From: Rhodococcoides kyotonense
GTDB taxonomy: Bacteria; Actinomycetota; Actinomycetes; Mycobacteriales; Mycobacteriaceae
DNA: 64,000 bases
Reading direction: 5' to 3'
Assembly: GCF_900188125.1 (NCBI RefSeq)
Contig: NZ_FZOW01000011.1
Location: forward strand, 186,001-250,000
Shown: positions 1 through 64,000 of the stretch, one piece after another
How positions within the stretch are numbered: the first letter of the stretch is position 1
How the letters are laid out: each line of letters opens with the position of its first letter
Program-made: the position numbers and the translations under genes
Notes under the pieces: generated by a model
Told to the model about the DNA's origin: nothing
Database searches by the model: none
The model's input: only the letters and a program-made list of their open reading frames with translations

Positions 1-1096
1 GACTGTCCCAGCGCCACTCCTTCTCGACCCAGGCCCGACCTGCGTTCCCCATGGACGCAGCGAGGGTGGGGTCGGACAGGAGGCGCACCAACTTCTCGGT
101 GATCTGTGTCGTCGAGCGGCCGTCGACCACATAGCCGGTCTTGTTCTCCAGCACGGTTTCCGGTGCGCCGCCGGACATGCCTGCGACGACGGGAACACCT
201 GTCGCCGACGCTTCGAGATAGACGATGCCCAACCCCTCGACGTCGAGCCCTGCTCCGCGTGTGCGGCTCGGCATCGCGAAGACGTCCGCGATGGTGTGGT
301 GAGCGGCCAGTTCCGCGGAAGGCACTGTGCCCGTGAAGATCACGTGATCCTCGACGCCCGCCTTCTTCGCCAGATCACGCAATGCGCCCTCGTACGGTCC
401 GCCGCCGACGACGACGAGTACCGCACCGTCGACCCGCTCGCGCACAGCACCGATGGACCGGATCAAGTAGTCCTGTCCCTTACGCGGCACCAGGCGTGAC
501 AGACACAGCACGGTCGGCCGCTCCCCCAATCCGTAGCGCGCTCGAAGCTCCTCTCGCGCTCCGGCGTCCGGCTTGAACCGTTCGGTATCGACGCCGGGCG
601 GAAGATGCTCGAGGGCGGCGCGCGCACCGAACGCAGAGGCGAACCTGCCTCGCGTGTACTTGCTGACGTAGGTCACGGTGTCGACCGAATTGCCGATCGA
701 GCGCAGCGTTCCTCGCCCACCGGGCACCATCGACCATCCCACCTCGTGACCGTGCGTGCTGGCGACGACGGTCTCGGCGCCCGCGCGTCGGACGACGGGT
801 GCCATGACGGCGAGCGGTGCTGCGGCACCGAACCAGACGCTGTCGCACTCGTGCGACTTCACCAGGGCCGCCGCTCGACGCGCGACGAGTGGTGTCGGCA
901 GCATCAGCGTCGTCGGATGCCGAACTACCTCGAAGGGTTGGCGCGCATCGAATTTCACGTGACTGTCGCCACGCCATCGGGGTGCGTAGACCACCAGTTC
1001 TTCGGCGGGCAATCGAGTGGCGAAGCTGTGCAGATACGACTGGATCCCGCCCGGTCTGGGCGGAAAATCGTTCGTCACCAACAAGGTCCGACGCAT
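1..1096 (-). CDS. pimB: GDP-mannose-dependent GT4 glycosyltransferase PimB', 3' end outside window
   Basis: The gene reads leftwards and runs off the left edge, so the C-terminus is missing. The N-terminus is MRRTLLVTNDFPPRPGGIQ, with the glycine-rich acceptor loop typical of GT4 (GT-B fold) mannosyltransferases. Further along is the EGLGIVYLE segment, the E-x7-E nucleotide-sugar motif. In mycobacteria this locus encodes PimB', which adds the second mannose to phosphatidylinositol monomannoside at the inner face of the plasma membrane. The function is inferred from family and synteny. No Shine-Dalgarno precedes the ATG. A TACGCT element sits 6 bases upstream, with TTGACC before it, suggesting a leaderless transcript. 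Confidence 0.88.
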   Translation of the reverse strand, partial: MRRTLLVTNDFPPRPGGIQSYLHSFATRLPAEELVVYAPRWRGDSHVKFDARQPFEVVRHPTTLMLPTPLVARRAAALVKSHECDSVWFGAAAPLAVMAPVVRRAGAETVVASTHGHEVGWSMVPGGRGTLRSIGNSVDTVTYVSKYTRGRFASAFGARAALEHLPPGVDTERFKPDAGAREELRARYGLGERPTVLCLSRLVPRKGQDYLIRSIGAVRERVDGAVLVVVGGGPYEGALRDLAKKAGVEDHVIFTGTVPSAELAAHHTIADVFAMPSRTRGAGLDVEGLGIVYLEASATGVPVVAGMSGGAPETVLENKTGYVVDGRSTTQITEKLVRLLSDPTLAASMGNAGRAWVEKEWRWDS

Positions 1097-1102
1097 TGCT
1101 CG

Positions 1103-1114
1103 AGCGTAGGTCAA
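1103..1114 (-). promoter_or_regulatory. Probable leaderless promoter of pimB
   Basis: On the minus strand the sequence reads TTGACC-TACGCT, then 6 bases, then the pimB ATG. TACGCT fits the actinobacterial -10 consensus TANNNT, and its closeness to the start codon with no Shine-Dalgarno suggests transcription starts at or next to the ATG. The TTGACC abuts the -10, so it is not a correctly spaced -35. Confidence 0.4.
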
Positions 1115-2412
1115 CGAGACTGCGTCGCCACCCACGCCCCCCACTGCCGGACGAAGTCGTCGCCGCCCGTACCCAGAACGTCGGTGAGGACACGATCGAC
1201 GTCGGATTCGGTCTTGGGCCCGTTCGCCATGTGCTCGTACAACGATCGCAGTGCGTCCTCGCCGAATCGCTCGGCCACGAACACCGACACCGACCACGCC
1301 GATTCGTACGCAAGAGTCGACCGTGTGCCTCCCGCGGTGAAGTCCTCGTCGGCGGGGAGGACGGTCGGTGGTCCGCCCGCTGCGACGACCCGACTCAGCG
1401 TCGGAGCGAGACGATCGAACGGCGCTGCACTGTCGCGGTATCCCGAATAGTCGGCGAACCCTTCGAGCATCCACATCGGCGAACCGTCGACCGTCGTCGA
1501 TCTGGCCGCGACGTGTGTCAGCTCGTGGCGCAACACCGACCGCGTCGTGAACTCGGTGAGCCGCTCGGACGCCGCTGGACCGAACACGATCCGTTGGCCG
1601 CTGACCGGTCTGTCCGCCGACACCGTGTCCGAGACCGACACCGCGGCAACGTCACGACCCGCGGCAGACGTGCCGACGGCCGCAGCGAACTCCTCGGACG
1701 ACGCCGTCACGAAGACGACCGCGGTTCGACGCCACCCGTCACCCCAGAAACGCGTCACGGCATCGACCGCGGCAGGTAGTTCGTCGGCGAGCGCCCCGGC
1801 CAGCGCGGACTGTTCCGGATGCGCGACGACGACCGACGTTCCACCGGCCGACGAGACCGGCGTGGTCGTCACCGGCCCGAAATCCCACGGCCCGCGCCAC
1901 GTGTGGCGGTCGATACCCGGAATGTCGGCGTCGGACACGATGCGCCATTCGCCGCCGCGCTCGGCCACGAGAAGCGACACCGGCCGACGCGTCGGGACCT
2001 CGTCGGCGCCGTCGATCGCGTATCTGAGCACGACGGACGGCGCCCAGACGTCGGCCGCATCGAGTGGCGAGGCCACGTCCGACGGAACCGGTGTCTCTGG
2101 GTCGTCGACCAGTTCGTATCCCCAATCGCTCAACGGCACTGCGGCGAGATTGCCTGCGCGAGCGATCTGTTCGTCGAGGAACTGTGGGGGTGCATCGGGA
2201 TCGACCACGTCCTTCAACGCCTCGACGTCGTTCGACCGCACTGCCGCCGCCCAGCGATCCAGAAGTTGTTCGACGCCGTCGCGTCGCTGCTCCTCGTACG
2301 GGTTGGTCGGTGGGTCCGGGGTACCCGAAGGCGCGATGTCGGCTTCTGGTGCGCCGCAGGCCGCGAGAATCCCCATCACGACGACAACGGCCGCGACTCG
2401 AAGACGAGTCAC
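1111..2412 (-). CDS. Secreted lipoprotein with NTF2-like and HExxH metallopeptidase-like domains
   Basis: The chosen GTG start gives a short lipoprotein signal (VTRLRVAA, a hydrophobic run, lipobox ILAACG). An in-frame GTG at 2448 would overlap the upstream gene by 17 bases and lengthen the n-region to no purpose. Residues roughly 30-160 resemble an NTF2/SnoaL-like fold. The C-terminal half carries HELTH followed about 20 residues later by LEGFADY, the HExxH...E arrangement of gluzincin zinc peptidases (MA clan). It sits between pimB and ripC, where M. tuberculosis has Rv2189c. It is probably anchored outside the membrane. The substrate is unknown, and an inactive role cannot be excluded. Confidence 0.78.
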   Translation of the reverse strand: MTRLRVAAVVVVMGILAACGAPEADIAPSGTPDPPTNPYEEQRRDGVEQLLDRWAAAVRSNDVEALKDVVDPDAPPQFLDEQIARAGNLAAVPLSDWGYELVDDPETPVPSDVASPLDAADVWAPSVVLRYAIDGADEVPTRRPVSLLVAERGGEWRIVSDADIPGIDRHTWRGPWDFGPVTTTPVSSAGGTSVVVAHPEQSALAGALADELPAAVDAVTRFWGDGWRRTAVVFVTASSEEFAAAVGTSAAGRDVAAVSVSDTVSADRPVSGQRIVFGPAASERLTEFTTRSVLRHELTHVAARSTTVDGSPMWMLEGFADYSGYRDSAAPFDRLAPTLSRVVAAGGPPTVLPADEDFTAGGTRSTLAYESAWSVSVFVAERFGEDALRSLYEHMANGPKTESDVDRVLTDVLGTGGDDFVRQWGAWVATQSR

Positions 2413-2431
2413 GGCCGGCCGAGGTCGACGA

Positions 2432-3511
2432 TCAGTAGCGCCGAGCACCGTAGTACGGGAACGACGCCATCGATTGGACCTTGACGGGGACGCCGAACGT
2501 CGACGCGTGCAGCACGTTGCCGTTGCCCGCGTACAGCCCGACGTGCGACGCGTCGGGGTAGAACAGGACGACGTCGCCCGGCTGGAGATCCTTCTGGTCC
2601 ACCGGCGTTCCGCCTTGCGCCTGGGCCTGACTCGACCGAGGGAGCGTCTTGCCGATCTGCTTGTAGGCCCACACGACCAGACCCGAGCAGTCGAACCCGT
2701 CGGGTCCTGTCGCGCCCCAGACGTACGGCTTGCCGATCTGCGTCATGCCCGCCTGCAGCGCGGACGCGCCGGATCCCGGGACGAGGCTCTGCAACATCTT
2801 CCCGAGATCGAACCCCGGTGGCAGCGGCGTACCAGCAAGCGCTGCCTGCTGATCGCTCGACAACGCACTGTAGGCAGCCATGACCTCGGCCATCTGGCCC
2901 TGAAGTTCGCTCTGCTTCGCCTGCAGGTCGTCCGAGACCATCTTGGCTTGCTCGGCAGCGGTGCGCGCCTGATCGGCGGCCTGCTGAGCGGCTTGTTCGG
3001 CCGCGGCGGCGTCCGATGTGGCTTGCTTGAACTGTTCGACCTGACGGGCGGTCTCGGCCGAGATCACGTCGAGCGCCGACATCTGGTCCAACAACTGCTG
3101 CGGCGAATCGCTGACCATGACTGCGAAGAGACGGTTGGTGCGGCCGCCCTGATAGTTGACGTTCGCGACCTTGTCGATGGCCGGCTTCAGCTGCGCGAGC
3201 GCCGCTTCGGCTGCATCCAGCGCGGCTCGATGAACGTCGACGGAAGCCTCGGCGTCCTTCTGTGCTGCGTTCTTGCCGTCCAGATCGATCTGAGCGTTGT
3301 GCAAGGCCTCGGTCGTCTGCTCGGATTCACGCGACAGGTCCGCAAGGCGGGTCTGGGCGTCCGACGCGGTGTTGATCTCCGGTGCTGCCGGAGAGACCTC
3401 GGGCTGGGCATGTGCGATTGTCGTCGGGCTCGCGAGGAGGCATGCGGCCAGCGCGGCAGTCAGGACGGCGCGCTTCGATCGAGTGACGCGCTTGACGGTC
3501 GGTGTCGCCAC
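2432..3511 (-). CDS. ripC: NlpC/P60 peptidoglycan endopeptidase, RipC-like
   Basis: This 359-residue exported cell-wall hydrolase corresponds by position and architecture to mycobacterial RipC (Rv2190c). A signal peptide ends near AHA-QPEV (residue 35). A long Ala/Gln/Glu-rich coiled coil follows (about 45-220), then a C-terminal NlpC/P60 domain. The catalytic residues visible are Cys275 (FDCSG), His323 (DASHVG) and His335 (VLHAS). NlpC/P60 enzymes of this type cut stem peptides, and the coiled coil is the usual FtsEX-interacting regulatory segment. The GTG at 3511 is chosen because GGAGAG lies 10 bases upstream and the same CTCGTGGCG context occurs at the next hydrolase gene. The longer frame would begin at 3544. 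Confidence 0.85.
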   Translation of the reverse strand: MATPTVKRVTRSKRAVLTAALAACLLASPTTIAHAQPEVSPAAPEINTASDAQTRLADLSRESEQTTEALHNAQIDLDGKNAAQKDAEASVDVHRAALDAAEAALAQLKPAIDKVANVNYQGGRTNRLFAVMVSDSPQQLLDQMSALDVISAETARQVEQFKQATSDAAAAEQAAQQAADQARTAAEQAKMVSDDLQAKQSELQGQMAEVMAAYSALSSDQQAALAGTPLPPGFDLGKMLQSLVPGSGASALQAGMTQIGKPYVWGATGPDGFDCSGLVVWAYKQIGKTLPRSSQAQAQGGTPVDQKDLQPGDVVLFYPDASHVGLYAGNGNVLHASTFGVPVKVQSMASFPYYGARRY

Positions 3512-3822
3512 GAGAAGGTGACTCTCCGTTCTTGCAGTGACCACCGAGTCCTGACTTCGACAATCAGGCCATCGGTGGGGATAACGATTCGAGAACGAAC
3601 CATACCCATGAGTAACGATGCGTGGGGAGGTTTGACATGAGGAAATTCGGAGAATTTACATACCTGCGGTCGGCAAAGTACCTCCGAACAACTTCGCTAG
3701 GCTACGAAATGTGGTGGTCGCTGTCCATTCGACGCGAATCCGTTGTGGGACCTCACAACAGGGCCACACCCACAGCACGACGCTCAGCACATTCGTGGCT
3801 ACATTTTTCCCGGAAACGACGA
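3512..3822. other. Intergenic region without a recognisable gene
   Basis: The stretch between ripC and the next hydrolase gene holds the ribosome binding site and presumably the promoter of ripC at its left end and a terminator hairpin at its right end. The few short open frames here have no ribosome binding site or family resemblance. I see no riboswitch upstream of ripC comparable to the one upstream of the neighbouring hydrolase gene. Confidence 0.6.
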
Positions 3823-3870
3823 GAGCAGCATCGGGAGTCCGAGCCGGTGGGCTCGATCCCGATGCTGCTC
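3823..3870 (-). terminator. Hairpin terminator after the riboswitch-controlled hydrolase gene
   Basis: A 14-bp perfect stem (GAGCAGCATCGGGA at 3823-3836 with its complement at 3857-3870) encloses a second small stem GAGCC/GGCTC. It lies about 35 bases beyond the stop codon of the gene ending at 3905. There is no clean U-tract, as is common for actinobacterial hairpin terminators. Confidence 0.65.
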
Positions 3871-3904
3871 GTCGATCGATCATGCGCGCGCGTCGATCAC
3901 GACG

Positions 3905-4483
3905 TCAGTAGCGGCGCGCTCCGTCGTACGGCATCGACGCGACCGGTGCGACCTTGACCGGAACACCGGACGTGGACGCGTGGACGACGTTGCCGTTGCC
4001 GACGTAGATGCCGGAGTGCGATCCGCCGTAGAACGAGATCACGTCACCGGGCTGGAGGTCGGACTGTGACACGGGTGCGCCAGCCGCGGCCTGGTCGTAG
4101 CTCGTACGAGGCAGGCTGATACCTGCCTGCTTGTACGCCCACTGGACGAGGCCGGAGCAATCGAAGGAGTCCGGACCGGAGGCGCCGTAGACGTACGGTG
4201 CACCGATCTTGGACTCGGCAGCCTGAACTGCCTTGGCAGCAGGCGTGACCTGCGGAGCAACGCCCGCGGGCGCTCCGGGAAGACTGGGAACAGCAGGCAG
4301 ACCGGGAATCTCGGTCGGCAGCGGCGGAAGGCCCGGGATCTCGGGGATCTCGAAGGTTCCGACACCGGGAATGGTGATGGGAGCCGCCATTGCGGGGGCA
4401 GCGGGAAGAACGACCGCGCCGGCTGTGATCGCGCCGGCTACGAGAACACGACGCAATGAACGGGTTGAAGTATGTGACGCCAC
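3905..4483 (-). CDS. Short secreted NlpC/P60 cell-wall hydrolase under c-di-AMP riboswitch control
   Basis: The 192-residue product has a signal peptide (VASHTSTRSLRRV, a hydrophobic run, APAMA-API) and a Pro/Gly/Ile-rich linker (about 35-75, PEIPGLPPLP-type repeats). The C-terminal NlpC/P60 domain carries Cys109 (FDCSG), His156 (GGSHSG) and His168 (VVHAS). It lacks the coiled coil of RipC, so it resembles the short RipB/RipD-type hydrolases. The frame can be opened upstream to 4600, but that region is the aptamer of the riboswitch. The GTG at 4483, preceded by GGAG, matches the context of the ripC start and gives a normal signal peptide. The product presumably cleaves peptidoglycan peptides outside the membrane. 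Confidence 0.85.
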   Translation of the reverse strand: MASHTSTRSLRRVLVAGAITAGAVVLPAAPAMAAPITIPGVGTFEIPEIPGLPPLPTEIPGLPAVPSLPGAPAGVAPQVTPAAKAVQAAESKIGAPYVYGASGPDSFDCSGLVQWAYKQAGISLPRTSYDQAAAGAPVSQSDLQPGDVISFYGGSHSGIYVGNGNVVHASTSGVPVKVAPVASMPYDGARRY

Positions 4484-4502
4484 GAGAAAGGTGTTGCTCC
4501 GT

Positions 4503-4668
4503 TTCTTCCAATCATCCGCCGACCGAGTTAGCTGACGGGTTCGGGCTGGGAAGATCAGCCCTACCCACCGGCTCGCGAGTAGCGATTCGGCGGGATTCAC
4601 CCCAGTGGAAATCGGGTTCCCGGTTCGGGTCTCTCACGAGAGCCCGATTAGGCGGTGACTTGCGACGC
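4503..4668 (-). promoter_or_regulatory. c-di-AMP riboswitch (ydaO-yuaA class)
   Basis: The minus-strand leader contains, in order, the conserved blocks of the ydaO-yuaA aptamer: CCGGGAACCCGATTT, GGGGTGAATCCC, GCCGGTGGGTAGGGCTG and CCCGAACCCGTCAGCTAAC. A TCTTCC segment pairs with TGGAAGA near the downstream end. This class binds cyclic di-AMP and in actinobacteria controls cell-wall hydrolases such as Rpf and NlpC/P60 proteins, usually as an OFF switch. The aptamer ends about 20 bases before the GTG of the hydrolase gene, so control could be by transcription attenuation or by hiding the ribosome binding site. The 5' boundary is approximate. Confidence 0.88.
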
Positions 4669-4779
4669 CACTCCTGTGTGGATTGGCGAGACTCCGCAAG
4701 GTCTCAGGAAGGTTACGAAATGGCATACGCCCGTGTCGACCCCGACGCGCTGGGTAACGCCCAATAGTTCGATTTTGGA

Positions 4780-5061
4780 CTACACAGCGCGCTGGTCGGT
4801 GTCTTGGTCACGACGCGATAACGACTCGCTGCGACCCGCCGAATTCTCGTCGGTCACGAGCCGCAGACGGGGCACCATTCCGGACTCCGCGAGAACCCCC
4901 ATCGCACCGAGTTCTTCCTGGTCGATGTCGATTTTCGGGGCACGCGAACCCACACGAACACTCTCCCCCGAAGGCCATCCGGGAGCACCCAACAGCACCG
5001 TGACGACACAGTCCCCGCACGCGATGTCTCGAACCTTGCAATCGCTGCAGTCGACAATCAT
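4780..5061 (-). CDS. Small conserved protein with four-cysteine N-terminal cluster, unknown function
   Basis: This 93-residue protein starts MIVDCSDCKVRDIACGDC, with cysteines 5, 8, 15 and 18 in a C-x2-C-x6-C-x2-C pattern that could bind zinc or an iron-sulfur cluster. The rest contains a predicted helix (QEELGAMGVLAESGMVPRL) and a charged tail. The ATG at 5061 is chosen because GAGGA lies 5 bases upstream; the frame continues to 5115 without support. It lies 110 bases upstream of the riboswitch on the same strand. I do not recognise a named family. Confidence 0.72.
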   Translation of the reverse strand: MIVDCSDCKVRDIACGDCVVTVLLGAPGWPSGESVRVGSRAPKIDIDQEELGAMGVLAESGMVPRLRLVTDENSAGRSESLSRRDQDTDQRAV

Positions 5062-5197
5062 GTGATCCTCGTCTCTTTCGTTGGTCAAGGGCCCGTTTCG
5101 GCCGTCGAGAGGCAACCTAGCGACGCCCTCCGACAGACTCCGGACTGCGGAATGTCGAACGGGATATGTCGGTGCCTCCGTCTAGCGTCCAGATCTT

Positions 5198-6940
5198 GTG
5201 AGCCTTCCGATTCAGCTGACGTTCGACGAACTGGACACACCTCTGCACCAGACCACCTTCGTCGTCGTGGATCTGGAGACGACGGGCGCGAGTGCCGACA
5301 CCGAGGCGATCACCGAGATCGGTGCGGTCAAGATCCGTGGCGGTGAGGTCATCGGCGAGTTCGCCACCCTCGTCGATCCAGGCCGTTCCATTCCGCCGTA
5401 CATCGTCGAGCTGACGGGCATCACCACTGCCATGCTGATCGGCGCCCCACGCATCGAGCGAGTACTGCCCGCATTCCTCGAGTTCGCCCAGGGTGCCGTC
5501 CTGGTGGCGCACAATGCCCGATTCGACATGGGGTTCCTGCGTGCCGCTGCCAGTCGTCTCGACGTCGCCTGGCCCAAGTTCTCGGTGTTGTGCACCGTCA
5601 AACTGGCCCGTCGCGTTCTCACCCGCGACGAGGCACCGTCGGTGAAGCTCTCGGCCCTGTCGACGCTGTTCGAGGTGAGTACCAGGCCCACGCACCGCGC
5701 CCTCGACGACGCCCGCGCCACCGTCGACGTCCTGCACGCGCTGATCGAACGAGTGGGGAATCAAGGCGTACACAGCTACGCCGAACTGGTCGACTACCTC
5801 CCCAACGTGTCGTCGGGTCAGCGCGCGAAGCGACATCTGGCGTTCGACCTGCCGCGAAAACCCGGTGTCTACTTGTTCAAGGGGCCGGGCAGCGAGGTCC
5901 TCTACGTCGGCACGTCCACCAACCTGCAACGGCGCGTCCGCAACTACTTCACCGGCTCCGAGACGCGAGGGCGGATGAAGGAGATGGTCAGCCTCGCCGT
6001 CGGCGTCGACCATGTCGAATGCGCCCACGGTCTCGAAGCAGGCGTCCGCGAACTCAGACTTCTCAGCGCGCACATCCCGCCGTACAACCGGCGGTCGAAG
6101 TTCCCGAAGAAGGGCTGGTGGATCACGACGACGGCCGAGGCCTTCCCACGGCTGTCGATCGTCCGCGTCCCGACGCCAGGCTCACTCGGCCCCTTCTCGG
6201 CGCGCGCCGACGCAGCCGACGCGGCAGCGCTGGTGGCCGAGTACGCCGGGATCCGTACGTGCACCACACGGCTGTCCGCGTCGAAAGTCCACGGAACCAA
6301 CTGCCTCCCGACCGCGGTCGGAGGGTGCGCGGCAGCGTCGGCCGGAATACTGACAGCTCTGGAGTACGCGCCGTTTCCGGACAAGTTCCTCGCGTTGGCG
6401 GCCGGACTCGACGACACGGTTCTGCTCGAAGCCCGGTCCAAGGTCGTCGACCTCGCCGGCGCCGAACTCTTCGAGTCCGCGGCGCGGCTCCGGGATCGCC
6501 TCGCGGTCCTCGCCGACATGCTGGCGCGGATGCACCGGCTCGCGGCCGTCGCGTCGATCGCGGAGCTCGTCGCTGCGCGTCGGACACCGGACGGCGGGTG
6601 GGAGTTGGCGGTCATCAGATACGGCCGTCTCACCGGTGCTGCCGTCGCTCCACGACGCGTGCATCCCATGCCCGTCGTCGAGGCGATCACCGCGTCCGCG
6701 GAAACCGTGGTCCCGGATGCCACTCCGCTCCGCGGCGCATCCCCCGAAGAAGTAGCCCTCATCGTGCGCTGGCTGGGCTCCGACGGCGTGCGGATAGTAA
6801 GGACTACCGACGGATACGCAGAGCCACTCCACGGGGCAGGCAGTTGGAGGCAGTGGTGCAGTACCGTCCGCGAGGTCTCTCGCCGCGAACACGCCGCATA
6901 CGACAGCCATGGACGCGGTGGTGATTGGCACGCCCTCTAA
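5198..6940 (+). CDS. DEDD exonuclease fused to GIY-YIG (UvrC N-terminal-like) nuclease domain
   Basis: The protein of 580 residues combines a DnaQ-like DEDD 3'-5' exonuclease at the N-terminus ([30 protein letters not shown]) with a UvrC-type GIY-YIG domain at about 220-310 ([19 protein letters not shown]). It matches the actinobacterial Rv2191 family. DEDD domains degrade DNA from 3' ends, and GIY-YIG domains make single-strand incisions. The fusion suggests a repair or proofreading accessory nuclease, but the physiological role is not established. It starts at GTG ([11 protein letters not shown]), divergently from the Cys-rich gene. TAGCGT lies 9 bases upstream. Confidence 0.88.
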
Positions 6941-6992
6941 GCTCGTCCACGTCACGTGCGTAACAACGTGTCCCCGGTCGTGAAGGAGCCCC

Positions 6993-7268
6993 ATGATCAA
7001 CGCCATCGTCATGATCGACGCCGAGGCGAGCGCCATCCCCGAGACCGCTCAGGCCGTCGCCGACGTCTCCGGAGTCACCGAGGTGTACTCGTGTGCAGGA
7101 GATGTCGACTTGATCGCCATAGTGAAGGTCCGCGACCATCAGCAGATCGCCGACGTCGTCACCGGACGGATCAACAAGGTGCCCGGAGTCCTCAACACTG
7201 CGACGCACATCGCGTTCCAGTCGTATTCCAGTGCCGATGTCGAGGCAGGGTTCTCGATCGGCGAGTAG
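6993..7268 (+). CDS. Stand-alone Lrp/AsnC ligand-binding (RAM) domain protein
   Basis: The 91-residue product (MINAIVMIDAEASAIPE, GVTEVYSCAGDVDLIAIVKV) is only the effector-binding and oligomerisation RAM domain of the Lrp/AsnC family, with no helix-turn-helix. Such SraA-like proteins bind amino acids and can modulate full-length Lrp regulators. GAAGGAG precedes the ATG. It is co-directional with the nuclease gene 52 bases upstream and convergent with trpD. Amino-acid sensing next to trpD is suggestive, but a direct link is inference. Confidence 0.85.
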   Translation: MINAIVMIDAEASAIPETAQAVADVSGVTEVYSCAGDVDLIAIVKVRDHQQIADVVTGRINKVPGVLNTATHIAFQSYSSADVEAGFSIGE

Positions 7269-7286
7269 CCGCTCGGTCCAGTTCGC

Positions 7287-8360
7287 TCAGTCCAATTCGT
7301 TGGACCGCGTGACCCACCGCGCGAGCACGTCCGCCGCGGCGCCCGAATCGATCGCCTTCGCCGCGCGCGTGAGTCCCGACGCCACGGCGGGCGCAAGACC
7401 GTCGGCAGCCAGCCCGGTCGTGATTCCTCCGTGCGCAGCCAGGGCCGCTGCTGCGTTCAGCAACACAGCATCGCGAACAGGACCGGTCTCACCCGCGAAC
7501 ACCGCACGTGCGACGCCTGCGTTGTACTCGGCATCGCCACCTCGCAGCGCCTCGATCGGCACGAGGTCGAGGCCGAAGTCTCGGGGGTCGAGGGTCGTGA
7601 CCGTCACCGAACCGTCGGACACCACGTGCACAGTTGTCGTCGTCGACAGCGTGATCTCGTCCAGACCGTCGTCGCCGCGCACGACGAGTGCGCTCGTCCC
7701 TCTCTCGGCGAATACTCCTGCCACCACAGGCGCAAGCGCCTCGAATGCGCACCCGATCAGTCCGGCCTTCGGTCGTCCTGGATTGGTCAGTGGACCCAGA
7801 ACGTTGAACACCGTCGGAATCCCGATCTCCTTGCGCGCAGGCCCCGCGAATCGCAATGCCGGGTGATAGACGGGTGCGAAGCAGAATCCGATGCCGACGT
7901 CGCGGACACTCTGTGCCACACCGGCCGGTCCCAGACCGAACTTCACTCCCAACGCCTCGAGCACGTCCGTCGTGCCACTGCGAGACGACGCGGCCCTGTT
8001 GCCGTGCTTGACGACGGGAGCTCCCGCCGCAGCGACGACGACCGCCGCCATCGTCGAGATGTTGACCGTGTCCGCACCGTCGCCGCCCGTACCCACGACG
8101 TCGACCGAATTCGGTTCGCTGGCAACGAGATTCGCATGTCCGAGCATGGAGTCGGCGAGACCGCGCACCTCGGCGGACGTCGGGCCCTTCATCTTCAGTG
8201 CCACACCGAACGCTGCGATCTGCGCCGCAGTTGCGTTGTCGGACATGATTTCGTCCATCGCCCAGCCGGTGTCGGCGGCCGACAGATCGATCGCCGACGT
8301 CAATGCCCCGAGAATGGACTTCCATGTCCGCTGCGACTCACCGGTCTTCGGATCGGTCAT
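7287..8360 (-). CDS. trpD: Anthranilate phosphoribosyltransferase
   Basis: This enzyme transfers phosphoribose from PRPP to anthranilate in tryptophan biosynthesis. Diagnostic motifs are the PRPP-binding VGTGGDG (89-95), KHGN (118-121) followed by RAASSRSG, and the Mg-binding DDGLDE. At 357 residues it has normal family length. GGGGAG lies just before the ATG. No other trp gene is adjacent, as in M. tuberculosis, where trpD also stands apart from the trp cluster. Confidence 0.96.
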
Positions 8361-8439
8361 GTTCTCCCCGTGTCTTCCTGCGCTGACGTCTGGCCGGCCG
8401 ACGCATCTTCAGGCCCGTACCGTGCGCACGAAAGCTTAG

Positions 8440-8904
8440 TCAGGAGCTTTTCTCCACGCCCGCACCAGGTTGCAGCACATCCCAGCCGAGAACGACCCCT
8501 CCCCGTCGCTGCGCCAGACCTGCCATGCGAGACCGCTCCTGCGAGCAGTGCAGCGCGTCGACGATCTGGACTCGCTGCAGCGTCACCGCTACTCCGTCGT
8601 CGACGGAGGTCTCGGAGACAGCTTCGGGCACACCGTCGGCGACGGCGTAGCCGTCCTGTGCGGCGATCGTCGCCGCATCGTCGACGGTGTCGCGCGGCAG
8701 CACGAGATGATGCCGCAACACCGCCTCGCTGTCTGCGACGAATCCCTTCGTTTCGGTTCCGCGGTCCAGTGCGGAAGAACAGGATTCGGCGTCGTCGAAG
8801 GACGACGCCACTACCACCAAATCGCCTCGCGTGGGGTCCAGAGGTAGTGCCTTCGCGCGCGAGAACACTCGCCGGAACCAACCGCCGCCACCGTTCGTTG
8901 ACAT
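8440..8904 (-). CDS. Uncharacterised 154-residue protein upstream of trpD
   Basis: The ATG at 8904 ([20 protein letters not shown]) has GGAAGG upstream and is preferred over the frame start at 9045, which would run through the divergent ctaE promoter region. No signal peptide or membrane span is visible. The segment [10 protein letters not shown]...AAQDGYAV (64-88) is loosely reminiscent of the HHL...GYEV core of the RNase E inhibitor RraB, but the match is too weak for a call. It precedes trpD by 79 bases on the same strand. Confidence 0.7.
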
Positions 8905-9055
8905 GAGGCAAGCCTTCCACGAGATGACTGTCTCGCACCGTCCACAGGGCCTGAACTGCGGCTTTCGCGGCACCGTCGTCGGCGCCGCTCGATACGACGC
9001 GCCAACACCGGACCCGGGTATGCGTTCGGTACTACGGGCAGTCATACTTCTCTCT

Positions 9056-9667
9056 GTGACGAGCGCTGTAGGGACTCAAGGATCGGCAATCACCCAACGC
9101 GTGCACTCGCTGAACCGCCCCAATATGGTCAGCGTCGGCACCATCGTGTGGCTGTCGAGCGAACTCATGTTCTTCGCTGGACTTTTTGCGATGTACTTCG
9201 TCGCAAGAGCGCAGGCGAACGGAAACTGGCCACCGGAGCCGACCGAACTCAACCTGGCATTGGCCGTACCGGTCACCGCTGTGTTGATCGCGTCGTCGTT
9301 CACCTGCCAGCTCGGCGTCTTCGCCGCCGAGCGCGGTGACGTCTTCGGCCTGCGCCGCTGGTACGTGATCACGCTGGCAATGGGCATCTTCTTCGTGGCC
9401 GGCCAGGGCTACGAGTACTACCACATGGTCCACGAGGGCACGACGCTGTCGTCGAGCGTGTACGGCTCGGTCTTCTACATCACGACCGGTTTCCACGGAC
9501 TTCACGTCATCGGTGGTCTCATCGCCTTCGTCTTCCTGATCACGCGAACGTTGGTCAGCAAGTTCACCCCTGCACAGGCAACGGCGGCCATCGTCGTGTC
9601 GTACTACTGGCACTTCGTCGACATCGTGTGGATCGCACTCTTCGCGACCATCTACTTCATTCGCTGA
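9056..9667 (+). CDS. ctaE: Cytochrome c oxidase (aa3) subunit III
   Basis: This integral membrane subunit of the terminal oxidase has five membrane spans and 203 residues, the length of its mycobacterial counterpart. Family landmarks are the [15 protein letters not shown] segment, FHGLHVIGG, and the C-terminal [14 protein letters not shown]. The GTG at 9056 ([14 protein letters not shown]) reproduces the family N-terminus; the frame opens much further upstream without support. It is followed by qcrC after 95 bases, so it is probably transcribed with the bc1 genes. In Actinobacteria these subunits form a bc1-aa3 supercomplex. Confidence 0.96.
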
Positions 9668-9762
9668 CGCGCATGAGCAGTACTTCAGTTTTCACTTCGC
9701 CAGCGGACGTTCGGTATCAGCCCCCGACGTTCAGTCCGTCCCGACACGACAAGGGATAGAAG

Positions 9763-10641
9763 ATGAGTTCATCTCCCCCAGCAGCACCCGGTGACAGCAC
9801 CAGTGGATCCGCATCGGCAGGATCCCCGGCGGCCGTGAAGAGCCGTCGCCAGCGCAAGGTACGCCGTCGCGTCACCGGCGCACTCGTCCTCATGATGGGA
9901 CTCATCAGCGCGGGGTTCCTCGCTTCTGCCCTGACCCCCAACGCACAGGTCGCCACGGCCGACCAGGACTCGGCTGCGCTGATTCGCGAGGGCAAGCAGT
10001 TGTACGACACTTCGTGCGTCACCTGCCACGGCGTCAACCTGCAGGGCGTGCAGGATCGCGGCCCGAGCTTGATCGGCGTCGGCGAGGCTGCCGTCTACTT
10101 CCAGGTCTCGTCGGGACGTATGCCTGCGGTGCGCAACGAAGCACAGATCATGCGTAAGCCACCGAAGTTCGACGACAAGCAGATCGACGCACTCGGCGCG
10201 TACATCCAGGCCAACGGCGGCGGACCGACCGTCGTCCGTGACAGCAACGGCGAGATCGCACAGTCCTCGCTCGCCAGCGGCGACATCGCACGCGGTAGCG
10301 AACTGTTCCGTCTCAACTGCGCCTCGTGCCACAACTTCACCGGTGAGGGTGGCGCACTGTCCTCCGGTAAGTTCGCTCCCCCGCTCGGACCTGCGAGTGA
10401 ACAGCAGATCTACGCGGCGATGCTCACCGGACCGCAGAACATGCCGAAATTCTCCGACCGTCAGCTGACGCAGGAGGAGAAGGTCGACATCATCTCTTAC
10501 GTGAAGTCCGCACAGGAGACCACCGCCCCCGGCGGATGGGGACTCGGCGGATTCGGACCCGGCACGGAAATGATCGCCATCTGGGTCATCGGAATCGGTG
10601 CCGTTGTCGGCGCAACACTCTGGATCGGAGCAAGGTCATGA
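9763..10641 (+). CDS. qcrC: Menaquinol-cytochrome c reductase, dihaem cytochrome c subunit
   Basis: The 292-residue subunit carries two haem c sites, CVTCH (85-89) and CASCH (186-190), replacing the soluble cytochrome c that Actinobacteria lack. A membrane anchor near residues 37-57 follows a basic stretch and a second span ends the protein ([17 protein letters not shown]). GGGATAGAAG precedes the ATG. The stop overlaps the qcrA start (ATGA), indicating translational coupling. It carries electrons from the bc1 core to the oxidase within the supercomplex. Confidence 0.96.
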
Positions 10642-11843
10642 GCGACGGTGAATCCCGGCGCACCGACAGCGGACACAACGACGACAGCAACAAGGTCGAC
10701 AAGGTGGACGTGAACAAGAAATACACCGACGAGGAACTCGCCGGAATGACGCGTGAACAGCTCGTCGAGCTGGGCACCAACCTCGACCATGTCGACGTTG
10801 CCTACCGTCGCGATCGCTGGGCAGTCAAGGGCACTCGCGCCGAGAAGCGCGCCGAGCGCAGTGTCGCCGCGTGGTTCACGCTGGCAGGCGTCTCTGCTGT
10901 CGCGTTCATCGCGATCTACCTGTTCTGGCCGTGGCAGTACGCGGGCATGGGCGAAGTGAACTACGGCGCCTACACCCTGTACACCCCGCTCATCGGTCTC
11001 ACGATGGGTCTCGCGATCCTCGGAGTCGGCGTCGGAGCCGTCCAGTTCACGAAGAAGTTCATTCCCGAAGAGGTCTCCATCCAGGACCGCCACGACGGCT
11101 CGTCCTCCGAGGTGGATCGCAGGACTGTCGTCGCCGAACTAGGTGACTCGTTCGAGACGTCGACCCTCGGCCGCCGCAAGGTCATCAAGCGGTCGCTGTT
11201 CTTCGGTGGTGGAGCGCTCGGAATCATGGCTCTCATGCCGCTCGGTGGTCTGATCAAGAACCCGTGGGCCGAAGGCGACAAGTCGCCGCTCTGGGTTTCG
11301 GGCTGGACTCCGCGCTACGCTGGGGAGACGATCTACCTTCGGCGCGACACCGGACGTCCCCACGACGTCGTCCTGGTGCGTCCCGAAGATATGGATGCCG
11401 GCGCCATGGAAACCGTGTTCCCCTTCCGCGAGGCAGATCGCGGCGACGATCACGCTCTGCTCATGTCTCTGCGTGGAATTCGCAACTCGGTCATGCTCAT
11501 CCGTCTACGCACGGAAGATGCAGAGAAGGCCATCAAGCGTAAGGGCCAGGAGAGCTTCAACTACGGCGACTACTTCGCCTACTCGAAGATCTGCACCCAC
11601 CTCGGTTGCCCCACCTCGCTGTTCGAGCAGCAGACCAACCGCATTCTGTGCCCGTGCCACCAGTCGCAGTTCAACGCCCTCGAATACGGCAAGCCGCTCT
11701 TCGGCCCCGCTGCTCGTGCGCTGCCGCAGCTGCCCATCACGGTCAACGAGGAAGGCTTCCTCGTTGCCAACGGTGACTTCATCGAAGCCCTCGGACCTGC
11801 CTTCTGGGAGCGCCCGAACCGCGAAGCGGAGAGTGAATCATGA
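10638..11843 (+). CDS. qcrA: Menaquinol-cytochrome c reductase, Rieske iron-sulfur subunit
   Basis: The 401-residue protein has an acidic N-terminus, three predicted membrane spans and a C-terminal Rieske domain. The [2Fe-2S] ligands are Cys319/His321 in CTHLGC and Cys338/His341 in CPCH, with Cys324 and Cys340 placed for the stabilising disulfide. The start at 10638 overlaps the qcrC stop (ATGA); an upstream in-frame opening lies inside qcrC and is rejected. Its stop in turn overlaps qcrB. The three-span N-terminus is characteristic of actinobacterial QcrA. Confidence 0.96.
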
Positions 11844-13582
11844 GTCCTTCACTGCAGACCCTCGCCGCCAAGCAGGCAGACGACGTCGACAGTCGCTACC
11901 ACTTGGCACCCGGCCTGCGTCGTCAGATCAACAAGGTCTTCCCGACGCACTGGTCGTTCCTTCTCGGTGAGATCGCGCTGTACAGCTTCATCATCCTGCT
12001 GATCTCGGGTGTCTTCCTGACGCTGTTCTTCGATCCGTCGCTCAGCGAGGTCGAGTACAACGGCATCTACGAGCCGCTGCGCGGCGTGACCATGTCTCGC
12101 GCGTATGCGACGACGCTGGACATCTCGTTCGAGGTCCGCGGCGGTCTGTTCATGCGACAGATTCACCACTGGGCAGCGTTGATGTTCGCCTGCTCGATCA
12201 TCGTGCACATGCTCCGGATCTTCTTCACCGGTGCGTTCCGACGTCCGCGTGAGGCCAACTGGGTCATCGGCTGCCTGCTGCTGATCCTGGCGATGTTCGA
12301 GGGCTTCTTCGGTTACTCGCTTCCCGACGACCTGCTGTCCGGCACCGGTCTTCGTGCCGCGTTCTCCGGCATCACGATGAGTGTCCCGGTCGTCGGAACC
12401 TGGCTGCACTGGTTGATCTTCGACGGCGACTTCCCCGGCACGATCATCATTCCGCGCCTGTACGTCGCACACGTTCTGTTGCTGCCTGCGATCATCCTCG
12501 CGCTGATCGCCGCCCACCTGGCGCTGGTCTGGTACCAGAAGCACACGCAGTTCCCCGGCCCCGGCCGTACGGAGACCAACGTCGTCGGCGTCCGAATCCT
12601 GCCCGTCTTCGCCGTCAAGTCCGGCGCATTCTTCGCCGTGACGTTCGGTGTGCTCGCGCTCATGGGTGGTCTCCTGCAGATCAACCCGGTGTGGAACCTC
12701 GGCCCGTACAACCCGGCCCAGGTCTCCGCAGGTTCACAGCCCGACTTCTACATGATGTGGACCGACGGTCTTGCTCGTCTGTGGCCTGCATGGGACATCT
12801 ACATCGCGAACCGATACACGATCCCCGCGGTGTTCGCTGTCGCGCTCATCATGGGTCTCGTCTTCACCGTCATGATCGCCTACCCGTGGATCGAGAAGCG
12901 TCTCACCGGCGACACCGCTCACCACAACCTGCTGCAGCGTCCGCGCGACGTTCCGGTCCGTACCGCGATCGGTGCAATGGTTCTGGCGTTCTACATCGTC
13001 GCCACACTGTCCTGCATCAACGACATCATCGCGTTCAAGCTCGACATCTCACTGAACGCAATGACGTGGATCGGTCGAATCGGAATCCTGATCCTGCCTC
13101 CGATCGCGTACTTCGTGGCCTACCGCTTCTGCATCGGCTTGCAGCGCAGTGACCGCCAGGTTCTCGATCACGGCATCGAGACCGGCATCATCAAGCGTCT
13201 GCCTCACGGTCAGTACGTCGAGGTTCACCAGCCGCTCGGCCCGGTCGACGACCACGGTCACCCGATCCCGCTCGAGTACCAGGGCGCTGCAGTTCCGAAG
13301 AAGATGAACAAGCTCGGATCCGCAGGCAAGCCCGGCTCGGGATCGATGTTCCGTCCGGACCCCGTCTCCGAGAGCAAAGCACTCGAAGAAGCCGCACACC
13401 ACGGCGAACTCGAGCAGCTGGCCATGCTCCGCGAGTACCAGGCCGGAGTACACGGCAACGGTGCCAGCAGCAACGGCAACGGACACGGCTCCAACGGCCA
13501 TGGTTCCAACGGCCATGGTTCGAACGGCAACGGCTCGCCCGATCACTCTCCTGCACGCAAGGAAAGCGAAAGCGAGCACTAA
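11840..13582 (+). CDS. qcrB: Menaquinol-cytochrome c reductase, cytochrome b subunit
   Basis: This is the quinol-oxidising membrane core of complex III, 580 residues. Two histidine pairs for the b haems are visible in [17 protein letters not shown] and in [20 protein letters not shown]. The PDDL segment ([10 protein letters not shown]) and the PEWY-region equivalent (SQPDFYMMW) mark the family. After about residue 430 comes a hydrophilic tail that ends in an Asn/Gly/Ser/His repeat (SNGHG units) not needed for the core. It starts at ATGA overlapping qcrA and is the last gene of the unit, followed by a strong hairpin. Confidence 0.96.
13445..13540 (+). repeat. Tandem 15-bp repeat encoding the Gly/Asn/His tail of QcrB
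   Basis: Near-identical 15-base units (GGTTCCAACGGCCAT type) encode [19 protein letters not shown] at the end of QcrB. The units are in frame, so copy-number change by slippage would only lengthen or shorten a flexible cytoplasmic tail. Confidence 0.75.
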
Positions 13583-13595
13583 CCAGATCGAACTC

Positions 13596-13629
13596 GAAGG
13601 GGCGGCATCCATTCGGATGCCGCCCCTTC
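13596..13629 (+). terminator. Terminator of the ctaE-qcrCAB unit
   Basis: A perfect 15-bp stem (GAAGGGGCGGCATCC with its complement) closes an ATTC tetraloop 13 bases after the qcrB stop and is followed by GTGTTTCTC. Confidence 0.85.
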
Positions 13630-13779
13630 GTGTTTCTCGCTCAGTGGGCCCCGTGGATCTCACGGTGTGCGACGGTGGCTTCCGCGACACCACTCCCCTC
13701 CCCCAGTCACGCTCCCACCCGTCGACAGCACTGTGATGCCAACTGCGCCGTAATTCGAACAGCGCGTTGGCGCTGGACG

Positions 13780-13830
13780 CACGAACGAGCCCTGCATCGG
13801 TCGGCTCGTCCGATGCAGGGCTCGTTCGTG
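13780..13830 (-). terminator. Perfect 21-bp inverted repeat between convergent genes
   Basis: CACGAACGAGCCCTGCATCGG at 13780-13800 is exactly complementary to 13810-13830 around a 9-base loop. It lies about 90 bases beyond the stop of the HNH gene and probably ends its transcript, although it could act in both directions. Confidence 0.75.
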
Positions 13831-13875
13831 TAGTTGTCGATCAGCTGCAAGCGGTCATGCCGAGCAACTCTGTCC

Positions 13876-13935
13876 TGTAGGCCTGGTTCCCGTCGGCCTG
13901 GTTCCGGTGTGCCTGATTCCTATGGGCCGGTTCTA
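13876..13935. repeat. Four degenerate 15-bp direct repeats across the HNH gene stop codon
   Basis: Units of five variable bases plus GCCTGGTTCC (or close variants) occur four times in register at 13876, 13891, 13906 and 13921. The HNH gene stop at 13920-13922 lies inside the array. The neighbouring minus-strand frame reads through it as HRNQA-type peptide repeats, so a frame change near the 3' end is possible. Confidence 0.6.
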
Positions 13936-15551
13936 CTTCGGGCACTCGGGCTGCTTCGGGGGCTGCGATTGGACGGCACGGGTCGTCGGAACGGATCGAC
14001 GCTCGCGGGTGGGATGAACTCGGGGTGCCTGTCGGTGCCCATGACCACTTCCCAGTCCGAGTGGTGCAGCATTCGGTGGTGGTGACCGCACAGCAACACG
14101 AGGTTGTCGAGATCGGTTGCGCCACCGTCGATCCAATGCTTGATGTGGTGGGCATGCGTCCACGCCGGGGGCTGTGTGCATCCCGGGAACGCACACCCGT
14201 GATCGCGGGCGACCAATGCTCGACGCTGTTTTCGCGTCGCCGTCCGTTCGGTATTTCCGAGATTCAACGGCACGCGATTCTCGTCGAGAAACATCGGGGT
14301 GAGGATGCAATCGCACGACAGCCTGCGTGCGGTCGTGACGGTGACCGGCCCGGTCCACGGAACCCAGCCCACACCGGCGTCGGCGATCAGGTCGCGGTAG
14401 AAGGACGTGTCCCGCACTCGTTCGTTCGGCGCTTCCGACCCACTGCTGGCACCCATCTGCTCACCCCAGGCCGCCCAGTGATCGGCTTCGGTCCACGTAT
14501 CGCCGAGAGACCACAGCTTCGCCTGGAGAGCCTCGGATCGAGTGGGGTCCCAGCCGCCCGTGATGTCCCAATCGGCGGGAGCATCACGGCCTGTCAGCGA
14601 CGCGATCGCCTCCTCGGCGAGTAGCCGGTGCAGTGCGTTGTCCCAGGACGAGTTCCAGCAGTGCTCGTCGCCGGACCGCTCGTCGTCGCTGCCGCGTGTT
14701 TCGTCGTCTCGAGTTTCGTGGTTGCGGGTGCGGTGGATATCGGCGAGATGATCGGCGCGGATGTGCAGATTGATGTGCGGCTTCTCGCCGCCTTCGGACG
14801 GTCCGTTACCTGCTGCCAGATAGCGTTCGACGAGTTCGGTGAACCCATCGGCGCGGCGTTTCGCCGGCGTGCGCGGGTCCGGGGTGCCGTCTTGCGCCGG
14901 AACAGGTTTCGACAACGCGGATAATGCTGTGAGGAACTGCTCTCCGGTCGCAGCGTCGAGGTCCGCTTTGACGGCGACTCGGCCGTTCATCGTGGTCGAG
15001 GCGTGCAGGGTGTTGCGGTCGAGGTCTTCCGACGGCGGCGGGTCGTCGGAGTCGAAGATGTGCTCGAGCGTCTTGATGCCGGCCCTGACGACGTCACGGT
15101 TGGCGCGGGGACCCGTCGCGGCGGCGATCAGGGCGGCGAGTGCCGGTTCCATCGCCTCGTCGGGCATCTTCGCCGGAGGCTCCTCGCAGAAACCGAGGAG
15201 CATCACCGCGAGGTCGATGGGCATCGATCCGGTGTCGAACGCGTCGGACACCTGCTTGTGGTTCTTCAGTCCGCGGGCGAGGGCCAGGATGCGCCCGGCT
15301 GCGGTGTTGTCGAGCAACGTCGACGCCACCAGCCACGGCCGAACGTTCTTGAACCCGAGTACTTCGGCGGGGACTCGATCGTCGATCGCGCGCACCAGAC
15401 GGATACGTTCGATCTCCAAGTCCTGGATCCGCTGCGACAACGCCACCGCATCCTGCAGTAGCTCCTTCTCGGATCTGCGCCACGACTCGTCCGACGAATC
15501 ACCGGCAGAACCGCCAGTATTCGCGTCGATCATGTCAGCATCCCCGCCCAT
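13920..15551 (-). CDS. DUF222 (13E12-repeat type) HNH endonuclease
   Basis: The 543-residue protein has an N-terminal DUF222 region (about 30-330) and a C-terminal HNH nuclease domain. The nuclease core shows CAFPGC, then HAHHIKHWIDGG, then NLVLLCGHHHRMLH, with zinc-binding cysteines and the HNH histidines and asparagine intact. This is the 13E12 family, multicopy in mycobacteria and Rhodococcus, whose substrate is not known. A perfect LexA box lies 13 bases upstream of the start. Two other in-frame starts are possible (ATG at 15533). It interrupts the order qcrB - ctaF seen in mycobacteria and may be a recent arrival. The C-terminal ~25 residues are low-complexity. Confidence 0.88.
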   Translation of the reverse strand: MGGDADMIDANTGGSAGDSSDESWRRSEKELLQDAVALSQRIQDLEIERIRLVRAIDDRVPAEVLGFKNVRPWLVASTLLDNTAAGRILALARGLKNHKQVSDAFDTGSMPIDLAVMLLGFCEEPPAKMPDEAMEPALAALIAAATGPRANRDVVRAGIKTLEHIFDSDDPPPSEDLDRNTLHASTTMNGRVAVKADLDAATGEQFLTALSALSKPVPAQDGTPDPRTPAKRRADGFTELVERYLAAGNGPSEGGEKPHINLHIRADHLADIHRTRNHETRDDETRGSDDERSGDEHCWNSSWDNALHRLLAEEAIASLTGRDAPADWDITGGWDPTRSEALQAKLWSLGDTWTEADHWAAWGEQMGASSGSEAPNERVRDTSFYRDLIADAGVGWVPWTGPVTVTTARRLSCDCILTPMFLDENRVPLNLGNTERTATRKQRRALVARDHGCAFPGCTQPPAWTHAHHIKHWIDGGATDLDNLVLLCGHHHRMLHHSDWEVVMGTDRHPEFIPPASVDPFRRPVPSNRSPRSSPSARSRTGP

Positions 15552-15563
15552 GCGCCAATTTTA

Positions 15564-15579
15564 TCGAACATACGTTCGA
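15564..15579. promoter_or_regulatory. LexA-binding SOS box
   Basis: TCGAACATACGTTCGA is a perfect match to the mycobacterial/actinobacterial SOS box TCGAAC-N4-GTTCGA. It lies between the divergent HNH endonuclease gene (start at 15551) and the DUF1737 gene (start at 15631). LexA bound here should repress the HNH gene and possibly both until DNA damage. Confidence 0.88.
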
Positions 15580-15618
15580 ACCACAACCTTAGCGTCGCAT
15601 CGTAGCTACAGGGATCGA

Positions 15619-15624
15619 TAAGGT
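15619..15624 (+). promoter_or_regulatory. Probable leaderless -10 element of the DUF1737 gene
   Basis: TAAGGT, then six bases, then the ATG at 15631, with no Shine-Dalgarno. The SOS box lies about 40 bases upstream of this element. Confidence 0.4.
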
Positions 15625-15630
15625 CGAGCC

Positions 15631-15801
15631 ATGAGCGACACCGAACGGCTGCGTTATCGCCTTCTTACCGGCCCCGACGACGCAGATTTCTGCCGTCGGG
15701 TGTCCGCGGCACTCGACGACGGTTATGTGCTGCACGGCGCACCGGCCGCCACATTCGACGGCGAGCGGGTCATCGTGGCGCAAGCGATCGTTCTCCCCTA
15801 A
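15631..15801 (+). CDS. DUF1737 domain protein
   Basis: This 56-residue protein (MSDTERLRYRLLTGPDDADFC, then VSAALDDGYVLHGAP) is a single DUF1737 domain. Family hallmarks are the Y-x-LLTG strand, the helix FCRRVSAAL and the GYxLxGxP turn. Function is unknown. It is divergent from the HNH gene and shares the 79-base intergenic region that carries the SOS box. It ends 44 bases before a terminator hairpin that belongs to the opposing ctaF. Confidence 0.85.
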   Translation: MSDTERLRYRLLTGPDDADFCRRVSAALDDGYVLHGAPAATFDGERVIVAQAIVLP

Positions 15802-15844
15802 GAAAGCCACTCCAGCAGCAGGATTCACCCATATAAGCCGAAAA

Positions 15845-15888
15845 CGCCTCGAGTGTCGATCCTGCAACCAGGATCGACACTCGAGGCG
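15845..15888 (-). terminator. Intrinsic terminator of ctaC-ctaF
   Basis: A perfect 20-bp stem with CAAC loop is followed on the minus strand by UUUU (AAAA at 15841-15844 on the plus strand), 17 bases after the ctaF stop. It also blocks read-through from the convergent DUF1737 gene. Confidence 0.88.
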
Positions 15889-15904
15889 TGAATGTAGCGT
15901 TGTA

Positions 15905-16321
15905 TCAGTGCTTCTCGGGTCCGACGTGGTACTCGAACACCAGGCCTGCGGCTGCCGACAGCACCAGCACGACGCCGAAGGCGATGAGCCACCACAGGAA
16001 GAACGCGAAGCCGATTGCCGTGACCGAGGCCGCGGCGGCGAGCACGATCGGCCAGAAGCTGCCCGGGCTGAAGAAGCCCAGGTCGCCCGCGCCGTCGCTG
16101 ATCTCGGCGTCGTCGAAGTCCTCGGGACGAGTGTCGAGACGGCGGGCGACGAATCGGAAGTACGTGCCGATGATCAGCGTCAGGCCGACCGACAGCGCGA
16201 TGGCCGTGACACCGGCCCACTCGACACCGGTACGCGAGAAACCGGTGAACAGGGCGTACACGATCCCGACCAGAAGAAAGAAGACAGTCAGGATCTCGAA
16301 GATCTTGGCTTCGATTTTCAT
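15905..16321 (-). CDS. ctaF: Cytochrome c oxidase subunit IV (actinobacterial type)
   Basis: The 138-residue membrane protein has four predicted spans ([68 protein letters not shown]). It matches CtaF, the small fourth subunit of the actinobacterial aa3 oxidase. It follows ctaC by 18 bases in the same operon. There is an acidic cytoplasmic loop [16 protein letters not shown] between spans two and three. Confidence 0.94.
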
Positions 16322-16339
16322 ATCAGCATTCTCTCTTGG

Positions 16340-17410
16340 TCAGTTGCCTTCGGCGACGGATTCGGACTTCACGGTGCGGTCCGTGTTGAACGGCGTGGTG
16401 CTTGTCGCGATCGGAGACTGGCCGATGGCTTCCAGTGCCTGTGCGTTGGTCAACGCCTCGCCACCTTCCGACAGCGGCTTGCGCAGGTCGATGTATTCCT
16501 GGAAGTCCGCCGGGGACACAGCGCGAACCTCGAAGTTCATCATCGCGTGGAACGTGCCGCACATTTCGGTGCAGCGGCCCACGAATGCGCCTTCGCGTTC
16601 GATCTCGGAGATCTGGAAGACGTTGTCCGAGTGGTTTTCCTTCGGGTTCGGCAGCACGTCGCGCTTGAACAGGAACTCGGGGACCCAGAAGCCGTGGATG
16701 ACGTCCGAGGATGCGAGAACGAACTCGATGCGCTTACCGGTCGGCAGAACCAAAACGGGGATTTCCTCGCTGGTACCGACGGTCTCGATCTTGTTGTAGT
16801 TCAGGTAGGACAGGTCCTGGGGGCTCGCGCCGTGGATCGCTCCCGGTACGAACTCACCGTCTTCGCTGCCTTCGGCGCCCTCACCCGGAGTGGCTGCGGC
16901 CTCCGAGGCTGCCTGCTCTTCGAGGTCGATGCCGTCGTACTTGGCTTCGCCGTCCTTGAGGTCGACGCTCTGGTAGCCGAACTTCCAGTTCCACTGGTAC
17001 GCCGTGACATCGACAGTCACGTCGGGATCAGGAGTCTTCTCGTCGACGTAGTTCTGCACGACGACCGTGAAGTAGAACAGAACTGCGATGATCACGAACG
17101 GTACTGCCGTGTACGCGAGTTCGAGGGGCACGTTGTATGCCGTCTGCCGCGGGAACTCGGGTGAGTCCTTCTTCTTACGGTGGAAGATGACCACCCAGAA
17201 GATCAGAGCCCACACGATGATGCCCATGATCAGGGCTGCCACCACGGACCACGTCCACAATTCGCGAATCGACTTACCCTGGGGCGTGACACCCACCGGG
17301 AATCCGAAGCGCAGGACATCGTTGTCGATGGAACAGCCCGACAACAGCAACGCGGCAACGCCGAGAAATGCTGTCAGCCCAGCTCGCCGAAGGATCCGAC
17401 TCTGCGCCAC
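16340..17410 (-). CDS. ctaC: Cytochrome c oxidase subunit II
   Basis: This lipoprotein carries the CuA centre. A lipobox LLLSGC is followed by two membrane spans ([19 protein letters not shown] and [18 protein letters not shown]) and the extracytoplasmic cupredoxin domain. The CuA ligands sit in [12 protein letters not shown]: Cys280, Cys284, His288 and Met291, with the earlier His in DVIHGFW. GTG codons occur at 17437, 17416 and 17410; the last is chosen because AGGAAG lies 8 bases upstream and gives a compact signal ([11 protein letters not shown]). An acidic low-complexity insertion ([20 protein letters not shown]) lies in the cupredoxin domain. The partner subunit I is not in this window. 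Confidence 0.94.
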
Positions 17411-17641
17411 GTTCACGCCTTCCTGATCGATCACCACTGAAGAATAAGGGCGCCCACATGCAGATGCCCTATGTACTACGCAGCGTAGACCAAAGGGGCG
17501 GCAAGGCCACTGTCGGGTCGTTACCTTGCGCGCGCCGTGTCTGCGGCATACTCGAACCCCGACGCCGCGACCGACGAGTAGATCAAGGCACCGGGCGCGG
17601 CGGAACCCTTTTCCGATCTACGAAACGAGGTAGTGGACGCT

Positions 17642-19567
17642 GTGTGTGGACTACTCGGTGTACTCACGTCGGCCGGCACGGACGCTGCGGGAGTGGACCT
17701 TGTCTCCTCCGCCATGCACTGTATGCGCCACCGCGGACCCGACGAACCAGGAACGTGGCACGACGACGACGTCATCTACGGGTTCAATCGTTTGTCGATC
17801 ATCGACATCGAGCATTCTCATCAGCCTCTGCGCTGGGGACCTGCGGACAATCCGACGCGTTATGCCCTCACTTTCAACGGTGAGATCTACAACTACATCG
17901 AGCTTCGCGACGAACTCACGCGCGACCACGGTGCCGAGTTCTTCACCGAGGGCGACGGCGAGCCCATCGTCGCGGCGTTCCACTATTGGGGTGCCGACGC
18001 TGTCCGGCGGTTACGCGGAATGTTCGCGTTCGCCATATGGGACACCGAGACCCGTGAGTTGTTCCTCGCGCGTGACCCGTTCGGCATCAAACCGTTGTTC
18101 CTCGCCACCGGTTCCGGCGGAACTGCCTTCGGTAGCGAGAAGAAGAGTCTGCTGGAGCTGACCGACCTCGTCGGCATCGGCACCGAACTCGATCCGCGCG
18201 CGACCGAGCACTACACCGTCTTGCAGTACGTGCCCGAGCCGGAGACGCTGCACCGCGAGATCCGTCGACTCGAGTCGGGTTGCTACGCGACGCTCTCCCC
18301 CGGGACAGCCCCGAAGATCACCCGCTACTTCACGCCCAAGTTCCCGGTGAAGCCCTTCGCGGCCGGCTCCGAGGCAGCGCGATACAAGGAGATCGCGGAG
18401 GCGCTGGAAGATTCCGTCGCCAAGCACATGCGCGCCGACGTCACGGTCGGCTCGTTCCTGTCCGGCGGCATCGATTCGACCGCTATCGCCGCGTTGGCGA
18501 TGCGGCACAACCCGAACCTGATCACGTTCACCACCGGGTTCGAGCGCGAGGGGTATTCCGAGGTCGACGTCGCCGCGGAGTCGGCCGCGGCCATCGGTGC
18601 GCGCCACGTCGTCAAGGTCGTCGGTCCCGAAGAGTTCGCAGCGTCGATTCCCGAGATCGTCTGGTACCTCGACGACCCGGTCGCCGATCCCGCGTTGGTG
18701 CCGCTGTACTTCGTCGCGAAGGAAGCACGCAAACACGTCAAGGTCGTACTGTCCGGCGAGGGCGCAGACGAACTCTTCGGCGGATACACCATCTACCGGG
18801 AACCGTTGTCGCTGAAGCCGTTCGACTATCTGCCCCAGGGGTTGCGTCGTGCAGCGGGCGCGCTGAGCGAGAGAATTCCCGACGGCACCCGCGGCAAGAG
18901 TCTCCTGCATCGGGGCTCGATGACGCTGGAGGAGCGCTACTACGGCAATGCCAGGAGCTTCGGCGACGCGCAACTACGGGCGGTGCTGCGTGATTTCCGT
19001 CCCGAATGGACGCACACCGACGTCACGGCTCCGATCTACGCGCAGTCCGAGGGCTGGGACCCCGTCGCGCGTATGCAGCACCTCGATCTGTTCACGTGGC
19101 TTCGCGGCGACATTCTGGTCAAGGCCGACAAGATCACGATGGCCAATTCACTGGAACTGCGCGTGCCGTTCCTCGATTCCGAGGTGTTCGCGGTTGCCGA
19201 GAAGCTCCCGCTGGATCAGAAGATCACCAAGGACACGACCAAGTACGCCCTGCGCCAAGCACTGGAGGGAATCGTCCCGGGCCATGTCCTGCACCGCGCC
19301 AAGCTCGGTTTCCCTGTGCCGCTGCGGCATTGGCTGCGCGGCACGGAACTGTTCGACTGGGCACATCAGCAGATCGCCGAATCCGAGACCGATCACATCC
19401 TGAACAAGGCCGCCATCACCGCGATGCTGAACGAGCACCGCGAAGGCAGGTCGGACCACAGCCGCCGACTCTGGACGGTGTTGATCTTCATGGTGTGGCA
19501 CGGAATTTTCGTCGAGAAGCGCATCGTGCCGACGATCGCCGAACCGACCTACCCGGTCAGTCTCTGA
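17642..19567 (+). CDS. asnB: Asparagine synthetase (glutamine-hydrolysing)
   Basis: This enzyme makes asparagine from aspartate, glutamine and ATP. The GTG at 17642 is the correct start because it yields Met-Cys2-Gly-Leu-Leu-Gly, with the nucleophilic cysteine that becomes N-terminal after Met removal; the GTG nine bases earlier would bury it. The class II glutaminase domain is followed by the synthetase domain with the pyrophosphate loop SGGIDSTAIAAL. At 641 residues the length is normal. It is divergent from ctaC across 231 bases. In mycobacteria a related AsnB amidates diaminopimelate in peptidoglycan (LtsA), so that role is possible here. Confidence 0.94.
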   Translation: MCGLLGVLTSAGTDAAGVDLVSSAMHCMRHRGPDEPGTWHDDDVIYGFNRLSIIDIEHSHQPLRWGPADNPTRYALTFNGEIYNYIELRDELTRDHGAEFFTEGDGEPIVAAFHYWGADAVRRLRGMFAFAIWDTETRELFLARDPFGIKPLFLATGSGGTAFGSEKKSLLELTDLVGIGTELDPRATEHYTVLQYVPEPETLHREIRRLESGCYATLSPGTAPKITRYFTPKFPVKPFAAGSEAARYKEIAEALEDSVAKHMRADVTVGSFLSGGIDSTAIAALAMRHNPNLITFTTGFEREGYSEVDVAAESAAAIGARHVVKVVGPEEFAASIPEIVWYLDDPVADPALVPLYFVAKEARKHVKVVLSGEGADELFGGYTIYREPLSLKPFDYLPQGLRRAAGALSERIPDGTRGKSLLHRGSMTLEERYYGNARSFGDAQLRAVLRDFRPEWTHTDVTAPIYAQSEGWDPVARMQHLDLFTWLRGDILVKADKITMANSLELRVPFLDSEVFAVAEKLPLDQKITKDTTKYALRQALEGIVPGHVLHRAKLGFPVPLRHWLRGTELFDWAHQQIAESETDHILNKAAITAMLNEHREGRSDHSRRLWTVLIFMVWHGIFVEKRIVPTIAEPTYPVSL

Positions 19568-19586
19568 TTCTCACGATCCACCGAAA

Positions 19587-19635
19587 CATCGATGGGCCGT
19601 CGCAACGCATGAAACGTTGCGGCGGCCCATCGATG
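19587..19635. terminator. Bidirectional hairpin between asnB and adoK
   Basis: CATCGATGGGCCGTCGCAACG pairs with 19615-19635 through 21 positions with one G-U wobble, around a 7-base loop. The asnB and adoK stops flank it. Confidence 0.82.
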
Positions 19636-19646
19636 CGTTACGAGCT

Positions 19647-20749
<1,103 letters not shown>

Positions 20750-20768
20750 TGTTGCTCGGTGCTTCAGC

Positions 20769-21119
20769 TCAGTTGAACGAATCGCCGCAGGCACACGAGC
20801 CTGTTGCGTTCGGGTTGTCGATCGTGAAGCCCTGCTTCTCGATCGTGTCCACGAAGTCGATGGACGCACCCTCGACGTACGGAGCACTCATCCGGTCGAC
20901 AGCCAGCGTGACTCCGTTGAAGTCCACTGCGAGGTCGCCGTCGAGGCTACGGTCGTCGAAGAAGAGCTGATAGCGCAGGCCTGCACAGCCACCGGGCTGG
21001 ACGGCGATACGCAGCGCGAGGTCGTCGCGGCCTTCTTGATCCAGCAACGCCTTGGCCTTCGACGACGCTGCTTCTGTCATCGTGACCTTGTGCGTGATGG
21101 TGTCGTTCGAGACGGTCAT
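20769..21119 (-). CDS. erpA: A-type iron-sulfur cluster carrier (HesB/ErpA family)
   Basis: This 116-residue A-type carrier receives Fe-S clusters and passes them to target enzymes. The three conserved cysteines are present: Cys45 in PGGCAG, and Cys109 and Cys111 in the C-terminal SCACGDSF. It corresponds to M. tuberculosis Rv2204c. Likely clients in this window include LipA and the Rieske protein, although that is inference. CAGGGAGAG precedes the ATG. It stands alone and is divergent from the DUF3043 gene. Confidence 0.92.
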   Translation of the reverse strand: MTVSNDTITHKVTMTEAASSKAKALLDQEGRDDLALRIAVQPGGCAGLRYQLFFDDRSLDGDLAVDFNGVTLAVDRMSAPYVEGASIDFVDTIEKQGFTIDNPNATGSCACGDSFN

Positions 21120-21272
21120 GGGCTCTCCCTGTCAGTCGTACAAACCCGTGAACGTCTCAACCGTACTCCGCGCGCTTGTATTCCTCACACTCCACGTGTA
21201 TTTCACGAGCATGATGTCGGGTCCTCGGCCCGCGGTGACGTGGCCGGTGTTCGCTCAACGCCGCCGAGCCGA

Positions 21273-21278
21273 TAACCT
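21273..21278 (+). promoter_or_regulatory. Probable leaderless -10 element of the DUF3043 gene
   Basis: TAACCT lies six bases before the GTG at 21285. This fits a leaderless transcript, since the GGGAG between them is too close to the start to act as a Shine-Dalgarno. Confidence 0.4.
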
Positions 21279-21284
21279 GGGAGT

Positions 21285-21944
21285 GTGAAGTTGCTACGCC
21301 GCGGAAACTCTGACAATTCGGACGATCGCGATTCCCAGTCCGTCGAGTCCTCTGAATCCACCGAGGACTCGTCGTCGAACGCATCGCTCGGCAAGGGCCG
21401 CCCGACGCCCAAGCGGCGTGAGGCCGAGGCCCGCCGCCGGGGACCCGTGGCTCCCCCGCCGATGACGAGCAAGGAAGCGCGCGAACGCCGTAAGGCAAAC
21501 CGCGGGTCCAAGGCCGATCGCAAAAAGGCGTCCGAGGAACGGCGGGCAGCGTCCGCCGATCGTCGCGAACGGATGCTGGCGGGCGAGGACAAGTACCTCC
21601 TTCCCCGCGACAAGGGCCCGGTTCGCGCCTACGTGCGCGACATCGTCGACGCCCGGCGCAATCTCGTCGGCCTGTTCATGCCGATGGCCTTGCTGCTGAT
21701 CTTCGCGCTGTTCCTGAATCCCGCGGTTCAGGCGTACGTGACGCTCGCGATGTTCGTCATGATGCTGTTCATGGTCATCGAGGGCATCTTCCTGGGCCGC
21801 CTCGTGAACAACCGTGTCCGCGCGCGGTTCCCCGACACCGCCGACGGCGGATTCAAGCTCGGCTGGTATTCCTTCGTTCGTGCCTCGCAGATTCGCAAGA
21901 TGCGAGCTCCGAAGCCTCGCGTCGATCGCGGCGCGGCTGTCTGA
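21285..21944 (+). CDS. DUF3043 membrane protein
   Basis: This 219-residue protein belongs to the actinobacterial DUF3043 family (Rv2206 in M. tuberculosis). The first ~110 residues are hydrophilic and strongly charged (KGRPTPKRREAEARRRGP, ERRAASADRRERM). Two membrane spans follow (LFMPMALLLIFALFLN and YVTLAMFVMMLFMVIEGIF), then a basic C-terminus. Function is unknown. It precedes cobU by 3 bases, so co-transcription with the cobalamin genes is likely, although no biochemical link is known. Confidence 0.88.
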   Translation: MKLLRRGNSDNSDDRDSQSVESSESTEDSSSNASLGKGRPTPKRREAEARRRGPVAPPPMTSKEARERRKANRGSKADRKKASEERRAASADRRERMLAGEDKYLLPRDKGPVRAYVRDIVDARRNLVGLFMPMALLLIFALFLNPAVQAYVTLAMFVMMLFMVIEGIFLGRLVNNRVRARFPDTADGGFKLGWYSFVRASQIRKMRAPKPRVDRGAAV

Positions 21945-21947
21945 CCT

Positions 21948-22514
21948 GTGACGCCGAGCCAGCGCATCCTCGTTCTCGGCGGCACACGGTCGGGAAAGTC
22001 GGCGTACGCGGAAGCTCTCGTCGACAGCTCATCGCCCGTTCGATACGTCGCGACCGGACGGCGTGATCCGTCCGACGCGGACTGGGAAGCCCGCATCGAC
22101 GATCACCGCGCGCGACGGCCGGAGCAGTGGTCCACCGTCGAGGCCTCGGCGAACCTCGCGGAGGTCATCGGCGAGGAGTCCGGCAGCACCATCGTCGACG
22201 ACCTGGGCACTTGGCTGACCCACACGTTCGACGACCTGAACGCCTGGGACAGCCCCCGCGGGACCGTCGGGCCGCGCGTCGACGCCGTCGTCGATGCCGT
22301 CGCAGCAGCCACCGGGCACCTGATTCTCGTCAGCCCCGAGGTGGGGATGAGCGTCGTCCCGGAGACTCGCGCCGGCCGACTGTTCCAGGACGAGATCGGC
22401 TCACTGAACTCGTCTCTCGCGGCAGTGTGCGACTCCGTCGTACTCGTCGTGGCGGGCCTCCCCCTCGTGTTGAAAAGTTCCGACACTCCACTTCCACGAA
22501 AGGGTCGGCAGTGA
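21948..22514 (+). CDS. cobU: Adenosylcobinamide kinase / cobinamide-phosphate guanylyltransferase
   Basis: This bifunctional enzyme phosphorylates adenosylcobinamide and then attaches GMP during nucleotide-loop assembly of cobalamin. The P-loop LGGTRSGKS is at residues 10-18, followed by the conserved [12 protein letters not shown] and the catalytic-His region [11 protein letters not shown]. The length of 188 residues is typical. It starts at GTG three bases after the DUF3043 gene and its TGA overlaps the GTG of cobT, so the two are translationally coupled. Confidence 0.93.
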
Positions 22515-23593
22515 CCGCGAATTCGGACCCCACCGAACTGTCGACGCCGTTGCGGCCGGTGTCTCCGCCGTCGGCGGACGCGCGCAAGGCCGCGTCGGAA
22601 CGACAGCGAATCCTGACCAAGCCTGCAGGGAGCCTCGGCCGGATCGAAGAGATCGGCGAGTGGATTGCGGCATGCCAGGATGCCTGTCCCCCACAGCCTT
22701 TGACGCGCCCACGCGTCGTCGTGTTCGCCGGTGACCACGGCGTCACCGCTCACGGCGTGTCGGCCTACCCCGCCGAAGTGACCGGTCAGATGGTCGCGAA
22801 CTTCCTGGCCGGCGGAGCGGCCGTCAACGCTCTGGCGGCGACCGCGGGCGCCACGGTTCGCGTCGTCGACATCTCGGTCGATTCCGATACCGATCCGTCC
22901 GTCAGCAACTACAAGGTACGACGCTCCAGCGGTTCGATCGACCGCGAGGACGCCCTCACCGAAGAGGAAGTTCGTGCTGCGATCGACGCGGGTCGGGCCA
23001 TCGCCGACGAGGAGGTCGACAGTGGCGCGGACCTGCTCGTCGCAGGCGATATGGGAATCGGAAACACCACTCCCGCAACAGCTTTGATCGCAGCTTTGAC
23101 CGACACCGAACCCGTCGCCGCGGTCGGGCGCGGCACCGGCGTCGACGACGCGGGATGGATGCGCAAGACCGCCGCGATTCGTGACGCGATGCGACGGGCG
23201 CGACCGGTCGTCAAGGATCCGGTGGCGCTTCTGCGGGTTGCGGGCGGCGCCGACATCGCCGCGATGGCAGGCTTCGTCGCGCAAGCAGCACATCGTCGCA
23301 CGCCGGTGATTCTGGACGGCGTCGTCGTCACCGCGGCAGCGCTCGTCGCCGAGGAAGCCGCACGCGGCGCTCGTGAATGGTGGGTCGCCGGTCACCGTTC
23401 CACCGAACCCGCTCACTCGATCGCCCTGCGGCACTTGCGTATCGAGCCACTTCTCGAGTTGGACATGCGGCTCGGCGAAGGATCGGGCGCCCTCGTCGCG
23501 CTTCCCTTGATCCACGCGGCGATCGCGACGCTGTCGCAGATGTCGACGTTCGCCGACGCCGGAGTCAGCACCGAAGCCACTCCCGACCGCTGA
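22511..23593 (+). CDS. cobT: Nicotinate-nucleotide-dimethylbenzimidazole phosphoribosyltransferase
   Basis: CobT makes alpha-ribazole phosphate, the lower ligand of cobalamin. Family motifs are [17 protein letters not shown] near the N-terminus, VVFAGDHGV, the [21 protein letters not shown] loop and the C-terminal RLGEGSGA with its catalytic Glu. The GTG at 22511 overlaps the cobU stop (GTGA) and gives a normal 360-residue protein. The frame opens far upstream inside cobU but that part is not CobT. Confidence 0.95.
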
Positions 23594-23595
23594 CC

Positions 23596-24360
23596 ATGCG
23601 CGCGGCAATCGTCGGCCCTGCACTCGCACTGTCCTGGTTGACGGTTCTGCCCGTCCGGGGACCGCAGCAGGTCGATCGAGCCGCGGCAACCAAGGCCATC
23701 GCGTCGGCGCCGCTCGTCGGGCTTCTGTTGGGTTCGCTTGCGGCGCTGACACTGTGGGCCGCGGGCGCAGGTTCACTGAACGGAATTCTCGCAGGCTTTC
23801 TCGCGGTCGGACTGCTCGCGCTCGTCACTCGCGGCATGCACGTCGACGGTCTCGCCGACACCGTCGACGGATTGGGCTGCTACGGACCACCGGAACGCGC
23901 ACGAGAAGTCATGCAGTCGGGTGGAGCGGGCCCGTTCGGCGTCGCCGCGATCGTCGTCGTATTCGCTGTGCAGGCAACGGGATTCGCGTCGCTGGCAGAT
24001 CGGCATGCATGGTGGTCCATCGTGTTCGCCGCCGTCGTCGGACGCGTCTGTGTCGTCCTCGCATGCCGCCGAGGAGTCCCCGCCGCGTCCGAGCGCGGTT
24101 TCGGCGCTCTGGTGGCCGGGACGCAGCAGGCGTACGTCATCGCGATCTGGATGATCGCCGCGCTTGGCCTGTCGACCTTCCTCGTCGACGACCGGTGGTG
24201 GCAGGGCCCGATCGTCGTCGCCGCTGCGGCGATGTTCACCGAACTGGCCGTCCGTCATTGCTGCCGACGGTTCGGCGGACTCAGCGGCGACGTGCTGGGC
24301 GCCGTCGTAGAGGTGACGACGGCGATCACCGTCGTCGGCCTCCTGCTCGGCGGCCGATAG
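23596..24360 (+). CDS. cobS: Adenosylcobinamide-GDP ribazoletransferase (cobalamin synthase)
   Basis: This membrane enzyme joins alpha-ribazole to adenosylcobinamide-GDP, the last step before dephosphorylation to cobalamin. The 254 residues are largely hydrophobic. The family motif LVTRGMHVDGLADTVDGLG contains the conserved acidic metal-binding residues, and GPFGVAAI follows. ATG lies 3 bases after the cobT stop. It ends 12 bases before the convergent ilvE. The cobU-cobT-cobS unit and the distant cobC and cobD cover the late steps of B12 synthesis. Confidence 0.94.
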   Translation: MRAAIVGPALALSWLTVLPVRGPQQVDRAAATKAIASAPLVGLLLGSLAALTLWAAGAGSLNGILAGFLAVGLLALVTRGMHVDGLADTVDGLGCYGPPERAREVMQSGGAGPFGVAAIVVVFAVQATGFASLADRHAWWSIVFAAVVGRVCVVLACRRGVPAASERGFGALVAGTQQAYVIAIWMIAALGLSTFLVDDRWWQGPIVVAAAAMFTELAVRHCCRRFGGLSGDVLGAVVEVTTAITVVGLLLGGR

Positions 24361-24372
24361 GACCGAAGCGAC

Positions 24373-25476
24373 TCAGCGAAGCGTCGTCATCCACCCGTGG
24401 GTGTCGGCGAACGTTCCACGCTGAATGCCGGTGAGGGTGTCCCGCAGTGCAAGCGTGATCTCACCGGGCTCGCCGTCGGCGATCGTGAACTCCCCGTCGG
24501 CAGACTTCACGCTGCCGACCGGAGTGATGACAGCGGCCGTGCCACACGCGAAGACCTCGGTGATTTCACCTGACTCGGCCTTCTTCTGCCACTCCTCCGT
24601 CGAGATACGACGCTCCTCCACGGGAATTCCGGAGTCGGTCGCAAGTGCGAGCAACGAATCGCGCGTGATACCCGGAAGCAACGAGCCCGACAGCGACGGC
24701 GTGACCAGCCGCGCGTCCGAGCCGGAGCCGAAGACGAAGAACAGGTTCATGCCTCCCATCTCCTCGACGTAGCGGCGCTCGATGGCGTCGAGCCAGACGA
24801 CCTGATCGCATCCCTGCTCGCTGGCCTGCGCCTGTGCGAGAAGCGATGCAGCGTAGTTGCCTGCGAACTTGGCCGCGCCCGTTCCGCCAGGAGCGGCGCG
24901 CACGTACTCGGTGGACAGCCAGACGCTGACCGGCTTGACCCCACGCGGGAAGTAGGCGCCCGCCGGAGACGCGATCAGCATGTATCGGTAGTCGTTCGCC
25001 GGACGCACACCGAGCCCGGCTTCGGTGGAGAACATGAACGGGCGCAGGTAGAGAGCGTCCTCGCCGCCGGCTTCCGGGACCCACGCGTGATCTGCGGCGA
25101 GTAGCTGTTCGATCGACCCGATGAACAGCTCGTCGGGTAGTTCCGGCATCGCGAGCCGACGAGCCGAGGACCGGAAGCGCTCGGCGTTCGCCGTGACACG
25201 GAACGACGCGAATTCACCGTTCGGCTGGCGGTAGACCTTCAGACCCTCGAAGATCGCCTGCCCGTAGTGCAGGACCATCGCCGCCGGATCCAACTCGATC
25301 GGCCCGTACGGGGTGATCGTGGCGTCGTGCCAGCCCTTGTCCGCGGTGTAGTCGACGATCGCCATGTGGTCGGTGAAGAACTTCCCGAACCCCGGCGCAG
25401 CAAGTACGGCCTCCCTGGCCTCCGACGGCGCGGGAGAGGGATGCTGCACACGGGTGAATTCGGGTAGGCCAGTCAT
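24373..25476 (-). CDS. ilvE: Branched-chain amino acid aminotransferase
   Basis: This class IV PLP enzyme interconverts valine, leucine and isoleucine with their 2-oxo acids. The PLP lysine lies in [12 protein letters not shown], and the [16 protein letters not shown] segment and C-terminal [15 protein letters not shown] loop (phosphate binding) are family hallmarks. The 367-residue length matches M. tuberculosis IlvE (368). TAAGAT lies 8 bases upstream of the ATG without a Shine-Dalgarno, suggesting a leaderless mRNA. It lies 34 bases downstream of gcvT on the same strand. Confidence 0.95.
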
Positions 25477-25484
25477 GAGGACAA

Positions 25485-25490
25485 ATCTTA
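25485..25490 (-). promoter_or_regulatory. Probable leaderless -10 element of ilvE
   Basis: On the minus strand TAAGAT is followed by eight bases and the ATG at 25476. This suggests ilvE is transcribed from its own promoter in addition to any read-through from gcvT. Confidence 0.35.
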
Positions 25491-25510
25491 TCGAACGACC
25501 GTAACCCGGC

Positions 25511-26608
25511 TCACTTGGTGTTCGGCGTGACGAACGGTGGTGCCACGATCGCGCATTTCAACGCCCGCCCACGCACGTCGACCTCGACCTCGTCGCCGTC
25601 GGACACACCGGCCGCGGTGTCGACGAGCGCCAACGCGATTCCCACTCCGAGTGACGGCGAGAACGTGCCCGACGTCGTCGTGCCGATCGCCGAACCGTCG
25701 TGGCTCACCGTCAGCCCGGGTCGCAGGACGCCGCGTCCCAGTGCCTTGATGCCACGAATCGTTCGAGCCGGTCCAGCTGCTTTCTCGGCGGCGAGAGCGT
25801 CCTTGCCCCAGAACGCGTCCTTCTTCCAGCCGACGGCCCACCCGCACCGCGCCTCGACCGGCGAGATGTCGAGCGACAGCTCGTGTCCGTGCAGCGGGTA
25901 CCCCATCTCCGTGCGCAGCGTGTCACGCGCGCCGAGCCCGGCAACCTGACCCCCGGCTGCGCGGACGGCGTCGACCAACGCGCGGAAGAGAGCGTCGGCG
26001 TCGGACCACGACGGGACCAGCTCGTATCCGTGCTCACCGGTGTATCCGGTGCGACACACGCGAACCGGGATCTCGCCCCACAGCGCGTCCTCGAACGCCA
26101 TGTACTCCATGTCGACCGGCAGACCCAACTGCTCGACGACGCCTCGCGAACCCGGGCCCTGCACGGCCAGCACTCCGTACTCACGATGCTGATCCACCAC
26201 CGTGATTCCCTCCGGCGCCTTCTCCGAGAGTGCGGCGACGACCGCAGCCGTATTGGCGGCATTGGGGATCAGGAAGACCTCGTCGGGGCCGACGAAGTAG
26301 GCGATCAGATCGTCGACGACTCCACCGGATTCGGTGCAGCACAACGTGTATTGCGCCTTGCCGGGTCCGACGCGGCCCAGATCGTTCGTCAGCGCCCTGT
26401 TGACGAAGTCGGCGGCACCCGGGCCGGACACCAGAGCCTTGCCGAGGTGGCTGACGTCGAACACGCCGACACTCTCGCGGACCGCCTTGTGCTCGGCGAC
26501 CACACCGGCGTACGACACCGGCATCTCCCAGCCACCGAACGGAGCGAACGTCGCGCCGAGGTCGACATGGACATCGTGAACCGGGCCTCGCAGGAGTTCG
26601 TCGCTCAT
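25511..26608 (-). CDS. gcvT: Glycine cleavage system T protein (aminomethyltransferase)
   Basis: GcvT releases ammonia from the aminomethyl-lipoyl H protein and forms methylene-tetrahydrofolate. The 365-residue product shows the conserved N-terminus ([18 protein letters not shown]), the VFDVSHLGK strand, and the folate-binding Asp region. The ATG at 26608 is preferred to the frame opening at 26662: it has TAGCGT 8 bases upstream and gives the family N-terminus. The lipoyl-dependent system fits the lipA/lipB genes nearby. The P and H genes are not in this window. Confidence 0.94.
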
Positions 26609-26616
26609 AGCGGCCA

Positions 26617-26622
26617 ACGCTA
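26617..26622 (-). promoter_or_regulatory. Probable leaderless -10 element of gcvT
   Basis: TAGCGT on the minus strand, eight bases before the ATG at 26608 and without a Shine-Dalgarno, supports the internal start. Confidence 0.35.
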
Positions 26623-26689
26623 TCGGACGAGGTGCGATCACTACGATCGAGTGGACCGACAATCTCTTCCCACTCGTAGGAGCTGCTCA

Positions 26690-28207
26690 GTGCCTTCCTC
26701 CGCATCCCGGACTCTCGGACCCGACCTGGTTTTGGCCGGCCGCCTCGGCAAGAACGTCGACGTACTCGTCGTCGCGCTGAGTACAAGCGAGGACGGGCTG
26801 GAGCTCGTCATCACCGACGACATTTCCGACGACGCCGTTTCCTCCGGACTTCTCGACGCATTCGAGACGGTCGGCGCCACGGGTAAAGCAGACGAGCTGA
26901 CGCGCATCCCCGCCCCGGCGGGATTGGCCGTCGGAAGCGTCCTCGCCGTCGGTCTCGGCAAGTCCGCCGACATCGACGACGAGCGGATTCGTCGATCGGC
27001 AGGAACGGCGGCCCGGGCGTTGGCAGGTACCACCACCGTCGCCACGACCCTCTCGTCGCTGGATCTGGGCGCAGCTGCCGAGGGTTTCTTCCTCGGGGCG
27101 TACAGCTTCACGGAGTTCAAGTCGTCGTTGTCCGCCCCCGGCCCGGACGCGGGCCCGCTCGGCCGCGTCGAACTGCTCGTCCCCAATGTCCGCGCACGAG
27201 AAGCGAAGGCCGAGCTCGCCCGGTCGATCGCCATCGCGGAATCCGTCGCGATCGCACGCGACTTCGTCAACACTCCCCCGAGCCACCTCTACCCTGAGGC
27301 GTTCGCGGCCCGCGCGAAGGAACTCGGCACCGACGTCGGACTGAAGGTCGAAATCCTCGACGACAAGGCGCTCGAAAAGGGTGGCTACGGCGGCATTCAC
27401 GGCGTCGGCAAGGGGTCGTCGCGGTTGCCTCGTCTCGTGCGACTGACGCACGCGGGCGGCAAGCGAAAGTCCAAGAAGGTGGCACTCGTCGGCAAGGGCA
27501 TCACGTTCGACACCGGCGGCATCTCGATCAAGCCCGCGGCAGGCATGGAGAACATGACGTCGGACATGGCCGGCGCTGCCGCCGTCATCGCGACCGTCAT
27601 CCTCGCGGCGAAGGTCGGACTGGAACTCGACGTCGTCGCGACGGTTCCGATGGCCGAGAACATGCCGTCGGGCACAGCGCAGCGTCCCGGTGACGTGCTG
27701 ACGCAGTACGGCGGCATCACCGTCGAGGTCATCAACACCGATGCCGAAGGCCGTCTCGTGCTCGCCGACGCCATCGTGCGCGCGTGCGAGGACGATCCCG
27801 ACTACCTCATCGACACCGCGACGCTCACGGGCGCTCAGGTCGTCGCGCTCGGAAACCGCACTCCGGGTGTCATGGGCACCGACGAGTTCCGTGACCGTGT
27901 CGCGGAGATCTCACAGGCCGTCGGCGAGGACGGCTGGGCGATGCCGCTACCCAAGGAGATTCGCCGCGAGCTCGACTCCAAGGTGGCCGACCTCGCGAAC
28001 GTGACCAACAACCGCGCGGGCGGCATGTTGGCCGCTGCGCTGTTCCTGAAGGAGTTCGTCGCCGAGGGCGTCGAGTGGGCGCACATCGATGTCGCAGGAC
28101 CGGCGTACAACACCGGCGGCCCGTTCGGTTACGTCGGCAAGGGCGGCACCGGAGTTCCCGTGCGCACGATGTTCGCGGTACTGGAGGACATCGTCGAAAA
28201 CGGCTAG
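26690..28207 (+). CDS. pepA: Leucyl aminopeptidase (M17)
   Basis: This cytosolic metallo-aminopeptidase of 505 residues contains the M17 signature [13 protein letters not shown], the metal-binding [14 protein letters not shown], and the [10 protein letters not shown] segment. The GTG at 26690 is chosen because TAGGAG lies 7 bases upstream; the frame is open far further upstream through gcvT antisense. It is divergent from gcvT. Function is peptide turnover. Confidence 0.95.
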
Positions 28208-28213
28208 CGCCCC

Positions 28214-28253
28214 GTGAGTGAAAATGTAGAGCCCGCTCTACATTTTCACTCAC
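28214..28253. terminator. Bidirectional hairpin between pepA and the convergent small gene
   Basis: An 18-bp perfect stem (GTGAGTGAAAATGTAGAG with its complement) around a CCCG loop. The stem is AT-rich and stands out from the GC-rich surroundings. It lies 7 bases after the pepA stop and 16 bases from the opposing stop. Confidence 0.82.
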
Positions 28254-28268
28254 GACCCTCGGGTCGAC

Positions 28269-28601
28269 TCACAAGCCTTCGGCCCGCTTGCGAAGAATCT
28301 TCTGCCGAGCGTCGTGGTCGCGCATGCGTTGTGGATACCCCGTCTTGCGAACGTCGTAGACGGGGATCTTCAGGTCCGGACCAAGCTTTCGGATGCTGCG
28401 CTCGTCGACGGCTCGACGGGTCCACTCCCCGTCTTTCGCGACGAGAACGACAGTGACAGGAGTCACTGTGGTCTTGGGTTCGACGAACGCCTCGACCCCC
28501 GTGCGCGCTGCCGTCCAGTCGGCGAGGTAGTCCGCGGCAGAGCTGTCTCCACCGCGTCTACCTCTGCCCCCGCGTCGTGAGAAACGGCCGAACAACCCCA
28601 T
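28269..28601 (-). CDS. Conserved actinobacterial protein, function unknown
   Basis: This 110-residue basic protein begins [18 protein letters not shown], then has a globular part with the strand [19 protein letters not shown] and a segment [20 protein letters not shown]. The ATG is preceded by AAGGAG, so translation is likely. I do not recognise a characterised family. No signal peptide or membrane span is seen. It is convergent with pepA and divergent from sucB. Confidence 0.78.
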
Positions 28602-28849
28602 CGGTGACTCCTTCGTGTGTGCGCCGAGACTGCGGTCGCGATCGTTCCGAACTTTGGTTACTCACCAGTTTGCCAGCGCAACAGCCGCCCTCGGGGAACA
28701 CGCGATCGCCGAGGATGGAAGGATGGATTGTGAAGGTCGCAATTATCGCAAGTAACGTCCGCGACCCCAGCAACGCCAGCAGAATGGTCCACGACCACAA
28801 GTCGCCGGACCGAAAATACCCGCATACAACTGTCGAGGAGTCAACAGAC

Positions 28850-30607
28850 ATGGCCTTCTCCGTCCAGATGCCAGCTCTTGGTGAGAGCGTCACCGAGGGA
28901 ACTGTCACGAGGTGGCTCAAGCAGGAGGGCGACACCGTCGAGGTCGACGAGCCGTTGCTCGAAGTATCGACGGACAAGGTCGATACCGAAATCCCGTCCC
29001 CCGTCGCTGGCGTTCTGACGAAGATCGTGGCCCAGGAAGACGACACCGTCGAGATCGGTGGTGAACTCGCGCAGATCGGTGAAGCAGGCGAGGCATCCGC
29101 ACCCGCCGAGGAAGCCGCTCCCGCAGAGGAGCCGGCCGCCGCCGAGGAGCCGACGCCCGCTGCCGAGCCCGAGCCGCAGGCCGAGGAAGAGGTCCCCGCA
29201 CCGGCTGCCAAGTCTGAGTCGACCGGATCCGGTACGCCTGTCAAGATGCCCGAGCTGGGCGAGTCCGTCACCGAGGGAACCGTCACCCGATGGCTCAAGG
29301 CCGTGGGCGACGAGGTCGCTGTCGACGAGCCGCTGCTCGAGGTGTCCACCGACAAGGTCGACACCGAGATCCCGTCCCCCGTTGCCGGCACGCTGCTGGA
29401 GATCAACGCCGAGGAAGACGACACCGTCGCCATCGGTGAGCAGCTGGCCGTGATCGGATCCGGCGCCCCCGCCGAGAAGGCACCGGAGCCGGAGAAGACG
29501 CCGGAACCCGAGAAGCCCGCTCCCGCACCCGAGCCCGTGAAGGAAGCTCCCAAGCAGGAAGCACCGAAGGCAGCCCCGAAGCAGGAGGCACCCAAGGAAG
29601 CTCCGAAGCAGGAAGCCCCCAAGCAGGACACCGCCAAGGCGGATGCGTCGGGTTCGACGCCGTACGTCACCCCGCTCGTCCGCAAGCTGGCCGCGGACAA
29701 CGGCGTCGATCTGACGTCGGTCACGGGCACCGGCGTCGGTGGCCGTATCCGCAAGCAGGATGTTCTCGCCGCAGCCGAGGCCAAGAAGGCTCCTGCCGCT
29801 GCTCCCGCCGCAGCATCGGCCGCGCCTGCAGCATCGGCTCCGGCCGCTCCCGCCACCGCGGGTGTTCGCCCGGAACTTGCTCACCTGCGCGGAACCACGC
29901 AGAAGATCAACCGTATTCGCCAGATCACGGCGAAGAAGACGCGCGAATCGCTGCAGACCTCCGCACAGCTGACCCAGACCCACGAGGTCGACGTCACCAA
30001 GATCGCGGCACTGCGCACCCGCGCCAAGGCCACGTTCAAGGACAACGAGGGCGTCAACCTGACGTACCTGCCGTTCTTCGCCAAGGCCGTCGTCGAGGCA
30101 CTGAAGGCGCACCCCAACGTCAACGCCAGCATCGACGAGGACAAGAAGGAGATCACGTACCACGCCGATGTCCACCTCGGCATCGCCGTGGACACCGATC
30201 AGGGTCTGCTCTCTCCCGTCATCCACAACGCGGGCGACCTGTCGCTCGCCGGTCTGGCACGGGCAATCGCGGACATCGCATCGCGGGCGCGCTCGGGCGG
30301 ACTGAAGCCCGACGAGCTGTCCGGTGGCACCTTCACCATCACCAACATCGGTAGCCAGGGCGCCCTGTTCGACACCCCGATCCTGGTTCCGCCGCAGGCG
30401 GCCATGCTCGGCACCGGCGCGATCGTCAAGCGTCCGGTCGTCGTCAAGGACGACGCGGGCAACGAGTCCATCGGTGTTCGCTCGATGGTCTACCTGCCCC
30501 TGACGTACGACCACCGTCTCGTCGACGGCGCCGACGCAGGTCGCTTCCTGACCACGATCAAGCAGCGTCTGCAGGATGCTTCGTTCGAGGCCGATCTGGG
30601 TATCTAG
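28850..30607 (+). CDS. sucB: 2-oxoacid dehydrogenase E2 (dihydrolipoamide acyltransferase)
   Basis: This is the lipoylated E2 core of the pyruvate/2-oxoglutarate dehydrogenase complexes (DlaT/SucB, Rv2215). Two lipoyl domains carry STDKVDTE with lipoyl lysines Lys43 and Lys169. Ala/Pro/Glu/Lys-rich linkers follow, then a peripheral subunit-binding domain ([16 protein letters not shown]) and the acyltransferase domain ending in [14 protein letters not shown] with the catalytic His. The ATG at 28850 has GAGGAG upstream. It lies just upstream of lipB-lipA, which supply its cofactor. In M. tuberculosis the homologue also serves peroxynitrite reductase. Confidence 0.95.
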
Positions 30608-30753
30608 AGCGGGATCCGGGCCGAAGTTTCTGTACTCTGACGTTACGGATACACGCTGGCCCGTCCTCGAGAAAACGGGGAATCGATCGACAGTCGGGGC
30701 ACCATTCGCAGCGCGAGTGGTGCCCCGAAACTGCTTGGGAGGCAATCGAACTC

Positions 30754-31644
30754 ATGCGCGTAGTCATTGCTGGTTCTTCGGGCCTGATCGGTACCGCTCT
30801 CGTCGCGTCGTTGCGCGGCAAAGGTCACGACGTCGCGCGTTTGGTCCGACGCGCGCCCGCCGGTCCCGATGAGTACCAGTGGGATCCCCCACACGGGTCG
30901 CTGGACGAACGGGCACTGCGCGGTACCGATGCCGTGGTGAACCTGTGCGGCGTCGGAATCGGCGACAAACGGTGGTCGGGGTCGTACAAGCAGGCGATCC
31001 GCGACAGCAGGATCACTCCGACCGAAGTACTCGCCGACGCGTGTGCGGCCCAGTCGGTCCCGACGCTGATCAACGCCAGCGGCGTCAATTTCTACGGCGA
31101 CACCGGCGACCGCGTCGTCGACGAGTCCGCTCCCGTCGGCTCCGGCTTCCTGGCCGAGGTGTGCCGCGACTGGGAAAACGCGACGTCGGCGGCCTCCTCC
31201 GCGGGGGTGCGCACCATCACTCTGCGCAGCGGCGTCGTCCTGTCGCAGCGCGGCGGAATGCTGGACAAACTCCGCCCGTTGTATCTCCTCGCCCTCGGCG
31301 GGCGTCTCGGCAGTGGCCGACAGTACTTCCCTTGGATTTCGCTCGACGACGAGATCGGCGCGATCGTGCACGGCATCGAGCACGACGCCGTGTCGGGTCC
31401 GGTCAACATGGTCGGACCCGCGCCGGTGACGAATGCTCAGTTCAACAGCGCGATGTCTCGTGCGGTTCATCGGCCGGCCCCGTGGATCGTTCCCGGGATC
31501 GTGCTTCGCGCCGGGATCGGCGAGTTCGCCCAGGAGGCGATATTGACCGGCCCTAGGGCCATCCCGACGGTTCTCGAGGACACCGGTTACGTTTTCGCGC
31601 ACAACACGGTCGGCGAGGCGCTGCGGGCCGCAGTCGGTCGTTGA
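30754..31644 (+). CDS. TIGR01777-family NAD(P)-dependent epimerase/oxidoreductase
   Basis: This 296-residue extended-SDR protein has the nucleotide-binding motif IAGSSGLIGTAL at the N-terminus, VNLCGVGIGDKRW, and the C-terminal DUF1731-like segment (RAVHRPAPWIVPGIVLRAGIGEFAQ). It corresponds to Rv2216. The substrate is unknown. TTGGGAGG lies upstream of the ATG. It lies between sucB and lipB, as in mycobacteria. Confidence 0.9.
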   Translation: MRVVIAGSSGLIGTALVASLRGKGHDVARLVRRAPAGPDEYQWDPPHGSLDERALRGTDAVVNLCGVGIGDKRWSGSYKQAIRDSRITPTEVLADACAAQSVPTLINASGVNFYGDTGDRVVDESAPVGSGFLAEVCRDWENATSAASSAGVRTITLRSGVVLSQRGGMLDKLRPLYLLALGGRLGSGRQYFPWISLDDEIGAIVHGIEHDAVSGPVNMVGPAPVTNAQFNSAMSRAVHRPAPWIVPGIVLRAGIGEFAQEAILTGPRAIPTVLEDTGYVFAHNTVGEALRAAVGR

Positions 31645-31652
31645 CGGGGGCG

Positions 31653-31658
31653 TAATCT
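31653..31658 (+). promoter_or_regulatory. Probable leaderless -10 element of lipB
   Basis: TAATCT, seven bases, then ATG at 31666, and no Shine-Dalgarno. The element begins 9 bases after the stop of the preceding gene. Confidence 0.4.
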
Positions 31659-31665
31659 CGGCGCC

Positions 31666-32427
31666 ATGAGCACCGCACGGTCAGCACGAGAGAGTTCGGA
31701 TTCGATCGACGTCCAGGACATCGGACGGACCGAGTACATCGACGCGTGGGACCGTCAACGCGAACTCGCCGACATGCGCGCCGATGCATGCGGTCGTGAC
31801 ACCCTCCTGCTTCTGGAGCACCCCTCCGTCTACACGGCGGGGCGTCGAACATCACCCGAAGACCGCCCGCAGGACGGAACGCCGGTCATCGAGGTGGACC
31901 GCGGTGGCAAGATCACGTGGCACGGCCCCGGGCAGCTGGTCGGATACCCGATCGTCAAACTGGCACAACCGATCGACGTCGTCGCCTACGTCCGCCGTAT
32001 CGAGGAAGCCCTCATCACGGTCTGCACGGATCTGGGCGTGCCGTGCGGCCGCGTCGACGGTCGATCCGGTGTGTGGCTGTCGTCGACGCAGCGCGACGGC
32101 GTGTGGCTTCCGGAACGGAAGATCGCCGCGATCGGAGTGCGCGTTCAACGCGGGGTGACGCTGCACGGCTTCTCGCTGAACTGCAACTCCACGATGGCCG
32201 GTTTCGACGCGATCGTGCCGTGCGGAATCGCCGACGCCGGTGTCACGTCGCTGTCGAACGAGCTGGGACGCGACGTGACCATCGCCGACGTGACTCCTGC
32301 CGTCACCGCTGCCGTCGTCGCCGCGCTGGACGGCGACCTTCCTGTCTCCGACCACCCCGTCCCCCGTCCGGAACCCGTCGCAGCTTCCGGTAACCCGCAA
32401 TTCACGACGCTGAAGTTCGGCGCGTAG
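31666..32427 (+). CDS. lipB: Octanoyltransferase
   Basis: LipB moves the octanoyl group from acyl carrier protein to lipoyl domains. The family motif [19 protein letters not shown] is present. The catalytic dyad is the Lys of [10 protein letters not shown] and the Cys of VPCGI. At 253 residues it has a somewhat extended C-terminus ([12 protein letters not shown]). It is followed by lipA after 10 bases and preceded by the SDR gene. Confidence 0.95.
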
Positions 32428-32430
32428 CAT
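32425..32430 (+). promoter_or_regulatory. Probable leaderless -10 element of lipA overlapping the lipB stop
   Basis: TAGCAT includes the lipB stop codon TAG and ends seven bases before the GTG of lipA. If functional, lipA has its own start site inside the lipB-lipA junction. Confidence 0.3.
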
Positions 32431-32437
32431 CGATTTC

Positions 32438-33451
32438 GTGACTGTGGCCCCAGAAGGACGCAAACTGCTCCGCCTCGAGATCCGAAACGCGGAGACCCCG
32501 ATCGAACGCAAGCCCAACTGGATCAAGACCCGCGCGAAGATGGGTCCGGAGTATTCGGAGCTCAAGGGCCTGGTCAAGCGCGAAGGCTTGCACACGGTCT
32601 GCGAGGAAGCCGGCTGCCCCAACATCTACGAATGCTGGGAAGACCGCGAGGCGACGTTCCTCATCGGCGGCGAGCAGTGCACCCGACGTTGCGATTTCTG
32701 CCAGATCGACACAGGCAAGCCCGACGCGCTCGATCGCGACGAGCCACGCCGTGTCGCCGAGAGCGTCCAGGCCATGGGCCTGCGCTACTCCACGATCACC
32801 GGCGTCGCCCGCGACGACCTGGACGACGGCGGCGCGTGGCTGTACGCCGAAACCGTGCGCTACATCAAGAAGCTCAACCCCAACACCGGCGTCGAGCTTC
32901 TCATCCCCGACTTCAACGCCAAGCCCGATCAGCTCGCCGAGGTCTTCTCCTCGCGCCCGGAGGTGCTCGCGCACAACGTAGAGACGGTCCCTCGCATCTT
33001 CAAGCGGATCCGTCCTGCATTCCGCTACCAGCGGTCCATGGACGTCATCACCGCAGCACGCGACGACGGCCTGGTCACCAAGTCCAACCTCATCCTCGGC
33101 ATGGGCGAGACCCCCGAGGAAGTGCAGGAAGCCATCCGCGATCTCCACGAGGCAGGCTGCGACATCCTGACCATCACGCAGTACCTGCGCCCGTCGCCGC
33201 GGCACCACCCGGTCGAGCGGTGGGTCAAGCCCGAGGAGTTCGTCGAGCACTCCGAGTACGCCACCGAGATCGGCTTCGCCGGTGTCATGGCAGGACCGTT
33301 GGTCCGCTCCTCCTACCGCGCGGGACGCCTCTACGCACAGGCCATGGCACACCACGGGCGCGAACTCCCCGAGAGCATGAGCCACCTCGCCGAGGGCGGC
33401 GACGCATCCCAGGAAGCCAGCTCTCTGATGGCCCGTCTGGCCGCACGCTGA
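32438..33451 (+). CDS. lipA: Lipoyl synthase (radical SAM)
   Basis: LipA inserts two sulfur atoms into protein-bound octanoyl groups. The auxiliary cluster cysteines are Cys55, Cys60 and Cys66 ([12 protein letters not shown]), and the radical-SAM cluster is Cys81, Cys85, Cys88 (CTRRCDFC). The C-terminal [10 protein letters not shown] supplies the conserved RSSY serine that ligates the auxiliary cluster. The 337-residue length is normal. An alternative GTG occurs two codons in. Confidence 0.96.
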
Positions 33452-33459
33452 TTCACTAG

Positions 33460-33489
33460 CCGCCGCGGTGACAGTAGTTGCCGCGGCGG
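33460..33489 (+). terminator. Short GC-rich hairpin after lipA
   Basis: CCGCCGCGG pairs with CCGCGGCGG over 9 bp with a 12-base loop, 8 bases beyond the lipA stop. There is no U-tract, and it could instead be an attenuator. Just beyond it lies the probable -10 of the next gene. Confidence 0.45.
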
Positions 33490-33493
33490 GACG

Positions 33494-33499
33494 TATCCT
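33494..33499 (+). promoter_or_regulatory. Probable leaderless -10 element of the DUF4191 gene
   Basis: TATCCT, seven bases, ATG at 33507. No Shine-Dalgarno is present. Confidence 0.42.
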
Positions 33500-33506
33500 G
33501 TGAAGC

Positions 33507-34262
33507 ATGGCGAACGGCAGTAAAGCGGGCAAAGCAGGTAAGCCCAGCAAGGAAGCAAAGGCGGCAGCGAAAGCTGCCCGCAAGCAGGCATCGAAGGAAC
33601 GCCGCAGTCAGCTGTGGCAGGCATTCCAGATGCAGCGGAAGGACGACAAACTCCTTCTCCCGCTGATGATCGGTGCGGTCGTCGGTATCACCGTCGTCGC
33701 ATTCCTGATCGGTCTGATCTTCGGGATCGAATGGTTCCTTCTGCCGTTCGGACTTCTGATCGGCGTCCTGGTCGCATTCATCATCTTCGGACGTCGCGTC
33801 CAGAAGTCGGTGTACACCAAGGCCGACGGTCAGGCAGGCGCGGCGGCGTGGGCGCTCGACAACCTGCGCGGATCCTGGCGCGTCACCAATGCGATCGCCG
33901 GAACCACGCAGCTCGACGCAGTGCACCGCGTCATCGGCAAGCCCGGAGTCATCCTGGTTGCCGAGGGTGCGCCGCAGCGCGTCAAATCGCTTCTCGCGCA
34001 AGAGAAGAAGAAGACCGCACGGCTCGTCGGCGACACTCCGATCTACGACATCGTGGTCGGCAACGGCGACAACCAGATTCCGCTGTCGGGCTTGCAGAAG
34101 TACCTGACCAAGTTGCCGAACAACATCGACAGCAAGCGGATGGACACCATCGAGTCACGTCTGTCCGCATTGGGCACCAAGGGCGGACCCGCGATGCCGA
34201 AGGGTCCGATCCCCGGCGGCGCGAAGATGAAGGGCGTTCAGCGCACCATCAAGCGTCGCTGA
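33507..34262 (+). CDS. DUF4191 membrane protein
   Basis: This 251-residue protein corresponds to Rv2219. A Lys/Ala-rich N-terminus (SKAGKAGKPSKEAKAAAKAA) precedes two adjacent membrane spans (LPLMIGAVVGITVVAFLIGLIF and FLLPFGLLIGVLVAFIIF), then a soluble C-terminal domain with AQGQ-like strands (RVTNAIAGTTQLDAVHRVIG, VILVAEGAPQRVKSLL). Function is unknown. It is convergent with the RDD gene, 15 bases away. Confidence 0.88.
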   Translation: MANGSKAGKAGKPSKEAKAAAKAARKQASKERRSQLWQAFQMQRKDDKLLLPLMIGAVVGITVVAFLIGLIFGIEWFLLPFGLLIGVLVAFIIFGRRVQKSVYTKADGQAGAAAWALDNLRGSWRVTNAIAGTTQLDAVHRVIGKPGVILVAEGAPQRVKSLLAQEKKKTARLVGDTPIYDIVVGNGDNQIPLSGLQKYLTKLPNNIDSKRMDTIESRLSALGTKGGPAMPKGPIPGGAKMKGVQRTIKRR

Positions 34263-34277
34263 TCTTCCGCTGAACCG

Positions 34278-34748
34278 TCAGCGCACCCGCAGCATTGCGG
34301 TGCCCGTCGCCCGGTCGTGCATACCGCGACCGTCGTGGTCCGAGATCACGGCCGGGAAGACGAAGACGATGAAGAACGTGCGCACGAGCGCACGGACGAA
34401 ACCGACCTTGGCGGCCGCGTCGACTCGGGCGACCTGTATGCCCGCGACGATCTGCCCCGGTGTGAACGAGAAGATCGTGACGGCGGCGACGCCCACGACG
34501 AACCACACGAGCAAGGTGACGGTCGACAGAGACTGCTGCCACCCGGTGACACTCAGCAGCAATGCACCGATTCCCATCGACATCAACCAGTCGACCAGCA
34601 GTGCCGCACTGCGACGACCGAGGCCGGCGACGGCCCCAGGACCGTCCGACGGCAACCCGAGCTTCTCGCCGGGAAAATTCTGTTCGGTCCCGTCGTCGTC
34701 CATCGCCGCGTTCGGACCGGACAACCAGGAGCCTGTCATTCGTGCCAT
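34278..34748 (-). CDS. RDD family membrane protein
   Basis: The 156-residue product has the RDD domain: RRSAALLVDWLMSMGIGALLL with the Arg and Asp residues that name the family, a second span (TVTLLVWFVVGVAAVTIFSF), and the FTPGQIVAGIQVARVD motif. It matches Rv2219A. RDD proteins have been linked to transport in some bacteria, but no function is established here. It is divergent from glnA1. Confidence 0.88.
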   Translation of the reverse strand: MARMTGSWLSGPNAAMDDDGTEQNFPGEKLGLPSDGPGAVAGLGRRSAALLVDWLMSMGIGALLLSVTGWQQSLSTVTLLVWFVVGVAAVTIFSFTPGQIVAGIQVARVDAAAKVGFVRALVRTFFIVFVFPAVISDHDGRGMHDRATGTAMLRVR

Positions 34749-34755
34749 GGCTACC

Positions 34756-34761
34756 AGGATA
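34756..34761 (-). promoter_or_regulatory. Probable leaderless -10 element of the RDD gene
   Basis: On the minus strand TATCCT precedes the ATG at 34748 by seven bases, with no Shine-Dalgarno. Confidence 0.4.
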
Positions 34762-34882
34762 GGCTCCGACCCTGACGTCGGAATAATTCGTCACCGTACT
34801 GTTGGGAGGGCGTCGCGCTCCCGCGATCGGTGCGGAGATCGCATCCGACGCTACCGCGAAGCGTGAATTCAGCACGCGACGT

Positions 34883-34920
34883 GTAACACGGGCGAAACAT
34901 AGCCTTGACTGGCGGGCAAC
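34883..34920 (+). promoter_or_regulatory. Two-box GlnR operator upstream of glnA1
   Basis: The sequence GTAAC-n6-GAAAC (34883-34898) is an exact GlnR box, and after six bases TTGAC-n6-GCAAC (34905-34920) forms a second, weaker box in the same register. The a1-b1-a2-b2 layout with six-base spacers is that of the actinobacterial OmpR-type nitrogen regulator GlnR. The second a-site doubles as a TTGACT -35 hexamer, with CATAAC 18 bases downstream as a possible -10. GlnR would activate glnA1 on nitrogen limitation. Confidence 0.78.
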
Positions 34921-34969
34921 ACGAGGTCCATAACGTGCTGGTCGACGGAAACGACAAAGGAGTAACAGC

Positions 34970-36406
34970 GTGGCGTTCACCACGGCCGAAGAGGTCATCA
35001 AGTTCATCGCCGACGAGAATATCGAGTACGTGGACATCCGATTCACGGATCTTCCCGGTGTGCAGCAGCACTTCTCGATCCCGGCGTCTGCGTTCAACCA
35101 GGATGTCTTCGACGACGGCCTCGCGTTCGACGGCTCGTCCGTCCGCGGCTTCCAGTCCATCCACGAGTCGGACATGCTCCTCCTCCCCGATGTGACGACT
35201 GCGCAGGTGGACCCGTTCCGCGCCGCGAAGACGCTCAACGTCAACTTCTTCGTGCACGATCCCTTCACTCGCGAGTCCTACAGCCGCGACCCCCGCAATG
35301 TCGCGCGTAAGGCCGAGGAGTACTTGATCTCCACCGGTATCGCCGACACCGCGTTCTTCGGTGCCGAGGCCGAGTTCTACATCTTCGACTCGATTCGTTA
35401 CGACTCCGCCATGAACGGCGCGTTCTACGAGATCGATTCGGTGTCCGCTTCCTGGAACACCGGCGTCGAGACCAACGCCGACGGCAGCCCCAACCTGGGC
35501 TACAAGGTTCGCCCCAAGGGCGGATACTTCCCCGTCGCACCGTATGACCACTACGTCGACCTCCGCGACGAGATCTCGACCAACCTGCAGAACGCAGGCT
35601 TCGAGCTCGAGCGCGGCCACCACGAGGTCGGCACCGCCGGTCAGGCCGAGATCAACTACAAGTTCAACACGCTGCTCGCAGCCGCCGACGACCTGCAGCT
35701 GTTCAAGTACATCGTGAAGAACACCGCATGGCAGCACGGCAAGTCGGCCACCTTCATGCCGAAGCCGCTCTTCGGTGACAACGGCTCGGGCATGCACGTC
35801 CACCAGTCGCTGTGGAAGGACGGCAAGCCGCTGTTCCACGATGAGGCCGGATACGCCGGACTGTCGGATCTCGCTCGCCACTACATCGGCGGCATCCTGC
35901 ACCACGCACCGTCGCTGCTGGCGTTCACCAACCCGACGGTCAACTCCTACCACCGTCTGGTGCCGGGCTACGAGGCTCCCATCAACCTCGTCTACAGCCA
36001 GCGCAACCGCTCCGCTGCCGTGCGTATCCCGATCACGGGCAACAACCCGAAGGCCAAGCGCCTCGAGTTCCGCGCACCGGACAGCTCGGGCAACCCGTAC
36101 CTGAACTTCGCCGCCCAGATGATGGCCGGCCTGGACGGAATCAAGAACAAGATCGAGCCGCAGGCTCCGGTCGACAAGGACCTCTACGAGTTGCCGCCCG
36201 AGGAGGCCAAGAACATTCCTCAGGCTCCGACGTCGCTCAGCACCGTCATCGATCGCCTCGAGGCCGACCACGAGTACCTCACCGAGGGTGGCGTGTTCAC
36301 GACCGACCTGATCGAGACCTGGATCTCGCTCAAGCGCGAGCAAGAGATCGCCCCGGTCAACCTGCGTCCGCACCCGTACGAGTTCCAGCTGTACTACGAC
36401 GTGTAA
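34970..36406 (+). CDS. glnA: Glutamine synthetase type I-beta
   Basis: This is the main ammonium-assimilating enzyme (GlnA1, Rv2220), 478 residues, dodecameric by family. Motifs present are DGSSVRGF, the Glu/His metal ligands in [12 protein letters not shown] and [11 protein letters not shown], and the C-terminal adenylylation loop [10 protein letters not shown], whose tyrosine is the target of GlnE. AAAGGAG lies 8 bases before the GTG. It is preceded by a GlnR site and followed by a U-tract terminator, so it is monocistronic. Confidence 0.97.
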
Positions 36407-36431
36407 TCACACACCGTCACCGCTTCACCGG

Positions 36432-36475
36432 AACCACCCGTATCGCCGAATCTCGGCGGTGCGGGTGGTTTTTTC
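36432..36475 (+). terminator. Rho-independent terminator of glnA1
   Basis: AACCACCCG pairs with CGGGTGGTT, with an inner TCGCCGA/TCGGCGG stem, followed by a run of T residues (GGTTTTTTCG). This is the most canonical terminator in the window. Confidence 0.92.
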
Positions 36476-36500
36476 GTGCACTCGGGTAACGACTTGGCGA

Positions 36501-36510
36501 AAACCGGTTT
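36501..36510. promoter_or_regulatory. Short palindrome upstream of the osmolyte transporter operon
   Basis: AAACCGGTTT is a perfect 10-base palindrome about 95 bases before the first permease gene. It might be an operator. Ten-base palindromes also arise by chance, so support is weak. Confidence 0.25.
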
Positions 36511-36603
36511 AACAACGGTCAAAGTAAGACACTCTCGTACGTGGCGCTCGTTCGGAACCGCCGAACGAGACCGTGGATACGCGAAGAGGGTGAAGAACCT
36601 CGA

Positions 36604-37254
36604 ATGGACGCTCTCTGGAATTTCGTCTCCGACAGACGACAGCAGCTGCTCACCGATTCGTACCTGCACGTGTCCGCCGTCGTGCAGTCCATCGTCATCG
36701 CGACGATCGTCGCGGTCCTCGTAGGGATCCTGGTCTACCGCTCCCCCGCCGGCTCGGCCGTCGCGACCGCTCTGGCGAGCACCATCCTGACGATTCCGTC
36801 GTTCGCACTATTGGGTCTGCTCATCCCGATTCTCGGTCTCGGTGTCGCACCCACGATCACCGCGCTCGTGCTGTACGCCCTTCTGCCCATCATCCGTAAC
36901 ACCATCATCGGTCTCGCTTCCGTCGATCCGGCCGTCACCGACGCGGCCAAGGGCGTCGGGCTCAATCGAACGAAGATTCTGACCCGCATCGAGATGCCAC
37001 TGGCGTGGCCGTCGATTCTCGCCGGTATGCGCGTCAGCACCCAGATGATCTTCGGCATCCTCGCGATCGCCGCATACGCGAAGGGCCCGGGCCTGGGCAA
37101 CCTCATCTTCTCCGGACTGTCACGTGTCGGCAGCCCCAACGCGGTGCCTCAGGCTCTCGTCGGCACGGTCCTGATCGTCATTCTCGCTCTCATCGTCGAC
37201 GGCTTGCTCGTCCTTGTCGGTCGTCTCACAACCTCGAGGGGTCTTCGTGACTGA
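36604..37254 (+). CDS. Osmoprotectant ABC transporter permease (OpuB/ProW type)
   Basis: This 216-residue inner-membrane permease belongs to the glycine betaine/carnitine/choline uptake family. Several spans are evident (VVQSIVIATIVAVLVGILVY, STILTIPSFALLGLLIPIL), and the EAA-like loop is present (DAAKGVGLNRTKILTRIEMPLAWPSILAG). The ATG at 36604 (MDALWNFVSDRR) gives the family N-terminus. Its end overlaps the ATPase gene by 8 bases. It starts a four-gene operon not found between glnA1 and glnE in M. tuberculosis. Confidence 0.9.
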   Translation: MDALWNFVSDRRQQLLTDSYLHVSAVVQSIVIATIVAVLVGILVYRSPAGSAVATALASTILTIPSFALLGLLIPILGLGVAPTITALVLYALLPIIRNTIIGLASVDPAVTDAAKGVGLNRTKILTRIEMPLAWPSILAGMRVSTQMIFGILAIAAYAKGPGLGNLIFSGLSRVGSPNAVPQALVGTVLIVILALIVDGLLVLVGRLTTSRGLRD

Positions 37255-38437
37255 AACAACCAACCAGCACGTATCCGGCGTCGACATCGTGCTCGACTCC
37301 GTCTCCAAGCGATACCCGGGCCAGAAGGACGCGGCAGTCGACAACGTGTCGCTGACGGTGCCCGCGGGAGAGACGGTCGTGTTCGTCGGCCCGTCCGGCT
37401 GCGGGAAGACGACGACGATGCGGATGATCAATCGGTTGATCGAGCCGTCGTCGGGCAAGATCACCATCGACGGCAAGGACGCACTGTCCATCGATCCCGA
37501 CGAACTGCGCCGCGGAATCGGGTACTCGATCCAGCAGGCCGGTCTGTTCCCCCACATGACGATCTCGAAGAACGTCGGCACCGTGCCGGGCCTGATCGGC
37601 TGGGACAAGAAGCGCATCGAGAACCGCGTCGACGAGATGCTCGACCTCGTCGGACTCGATCCCGACACCTATCGTGGCCGGTACCCGCGACAACTGTCCG
37701 GAGGGCAGCAACAGCGCGTCGGCGTAGCGCGCGCTCTCGCCGCCGATCCGTCGGTGCTCTTGATGGACGAACCCTTCGGCGCCGTGGATCCGATCACACG
37801 AGGGCTGCTGCAGGACGAATTGATGCGACTGCAGGCAGAGCTCGGAAAGACGATCGTGTTCGTGACGCACGATTTCAACGAGGCAGTGAAGCTCGGCGAC
37901 CGGATCGCGGTGCTCGGCAATCAGTCCTCGATCCTGCAGTACGACACCCCCGAAGCAATTCTGGCCAACCCCGCCGACGAGACGGTCGCCGGTTTCGTCG
38001 GCGCCGATGCGTCACTGAAGCAGTTGACGCTCACCCGAATTCGCGACGTGCGACTCGTGCAGTGCCCGACCGCCAAGGAAAGTGATCCGGTCGACGAGTT
38101 CAGGGCCAAGATCAGCTCGCGCAAATGGCAGTGGGGTCTGATCCTCGACGACCGCAACCGTCCTCTTCGGTGGGTCAATCCCGCACACCTGCAGACGGCG
38201 TCGTCGCTAAGGAGAGTCGGAACACCGATCGGCGAACTGGTGTCGATCCAGTCGACGCTGCAGGACGCATTGGAAGCGCTCCTCGCGGAGAGCACCGCAT
38301 CGACGGTCGTGACGGGCCACCGCGGCGAATACGTCGGCCTGATCTCCATCGACACGCTCGTCGGCCACCTGCAGAAGATGCGTGAGGAACACGAGCACGA
38401 TCACGACGACGTCAGTCCGGCCGAGGCGCCGGCATGA
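37247..38437 (+). CDS. Osmoprotectant ABC transporter ATP-binding protein (OpuBA/ProV type)
   Basis: This 396-residue ATPase has Walker A GPSGCGKTTT, the Q-loop, signature LSGGQQQRVGVARAL, Walker B VLLMDEPFGAVDP and the switch His (VTHDFNEA). The region after about residue 265 is a degenerate CBS module (PIGELVSIQSTLQDALEALL, GHRGEYVGLISIDTLVGHL), the part that senses ionic strength in OpuA-type transporters. The GTG at 37247 overlaps the preceding gene, and its own stop overlaps the next start (ATGA). Confidence 0.92.
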   Translation: MTETTNQHVSGVDIVLDSVSKRYPGQKDAAVDNVSLTVPAGETVVFVGPSGCGKTTTMRMINRLIEPSSGKITIDGKDALSIDPDELRRGIGYSIQQAGLFPHMTISKNVGTVPGLIGWDKKRIENRVDEMLDLVGLDPDTYRGRYPRQLSGGQQQRVGVARALAADPSVLLMDEPFGAVDPITRGLLQDELMRLQAELGKTIVFVTHDFNEAVKLGDRIAVLGNQSSILQYDTPEAILANPADETVAGFVGADASLKQLTLTRIRDVRLVQCPTAKESDPVDEFRAKISSRKWQWGLILDDRNRPLRWVNPAHLQTASSLRRVGTPIGELVSIQSTLQDALEALLAESTASTVVTGHRGEYVGLISIDTLVGHLQKMREEHEHDHDDVSPAEAPA

Positions 38438-39252
38438 CCACCTCGGAGCAGACCCGAACGCCCGACGTCCCGGACATGGAGCCCGAGCCGGACCTGGGTG
38501 CATCCGAACGCGGAGCCACCCGCCGCGCCGAACGACTTCGACTTCTCGTACAACCGGTCCTCGTCGTGGTTCTCGCTGCGGGAGTGTTGATCTGGGCGTT
38601 CAGTCGCGAATTGACCGCGACCCAGGAAGGCAGTATCAGCATCTCCAACATCGCGACGCTGACCTGGCAGCACATCCTCCTCACTGCTGCCGTCGTCGTC
38701 ATCGTCGTGATCATCGCAGTGCCGCTGGGAACGCTGCTGACCCGTCCCGGATACACCCGGCTCGCGCCGTTCTTCGTCGGCATCGCGAACATCGGCGCCG
38801 CGGCACCCGCGATCGGTCTGTTGGTGCTGTTCTACCTCGCCACGAGGCAGACCGGATTCTGGATCGGTGTGCTGCCGATCGCGTTCTATTCACTGCTTCC
38901 CGTGTTACGCAACACGATTCTCGGTTACCAGGAAGTCGACCGCACGTTGATCGATGCCGGTCGAGGACAAGGAATGTCAGCGGCGACGGTTCTGCGGAAG
39001 GTCGAGTTCCCGTTGGCCGTTCCGTACATTCTCGCGGGACTGCGCACGTCACTCGTGTTGGCCGTCGGAACCGCGACGCTGTGCTTCCTGGTGAGTGCAG
39101 GTGGTCTGGGAATTCTCATCGACACCGGATACAAGTTGCGCGACAACGTGACTCTGGTCGTCGGGGCAGTTCTCGCGGTGTCTCTGGCTTTGTTCATCGA
39201 CTGGCTCGGCGCTCTCGCGGAACAGTTCCTCGGACCCAAGGGGCTGCGATGA
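38434..39252 (+). CDS. Osmoprotectant ABC transporter permease (OpuBD type)
   Basis: The second permease has 272 residues, with an acidic N-terminal extension (PDVPDMEPEPDLGASE) ahead of the membrane part. Family features are the span LLTAAVVVIVVIIAVPLGTLL and the coupling loop DAGRGQGMSAATVLRKVEFPLAVPYILAG. It overlaps the ATPase (ATGA) and the binding-protein gene (ATGA), showing tight translational coupling. It pairs with the first permease to form a heterodimeric channel. Confidence 0.92.
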   Translation: MTTSEQTRTPDVPDMEPEPDLGASERGATRRAERLRLLVQPVLVVVLAAGVLIWAFSRELTATQEGSISISNIATLTWQHILLTAAVVVIVVIIAVPLGTLLTRPGYTRLAPFFVGIANIGAAAPAIGLLVLFYLATRQTGFWIGVLPIAFYSLLPVLRNTILGYQEVDRTLIDAGRGQGMSAATVLRKVEFPLAVPYILAGLRTSLVLAVGTATLCFLVSAGGLGILIDTGYKLRDNVTLVVGAVLAVSLALFIDWLGALAEQFLGPKGLR

Positions 39253-40226
39253 GATCCATCAGGTCGACAGTGGCGGCGCTGGCCGCGTCGGGACTGCTCC
39301 TCGCGGGATGCGGACTCGAATCGGGTGGCGCAGTACCGCTTCCGGTCGGACCGGACAGCATTCAACCCGTTCCCGAGTTGGAGGGCGTCAAGATCACCGT
39401 GGGGTCCAAGGACTTCACGGAGCAGATCACTCTGGGCTACATCATCGAGTTCGCGATGGCGGCCGCCGGCGCGGACGTCCGCGATCTGACCAACATCCAG
39501 GGTTCCAACAGCACCCGCGACGCGCAGCTCGACGGCCAGATCGATCTGACGTACGAGTATACGGGCACCGGGTGGATCAACTACCTGGGCAACGAAACTC
39601 CGCTCCCCGACTCGACGCAGCAGTACGAGGCGGTGCGCGACGCGGACCTCGCGGCCAACGACATGGTGTGGGCCGTACCGGCTCCGATGAACAACACGTA
39701 CGCGCTCGCGATGAACAAGCAGACAGCCGAACAGACAGGCGTGCGCACACTGTCGGACTACGCACGCCTCGTCGAGACCGACCCTGCGGCAGCGACCACG
39801 TGCGTCGAGACCGAGTTCAACGTCCGTCAGGACGGATATCCGGGCATGGCGGCGAAGTACGAATTCGATCCGGCCGCTGCGCCGAGGCAGATTCTTCAGA
39901 CCGGCATCATCTACCAGGCGACCGCCGACGGAAACCAGTGCAAGTTCGGTGAGGTCTTCACCACCGACGGGCGCATCATCGCGCTGGATCTGGTTCTGCT
40001 GGAGGACGATCGAGCGTTCTTCCCGAAGTACAACCCTGCACTGGTGATGAAGAAGTCGTTCGCCGACGCACACCCCGAGGTGGCCGAAGTGATGGCACCG
40101 ATCTCGTCGACGCTCACCGACCAGGTCATGACCGAGCTGAACCGGCAGGTCGACGTCGAGGGCAACGAGCCCGCCGACGTCGCCCGCAACTGGTTGGTGT
40201 CGGAGGGCTTCGTCACCGCCGGCTGA
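39249..40226 (+). CDS. Osmoprotectant ABC transporter substrate-binding lipoprotein (OpuBC/OsmX type)
   Basis: The 325-residue lipoprotein has lipobox LLLAGC and the OpuAC-type domain beginning ITVGSKDFTEQITLGYIIE, the hallmark of quaternary-amine binding proteins, with the aromatic residues of the ligand cage spread through the domain (YEYTGTGWINYLG). The exact ligand (betaine, carnitine, choline or proline betaine) cannot be read. It is the last gene of the operon and is followed by a strong hairpin shared with glnE. Confidence 0.92.
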   Translation: MRSIRSTVAALAASGLLLAGCGLESGGAVPLPVGPDSIQPVPELEGVKITVGSKDFTEQITLGYIIEFAMAAAGADVRDLTNIQGSNSTRDAQLDGQIDLTYEYTGTGWINYLGNETPLPDSTQQYEAVRDADLAANDMVWAVPAPMNNTYALAMNKQTAEQTGVRTLSDYARLVETDPAAATTCVETEFNVRQDGYPGMAAKYEFDPAAAPRQILQTGIIYQATADGNQCKFGEVFTTDGRIIALDLVLLEDDRAFFPKYNPALVMKKSFADAHPEVAEVMAPISSTLTDQVMTELNRQVDVEGNEPADVARNWLVSEGFVTAG

Positions 40227-40228
40227 TG

Positions 40229-40264
40229 CGCGCGTTCGGCGGCCTCAGGCCCCGAACGCGCGCT
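40229..40264. terminator. Bidirectional hairpin overlapping the 3' end of glnE
   Basis: GCGCGCGTTCGG pairs with CCGAACGCGCGC over 12 bp, and the loop itself contains GGCC/GGCC pairing. It starts two bases after the binding-protein stop and includes the last codons of the convergent glnE. Confidence 0.75.
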
Positions 40265-43200
40265 CCACCACTGCCTTTGCCCGACGCGTCACGCGCAGGT
40301 AGTTGTCGAGGAACTCCCCCGCATCGCCGTTCGGCCATCCTGCGACCTTCGCGACCGCGGACAGTATGTGCCCGGGCGCGGGCAGCTGATCGGTCGGCTT
40401 GCCGCGCACGAGCACGAGTGCATTCCGCGCTTTCGTTGCAAGAATCCATGCCTCACGCAGCAATTCGACGTCGGATTCGCTGAGCAGTTCCGCTGCACCG
40501 ATCGCGTCGAGGCTCTGCAGCGTCGATGTGTTGTGCAGCGCAAGAACGTCGTGTGCATGCCGCAGCTGGATCAGCTGTACCGTCCATTCGATGTCGGCGA
40601 GCCCGCCGCGCCCGAGTTTGGTGTGGGTAGCCGGGTCGGCGCCCTTCGGTAGCCGCTCGGAGTCGACGCGTGCCTTGATACGGCGGATCTCGCGTACGGC
40701 CTCGGCCGACACACCACCCTCCGGGTAGCGCACCTTGTCCACCATGAGCAGGAACTTGATGCCGAGGTCCTGGTTTCCGGCGACCTGATGGGCGCGCAGC
40801 AGGGCCTGAACTTCCCACGCCTGTGCCCATTGCGCGTAGTAGGCCTCGTACGACGACAGAGTCCGCACGACGGGCCCGTTGCGGCCTTCGGGCCGCAGAC
40901 CTGTGTCGACCTCGAGCGGTGGATCGGTGCTGGGCGCACCGAGGAGTTTGCGTATGCGGTCGGCGATTCCGTTGGCCCACTTGACCGCAACGCTGTCCTC
41001 GACACCCTCGGTGGGTTCACAGACGAACAACACGTCGGCGTCGCTGCCGTAGCCGAGCTCGCCTCCGCCGAGGCGTCCCATTCCGATGACGGCGAGACGC
41101 GCGGGTGCCGGCTCACCACGTTCGGCTTCGCTTGCTCTGATCGCTGCGGCCAGAGCTGCATTGATGACGGCAGCCCACACCGAAGACAGCGCGCGGCACA
41201 CCTGCGGAACGTCGAGCATGCCGAGAATGTCCGCCGATGCCACACGCGCAAGTTCGTGTCGGCGAAGCGAGCGGGCAGCGTTGATCGCCCGCGCTGGATC
41301 CTCGTACCGGCCCGACGACGACAGAATCGCGCGATACGTCTCCTCCGGCTCCGCGTCGAGCAACTTGGGTCCGGTCGGACCGTCGGCGAACAGTCGGACC
41401 ACTTCCGGTGCCTTGATCAGCAGGTCCGGGACGTACGCCGACGATCCGAGAACGATCATCAACCGCTGTGCGACGGCTCCCTCGTCACGAAGCATGCGCA
41501 GGAACCACGTGTGATCGACCGTCGCCTCGCACAGCCGTCGATAGTTGAGCAGTCCGGCGTCGGGATCCGGTGTGTCGGCGAGCCATTCGAGAAGCGTCGG
41601 CAGCAGCACGGCCTGGATCTGTCCGCGGCGTGCACCGCCACCCACCAAGGCTCGCAGATGCCCGAGTGCATTCTCCGGTGCCGCGTACCCGAGCGCGGCG
41701 AGCTGACGAATCGCGGCATCGGGCGTCAGACGCACGGTGTCCGAGTCGAACCGCACGACCGAATCGAGCAACGGGCGGTAGAAGAGCTTCGCGTGCAGAC
41801 GCCTGATGCGCTGAGCGTTGCGCTTGATCTCGGCATTCAGCACGCCGAGCGAGTCACGATTGCCGTCGGGACGCATGTGCGCTGCCCGCGCGAGCCATCG
41901 CAGCGCTTCCTCGTCGTCCGGGGGCGGCAGCGTGTGCGTGCGCTTCATGCGCTGCAGTTGCAAGCGGTGCTCGATCAGGCGCAGGAATTCGTACGACGCC
42001 GTCAGATTCGCCGCGTCGTCGCGGCCGATGTACCCGCCGTCGGTGAGCGCCGCAAGCGCGTCGGTCGTGCCGAGAACGCGCAGCGACTCGTCGGTCCGTC
42101 CGTGCACGAGTTGCAGTAGCTGCACGGCGAATTCGACGTCACGGAGGCTGCCTCGACCGAGTTTGATCTCGCGTTCGCGTAGCTCGGGCGGCACCATCTC
42201 CTCGACGCGTCTGCGCATCGCACGGACCTCGGGCACGAAGTCCTCACGCTGAGAGGCCAACCACACCATGGGATTCAACGCGGCGACGTACTCGTGACCG
42301 AGTTCGAGGTCACCGGTCATCGGGCGGGCCTTGAGCAGTGCCTGGAACTCCCAGGTCTTGGCCCACCGCTTGTAGTAGGCGACATGGGATTCGAGCGTGC
42401 GGACGAGCTCGCCGCGCTTGCCCTCGGGCCGCAGCGCCGCGTCGACCTCGAAGAACGCCGAGGAGCCGATGCGCATCATCTCACCCGCGATGCGGCTCGC
42501 CACGGCATCGGCAGGTTCCGCCACGAACACGACGTCGACGTCGGAGACGTAATTCAGCTCTCGCGCACCACATTTGCCCATCGCGACGACGGCGAGACGC
42601 GTCGGACAGGGCTTGTCGGGGCACACGGTGGCGACCGCGACGGCGAGAGCGGCGGTCAGGGCCGCGTCGGCCATGTCCGAAAGCTGCGTTCCCACCAGTT
42701 GATACGGCAGCACCGGCTCGTTCTCGACGGTGGCCGCGAGGTCCGCTGCGGCCAGCACCATCACCTGGTCGCGGTACGTCTTACGCAGCGCGAGAACGGC
42801 TTCGGATCCGATGATGCCCGCTCGGTACAGGTCCGGCGCGGCGTTCTCACCCGTCTCGGGGACTGCCTCGACGGCATCGAGCAACTGCTGAGTGAGCTGA
42901 TCCTTGCTCGGCAGCTCGACGCGTGAGCCCTTGCTCGACTTGCCCTCGGGCGTCAGCAGCAGGCGCCATGTGTCGGGGTCGGACACCAGATGGTCGGCCA
43001 GCGCGCTCGACGCACCCGTCAGCCCGAACAGACGGCCACGAAAACCCTTGTCCGAGCGCAGTGCAGCGGCGACTTCCGAGAAGTCCTCACCCAATGCGTC
43101 GGACAACCGCACGATCGTGCGCAGGGCCAGATCGGCGTTCGCAGCTCTCGACAGAGACCACAGAAGCTCGAGGCTGTCCTCGTCGAACCAGCCGAGCCGC

Positions 43201-43286
43201 TGCAAGTCCGCAGGGGCGCTCGGCTCCACGAGGCCGAGACGGCCTGCCCCTGGTACGACCGATCGTGACGTGGGCGGACGCACCAT
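40245..43286 (-). CDS. glnE: Glutamine synthetase adenylyltransferase / adenylyl-removing enzyme
   Basis: This 1013-residue bifunctional enzyme adenylylates and deadenylylates GlnA1. Two nucleotidyltransferase domains are visible: [19 protein letters not shown] in the N-terminal deadenylylating half and [21 protein letters not shown] in the C-terminal adenylylating half. The length is close to mycobacterial GlnE (994). It is on the opposite strand to glnA1 and upstream of nothing else in its operon; glnA2 lies 99 bases upstream on the same strand, so the two may be co-transcribed. Confidence 0.96.
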
Positions 43287-43385
43287 CAGCGAACACCTCG
43301 ACTCTGGCGTGACACAGATTCACCTCACCGCAGGAACTATCGTTCTCGAACGACTAGAACCTAGTCCATCGGAGAGCCACGCCTG

Positions 43386-44726
43386 TTACAACCCCAGGTA
43401 GGCCTTCAACTCGTACGGCGTCACGTGGCTCCGGTACTCCTCCCATTCACGGCGCTTGTTGCGCAGGAAGAAGTCGAACACGTGCTCGCCGAGGGCCTCC
43501 GCGACGAGCTCGGAACCCTCCATCGCGTTGAGCGCTTGATCCAGGCTGCCCGGCAGCTCCTTGTAGCCCATCGCGCGGCGCTCGGCGGACGTCAGTGCCC
43601 AGACGTCCTCTTCGGCCTCGGGAGGAAGCGTGTAGCCCTTCTCGATGCCGCGCAGGCCTGCCGCGAGGAGAACTGCGAACGCCAGGTACGGGTTGCACGC
43701 GGAGTCAGGGCTACGGATCTCGACGCGACGCGACGACGCCTTGTTCGGCGTGTACATCGGGACGCGGATCAACGCCGAGCGGTTGGCGGGTCCCCACGAC
43801 GCGGCCGTCGGTGCTTCGCCGCCGCGCACGAGACGCTTGTACGAGTTGACCCACTGGTTCGTCACGGCGCTGATCTCGTTGGCGTGCTCGAGGATGCCTG
43901 CGATGAACGACTTGCCGGTCTCCGACAACTGCATCGGATCGTCGGGGTTGTGGAACGCGTTGGCGTCGCCTTCGAACAGGCTCATGTGGGTGTGCATCGC
44001 CGAGCCGGCCTGATCGCTGAACGGCTTGGGCATGAACGTCGCGCGCACACCCTCCTCGATCGCGACCTCTTTGACCACGTAGCGGAACGTCATGATGTTG
44101 TCGGCCATGGACAGCGCGTCGGCGTAGCGGAGGTCGATCTCCTGCTGTCCGGGTGCCGTCTCGTGGTGACTGAACTCGACGGAGATACCCATCGACTCCA
44201 ACGCGTCGATGGCGTGCCGGCGGAAGTTCGGAGCCGAATCGTGGACCGCCTGGTCGAAGTAACCGCCGTTGTCGGCAGGCGTGGGAGGCGAGCCGTCCTC
44301 CGGGCTGTCCTTGAGAAGGAAGAACTCGATCTCGGGGTGCACGTAGCAGCTGAACCCGAGGTCGGCTGCCTTGCTGAGCTGGCGACGCAGCACGTGCCGC
44401 GAATCGGCCCACGACGGCGAACCGTCGGGCATCGCGATGTCGCAGAACATGCGCGCGGAGTGCTGGTGACCCTTGCTCGTGGACCACGGCAGGATCTGGA
44501 AGGTCGACGGGTCCGGCTTGGCGACGGTGTCGGCCTCGGAAACGCGCGCGAAGCCCTCGATCGCGCTGCCGTCGAATCCGATGCCCTCGTCGAACGCGCC
44601 CTCGAGCTCGGCGGGCGCGATGGCCACCGATTTCAGATAGCCCAGGACATCGGTGAACCACAAGCGGACGAAGCGGATGTCGCGCTCCTCCAGAGTCCGG
44701 AGCACGAATTCCTTTTGGCGATCCAT
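43386..44726 (-). CDS. glnA2: Glutamine synthetase GlnA2 (type I-alpha-like)
   Basis: The ATG at 44726 gives MDRQKEFVLRTLEERDIRFVRLWF and 446 residues, exactly the M. tuberculosis GlnA2 length; the frame opens six codons earlier. Glutamine synthetase motifs are present (GFDGSAIEGF, GSAMHTHMSL, APTAASWGPANRSALIRVP). The tail region has ALTSAERRAMGYKELPGSL in place of the adenylylation-loop [10 protein letters not shown] of GlnA1, so it is not expected to be a GlnE substrate. Its role in growth is usually secondary to GlnA1. A GTAAC-n6-TTAAC sequence upstream is a weak GlnR-like half site. Confidence 0.94.
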   Translation of the reverse strand: MDRQKEFVLRTLEERDIRFVRLWFTDVLGYLKSVAIAPAELEGAFDEGIGFDGSAIEGFARVSEADTVAKPDPSTFQILPWSTSKGHQHSARMFCDIAMPDGSPSWADSRHVLRRQLSKAADLGFSCYVHPEIEFFLLKDSPEDGSPPTPADNGGYFDQAVHDSAPNFRRHAIDALESMGISVEFSHHETAPGQQEIDLRYADALSMADNIMTFRYVVKEVAIEEGVRATFMPKPFSDQAGSAMHTHMSLFEGDANAFHNPDDPMQLSETGKSFIAGILEHANEISAVTNQWVNSYKRLVRGGEAPTAASWGPANRSALIRVPMYTPNKASSRRVEIRSPDSACNPYLAFAVLLAAGLRGIEKGYTLPPEAEEDVWALTSAERRAMGYKELPGSLDQALNAMEGSELVAEALGEHVFDFFLRNKRREWEEYRSHVTPYELKAYLGL

Positions 44727-44827
44727 GTCCGCGAGAGTAAGCAAACCGCGTTAAATCTGTGTTACATCGTGAATTCAGTCTCACTTCCGGCCGCTCTCAC
44801 CTGGCCGGATACCGTCGTGATCGGACG

Positions 44828-46399
44828 TCAACACACCAAATTGTTACCTGGCGGGACGAGGTCGACGAGGTAATCGACGAGCGGGCCGTCGACGCAGTCC
44901 TCACCCGAGAACGCGACGGTGTGCTGCGTTCCCTGGTAGGTGATCAGGTCGGCGCCGAGTTGCGCGGCGAGTTCCACCCCCGCCTGATACGGCGTCGCCG
45001 GATCGAATGTCGTCGAGACCACGACGAGTTTCGGCACTCCCGGCGCCGAGATGGTGTGCGGCGTACCGGTGTTCTTCACGGGCCAGAACGCGCACACGTC
45101 GAGCGGGGCCTGACCGGTGCCGAGGCCGTCGTCCAGGAACGGCGCAGCCTCGCGATACCGCACGTCCGCCTCGTCCGCCTCGGCTCGATCCGTGACCGGC
45201 GGATCGTCGACACATCGGATCGCGGTGAACGCGTCGTCGAGGTTCGAATAGGAGCCGTCGTCGAGACGACCGGAGTACGTGTCGGCGAGACGAAGCAACG
45301 TGTCTCCCCTGCCGTCGTTCAACTCCGTCAGTCCGACGCGCAGCACACGCCACAGCGTGCTCGAGTAGAGCGCCTGCTGGACGCCGGTCAACGCGTCGTC
45401 GTAGCTGAGGCCGCGCGGATCGGTCGTCGCGGCAGGTGAGGCGAGCAACGGGTCGACGAGCTCTCTGAATTTCCGGTTCGCGTCGACCGGATCCGTCCCG
45501 AGCGCGCACTCGGACGTCTGGGCGCAACTGGCCGCGAAGTCGTCGAACGCCTTCTGGAACGCCGCCCCTTGCTCGACGGCCTCGTCGACGGGAGTCTGCT
45601 CGGGATCGAGCGCACCGTCGAGAACCATCGCCCGCACGTTCGCCGGGAACGTCTCCGCGTACGCACTGCCGAGCCGGGTGCCGTACGAGAAGCCGACGTA
45701 CGTCAGCTTCTCGTCGCCGAGGACGGATCTGATGACATCCATGTCCCGCACGACTTCCTGTGTGCCGACGTGTTGAAGCACGTCGGCACCCGTCCGCTCG
45801 GCACACTTGGCGGCGTAGTCACGATGCTCGCCTTCCGTCGTCGCGATCCCCTCCGAAGACATGTCGACGTCGTTCTCGCGTCGCTGTTCGTCGGTCTCCT
45901 CGGTCGTCAGGCACCGAACGGCAGGGGTCGATGCGCCGACTCCGCGAGGGTCGAATCCGATGCGATCGAACCTCTCGGCGATGGGCGAATCCTCGGCCTG
46001 CGTCGCCAGATAGAGCCCGGAGGCACCGGGCCCGCCCGGATTGAACAGGATCGATCCGATCTTGTCTCCCGACGCGTGTGCTCGCGAGATGGCAACCTCG
46101 GCCATCGGTCCGGCCGGGTTCGCGTAGTCCAGGGGGACGGTGACCTTCGCGCATTCGAGGGTGCTGCCGAGCCCGGTGCCGTCCGTGTCGTAACCGTCGC
46201 ACGACTCCCAATCGAGTGTCTGCGTGTAGAACTGCTCGAGCCCGGCCGGTACGACCCCCGCGCCTGCCGCCCACTGCTCGTCCGACGACGGTTCGGCGGT
46301 GCCCAAGGTTGTCGCCTCGCGACCCGAACATCCCTGCAGAACCAGCAGTGCCACTGCCCCGACCACCGCAGCGCCCACTCTCGAAGACTTCACAGTCAC
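44828..46399 (-). CDS. Secreted alpha/beta-hydrolase lipoprotein, CaeA/Hip1-like
   Basis: The 523-residue protein has a lipoprotein signal with lipobox VLQGC and an alpha/beta-hydrolase fold: oxyanion segment ILFNPGGPGASG, nucleophile GFSYGTRLG, and C-terminal TAP-like domain with Asp in STTFDPATPY and His in GTQHTVAF. It matches Rv2224c (CaeA/Hip1), a cell-envelope serine protease/esterase of normal length 520. Two GTG codons are possible (46399 and 46393). It is divergent from nadE across 76 bases. Confidence 0.88.
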   Translation of the reverse strand: MTVKSSRVGAAVVGAVALLVLQGCSGREATTLGTAEPSSDEQWAAGAGVVPAGLEQFYTQTLDWESCDGYDTDGTGLGSTLECAKVTVPLDYANPAGPMAEVAISRAHASGDKIGSILFNPGGPGASGLYLATQAEDSPIAERFDRIGFDPRGVGASTPAVRCLTTEETDEQRRENDVDMSSEGIATTEGEHRDYAAKCAERTGADVLQHVGTQEVVRDMDVIRSVLGDEKLTYVGFSYGTRLGSAYAETFPANVRAMVLDGALDPEQTPVDEAVEQGAAFQKAFDDFAASCAQTSECALGTDPVDANRKFRELVDPLLASPAATTDPRGLSYDDALTGVQQALYSSTLWRVLRVGLTELNDGRGDTLLRLADTYSGRLDDGSYSNLDDAFTAIRCVDDPPVTDRAEADEADVRYREAAPFLDDGLGTGQAPLDVCAFWPVKNTGTPHTISAPGVPKLVVVSTTFDPATPYQAGVELAAQLGADLITYQGTQHTVAFSGEDCVDGPLVDYLVDLVPPGNNLVC

Positions 46400-46462
46400 G
46401 ATGGTGCCAGAGCGCCCATGCGGTGCACGTGGACACAGCCAGCGGACCGAAGAAGTCGCTAC

Positions 46463-46468
46463 TAGGCT
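46463..46468 (+). promoter_or_regulatory. Probable leaderless -10 element of nadE
   Basis: TAGGCT, seven bases, GTG at 46476, with no Shine-Dalgarno. This also supports the internal GTG over an opening at 46299. Confidence 0.42.
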
Positions 46469-46475
46469 CCGAGCT

Positions 46476-48197
46476 GTGCAGGCACTGCGAATCGCCCTTG
46501 CCCAGATCAATCCGACAGTGGGAGACCTCGACGGCAATGCTGCGCTGATCGTGTCGTGGACGCGACGGGCGGTCGAGGAGGGCGCGCAGGTCGTGCTGTT
46601 TCCCGAGATGGCGCTGACGGGCTATCCCGTCGAGGACCTCGCGTTGATCCCGTCGTTCGCGGAGGCCTGCACGACTGCGATACGACGGCTGGCCGACGCG
46701 TTGGACCGCGCAGGCTGCGGAGGAGTCGTCACGGTCGTCGGCTATCTGGATCGCGACATCGCGGGCGCCAGGAACAGTGCCGCGGTGTTGTTCGCCGGCG
46801 AGGTCGTCTCTCGCTACGACAAGGTCGCATTGCCGACGTACCGCGTCTTCGACGAGGCGAGATACTTCGCTCCGGGCACGCATCTGAGCATCACCACTGT
46901 CGGCGAGCACCGTGTCGGCGTCGTGGTCTGCGAGGACATCTGGCAACCGGGTGGACCCGTGCCTGCGTACGCGGCCGCCGGTGTCGACGCGCTGCTGTGC
47001 CTCAATGCGAGCCCGTTCGAACTCGGCAAGGACACGATTCGCCGGTCGGTGGTCGACCGTCGCGCCGCCGAGGCGGGGGTTCCGGTGGCCTACGTCAATC
47101 TGGTGGGAGGCCAGGACGAGTTGGTGTTCGACGGCGGCAGCATGGTCGTCGCCGCGGACGGGGAGCTCCTCGGTCTCGCACGGCCGTTCACCGAGGATCT
47201 GTTGTGCGTCGACGTCGATCTGCCAGGCGACCGTACGCCCGACGACCACCCCGACGGGTGGACTGTCGACCGAAACACACTCTCCGACATCATCGTTCGC
47301 GGATGGGATCGCAGGGGTCGGTCCATTGCCGAGCCCGTGCCCGACGAGGAACAGGTGTGGGCGGCGCTCGTCACCGGCCTTCGAGACTACGTGCACAAGA
47401 ACGGGTTCCGGACCGTTGCACTCGGCCTGTCCGGTGGTATCGATTCGGCGGTCGTCGCCGCGATCGCAGTCGACGCACTCGGCAGCGATGCGGTGCACGG
47501 GGTGTCGATGCCGTCGCGGTACTCGTCGGACCATTCACGCAGCGACGCAGACGAATTCGCGCGTCGTACCGGAATTCGCTTCACGACCGAACCGATCGAA
47601 TCGATGGTCGAGGTCTTCGTTCGCACACTCGGCCTTACCGGTCTCGCCGAGGAGAACATTCAAGCGCGATGTCGCGGAATGACATTGATGGCGCTGTCCA
47701 ATTCCGACGGGCATCTGATACTCGCGACGGGCAACAAATCCGAACTCGCCGTGGGATATTCGACGATCTACGGCGATGCCGTCGGGGGCTACGCACCGAT
47801 CAAGGACGTTCCGAAGTCGCTGGTGTGGGACCTCGCACGATGGCGCAACAAGACTGCGACCGAGCGAGGAGAGATTCCGCCGATACCCGAGGACAGCATC
47901 GACAAGCCGCCGTCCGCGGAATTGCGGCCCGGCCAACTCGACACCGATTCGTTGCCCGATTACGACGAGTTGGACGCGATCCTCTACCGCTACGTCGACT
48001 GCGATCAGGGACTGCGGGACATCGTCGCCGCCGGATACGACCGCGACACCGTCGCCGACATCCTGCGCAAGGTCGACGCGTCGGAATACAAGCGACGTCA
48101 GTATCCGATCGGGGCCAAGGTCACCTCGCGCGCGTTCGGACGCGATCGGCGGATGCCCATCACGAACCGATTCCGCAGCCACGACGACCCGATGTGA
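46476..48197 (+). CDS. nadE: Glutamine-dependent NAD+ synthetase
   Basis: This 573-residue enzyme converts nicotinate adenine dinucleotide to NAD+ using ammonia drawn from glutamine. The N-terminal nitrilase-like glutaminase carries the triad Glu44 (LFPEMALTGY), Lys115 (SRYDKVALPTY) and Cys151 (VVVCEDIWQ). The C-terminal synthetase has the P-loop LSGGIDSAV (317-325) and GNKSELAVGYSTIYGD. It is shorter than the M. tuberculosis enzyme encoded elsewhere (679 residues), so it represents a different subfamily. It is inserted between caeA and panB relative to the mycobacterial order. Confidence 0.93.
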   Translation: MQALRIALAQINPTVGDLDGNAALIVSWTRRAVEEGAQVVLFPEMALTGYPVEDLALIPSFAEACTTAIRRLADALDRAGCGGVVTVVGYLDRDIAGARNSAAVLFAGEVVSRYDKVALPTYRVFDEARYFAPGTHLSITTVGEHRVGVVVCEDIWQPGGPVPAYAAAGVDALLCLNASPFELGKDTIRRSVVDRRAAEAGVPVAYVNLVGGQDELVFDGGSMVVAADGELLGLARPFTEDLLCVDVDLPGDRTPDDHPDGWTVDRNTLSDIIVRGWDRRGRSIAEPVPDEEQVWAALVTGLRDYVHKNGFRTVALGLSGGIDSAVVAAIAVDALGSDAVHGVSMPSRYSSDHSRSDADEFARRTGIRFTTEPIESMVEVFVRTLGLTGLAEENIQARCRGMTLMALSNSDGHLILATGNKSELAVGYSTIYGDAVGGYAPIKDVPKSLVWDLARWRNKTATERGEIPPIPEDSIDKPPSAELRPGQLDTDSLPDYDELDAILYRYVDCDQGLRDIVAAGYDRDTVADILRKVDASEYKRRQYPIGAKVTSRAFGRDRRMPITNRFRSHDDPM

Positions 48198-48313
48198 TGT
48201 ATTGCACTGCCGAGTCCCCTTAAACGGCCAGGTCGTCGGTGGCAGACTGGTGGCGTCATCAACCCCATCCCGGGGACCCGCAGGCGGGCCTCGAGGAACC
48301 GAAAGGGACAAAG

Positions 48314-49159
48314 ATGTCCGACAATTCTGTGTACGGTGCGTCCGATGCTGCGGTATCCGGACTGACTCGCAAGACGCGCACCCATCATCTCCTGCAGATG
48401 AAGGCCGAGGGTGAGCGCTGGGCCATGCTCACGGCGTACGACTACTCGAGTGCCCGCATCTTCGAAGAAGCCGGTATCCCGGTGCTCCTGGTCGGCGATT
48501 CGGCGGCCAACGTGGTCTACGGCTACGACACGACGGTTCCGGTCACCGTCGACGAACTTCTCCCCCTCGTGCGCGGTGTCGTGCGCGGCGCCCCGAACGC
48601 TCTCGTCGTCGCCGACCTGCCGTTCGGAACCTACGAGTCCTCACCGCAGCAGGCGCTCGCCACGGCGACGCGTTTCCTCAAGGAAGGCCTCGCCCACGCC
48701 GTCAAGCTCGAAGGCGGAGAGCGCGTCGCCGACCAGATCGCAGCCATCTCGGCGGCAGGCATTCCGGTCATGGCTCATATCGGGTTCACCCCCCAGAGCG
48801 TCAACGGGCTCGGCGGATTCCGCATCCAGGGACGCGGCGACGGCGCCGATCAACTCGTCGCCGACGCCATCGCGGTACAGGAGGCAGGTGCGTTCTCCGT
48901 CGTCATGGAGATGGTGCCTGCCGATCTCGCCGGTCAGGTGACCCGCAAGCTCACCATTCCGACCATCGGAATCGGCGCGGGCAACGAGACCGACGCACAG
49001 GTGCTGGTGTGGCAGGACATGGCCGGCTACACCAGTGGCAAGACGGCCAAGTTCGTCAAGAAGTTCGGAGCCGTCGGCGACGAGCTGCGCTCGGCAGCAG
49101 CGACGTACCTGTCCGAGGTACGCAGCGGAACCTTCCCCGGCCCCGAGCACAGCTACTGA
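48314..49159 (+). CDS. panB: 3-methyl-2-oxobutanoate hydroxymethyltransferase
   Basis: PanB makes ketopantoate from 2-oxoisovalerate in pantothenate and CoA synthesis. The ATG at 48314 is preceded by AAAGGGAC and gives 281 residues, the M. tuberculosis PanB length. Motifs are [41 protein letters not shown] and [19 protein letters not shown]. The Mg-binding Asp residues and the catalytic Glu are present in these blocks. Confidence 0.96.
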
Positions 49160-49189
49160 CCGAGGCTCGTCGATGGCACACTCGGTGCC

Positions 49190-49648
49190 ATGAACTCACG
49201 AACCCAGCGTGGCTCACAGATATTTCGCCGCACAGCCGCCTCCCTTGCGGGGGCGGCTGTCGTCGTCGCAGCAGCAGCCGCCTGCGGCACCGACAGCACC
49301 ACCACCGGATCGTCGTCGTCTCTTCCCGAGACCACGACCACGACTGCGCCGCCGACCACCACTACGGCAGCCGCGGACGGCATCACCGATCAACAGAAGC
49401 AGCAACTGTGCACCGATCTCGGTGAGCAACTGCAGGAATGGCGCATCCAGGGTCCGACGTTGGGGCGCGGCGGATTGAACATCGTCGTGCAGACCTGGGC
49501 GGCGCAGAGCGGAGTCATCAACCTGCAGGTGGTGCAGAACCGCGCGATCGTCGACGAGATCACGATCGCGAACTGCCCCGACGTGCGCACCGAGGCCATG
49601 CAGTCCCTCGACATCCCCGATCTCGCGTCCGGTCTGGTCGGGTTCTGA
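49190..49648 (+). CDS. Small secreted lipoprotein of unknown function
   Basis: The 152-residue protein has an Arg-containing signal (QIFRRTAASLAGAA), lipobox AAAACG and a Ser/Thr/Pro-rich linker of the cell-wall-spacer kind (SSSSLPETTTTTAPPTTTT). The globular C-terminal domain (about 60-152) contains two cysteines (QLCTDL, IANCPDV), possibly a disulfide. No family is recognised. It follows panB by 30 bases and precedes the prolyl aminopeptidase by 3 bases, so the three may be co-transcribed. Confidence 0.8.
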   Translation: MNSRTQRGSQIFRRTAASLAGAAVVVAAAAACGTDSTTTGSSSSLPETTTTTAPPTTTTAAADGITDQQKQQLCTDLGEQLQEWRIQGPTLGRGGLNIVVQTWAAQSGVINLQVVQNRAIVDEITIANCPDVRTEAMQSLDIPDLASGLVGF

Positions 49649-49651
49649 TCC

Positions 49652-50629
49652 GTGACACAGACGTATTCGACCGAACTGTATCCACCGATCGAACCGTACG
49701 ACTCCGGCCATCTCGACGTCGGTGACGGCCAACGCATCTACTGGGAGACCAGCGGTGACCCCGAAGGCACCCCGGTCGTCTTCGTGCACGGAGGTCCCGG
49801 TGGCGGCACCGGACCCGCGCAGCGTAGATATTTCGACCCGGCTGCGTACCGGATCATCCTCTTCGACCAGAGGGGCTGTGGCCGTTCGACGCCGCACATC
49901 GCCGACGGTGCCGACCTGTCGGTCAACACCACCGATCGGCTGATAAGCGACATCGAGACGCTACGCACACATCTGGGCGTCGAACGATGGCTCGTGTTCG
50001 GCGGGTCGTGGGGTTCGACGCTGTCGCTCGCATATGCGCAGAGCCATCGAGACCGCGTGAACGGCCTGATTCTGCGAGGAATCTTCCTGTTGCGGCGTAG
50101 CGAGATCGATTGGTACTACAACGGCGGCGCGGGACACATCTTCCCCGAGCAGTGGGACGAGTTCCTCGCACCCGTCCCGGAGAACGAACGCGGCGGCGAC
50201 CTCGTCGAGGTCTATCACCGGCTGCTGACGTCGGACGACCGGGATGTGGCCACTGCTGCCGCCGTCGCGTGGTCGTCGTGGGAGGCCGCGACGAGCTATC
50301 TGCTGCCGCGGCCGGAGCAGGTCGCCGAGAACTCCGATCCGCGGTTCGCGCTGGCGTTCGCCGGAATCGAGAACCACTACTTCCGCAACGGCGGGTTCCT
50401 GCGCGAGAACCAGTTGCTCGACGACGCGCATCTGCTCGACGGCATCCCCGGCGTCATCGTCCAAGGTCGCTACGACGTCGTATGCCCCGCGACGAGCGCA
50501 CATGCCCTCCACAAGGCATGGCCCGAGGCAGAATTGATCGTCGTCGACCACGCCGGACACTCGGCCAGCGAGCCCGGGATCGTGCATCATCTGGTCCAGG
50601 CCACCGACCGGTTCGCGTCGCTACGGTGA
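49652..50629 (+). CDS. pip: Prolyl aminopeptidase (S33)
   Basis: This 325-residue alpha/beta hydrolase removes N-terminal proline. Diagnostic motifs are HGGPGGG (46-52) and the DQRGCGRSTPH strand. The nucleophile Ser119 lies in GGSWGS, and the C-terminal Asp and His lie in QGRYDVVCP and DHAGHSASE. The start is GTG (VTQTYSTELYPP). Its 3' end overlaps the convergent RNB gene by 9 bases. Confidence 0.92.
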   Translation: MTQTYSTELYPPIEPYDSGHLDVGDGQRIYWETSGDPEGTPVVFVHGGPGGGTGPAQRRYFDPAAYRIILFDQRGCGRSTPHIADGADLSVNTTDRLISDIETLRTHLGVERWLVFGGSWGSTLSLAYAQSHRDRVNGLILRGIFLLRRSEIDWYYNGGAGHIFPEQWDEFLAPVPENERGGDLVEVYHRLLTSDDRDVATAAAVAWSSWEAATSYLLPRPEQVAENSDPRFALAFAGIENHYFRNGGFLRENQLLDDAHLLDGIPGVIVQGRYDVVCPATSAHALHKAWPEAELIVVDHAGHSASEPGIVHHLVQATDRFASLR

Positions 50630-52030
50630 GTCGTAGCTGAATTCGATTCGGCGGGAGTCGGTGTCGGCGACGGTCAGCCGTACCGTCACCTTCTCCCCCT
50701 CCGGCGGCTCACCCGTGCACTTTCCGATGACGATCGGGTCGTCGAGGAACACTTCGGCGTCGCGTTTGCCTTCGGCACCACGCAACACGAGCGCGCCGAA
50801 CTCCTCGCCGACCCGTCGGGCAAGCATCGTCGCCTCGGTCAGATCGATGCACGCTCGATCCACCTTGGACGCAGTCGAATCCGACGCTCGCATCACCGCC
50901 GGGAGGTCCGGGAGCGCGGTGCGCGCCCACGCCGGGATCTCGGTGTCCGCGACGACGGCAAGGCAGACCTCGGTGGCGTATCTGTCGGACAGCCGTCGCA
51001 GCGGAGCCGTCACGTGCGCGTAGGGCGCGCCGATGCCGGCGTGATCGGTCAGGTTCGGCACGTCGCCGTCGAACGCGGCGTAGTCCGCGCCGCGCAGCAG
51101 CCCGGTCGCCTCGGTCATCATCGCGAGTGTCTCGGGCGCGGCGCTCGGCAGTCCAGCGAGAACCGCGCCTGCCGACGCGCCCTCCGGCCACTCGATCCCG
51201 AGTGTGTCCGCGGTGGTGCGCAGCGTTGCCAGCGCATCCTTCGACGCGGTCGGCAGCGTCCGCAGTATCCCGACGCGGGCGTCGAGCATGATGCGCGCGG
51301 CGCACATTCCGGTCAGTAGCGACACCTCGGCGTTCCACGTGTCGACGTCCGTGCGGCCCTGCAGTTCCACCCGCCAGGAGTGGCCGTCGGGGACGACTTC
51401 CTGTTCGGGCAGCGTGATGTCGATCGATCCACGCAGGAGAGCTGCCTGCGCACGCAATGCCCCGAACTCTGCCAATGCTGCGATCGACGGATGCGGAGTG
51501 CCTGCATCGACGTCGGCTTGCACGCCCGCATAGTCCAGACGCGCGACCGACCTGACCATCGCGCGGCCGACTGTCCATGCCACCGCTTCGCCGTCGGAGT
51601 CCAGCTCGATTCGCCAGAGCGCCGCGGCGCGCGCTTCGTTCGGCAGCAGGCTCGCCGAACCCTCGGACAACACCCGCGGATGCAGCGGGACCGAACCGTC
51701 GGGCAGGTAGTAGGTCTGTCCGCGCTCACGCGTCTCGGAGTCGAGTGCTCCGCCCGGAATCACGAGAGCGCCGACGTCGGCGATCGCGTAATGCACGACG
51801 AAACCCGACGTCAGCCTCTCGATGTGCACCGCCTGGTCGAGGTCCATCGAACCAGGCGGGTCGATCGTCACGAGCGGGATATCGGTGCGATCCTCGCGGT
51901 CGTGCTCGTACCGATCGACCGGGGACGATGCCTCGGCCAAGGCATCGTCCGAGAACGCCTCTCGCAGACGAAATTCGGACCTGATCGCGTGGAAGTCGAA
52001 GTTCGAGGTGGGCAGTCGAATCGGAGCCAC
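50621..52030 (-). CDS. RNB-domain ribonuclease (RNase II/R superfamily)
   Basis: The 469-residue protein is mostly one RNB catalytic domain. The metal-binding acidic motif is DPPGSMDLDQAVH, and the conserved RRLSDRYA and HVTAPLRR blocks follow. The cold-shock and long N-terminal regions of RNase II and R are absent, as in other short actinobacterial members. It probably degrades RNA 3' to 5'. The GTG at 52030 (VAPIRLPTSNFDF) is taken, as the frame further up runs into rnpB. It lies 6 bases downstream of the 61-residue gene. Confidence 0.88.
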   Translation of the reverse strand: MAPIRLPTSNFDFHAIRSEFRLREAFSDDALAEASSPVDRYEHDREDRTDIPLVTIDPPGSMDLDQAVHIERLTSGFVVHYAIADVGALVIPGGALDSETRERGQTYYLPDGSVPLHPRVLSEGSASLLPNEARAAALWRIELDSDGEAVAWTVGRAMVRSVARLDYAGVQADVDAGTPHPSIAALAEFGALRAQAALLRGSIDITLPEQEVVPDGHSWRVELQGRTDVDTWNAEVSLLTGMCAARIMLDARVGILRTLPTASKDALATLRTTADTLGIEWPEGASAGAVLAGLPSAAPETLAMMTEATGLLRGADYAAFDGDVPNLTDHAGIGAPYAHVTAPLRRLSDRYATEVCLAVVADTEIPAWARTALPDLPAVMRASDSTASKVDRACIDLTEATMLARRVGEEFGALVLRGAEGKRDAEVFLDDPIVIGKCTGEPPEGEKVTVRLTVADTDSRRIEFSYDSP

Positions 52031-52035
52031 GAAAG

Positions 52036-52221
52036 TCAGTTGTTCCAGTCGTCGTCGGCTTTGTCCGCGGCCTTGTTTCGCTCCGCCGCGATCTCGATGG
52101 CACGCTCGGCCGTCTTGCGATCGGGGTACGGTCCCATGCGATCGAAGGCACCCGCCTCCTTGCCCTGCGAGACGGTCTTCGTACGAACGTCGTAGTACCA
52201 GGCTTCGTCGTCGTTGCTCAT
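52036..52221 (-). CDS. Small conserved actinobacterial protein next to rnpB
   Basis: The 61-residue protein (MSNDDEAWYYDVRTKTVSQGK, then RMGPYPDRKTAERAIEIAAERN) resembles short actinobacterial proteins sometimes annotated as SPOR-like, with the YPDRKTAERAI helix. The function is unknown. ATG at 52221 is taken; the upstream frame lies in rnpB. It is co-directional with rnpB and the RNB nuclease, with 6 bases to the latter. Confidence 0.82.
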   Translation of the reverse strand: MSNDDEAWYYDVRTKTVSQGKEAGAFDRMGPYPDRKTAERAIEIAAERNKAADKADDDWNN

Positions 52222-52245
52222 GAGAACAGTGTGCCGTACTGGGTG

Positions 52246-52690
<445 letters not shown>

Positions 52691-52744
52691 GAGGTGACTC
52701 TACCCGTGTCTGTCGCGTTCGAACTACACCTGTGGGGCCCGCAC

Positions 52745-52750
52745 TACAGT
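52745..52750 (+). promoter_or_regulatory. Probable leaderless -10 element of the DUF1697 gene
   Basis: TACAGT, seven bases, ATG at 52758, with no Shine-Dalgarno. Confidence 0.42.
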
Positions 52751-52757
52751 TCACCCC

Positions 52758-53279
52758 ATGGATCACGTCATTCTGCTGCGCGGCATCAACGTCGGCGGAA
52801 TCAACATCAAGATGGCAGATCTCCGTGCCGCCCTGACGGACGCAGGTTTCACCGACGTGCGGACCACTCTCGCGACGGGCAACGTGCACCTCCGATCGCC
52901 GTCGACGGGTGCCGAACTGAAGGCGTCGGTCGAGGCGGTGTTGTCGGAGCGATTCGGCTACGAAGCCTGGGTCATCGTTCTCGACGTCCCGACCCTGCGC
53001 GGCATCGTCGAGGAGTACCCGTTCGACGCCGAGCGCGAGGGCTGGCACCCCTACGTCGTCTTCGGCAACGACGACGACCATCTCGCCGAGCTGGCGGCCA
53101 TCGGCGAGACGCTGGATCCGGACCTGGAACGCATCGCGGCCGGCCGGGGCGTCGTCTACTGGGAAGTTCTTCGGGGCCACACCACCGACAGCATCGTCGG
53201 GAAGACCACCGCCAAGGCCAAGTTCAAGCCGACCACCACGACGCGCAATCTACGGACACTCGCCAAGATGCTCGCGTGA
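52758..53279 (+). CDS. DUF1697 domain protein
   Basis: The 173-residue protein is a single DUF1697 domain (HVILLRGINVGGINIKMADLR, then TLATGNVHLRS). The family is widespread and uncharacterised. It is divergent from rnpB. Its stop overlaps the start of the transporter gene (GTGA), indicating coupling that may be incidental. Confidence 0.92.
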   Translation: MDHVILLRGINVGGINIKMADLRAALTDAGFTDVRTTLATGNVHLRSPSTGAELKASVEAVLSERFGYEAWVIVLDVPTLRGIVEEYPFDAEREGWHPYVVFGNDDDHLAELAAIGETLDPDLERIAAGRGVVYWEVLRGHTTDSIVGKTTAKAKFKPTTTTRNLRTLAKMLA

Positions 53280-54514
53280 GCCTCGTCGCCGCGGCTCTCG
53301 TCGCCGCTGTCCTGATCTTCGCCATCGTTCGTCCCCGCGGTCTCCCCGAGATCGTCGCTGCGTTGCCCGCCGCTGCACTGACGTTGGTACTCGGCCTGGT
53401 GACCGTCTCGGGTGCTGTCGAGCAGGTGACCGAACTGCTGCCGACCGTCGTGTTCCTGGCGTTCATTCTGATCCTGGCCCACCTCGCCGATGCCCGAGGC
53501 GTGTTCACGTGGATGGCGTCGGTGATGGGCAGGGGTGCCGGCGGGAGTCCGCACAAGTTGCTGGTCTCGGTGTTCGCTGCTGCCGCGGTCACCACCGCGA
53601 TCCTGAGCCTCGACGCCACCGTGGTCCTCCTGACCCCTGCCGTCATCGGCGCGGCGCGCGCACTGCGGATGTCTGCGCGGCCGCACAGCTATGCCAGCGC
53701 GCACCTGTCCAATTCGGCGTCGACGTTGCTTCCCGTGTCCAACCTCACAAACCTGTTGGCGTTCGGTGCGACCGGCTTGACGTTCGTTCACTTCGCTGCG
53801 CTGATGGCCCTGCCGTGGATCGTGGCCGTGCTGATCGAGTTCGCGGTGTTCTGGATCTTCTTTCGCGCAGATCTCGTGCGCATCGAGGACGCGCCGAGCC
53901 CAGAGCGCATCCCTGCACCTCTCGGGACGCTCGCTGTTCTCGGGGCCACACTGGTCGGATTCGCCGTCGCCGGTCTCTTCCATGTCGAGCCGTTCTGGGT
54001 CGCGGCAGCGGGATCGCTCGTCCTCGCTGTTCCCGCGTTGCGCAACGGATTCACGGTGCCGAGCAGAATCCTGCGCGCCGCCGACCTGAAGTTCTGTGGC
54101 TTCGTCCTGCTGCTGGCGATCGTCGTCGCCGGTGTCACCGCAGGCCCGATCGGACGCTGGCTGACCGACATCCTGCCGACCGAGGAGACGTTCCTCGGTC
54201 TGCTTGCCACCGCTGCTATCGCGGCGGTGGCGTGCAACGTCGTCAACAATCTTCCTGCGACGTTGATGCTGTTGGCTGCGTTCGGCCCGTCGGCACCGCC
54301 CGGGTTGCTGCTCGCGATGGTGATCGGGGTGAACCTCGGCCCCAATCTGACCTATGTCGGTTCGCTCGCCATCATGCTGTGGCGACGGGTCGGCGCGGCG
54401 AATCACGAACCGGCCGACCTCCGAACGTTCACCACACTCGGGCTGATCACCACACCGTTGACGATCGTGGGATCGGTTGCTGCGCTGTGGGTCTCGCTAC
54501 TGATCGAGATATGA
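53276..54514 (+). CDS. ArsB/NhaD-type (SLC13-like) membrane transporter
   Basis: The 412-residue protein has about 11 membrane spans and the ion-transporter superfamily architecture. It contains LSLDATVVLLTPAVIGAAR and NSASTLLPVSNLTNLLA, the two-half helical hairpins seen in ArsB/citrate-type permeases, and NVVNNLPATLMLL in the C-terminal half. Substrate is unknown: arsenite or another anion is possible, but no arsenic genes are adjacent. Its end overlaps the RNase H gene by 18 bases, tail to tail. Confidence 0.85.
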   Translation: MSLVAAALVAAVLIFAIVRPRGLPEIVAALPAAALTLVLGLVTVSGAVEQVTELLPTVVFLAFILILAHLADARGVFTWMASVMGRGAGGSPHKLLVSVFAAAAVTTAILSLDATVVLLTPAVIGAARALRMSARPHSYASAHLSNSASTLLPVSNLTNLLAFGATGLTFVHFAALMALPWIVAVLIEFAVFWIFFRADLVRIEDAPSPERIPAPLGTLAVLGATLVGFAVAGLFHVEPFWVAAAGSLVLAVPALRNGFTVPSRILRAADLKFCGFVLLLAIVVAGVTAGPIGRWLTDILPTEETFLGLLATAAIAAVACNVVNNLPATLMLLAAFGPSAPPGLLLAMVIGVNLGPNLTYVGSLAIMLWRRVGAANHEPADLRTFTTLGLITTPLTIVGSVAALWVSLLIEI

Positions 54515-55600
54515 CGTGTCGTTGACCAGACGCACCGACGCCCCACCGTCCGGGTAGAACTCGGCGATACTGAGCGACGCCAGGTCCAGGTGCATGCGGT
54601 ACAGAATCGACGGTCCGACGTCGAGTGCGAGCTGCAGGAGCATCTTGATCGGCGTGACGTGACTGACGACGACGATCGTCGACCCCGCGTACGACGCGAC
54701 GAGCTTGTCGCGTGCTGCCTTGACGCGTTCGTGGACGACGTCGAAGCTTTCGCCTCCGGGCGCCGCCACCGAGGTGTCGCCGCGCCAACGCTGGTGGATG
54801 TCGGGGTACTGCTGCGAGGCCTCCTTGAACGTCAGACCTTCCCAGTCACCGAAGTCGGTCTCGGTCAGATCGTCGAGTACCGATACCTCCAAGCCCACCT
54901 TGTCGGCGAACGCACCTGCGGTCTGCCGCGCACGTCCGAGCGGCGACGACACCACCGCCGCGATGTCGTCTCGCCTCGCGAGATGGTCGGCCGCCGCAGC
55001 GGCCTGACGCTCGCCGAGCTCGGTCAACGCGGGGTTGCCGCGACCGGAGTAGCGTCGCTCGACCGACAGTGGGGTCTGGCCGTGCCGCAGCAGCAGCATG
55101 CGCGTCGGCTCACCGACGGCGCCGGTCCAGCCGGGCGCGGCGGGCTTCTCGGTCACCTCCTCGGCGGGCGCAAGGTCGTCTCCGGCGGCCGCTGCATCCA
55201 TCGCCTCGTTGGCGAGTCGATCGGCGTGCGAGTTCTGGTTCCGCGGAATCCACTCGAAGCTCACCGAATCGAATCCACGGACCAGCTCGGCCGCTTCACG
55301 GTTCAGCGGAATCATGTCCGGGTGCTTGACCTTCCAGCGTCCCGACATCTGCTCGACGACGAGCTTGGAGTCCATCCTGACCTGCACCTCACGCGCGCCG
55401 ACGTCGGCGGCAGCGGTCAAGCCTGCGATGAGACCGCGGTACTCGGCCACGTTGTTGGTGGCGACACCGAGTGCGAGTCGGCGTTCGGCGAGCACGTCGC
55501 CGCGATCGCTGGACAGGACCACGGCGCCGTATCCGGCAGGCCCCGGGTTGCCGCGTGAGCCACCGTCCGCCTCGACGATCACCCGGACGGGCGTGCTCAC
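54497..55600 (-). CDS. Bifunctional RNase HI / histidine phosphatase (CobC-like)
   Basis: This 367-residue fusion matches Rv2228c. The N-terminal type I RNase H domain carries VIVEADGGSRGNPGPAGYG with the catalytic Asp, NVAEYRGL and RMDSKLVVEQM. The C-terminal half is a phosphoglycerate mutase-like phosphatase with LLLRHGQTPLS and LTETDFGDWEGLT. The phosphatase half resembles alpha-ribazole phosphatase, so it may finish cobalamin synthesis. The GTG at 55600 overlaps the stop of the Zn-ribbon gene (GTGA). The frame opens further up, inside that gene. Confidence 0.93.
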   Translation of the reverse strand: MSTPVRVIVEADGGSRGNPGPAGYGAVVLSSDRGDVLAERRLALGVATNNVAEYRGLIAGLTAAADVGAREVQVRMDSKLVVEQMSGRWKVKHPDMIPLNREAAELVRGFDSVSFEWIPRNQNSHADRLANEAMDAAAAGDDLAPAEEVTEKPAAPGWTGAVGEPTRMLLLRHGQTPLSVERRYSGRGNPALTELGERQAAAAADHLARRDDIAAVVSSPLGRARQTAGAFADKVGLEVSVLDDLTETDFGDWEGLTFKEASQQYPDIHQRWRGDTSVAAPGGESFDVVHERVKAARDKLVASYAGSTIVVVSHVTPIKMLLQLALDVGPSILYRMHLDLASLSIAEFYPDGGASVRLVNDTSYLDQ

Positions 55601-56334
55601 AGGCCGGACTCCTTGGTGCGCACCAGGATTGCGTTGCATTCGGAGCAGCGAACCAGTTCGTCGGCAGGCTTCGCCGCGATTCGCGAGATTTCGCCGCGGT
55701 CGAGTTCGATGCGGCATGCGCCGCACCGGCGGGCCTGCAGAAGCGCCGCGCCGCGACCGGTCAGGCCGCGCTGCTTCTCGTACAGCCCGAGCAGATCGTC
55801 CGGGAAAGTACCTGCCAGCTCGGAGCGGCGACCGGTACTGCGCTGCTCGGCAGCGTCGATGTCCGCTACGGCGTCGTCCCGGCGCCGGCCCGCGTCGATC
55901 AGTTCTTCCTCGATCTGGGTCAGCTGCGCGCCTGCGTGGTTGTAGTCGGTTTCCGACGCCTCACGCCGTTCCATGACCTCGAGAAGCTCCTCTTCGAGGA
56001 TGGATTGACGTCGTTCCAGGCTCGTGAGCTCGTGCTGGATCTCGGACATCTGCTTCGCGGCAACGGTGCCGCTCTCGAGCAGCTTCTTGTCGCGGTCCTC
56101 GCGCTGGCGAACCGCGTCGACCTCGTTCTCGAGCTTCTTGATGTCGCGGTCGAGATCGTCCATCGAGATCTGAACCGCGACGGCCGCGTCCTTACGGGCG
56201 ATGCGTTCGCCCTCGAGCTTCTCGACCTCGGCCTGCTCCGGAAGGTTTTTCCGACGATGCGCGATCTGAGTCAGTTCGGTGTCCACTGCGGCCAGCTCGA
56301 GAAGTGAGGCCTGCACTCGGGGATCGACGTTCAC
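55597..56334 (-). CDS. Zinc-ribbon coiled-coil protein (Rv2229c family)
   Basis: The 245-residue protein is a long antiparallel coiled coil (about 15-165) followed by a C4 zinc ribbon with Cys204, Cys207, Cys230 and Cys233 (CGAC and CSEC). It matches the Rv2229c family of unknown function. CAGGAG lies upstream of the GTG. It sits between NIF3 and RNase H, a conserved trio in Actinobacteria, and overlaps the latter by four bases. Confidence 0.9.
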   Translation of the reverse strand: MNVDPRVQASLLELAAVDTELTQIAHRRKNLPEQAEVEKLEGERIARKDAAVAVQISMDDLDRDIKKLENEVDAVRQREDRDKKLLESGTVAAKQMSEIQHELTSLERRQSILEEELLEVMERREASETDYNHAGAQLTQIEEELIDAGRRRDDAVADIDAAEQRSTGRRSELAGTFPDDLLGLYEKQRGLTGRGAALLQARRCGACRIELDRGEISRIAAKPADELVRCSECNAILVRTKESGL

Positions 56335-56394
56335 GCGTGATGACTCCTGCGACTATGGAAGATGAAGATTCGGTCAACCCTACCGGGCGAGCAG

Positions 56395-57540
56395 TCAGTT
56401 GTTCGCCGCCCCGAGGGTCCACGGGTCCGTTCTGGTCGTACTCACTCGACTCTCCCACGCGGCAGCATCCGAGAAGGCCGAATCGACGATCGATCGGGCT
56501 TGCTCGCACCACGGCCATTCCGACGCCCAGTGGGCCACGTCGATGACGGCCGGTCCCCCGGCGCGCAGGTGTTCGTCGACGGGATGGTGCCGCAGATCGG
56601 ATGTGACGAAGACGTCGGCACCGAGCGTCGTCACCGCGCCAAGGAACGAGTCGCCCGCACCGCCGCACAGCGCTACCGTGCGGATCGACGCGTCGAGATC
56701 TCCAGCCGTGCGCACTCCCCATGCGGTGTCCGGCAACCTGACGCGCACGCGCTCGGCGAATGCGCGCAGCGTCGTCGGCTCGGCGAGCGTTCCCACTCGG
56801 CCGAGCCCGGTGGACGACGGCAGCCGCACTTCCTCGACGATGTCGAACGCCGGTTCCTCGTACGGATGAACGGTGCGCAGCCGCTCGATCAGCTGCGCAC
56901 GCAATGCCGCGGGCGCGACCATCTCGACGCGGTCCTCGGCGACCTGCTCGAGCTGCCCTACGGTTCCGATCGCGGGATCCGCGCCGTCCAGCGGACGGAA
57001 CCGACCTGTCCCGACGACGGTCCAGCTGCAGTCTCGATAGTCGCCGATGGCTCCCGCGCCTGCGTCGAGCAAAGCGTCGCGCACGGCGTCGGAATGGGTC
57101 GTCGGGACGAACACCACCCACTTGTCGACGCGCGGGCCGTCGATGGGTTCGATCGGGCGGGTCCCGGTGACTCCGAGCAGATCGGCCAACGCGTCGGACA
57201 CGCCGGGATCCGCGGAGTCGGCGTTGGTGTGCGCGGTGAACAGTGCACATCCAGCCTTGACGAGCCGGTGGATCAGCGCACCTTTCGGCGTGTTCGCCGC
57301 GACGGTGTCGACGCCTCGCATCAACAACGGATGATGCACGACGAGGAGGTCGGCGCCCCACTCGATGGCCTCGTCGACGACGGCAGCGGTGGCGTCGACT
57401 GCGTAGATCACCTTGCGTACGGGGTCGGACGGGTCGCCGGTGACGAGCCCGACCGAATCCCAGCTCTCGGCGAGGCGCGGCGGATACGCGGCATCGAGAA
57501 CGGCGATGACGTCGGCGAGGCGCACACGGCCTTCGGTCAC
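56395..57540 (-). CDS. NIF3/YbgI-like dinuclear metal-centre hexameric protein
   Basis: The 381-residue protein has the two halves of the NIF3 fold with metal-binding histidines and acids in [24 protein letters not shown] and, in the C-terminal half, [11 protein letters not shown]. Between them is a PII-like insert ([33 protein letters not shown]). It corresponds to Rv2230c. Function is unproven; some relatives have been linked to cyclohydrolase-like activity. It lies 13 bases downstream of cobC and 60 bases upstream of the Zn-ribbon gene. Confidence 0.93.
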
Positions 57541-57553
57541 TGACTTCTCCTCA

Positions 57554-58576
57554 CTACAGAACGCGTTCGAACGCGTCGATCAGAACGTCGACGTACTCAG
57601 GACCCCGGACGGCGACGCGTAGGTGATCGGGCGCCAGGCCGGGAAAGGTGTCGCATCGGCGGACGGCAATGCCTTCGCTGCGCAGGCGTTCGCGGACGTC
57701 GGCTGCGGACGGTACCTGCAGCAGCAGGAACGGTGCGTGAGCCGGTGTCCTCACGACGATGCCGAGTTTCCTGAGTCGGTCGACCATCGCGTCGCGGTCG
57801 TCGGCGATGCACGACGCCTTGGCTGCGGCTTCGGCCACGGCGTCGGGCTCGCTGCAGGCGGTGATGGCTTCGAGTTGCAGCGTGCCGACCGGCCAGTGCG
57901 CCCGACCGTGCGCGAGGGTTGCCAGCACCTCCGGCGATCCGAGGGCGTATCCGCAGCGCAGACCGGCCAGCGCCCACGTCTTCGTCAAGCTCCGCAGCAC
58001 GAGCACATCGGGGAGCGCGTCGGCCGCGACAGACTGTGCTTCTCCTTCGACGGCGTCGGCGAACGCCTCGTCGACCACGAGGATGCGCCCCGGTCGTCGC
58101 AACGCGAGAAGCTCTTCTCTCGGATGCAGCACCGACGTCGGATTCGTGGGATTCCCGATCACGACCATGTCCGCCGATTCGGGAACCAGCCCGGGATCGA
58201 GCTCGTACGGCGGCGGCAGGATCACCTGAGCGACGTCGACGTCGGCTTCACGCAGCGCCCACTCGGGCTCGGTGAACGACGGGTGCACGACGGCCGCGAG
58301 CCGGGGCCTTAGCCTCGGCAGCATCGCGAATCCCTCGGCTCCGCCTGCGAGCAGCAGCACTTCGTCCGGAGTTCGACCGTGCCTGCGGGCAACGGCCTCG
58401 CGTGCACGCAGATCGGCAGCGGCCGACGGGTAGCCCCCGAGATGGTTCAGCGTGTCGGCGAGTCGCTCCCGCAGCCAGCGAGGTGGCGCCGTTCCTTGAA
58501 CGTTGACCGCGAAATCGACCAGCCCATCGCCGACCTCGGCATCGCCGTGGTGGCGCAGCAGCGAACGTGAGTGCAC
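57554..58576 (-). CDS. cobC: Aminotransferase-like L-threonine-phosphate decarboxylase homologue
   Basis: The 340-residue PLP-fold protein (Rv2231c homologue) belongs to the family that makes the aminopropanol arm of cobalamin. Features are [11 protein letters not shown], the [13 protein letters not shown] region, [13 protein letters not shown] with the PLP Asp, and [15 protein letters not shown] with the PLP lysine. The GTG at 58576 is preceded by AAAGGAC. A histidinol-phosphate aminotransferase-like activity cannot be excluded. It is first in a four-gene minus-strand operon with nif3, the zinc-ribbon gene and the RNase H gene. Confidence 0.85.
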
Positions 58577-58625
58577 TTCGAGCGGTCCTTTCGTTGCCGA
58601 TGAGCGTAGTCGGCGCCCACACCGA

Positions 58626-58631
58626 TATGGT
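58626..58631 (+). promoter_or_regulatory. Probable leaderless -10 element of the HAD gene
   Basis: TATGGT, then six bases, then ATG at 58638, with no Shine-Dalgarno. Confidence 0.4.
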
Positions 58632-58637
58632 TTTGTC

Positions 58638-59336
58638 ATGACAAAGCTCGACGAATCGACGAACACACGCGCCCACGTCGTGCTGTTCGACCTGGACGGA
58701 ACGCTCACCGACTCGGCGCCCGGCATCCTCGCCGGCTTCCGGCACGCGCTCGCCTCCGTCGGGGCGCCCGAGCCGACCGAGAAGCAACTCGCGCTGGTGA
58801 TCGGCCCACCGCTGATCGACTCGTTCCGCACGATGGGCCTGCCGGAGGACGACGCGCAGCACGCGCTGGCCGCGTATTTCGAACGGTACGACGCGCAGGG
58901 TTGGGCCGAGAACTCGGTGTTCGACGGTATCGAGCCCGTCCTGAAGGAACTGAAGGCGCGCGGTGTCCGGCTGGGAGTCGCGACGAGCAAGTCGGAGCGT
59001 TTCGCGCACCGCATCCTCGACCACTTCGAGTTGTCGCAGTACTTCGAGTTCATCGGCGGAGCGAGCAGTGACGGCGTCCGACGGGCCAAGCCCGACGTCA
59101 TCGCCCACTCGCTGCGCAACCTGGGTCTGATCCCGAAGGAGATCGCCGACGGCGGAACTCCGGACGTCATCATGGTCGGCGACCGCGATCACGACGTGCA
59201 CGGTGCTGCCCGCTTCGGGATCCCTGCCGTCTACGTCGACTGGGGATACGGCATCGACGGGGAGAACGACGACGCTGCATTCACCGTCACGACCATGGAC
59301 GAACTCGCGAAGGTGCTCGGTGACAACACCCACTGA
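58638..59336 (+). CDS. HAD-superfamily hydrolase, PtkA/phosphoglycolate phosphatase-like
   Basis: The 232-residue protein has HAD motif I (FDLDGTLTDS, Asp18 and Asp20), motif II (GVATSKS), the lysine of motif III (RAKPDVIAHSL) and motif IV (VGDRDHDVHGA). In M. tuberculosis the gene at this position (PtkA) is reported to act as a protein tyrosine kinase coupled to PtpA. This protein lacks the N-terminal extension of the 291-residue PtkA, so ordinary phosphatase activity is as likely. It overlaps ptpA by 17 bases. Confidence 0.88.
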   Translation: MTKLDESTNTRAHVVLFDLDGTLTDSAPGILAGFRHALASVGAPEPTEKQLALVIGPPLIDSFRTMGLPEDDAQHALAAYFERYDAQGWAENSVFDGIEPVLKELKARGVRLGVATSKSERFAHRILDHFELSQYFEFIGGASSDGVRRAKPDVIAHSLRNLGLIPKEIADGGTPDVIMVGDRDHDVHGAARFGIPAVYVDWGYGIDGENDDAAFTVTTMDELAKVLGDNTH

Positions 59337-59814
59337 ACCGTCGGTACACGTGGCCTTCGTCTGTACGGGCAACATCTGCCGCTCCCCGATGGCGGAGAAG
59401 ATCTTCGATCAGTACCTCCTCGAAGCGGGTCTCGAGAAGTCCGTGCGGGTGTCGAGTGCTGGCATCGATGGGTGGCACGAAGGAGACGGCGCTGATCCGC
59501 GTGCCGTCGCCGAGCTCGAGGCCCACGGGTACGACACCGACCACGTGGCGGCCCAGGTCGACGACGACCATCTGGCCGCGGACCTCCTCGTCGCATTGGA
59601 CTCGGGCCATGCTCGACAGCTCCTGCAACTGGACGCCCCGGCGGACCGCGTCGTGCTGCTGCGGTCGTTCGACGACGACGCCGAATCCGAGTCCGTCGCC
59701 GACCCGTACTACTCCGCCGACAGCGCCTTCGCGGAAGTACGTGAACAGATCGAGGCTGCCATGCCCGGCCTCGTGAGATGGGTCGCGGACCACGTCTCCG
59801 ACGAGCCGTCGTAG
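59320..59814 (+). CDS. ptpA: Low-molecular-weight protein tyrosine phosphatase
   Basis: The 164-residue enzyme has the P-loop VCTGNICRS with nucleophile Cys15 and Arg21, and the general acid Asp128 in the DPYY motif, matching M. tuberculosis PtpA (163 residues), which also keeps the tyrosine pair targeted by PtkA. The GTG at 59320 is 17 bases inside the HAD gene, so the two are translationally coupled. In mycobacteria PtpA can be secreted; no signal is seen here and the family uses a different route. Confidence 0.93.
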   Translation: MTTPTEPSVHVAFVCTGNICRSPMAEKIFDQYLLEAGLEKSVRVSSAGIDGWHEGDGADPRAVAELEAHGYDTDHVAAQVDDDHLAADLLVALDSGHARQLLQLDAPADRVVLLRSFDDDAESESVADPYYSADSAFAEVREQIEAAMPGLVRWVADHVSDEPS

Positions 59815-59833
59815 ATCACTTCGGGCCAGCCGC

Positions 59834-59839
59834 TACCGT
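59834..59839 (+). promoter_or_regulatory. Probable leaderless -10 element of the SURF1 gene
   Basis: TACCGT, six bases, GTG at 59846. It suggests an independent start in addition to read-through from ptpA. Confidence 0.38.
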
Positions 59840-59845
59840 AGGGGT

Positions 59846-60784
59846 GTGCGAAGGCTGAGATTCCTGCTGCGACCGGGCTGGTTGGCGTTGGCGGTCGTCG
59901 TCGTGGCGTTCGCCTTCATGTGCTTCTACGTGCTCGCGCCGTGGCAGCTGGGCAAGAACACCTCGACGTCACACCGCAACGATCTGATCGAGCAATCCGT
60001 GAACGCCGACCCGGTACCGATCTCGCAGGTCGTCGATGCGGACGGCTTCGCGCCCGACGACGAATGGCGACGCGTCGTCGCCGAAGGCTCGTACGTTCCG
60101 GACTCCGATGTTCTCGTCCGGCTCCGAGTGATCCGGGATCAGCCCGCCTACGAGGTCATCACGCCCTTTCAGGTGCAGGACGGTCCGGTCGTCCTGGTCA
60201 ATCGCGGCTACGTTCTGCCCGTCCAGGGCACCGCGCCACCGGAGATCGATCCAGCGCCGACAGGCCCGATCACCTTGGACGCGAGACTACGTGTCTCCGA
60301 AGGCAGCTCGCGGCAGCCGATCGAAGAAGCGGGACACCTGCAGGTCTACAACATCGCTCCACAGCAGATCGGTCCGGCCGTCGGCATCGATCCGATCGAC
60401 GGCTATCTGCAGCTCGACGACGGCCAACCCGGCGGACTCGGGCTGATCGAGTTGCCACAGACCGACGCCGGACCGTACCTGTCCTACGGGCTCCAATGGC
60501 TCGCGTTCGGCATCATGGCTCCCCTCGGCCTCGCGTACTTCGTCAGGGCCGAGTGGCGCGAGCGTCGCAAAGCGAAGGCACAGGACATCGCCGACGCGGC
60601 CCCGCCAACACCGACCGAACCCGCGGCACCGGAAGAACCTGTCGCCGAGCCGCGAGCCCAGGAACCCGAGTTCACTCTGCCGACGCGCAAGGAACGCCGC
60701 ACGGCGAAGAAGTCGAAGGAACAGTCAGCCGTGCGCTCGGCGAACGACGTGCGCCTGGCCGACCGCTACGGCAAGAATCGCTGA
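59846..60784 (+). CDS. SURF1-family cytochrome oxidase assembly protein
   Basis: The 312-residue protein has an N-terminal span (WLALAVVVVAFAFMCFYVLAPWQL), the SURF1 domain (WRRVVAEGSYV, VLVNRGYV), a C-terminal span near LAFGIMAPLGLAYF, and a charged cytoplasmic tail rich in Pro/Glu/Lys. SURF1 helps insert haem a into subunit I of aa3 oxidase. It matches Rv2235. Its last 60 bases overlap the convergent cobD. Confidence 0.9.
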   Translation: MRRLRFLLRPGWLALAVVVVAFAFMCFYVLAPWQLGKNTSTSHRNDLIEQSVNADPVPISQVVDADGFAPDDEWRRVVAEGSYVPDSDVLVRLRVIRDQPAYEVITPFQVQDGPVVLVNRGYVLPVQGTAPPEIDPAPTGPITLDARLRVSEGSSRQPIEEAGHLQVYNIAPQQIGPAVGIDPIDGYLQLDDGQPGGLGLIELPQTDAGPYLSYGLQWLAFGIMAPLGLAYFVRAEWRERRKAKAQDIADAAPPTPTEPAAPEEPVAEPRAQEPEFTLPTRKERRTAKKSKEQSAVRSANDVRLADRYGKNR

Positions 60785-61741
60785 CGCGGCAGTCGCCGAA
60801 CTCTGAACCAGTGTCGACAAGCGAGCGGCGCGACCGATGTCCGACGCCGTCGGCTCGCGTCCGGTGCCCAGAGTCGGCCGGATCTCGACGCCGTGCGCGT
60901 ACTCGGTCCGCCCACCCAGACGTATCCCGAGTGCTCCTGCGGCCGTCGCTTCGGCGACGCCCGCGTTGGGACTGGGGTGCCGCGACGCGTCGTGACGCCA
61001 GGCCCGGACCGAATCCGCTGCACGTCCGCCGACTGCTGGTGCGAGGAGAACGGTCAGCAACCCGGTCAGTCGTGCCGGCACGATGTTCACGACGTCGTCG
61101 AGACGTGCCGCGAACCATCCGAACCGTCGATATCGCGGCGACTTATAGCCGATCATCGCGTCCAGCGTGTTGACGGCGCGATAGCCGAGAATTCCGGGTA
61201 CGCCGGCGGCAGCGCCCCAGAACACGACGCCGACGGTGGCGTCGGATGTGTTCTCCGCGACCGATTCCACGGATGCGCGTGCGATCCCGGCCTCGTCCAG
61301 AACGCTGGGGTCACGGCCGCACAACGACGGAAGCAGTTCCCGTGCGGCTCCGAGGTCACCGTCTTCGAGGTGTCGCGCCATGCGGGTTCCGGTATGAGCA
61401 AGAGACGTACCCCCGAGTGCGGCCCACGTTGCGGCTGCGACGAGTGCCGTCTCCGCGAGCACTCCACTACGTCGAACGAGGCCGGTTGCCACAGCGCCGA
61501 TCCCGACACTGCCGCCGACGAGCACCGTCACGTGAACGACCCCCGCAATCCTGCTGTCCCGATACGTTCGTCGTTCGAGCCGGCCGGCGAACTGGCCGAA
61601 GCCCGCTACCGGGTGATATCGGCGTGGGTCGCCGACAGCTCGATCGAGCGCGAGGCCCAGCAACAAGCCGGTGGCACGTGAACGATTGCGCCGCTTGTTC
61701 ATACGCTCGAACATAGCGAAGTCGGAACGAGCCCCTGTCAT
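60725..61741 (-). CDS. cobD: Cobalamin biosynthesis protein CobD/CbiB
   Basis: CobD attaches the aminopropanol arm to adenosylcobyrate to make adenosylcobinamide. The 338-residue membrane protein contains LDRAVGDPRRYHPVAGFG at the N-terminus, RDPSVLDEAGIARASVESVAENTSDA and RAVNTLDAMIGYKSPRY, all diagnostic. Several ATGs are in frame (61762, 61741, 61714 and 61702); 61741 has GAAAGG at good distance. The end overlaps the SURF1 gene by 60 bases in opposite orientation. Confidence 0.93.
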   Translation of the reverse strand: MTGARSDFAMFERMNKRRNRSRATGLLLGLALDRAVGDPRRYHPVAGFGQFAGRLERRTYRDSRIAGVVHVTVLVGGSVGIGAVATGLVRRSGVLAETALVAAATWAALGGTSLAHTGTRMARHLEDGDLGAARELLPSLCGRDPSVLDEAGIARASVESVAENTSDATVGVVFWGAAAGVPGILGYRAVNTLDAMIGYKSPRYRRFGWFAARLDDVVNIVPARLTGLLTVLLAPAVGGRAADSVRAWRHDASRHPSPNAGVAEATAAGALGIRLGGRTEYAHGVEIRPTLGTGREPTASDIGRAARLSTLVQSSATAASAILAVAVGQAHVVRRAHG

Positions 61742-61786
61742 GGCGTATGCCTTTCGACACACGCCATCACAGGATCGACGCCGGGC

Positions 61787-61912
61787 TCAGGACCAGCGCG
61801 AGCGGTACACGGCTCTCATCTGCCGATTGTTGAAATTCAAGTCTCTGCCGGAATCGAGTAGGGCCATTGCCAGACCCACGAAGCCGACCGCTCCCATCAA
61901 GAACATCGTCAT
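61787..61912 (-). CDS. Very small membrane protein (41 residues), unknown function
   Basis: The frame encodes MTMFLMGAVGFVGLAMALLDS, one hydrophobic span, then a charged tail (GRDLNFNNRQMRAVYRSRWS). CAGGGGG lies 6 bases before the ATG, an excellent Shine-Dalgarno, so translation is likely. A longer reading that begins at 62218 runs antisense to the next gene and is rejected. It lies 45 bases upstream of the cobD start, on the same strand. I do not recognise a family. Confidence 0.62.
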   Translation of the reverse strand: MTMFLMGAVGFVGLAMALLDSGRDLNFNNRQMRAVYRSRWS

Positions 61913-62046
61913 GATTACCCCCTGGAGATACGCCGTACGACCCGCGGACGGGCCGAAGTGATCTTGATTGTTACCGACGGATACACATAAATGAACGAGG
62001 ATGAGGGGGCCGTCACATGTGGCGACTGTCACGAGAGCGACGCCGC

Positions 62047-62052
62047 TAGGAT
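62047..62052 (+). promoter_or_regulatory. Probable leaderless -10 element of the membrane protein gene
   Basis: TAGGAT, seven bases, ATG at 62060. This supports that ATG over the one at 61991. Confidence 0.4.
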
Positions 62053-62059
62053 TCTGGGC

Positions 62060-62608
62060 ATGACCGCCGACGGCACCTCCCCCGCACCGACCGATTCCGG
62101 CAGGCCCTCCTGGGTCACGAAGGCCGTGGTGATCGCAGTCGGGGCCGTGGCGTTGGTGATCGCCTACTTCGCGTTGGCGGCGTTCGTTCCTCGGTGGTGG
62201 GGCATCCGGATGTCGCAACTGGCCGATCAGACGTTCACCAAGGGAATTCTGTGGGGACTCGCCTTCGGCATCGTCTGCACGCTCGTCCCACTTCTACTGT
62301 TCTTCGCGGCTTTCTCGGTGCGCAAGCGGCGGGGTGGAAAGGTCACCGCGATAGTGGCGGTCGTGCTTGCCGTCGCCGTCGCCGTCCCCAACCTGATGAC
62401 GCTGTCGATCGTGCTGGGCAACGGCAACGCGGCGCTGGCTGCGGCACAGAACATGAACACCGGCGCCCCCGGCTTCCGCGGCGCAACGGCTCTCGGCGCG
62501 ATCGTCGCCGTAGCCGTTTTCGTGCTTCTCGCCATCGTCATCGTGCGCGGTCGGCGCCGACGCGCACAGAAGCGCCTCGACCGGGTCGCCGCTCCCCCGG
62601 CCGCCTGA
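62060..62608 (+). CDS. Small multi-span membrane protein, permease-like, unknown function
   Basis: The 182-residue protein has four predicted spans (VVIAVGAVALVIAYFALAAF, LWGLAFGIVCTLVPLLLFF, AIVAVVLAVAVAVPNLMTL, LGAIVAVAVFVLLAIVIV) and a basic C-terminus. I see no catalytic or binding motif. Rhodococcal homologues are commonly labelled permease without evidence. Its stop is one base from the stop of the convergent YdcF-like gene. Confidence 0.78.
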   Translation: MTADGTSPAPTDSGRPSWVTKAVVIAVGAVALVIAYFALAAFVPRWWGIRMSQLADQTFTKGILWGLAFGIVCTLVPLLLFFAAFSVRKRRGGKVTAIVAVVLAVAVAVPNLMTLSIVLGNGNAALAAAQNMNTGAPGFRGATALGAIVAVAVFVLLAIVIVRGRRRRAQKRLDRVAAPPAA

Positions 62609-62609
62609 C

Positions 62610-63536
62610 CTACGGGTACGTACGCGGAATACCGACGACCTTCGTCGCGTCGACGGTGATTCCCAATCGCGAGTCCGGCCCGAGCGCCGGGACGTCGGGC
62701 ACCGTCGCCGGGTCGGGACTGATCGCACCGATCACGTTCGATCCGGCGATGACGAAGTTCGAAGTGGACCGCCGGATGTGGTTCGTCGACGTGGCGAGTA
62801 CGACGCTCTGCGCGTCGAGACTCGCCAGAATCGGCTGAGACAGCTGAGCGTTCTGCACGGTCGAGTTGGCCTTGTTCTCGACGTGAACGCGTTCCGCCGC
62901 AATGCCGTTGTCCACGAGCCACTCTCGCATGGCGTCGGCTTCGGCGATGCCGTTCTGCGGGTTTCCGCCGGTGACGACGACGGGAGACTCGGGGGCTGCT
63001 TTCGCCGCTGCAGCGGCGCCTGTCAGTCGATCGACGAGCTCGCCGCGCATCGATCCATCCCCTTCGAGACCGAACCCGAGCACGACGATGGCGGTGCGTG
63101 GGCCGTCGTAGACGGGTGCGTAGTCGATCGGAGATTCTGCCGACGCCGCGATGATGCCGAGCGCGCGTTCGACGGCCGCATGCAGTTCCGTGTCGAGTGC
63201 GCCCAGCCGAACCAGTGCGTCGTCCCGACCTTGCTGGTCACCGGACGCGTTGCGATAGAACGCTTGTAGCGCAGGGACGTTCGCATCCTGGGGAGCAGCC
63301 AGCGTCAATGCGTCGAGCGCTGCGAGGCCGACGTCGTAGTTCCCCTTGACGAGGTTGTCCTGCGCCGAGTTGTAGAGCGCCGGGGTCGCGGGTTCCGCGA
63401 TCGACTCGATGATCGAACGAGGGTCGACGGGCGCGGGTGCCGGTTCGGCGCTCGCGACGCCACCGGAGGCCAGGATCGTGGCGGTCGACAACGCGGTAGC
63501 TACACCGATCTTCGTGCGGGACAGGCTGATTCGCAC
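62610..63536 (-). CDS. YdcF/SanA-like (DUF218) secreted protein
   Basis: The 308-residue protein begins with a signal peptide (TKIGVATALSTATILASGGVASAEP), then a helical region (about 40-135), then a DUF218 domain: AIVVLGFGLEGDGSMRGEL, PVVVTGGNPQNGIAEADAM, VHVENKANSTVQNA and VVLATSTNHIRRS. DUF218 proteins include E. coli SanA/YdcF and are associated with envelope integrity; the ligand is unknown. GAAGGAAGGA precedes the GTG. Confidence 0.88.
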   Translation of the reverse strand: MRISLSRTKIGVATALSTATILASGGVASAEPAPAPVDPRSIIESIAEPATPALYNSAQDNLVKGNYDVGLAALDALTLAAPQDANVPALQAFYRNASGDQQGRDDALVRLGALDTELHAAVERALGIIAASAESPIDYAPVYDGPRTAIVVLGFGLEGDGSMRGELVDRLTGAAAAAKAAPESPVVVTGGNPQNGIAEADAMREWLVDNGIAAERVHVENKANSTVQNAQLSQPILASLDAQSVVLATSTNHIRRSTSNFVIAGSNVIGAISPDPATVPDVPALGPDSRLGITVDATKVVGIPRTYP

Positions 63537-63685
63537 AGCACGTCCTTCCTTCAGACGACGGAGGTCGCCTAGAGGGTACCCGATATGTGACTGATGTGGC
63601 CAGTGTTACGCAAGTTACACAGATGTAATTCCATTCTCACCGAACGTGCACCGCGCCAACACTTCTCGATCGAAGCAAGTAGCGG

Positions 63686-63934
63686 TCAGGGCACCACGGG
63701 CGCCTTGCCGCCGTCGTATGGCTCGATGGTCACCTGCTCCTCGGGCGCGAACTCGACACCTTCGATGTCCTCCCCGCGCGTCACGGTCACGACGACTGCC
63801 AGACCGTCCTGCGCGACGGATTCGATGCGTCCGATCGGCTCTCCACCGGTATCGACAAGCTGATAGTCACCGACCACGACCAGCAATTCCTCCGCCGCCA
63901 CCGTGCGCCGCCCACCGAAGTCTTCTACAGTCAT
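63686..63934 (-). CDS. Small uncharacterised protein at the right edge
   Basis: The 82-residue, acidic protein (MTVEDFGGRRTVAAEELLVVVGDYQLVDTGGEPIGRIESV) appears to be all-beta and could be a small barrel, for example PRC-barrel-like, but no family motif is certain. The ATG at 63934 is chosen because TACGGT lies 7 bases upstream (leaderless pattern); the frame opens at 63961. It lies 150 bases upstream of the YdcF-like gene on the same strand. Confidence 0.68.
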   Translation of the reverse strand: MTVEDFGGRRTVAAEELLVVVGDYQLVDTGGEPIGRIESVAQDGLAVVVTVTRGEDIEGVEFAPEEQVTIEPYDGGKAPVVP

Positions 63935-63941
63935 GCCCACC

Positions 63942-63947
63942 ACCGTA
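63942..63947 (-). promoter_or_regulatory. Probable leaderless -10 element of the right-edge gene
   Basis: On the minus strand TACGGT is followed by seven bases and the ATG at 63934. Confidence 0.38.
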
Positions 63948-64000
63948 GACGGCATCGGCAACTTCCGTCAGGAACGACGACGCGGCGTGATCCGAGTGAG

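Follow-up and report, generated by a model that had tools for sequence, protein, structure and literature searches.

In the 64,000-nucleotide stretch of Rhodococcoides kyotonense DNA analysed here (the window), a LexA box lies between a DUF222/HNH endonuclease gene and a divergent DUF1737 gene, and it is in all probability the operator through which LexA controls the HNH gene. We consider it highly likely that the box serves the HNH gene alone and that the DUF1737 gene, with its own promoter, lies divergently beside it by chance. In M. tuberculosis 13E12/HNH genes are already known to be under LexA control; the window gene adds a probable further case, with an unusually uniform promoter in which the operator takes the place of the spacer. 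In the mechanism that we propose, LexA bound to the box, between a TTGNNN –35 and a TANNNT –10 element, would keep RNA polymerase off the HNH gene; upon DNA damage RecA would make LexA cleave itself, and the HNH protein would be made within the SOS response. The DUF1737 gene would have landed divergently, by chance, in the variable slot between qcrB and ctaF, where its own promoter would drive it. The features to which the text refers are the following, with coordinates in the window and the basis of each in brackets.

13595..13630, plus strand: terminator-like hairpin after qcrB, on the left side of the slot (sequence scan).
13920..15551, minus strand: gene for a DUF222 + HNH endonuclease of 543 aa, with ATG 15551 as its predicted leaderless start (domain search; box-to-ATG distance of 12-13 bases in relatives).
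13927..15586, minus strand: block common with the R. kyotonense KB10 orthologue at 81% identity, comprising the gene, the box and the promoter up to the –35 element, with the DUF1737 gene outside (sequence comparison).
15558..15563, minus strand: predicted –10 element TAAAAT, immediately downstream of the box and 17 bases from the –35 element (sequence reading, relatives).
15564..15579, no strand: LexA/SOS box, exact 12/12 palindrome (pattern match; 12/12 or 11/12 in 55/55 places including the window's).
15581..15586, minus strand: TTGTGG, predicted as the –35 element for the HNH gene (TTG found at this position in 53/53 places, TTG being no selection criterion).
15619..15624, plus strand: –10-like TAAGGT, 6 bases before the DUF1737 ATG, predicted as the gene's own promoter, with AAGG alternatively a ribosome-binding site (TANNNT in 10/25 DUF1737 loci).
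15631..15801, plus strand: DUF1737 microprotein gene, 56 aa, a neighbour predicted to lie outside the SOS unit (domain search; codon comparison with the G115 homologue).

The product encoded on the minus strand at 13920-15551 carries a DUF222 domain (PF02720, 84.6 bits) followed by an HNH domain (PF01844, 31.6 bits), both above the curated cut-offs. Read on the same strand, the upstream elements follow each other in the order TTGTGG (15586-15581), one base, the box (15579-15564), TAAAAT (15563-15558), TGGCGC and the ATG at 15551, and the 17 bases between the –35 and the –10 elements are thus composed of one base and the box. Because of this order the operator appears to be the spacer itself, and the expected transcription start coincides with the gene's own ATG, so that the promoter looks leaderless. 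An alternative start at ATG 15533 is less likely, since this codon is missing in the R. kyotonense KB10 orthologue and the distance of 12-13 bases from the box to the first ATG is constant. What speaks against the box being an operator of the HNH gene only is that the –35 element of the window is weak beyond its TTG; a generic promoter scan of the region reported no promoter. The genome holds a lexA gene (TIGR00498, 262.7 bits) with two 11/12 boxes upstream.

The original prediction of an exact SOS box was borne out. The word TCGAACATACGTTCGA at 15564-15579 is an exact 12/12 LexA palindrome (TCGAAC-ATAC-GTTCGA) and the only exact match in the window, where 0.01 are expected (mean of 100 dinucleotide shuffles); its distances from the HNH and DUF1737 starts, given earlier as 13 and about 52 bases, were counted as 12 and 51. 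The whole genome of 6.31 Mb contains three exact sites and 90 sites with at most one mismatch, compared with 11 for a backwards control pattern. It could be argued from these 90 places, and from the 11 window matches with up to two mismatches, an unremarkable number against the 6.77 expected, that the palindrome is a chance TCGA-rich word without function, but the expectation for exact sites in the window and the constancy of its position and neighbours in 55 of 55 places make this extremely improbable.

These 55 places, found in 15 genomes of the same genus, share the layout TTGNNN, one base, a box of at least 11/12, TANNN(T/C), six or seven bases and ATG, with the ATG 12 or 13 bases after the box in every case; they are the places among the matches listed (E up to 1e-30) in which the match starts within the first 25 residues, include the window's own and represent one close subfamily. 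The layout was counted in 48 and then in 53 places without TTG as a criterion, and the last two of the 55 were found with TTG in the pattern; five of the 53 loci lacked an N-terminal BLAST match in the first of these counts, and each later gave a box of at least 11/12 and the same layout. When the 48 copies are aligned, the bases of the two arms are nearly invariant, the weakest being a C in 41/48, with more variation in the four central bases. Conservation is also good upstream of the promoter, at –20 to –10, and the HNH-gene copies are related by descent, so the constancy of the box alone is no proof of selection, and common descent probably accounts for part of the upstream conservation.

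The family can also be reached from its control region. A search of 401 genomes of the family with the pattern alone (TTG, box, TANNNT) found it at 57 places, spread over 16 genomes of which 15 belong to this genus, and gave none for the backwards control; 56 of the 57 places are in this genus, and the strict layout occurs in two of the 31 genera sampled in the family. Thirty of the 57 places were read, 25 of which were already among the 55, and 29 of these 30 head a gene with the N-terminus of the DUF222/HNH family, including four of the five new ones; at two of the places read, a contig end left 10 and 46 residues to judge by. Here a predicted SOS switch identifies a gene family with unusual clarity, in that operator and promoter alone found the family at nearly all places read. 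The role of 13E12-type DUF222/HNH proteins in the SOS response becomes testable outside tubercle bacilli, in a genome with a single strict copy, such as the window's, or in one with several. The sole match outside the genus (L182, G190:C23:17881-17909) precedes an open reading frame that, by eye, is not DUF222-like. At another locus (L194, G026:C12) the operator is intact and the reading frame stops prematurely after 54 codons; some of the copies thus seem to be in decay.

In its own genome the window copy is the single place with the strict layout. A box of at least 11/12 is found upstream of nine of the ten DUF222 genes that have a 5' end, a count that leaves out three genes cut by contig ends; several of these genes have other promoter layouts, and one (L014) is without a box. 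In the more distant DUF222/HNH group of the genus, a box near the start was found in none of the 12 testable loci out of 16. The LexA box is therefore a property of certain DUF222 subfamilies. Three DUF222 genes of the same genome (L009, L010 and L011, on C14, C22 and C42) stand at contig starts with nearly the same upstream DNA and an 11/12 box, and the contigs seem to break at these near-identical copies.

The earlier proposal that the DUF222/HNH gene has a candidate LexA box, like the 13E12 genes of M. tuberculosis, is supported by the sequence. According to PMC4181829 and PMC5005354, the M. tuberculosis LexA box is TCGAAC(N)4GTTCGA and 13E12/HNH genes belong to the LexA regulon, and PMC8151990 describes five putative HNH endonucleases that answer mitomycin C in a RecA-dependent manner. 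Like the window gene, these are HNH-domain genes of a multi-copy family with this box, but in the window the operator takes up the entire spacer of a seemingly leaderless promoter; the likeness is one of family type. A start codon at the transcription start of an SOS gene is also found in M. tuberculosis in the leaderless lexA mRNA (PMC2897130), although there the gene is lexA itself and not a DUF222/HNH gene. A literature search that covered few subscription papers found no paper on DUF222/HNH or the 13E12 repeat family with Rhodococcus, and none tying DUF1737 to SOS control.

On the other side of the box, the plus-strand frame 15631-15801 looks like a real DUF1737 gene, because it scores 72.8 bits and its differences from the homologue in genome G115 are mostly synonymous (30 of the differing codons are synonymous and 8 non-synonymous, and third positions account for 34 of the 44 base changes). 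A TANNNT word stands 6 or 7 bases before a possible start codon in 10 of 25 DUF1737 loci, the window's included, against a background of 0.0033 per position there, so that many DUF1737 genes appear to own a leaderless promoter; for this count, upstream meant before the matched domain, each locus was tried with spacings of 5-8 bases and with as many as five start codons, and the loci are not independent of each other. With the predicted start at 15631 the box falls at –52 to –67, which is beyond the usual reach of a blocking repressor. The gene is rare and patchy, being present in 2/37 genomes of the genus, 15/251 of the family sample and 11/394 of the class sample (own genome included). Twenty-eight plasmid records, from Klebsiella, Acinetobacter, Sinorhizobium, Streptomyces, Pantoea and others, carry relatives with at least 80% query coverage; in 20 of these the identity is 60-80%, which is high across phyla for a protein of 56 residues and unknown function.

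According to the original prediction, one box would control both divergent genes, with LexA repressing DUF1737 as well through a promoter that overlaps the box. This would agree with the position of the box between two divergent starts, 51 bases from the DUF1737 ATG, and TAAGGT could be a ribosome-binding site instead of a –10 element: the word TAGCGT (15590-15595), of the form TANNNT, together with the AAGG before the ATG would then permit a second, leadered promoter nearer the box. However, no TTG-like –35 element is seen by eye at the right distance from TAGCGT, and the homology with the G115 gene begins only at 15616, past the box. Conservation of the pair had been set beforehand as the test, and it is absent. 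Neither the HNH gene nor the DUF1737 gene, and hence not the pair, lies between qcrB and ctaF in any of the 33 other genomes of the genus in which both ends were found (three of the 36 were not judged, a contig ending beside ctaF). Furthermore, in the 330 bases that precede the domain none of the 24 other DUF1737 loci has a box that reaches 10/12, the best word scoring 9/12, and none has a match to the window HNH protein in its flanks (about 1.5 kb on each side, shorter in one locus). Because the pair is not conserved in relatives, co-control of DUF1737 is unsupported; we rejected it as the main reading and regard it as quite improbable. A misleading lead, that of an SOS-controlled DUF1737 gene, is thereby removed.

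The box might instead act on DUF1737 in the opposite sense, either because LexA at about –60 activates the gene or because induced transcription of the HNH gene disturbs it, so that the two genes would respond to damage in opposite directions. The centre of the box lies about 60 bases upstream of the predicted DUF1737 start, which is a usual distance for an activator. The other DUF1737 loci, however, give no support, and we hold such an effect to be very doubtful. The case for it draws on the whiB2/fbiA pair of M. tuberculosis, in which, according to PMC4181829, one LexA box lies between divergent genes, only whiB2 is under LexA, and LexA is inferred to be the inducer of whiB2 from the box that it has in common with fbiA. 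In both cases a single box between divergent genes would act on just one of the two; LexA is taken to activate whiB2, whereas the HNH gene of the window is expected to be repressed.

Around the box the gene order is qcrB (11840-13582, plus strand), the HNH gene (minus), DUF1737 (plus) and ctaF (cytochrome-oxidase subunit IV; 15905-16321, minus), with the convergent qcrB and ctaF flanking the slot. A small helix-turn-helix gene, its domain checked in one copy, occupies the slot in 19 of 36 other genomes. In genome G006, which is R. kyotonense-like, the slot holds a RecQ-like helicase gene that includes a DUF3553 domain (L102:1183-2973, minus strand); a PadR regulator, a glyoxalase-like gene or an alpha/beta hydrolase was found in single other genomes (11 gaps examined). 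On these comparisons the slot is best described as a permissive gap between convergent operons, an ordinary site. Among the named relatives found, that of R. kyotonense KB10 comes closest to the HNH gene, with about 80% protein identity; this copy sits at another genomic place, box included, and the common block stops at the –35 element. Since the HNH block ends at 15586 and the block that DUF1737 shares with G115 begins beyond the box, two units of different history seem to join between 15587 and 15615. The suggestion that the pair is a mobile or recombination-derived island may hold in part: the slot cargo varies between species and the KB10 copy of the HNH gene is elsewhere, but no integrase domain was found in the two slot genes. 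A phage or plasmid origin of the HNH gene was also considered and rejected, the search having returned only partial relatives of the protein (one phage record and six plasmid records, none full-length).

A wider reading, which we regard as rather unlikely, is that operator, promoter and DUF222/HNH gene together form a dispersing, SOS-triggered element in Rhodococcoides. DNA damage would turn on the nuclease, and its cuts would favour the copying of the cassette with its operator, either into new sites or from one copy to another; the nuclease would in this way serve its own multiplication. If true, this would account for the several copies per genome (at least seven N-terminal places in G023 among the matches listed), for the one fixed promoter and the copies at contig ends, and for the presence of this cassette at one place in the window genome and at another in R. 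kyotonense KB10. Mobile-element traits are ascribed to the 13E12 family in PMC5005354, which cites Davis et al. 2002.

Another exact LexA palindrome of the same genome, at G000:C5:161892-161907 (L199:1393-1408), lies about 24 kb to the left of the window; it sits inside two long overlapping open reading frames on opposite strands and, read by eye, perhaps just before an acetyltransferase-like gene.
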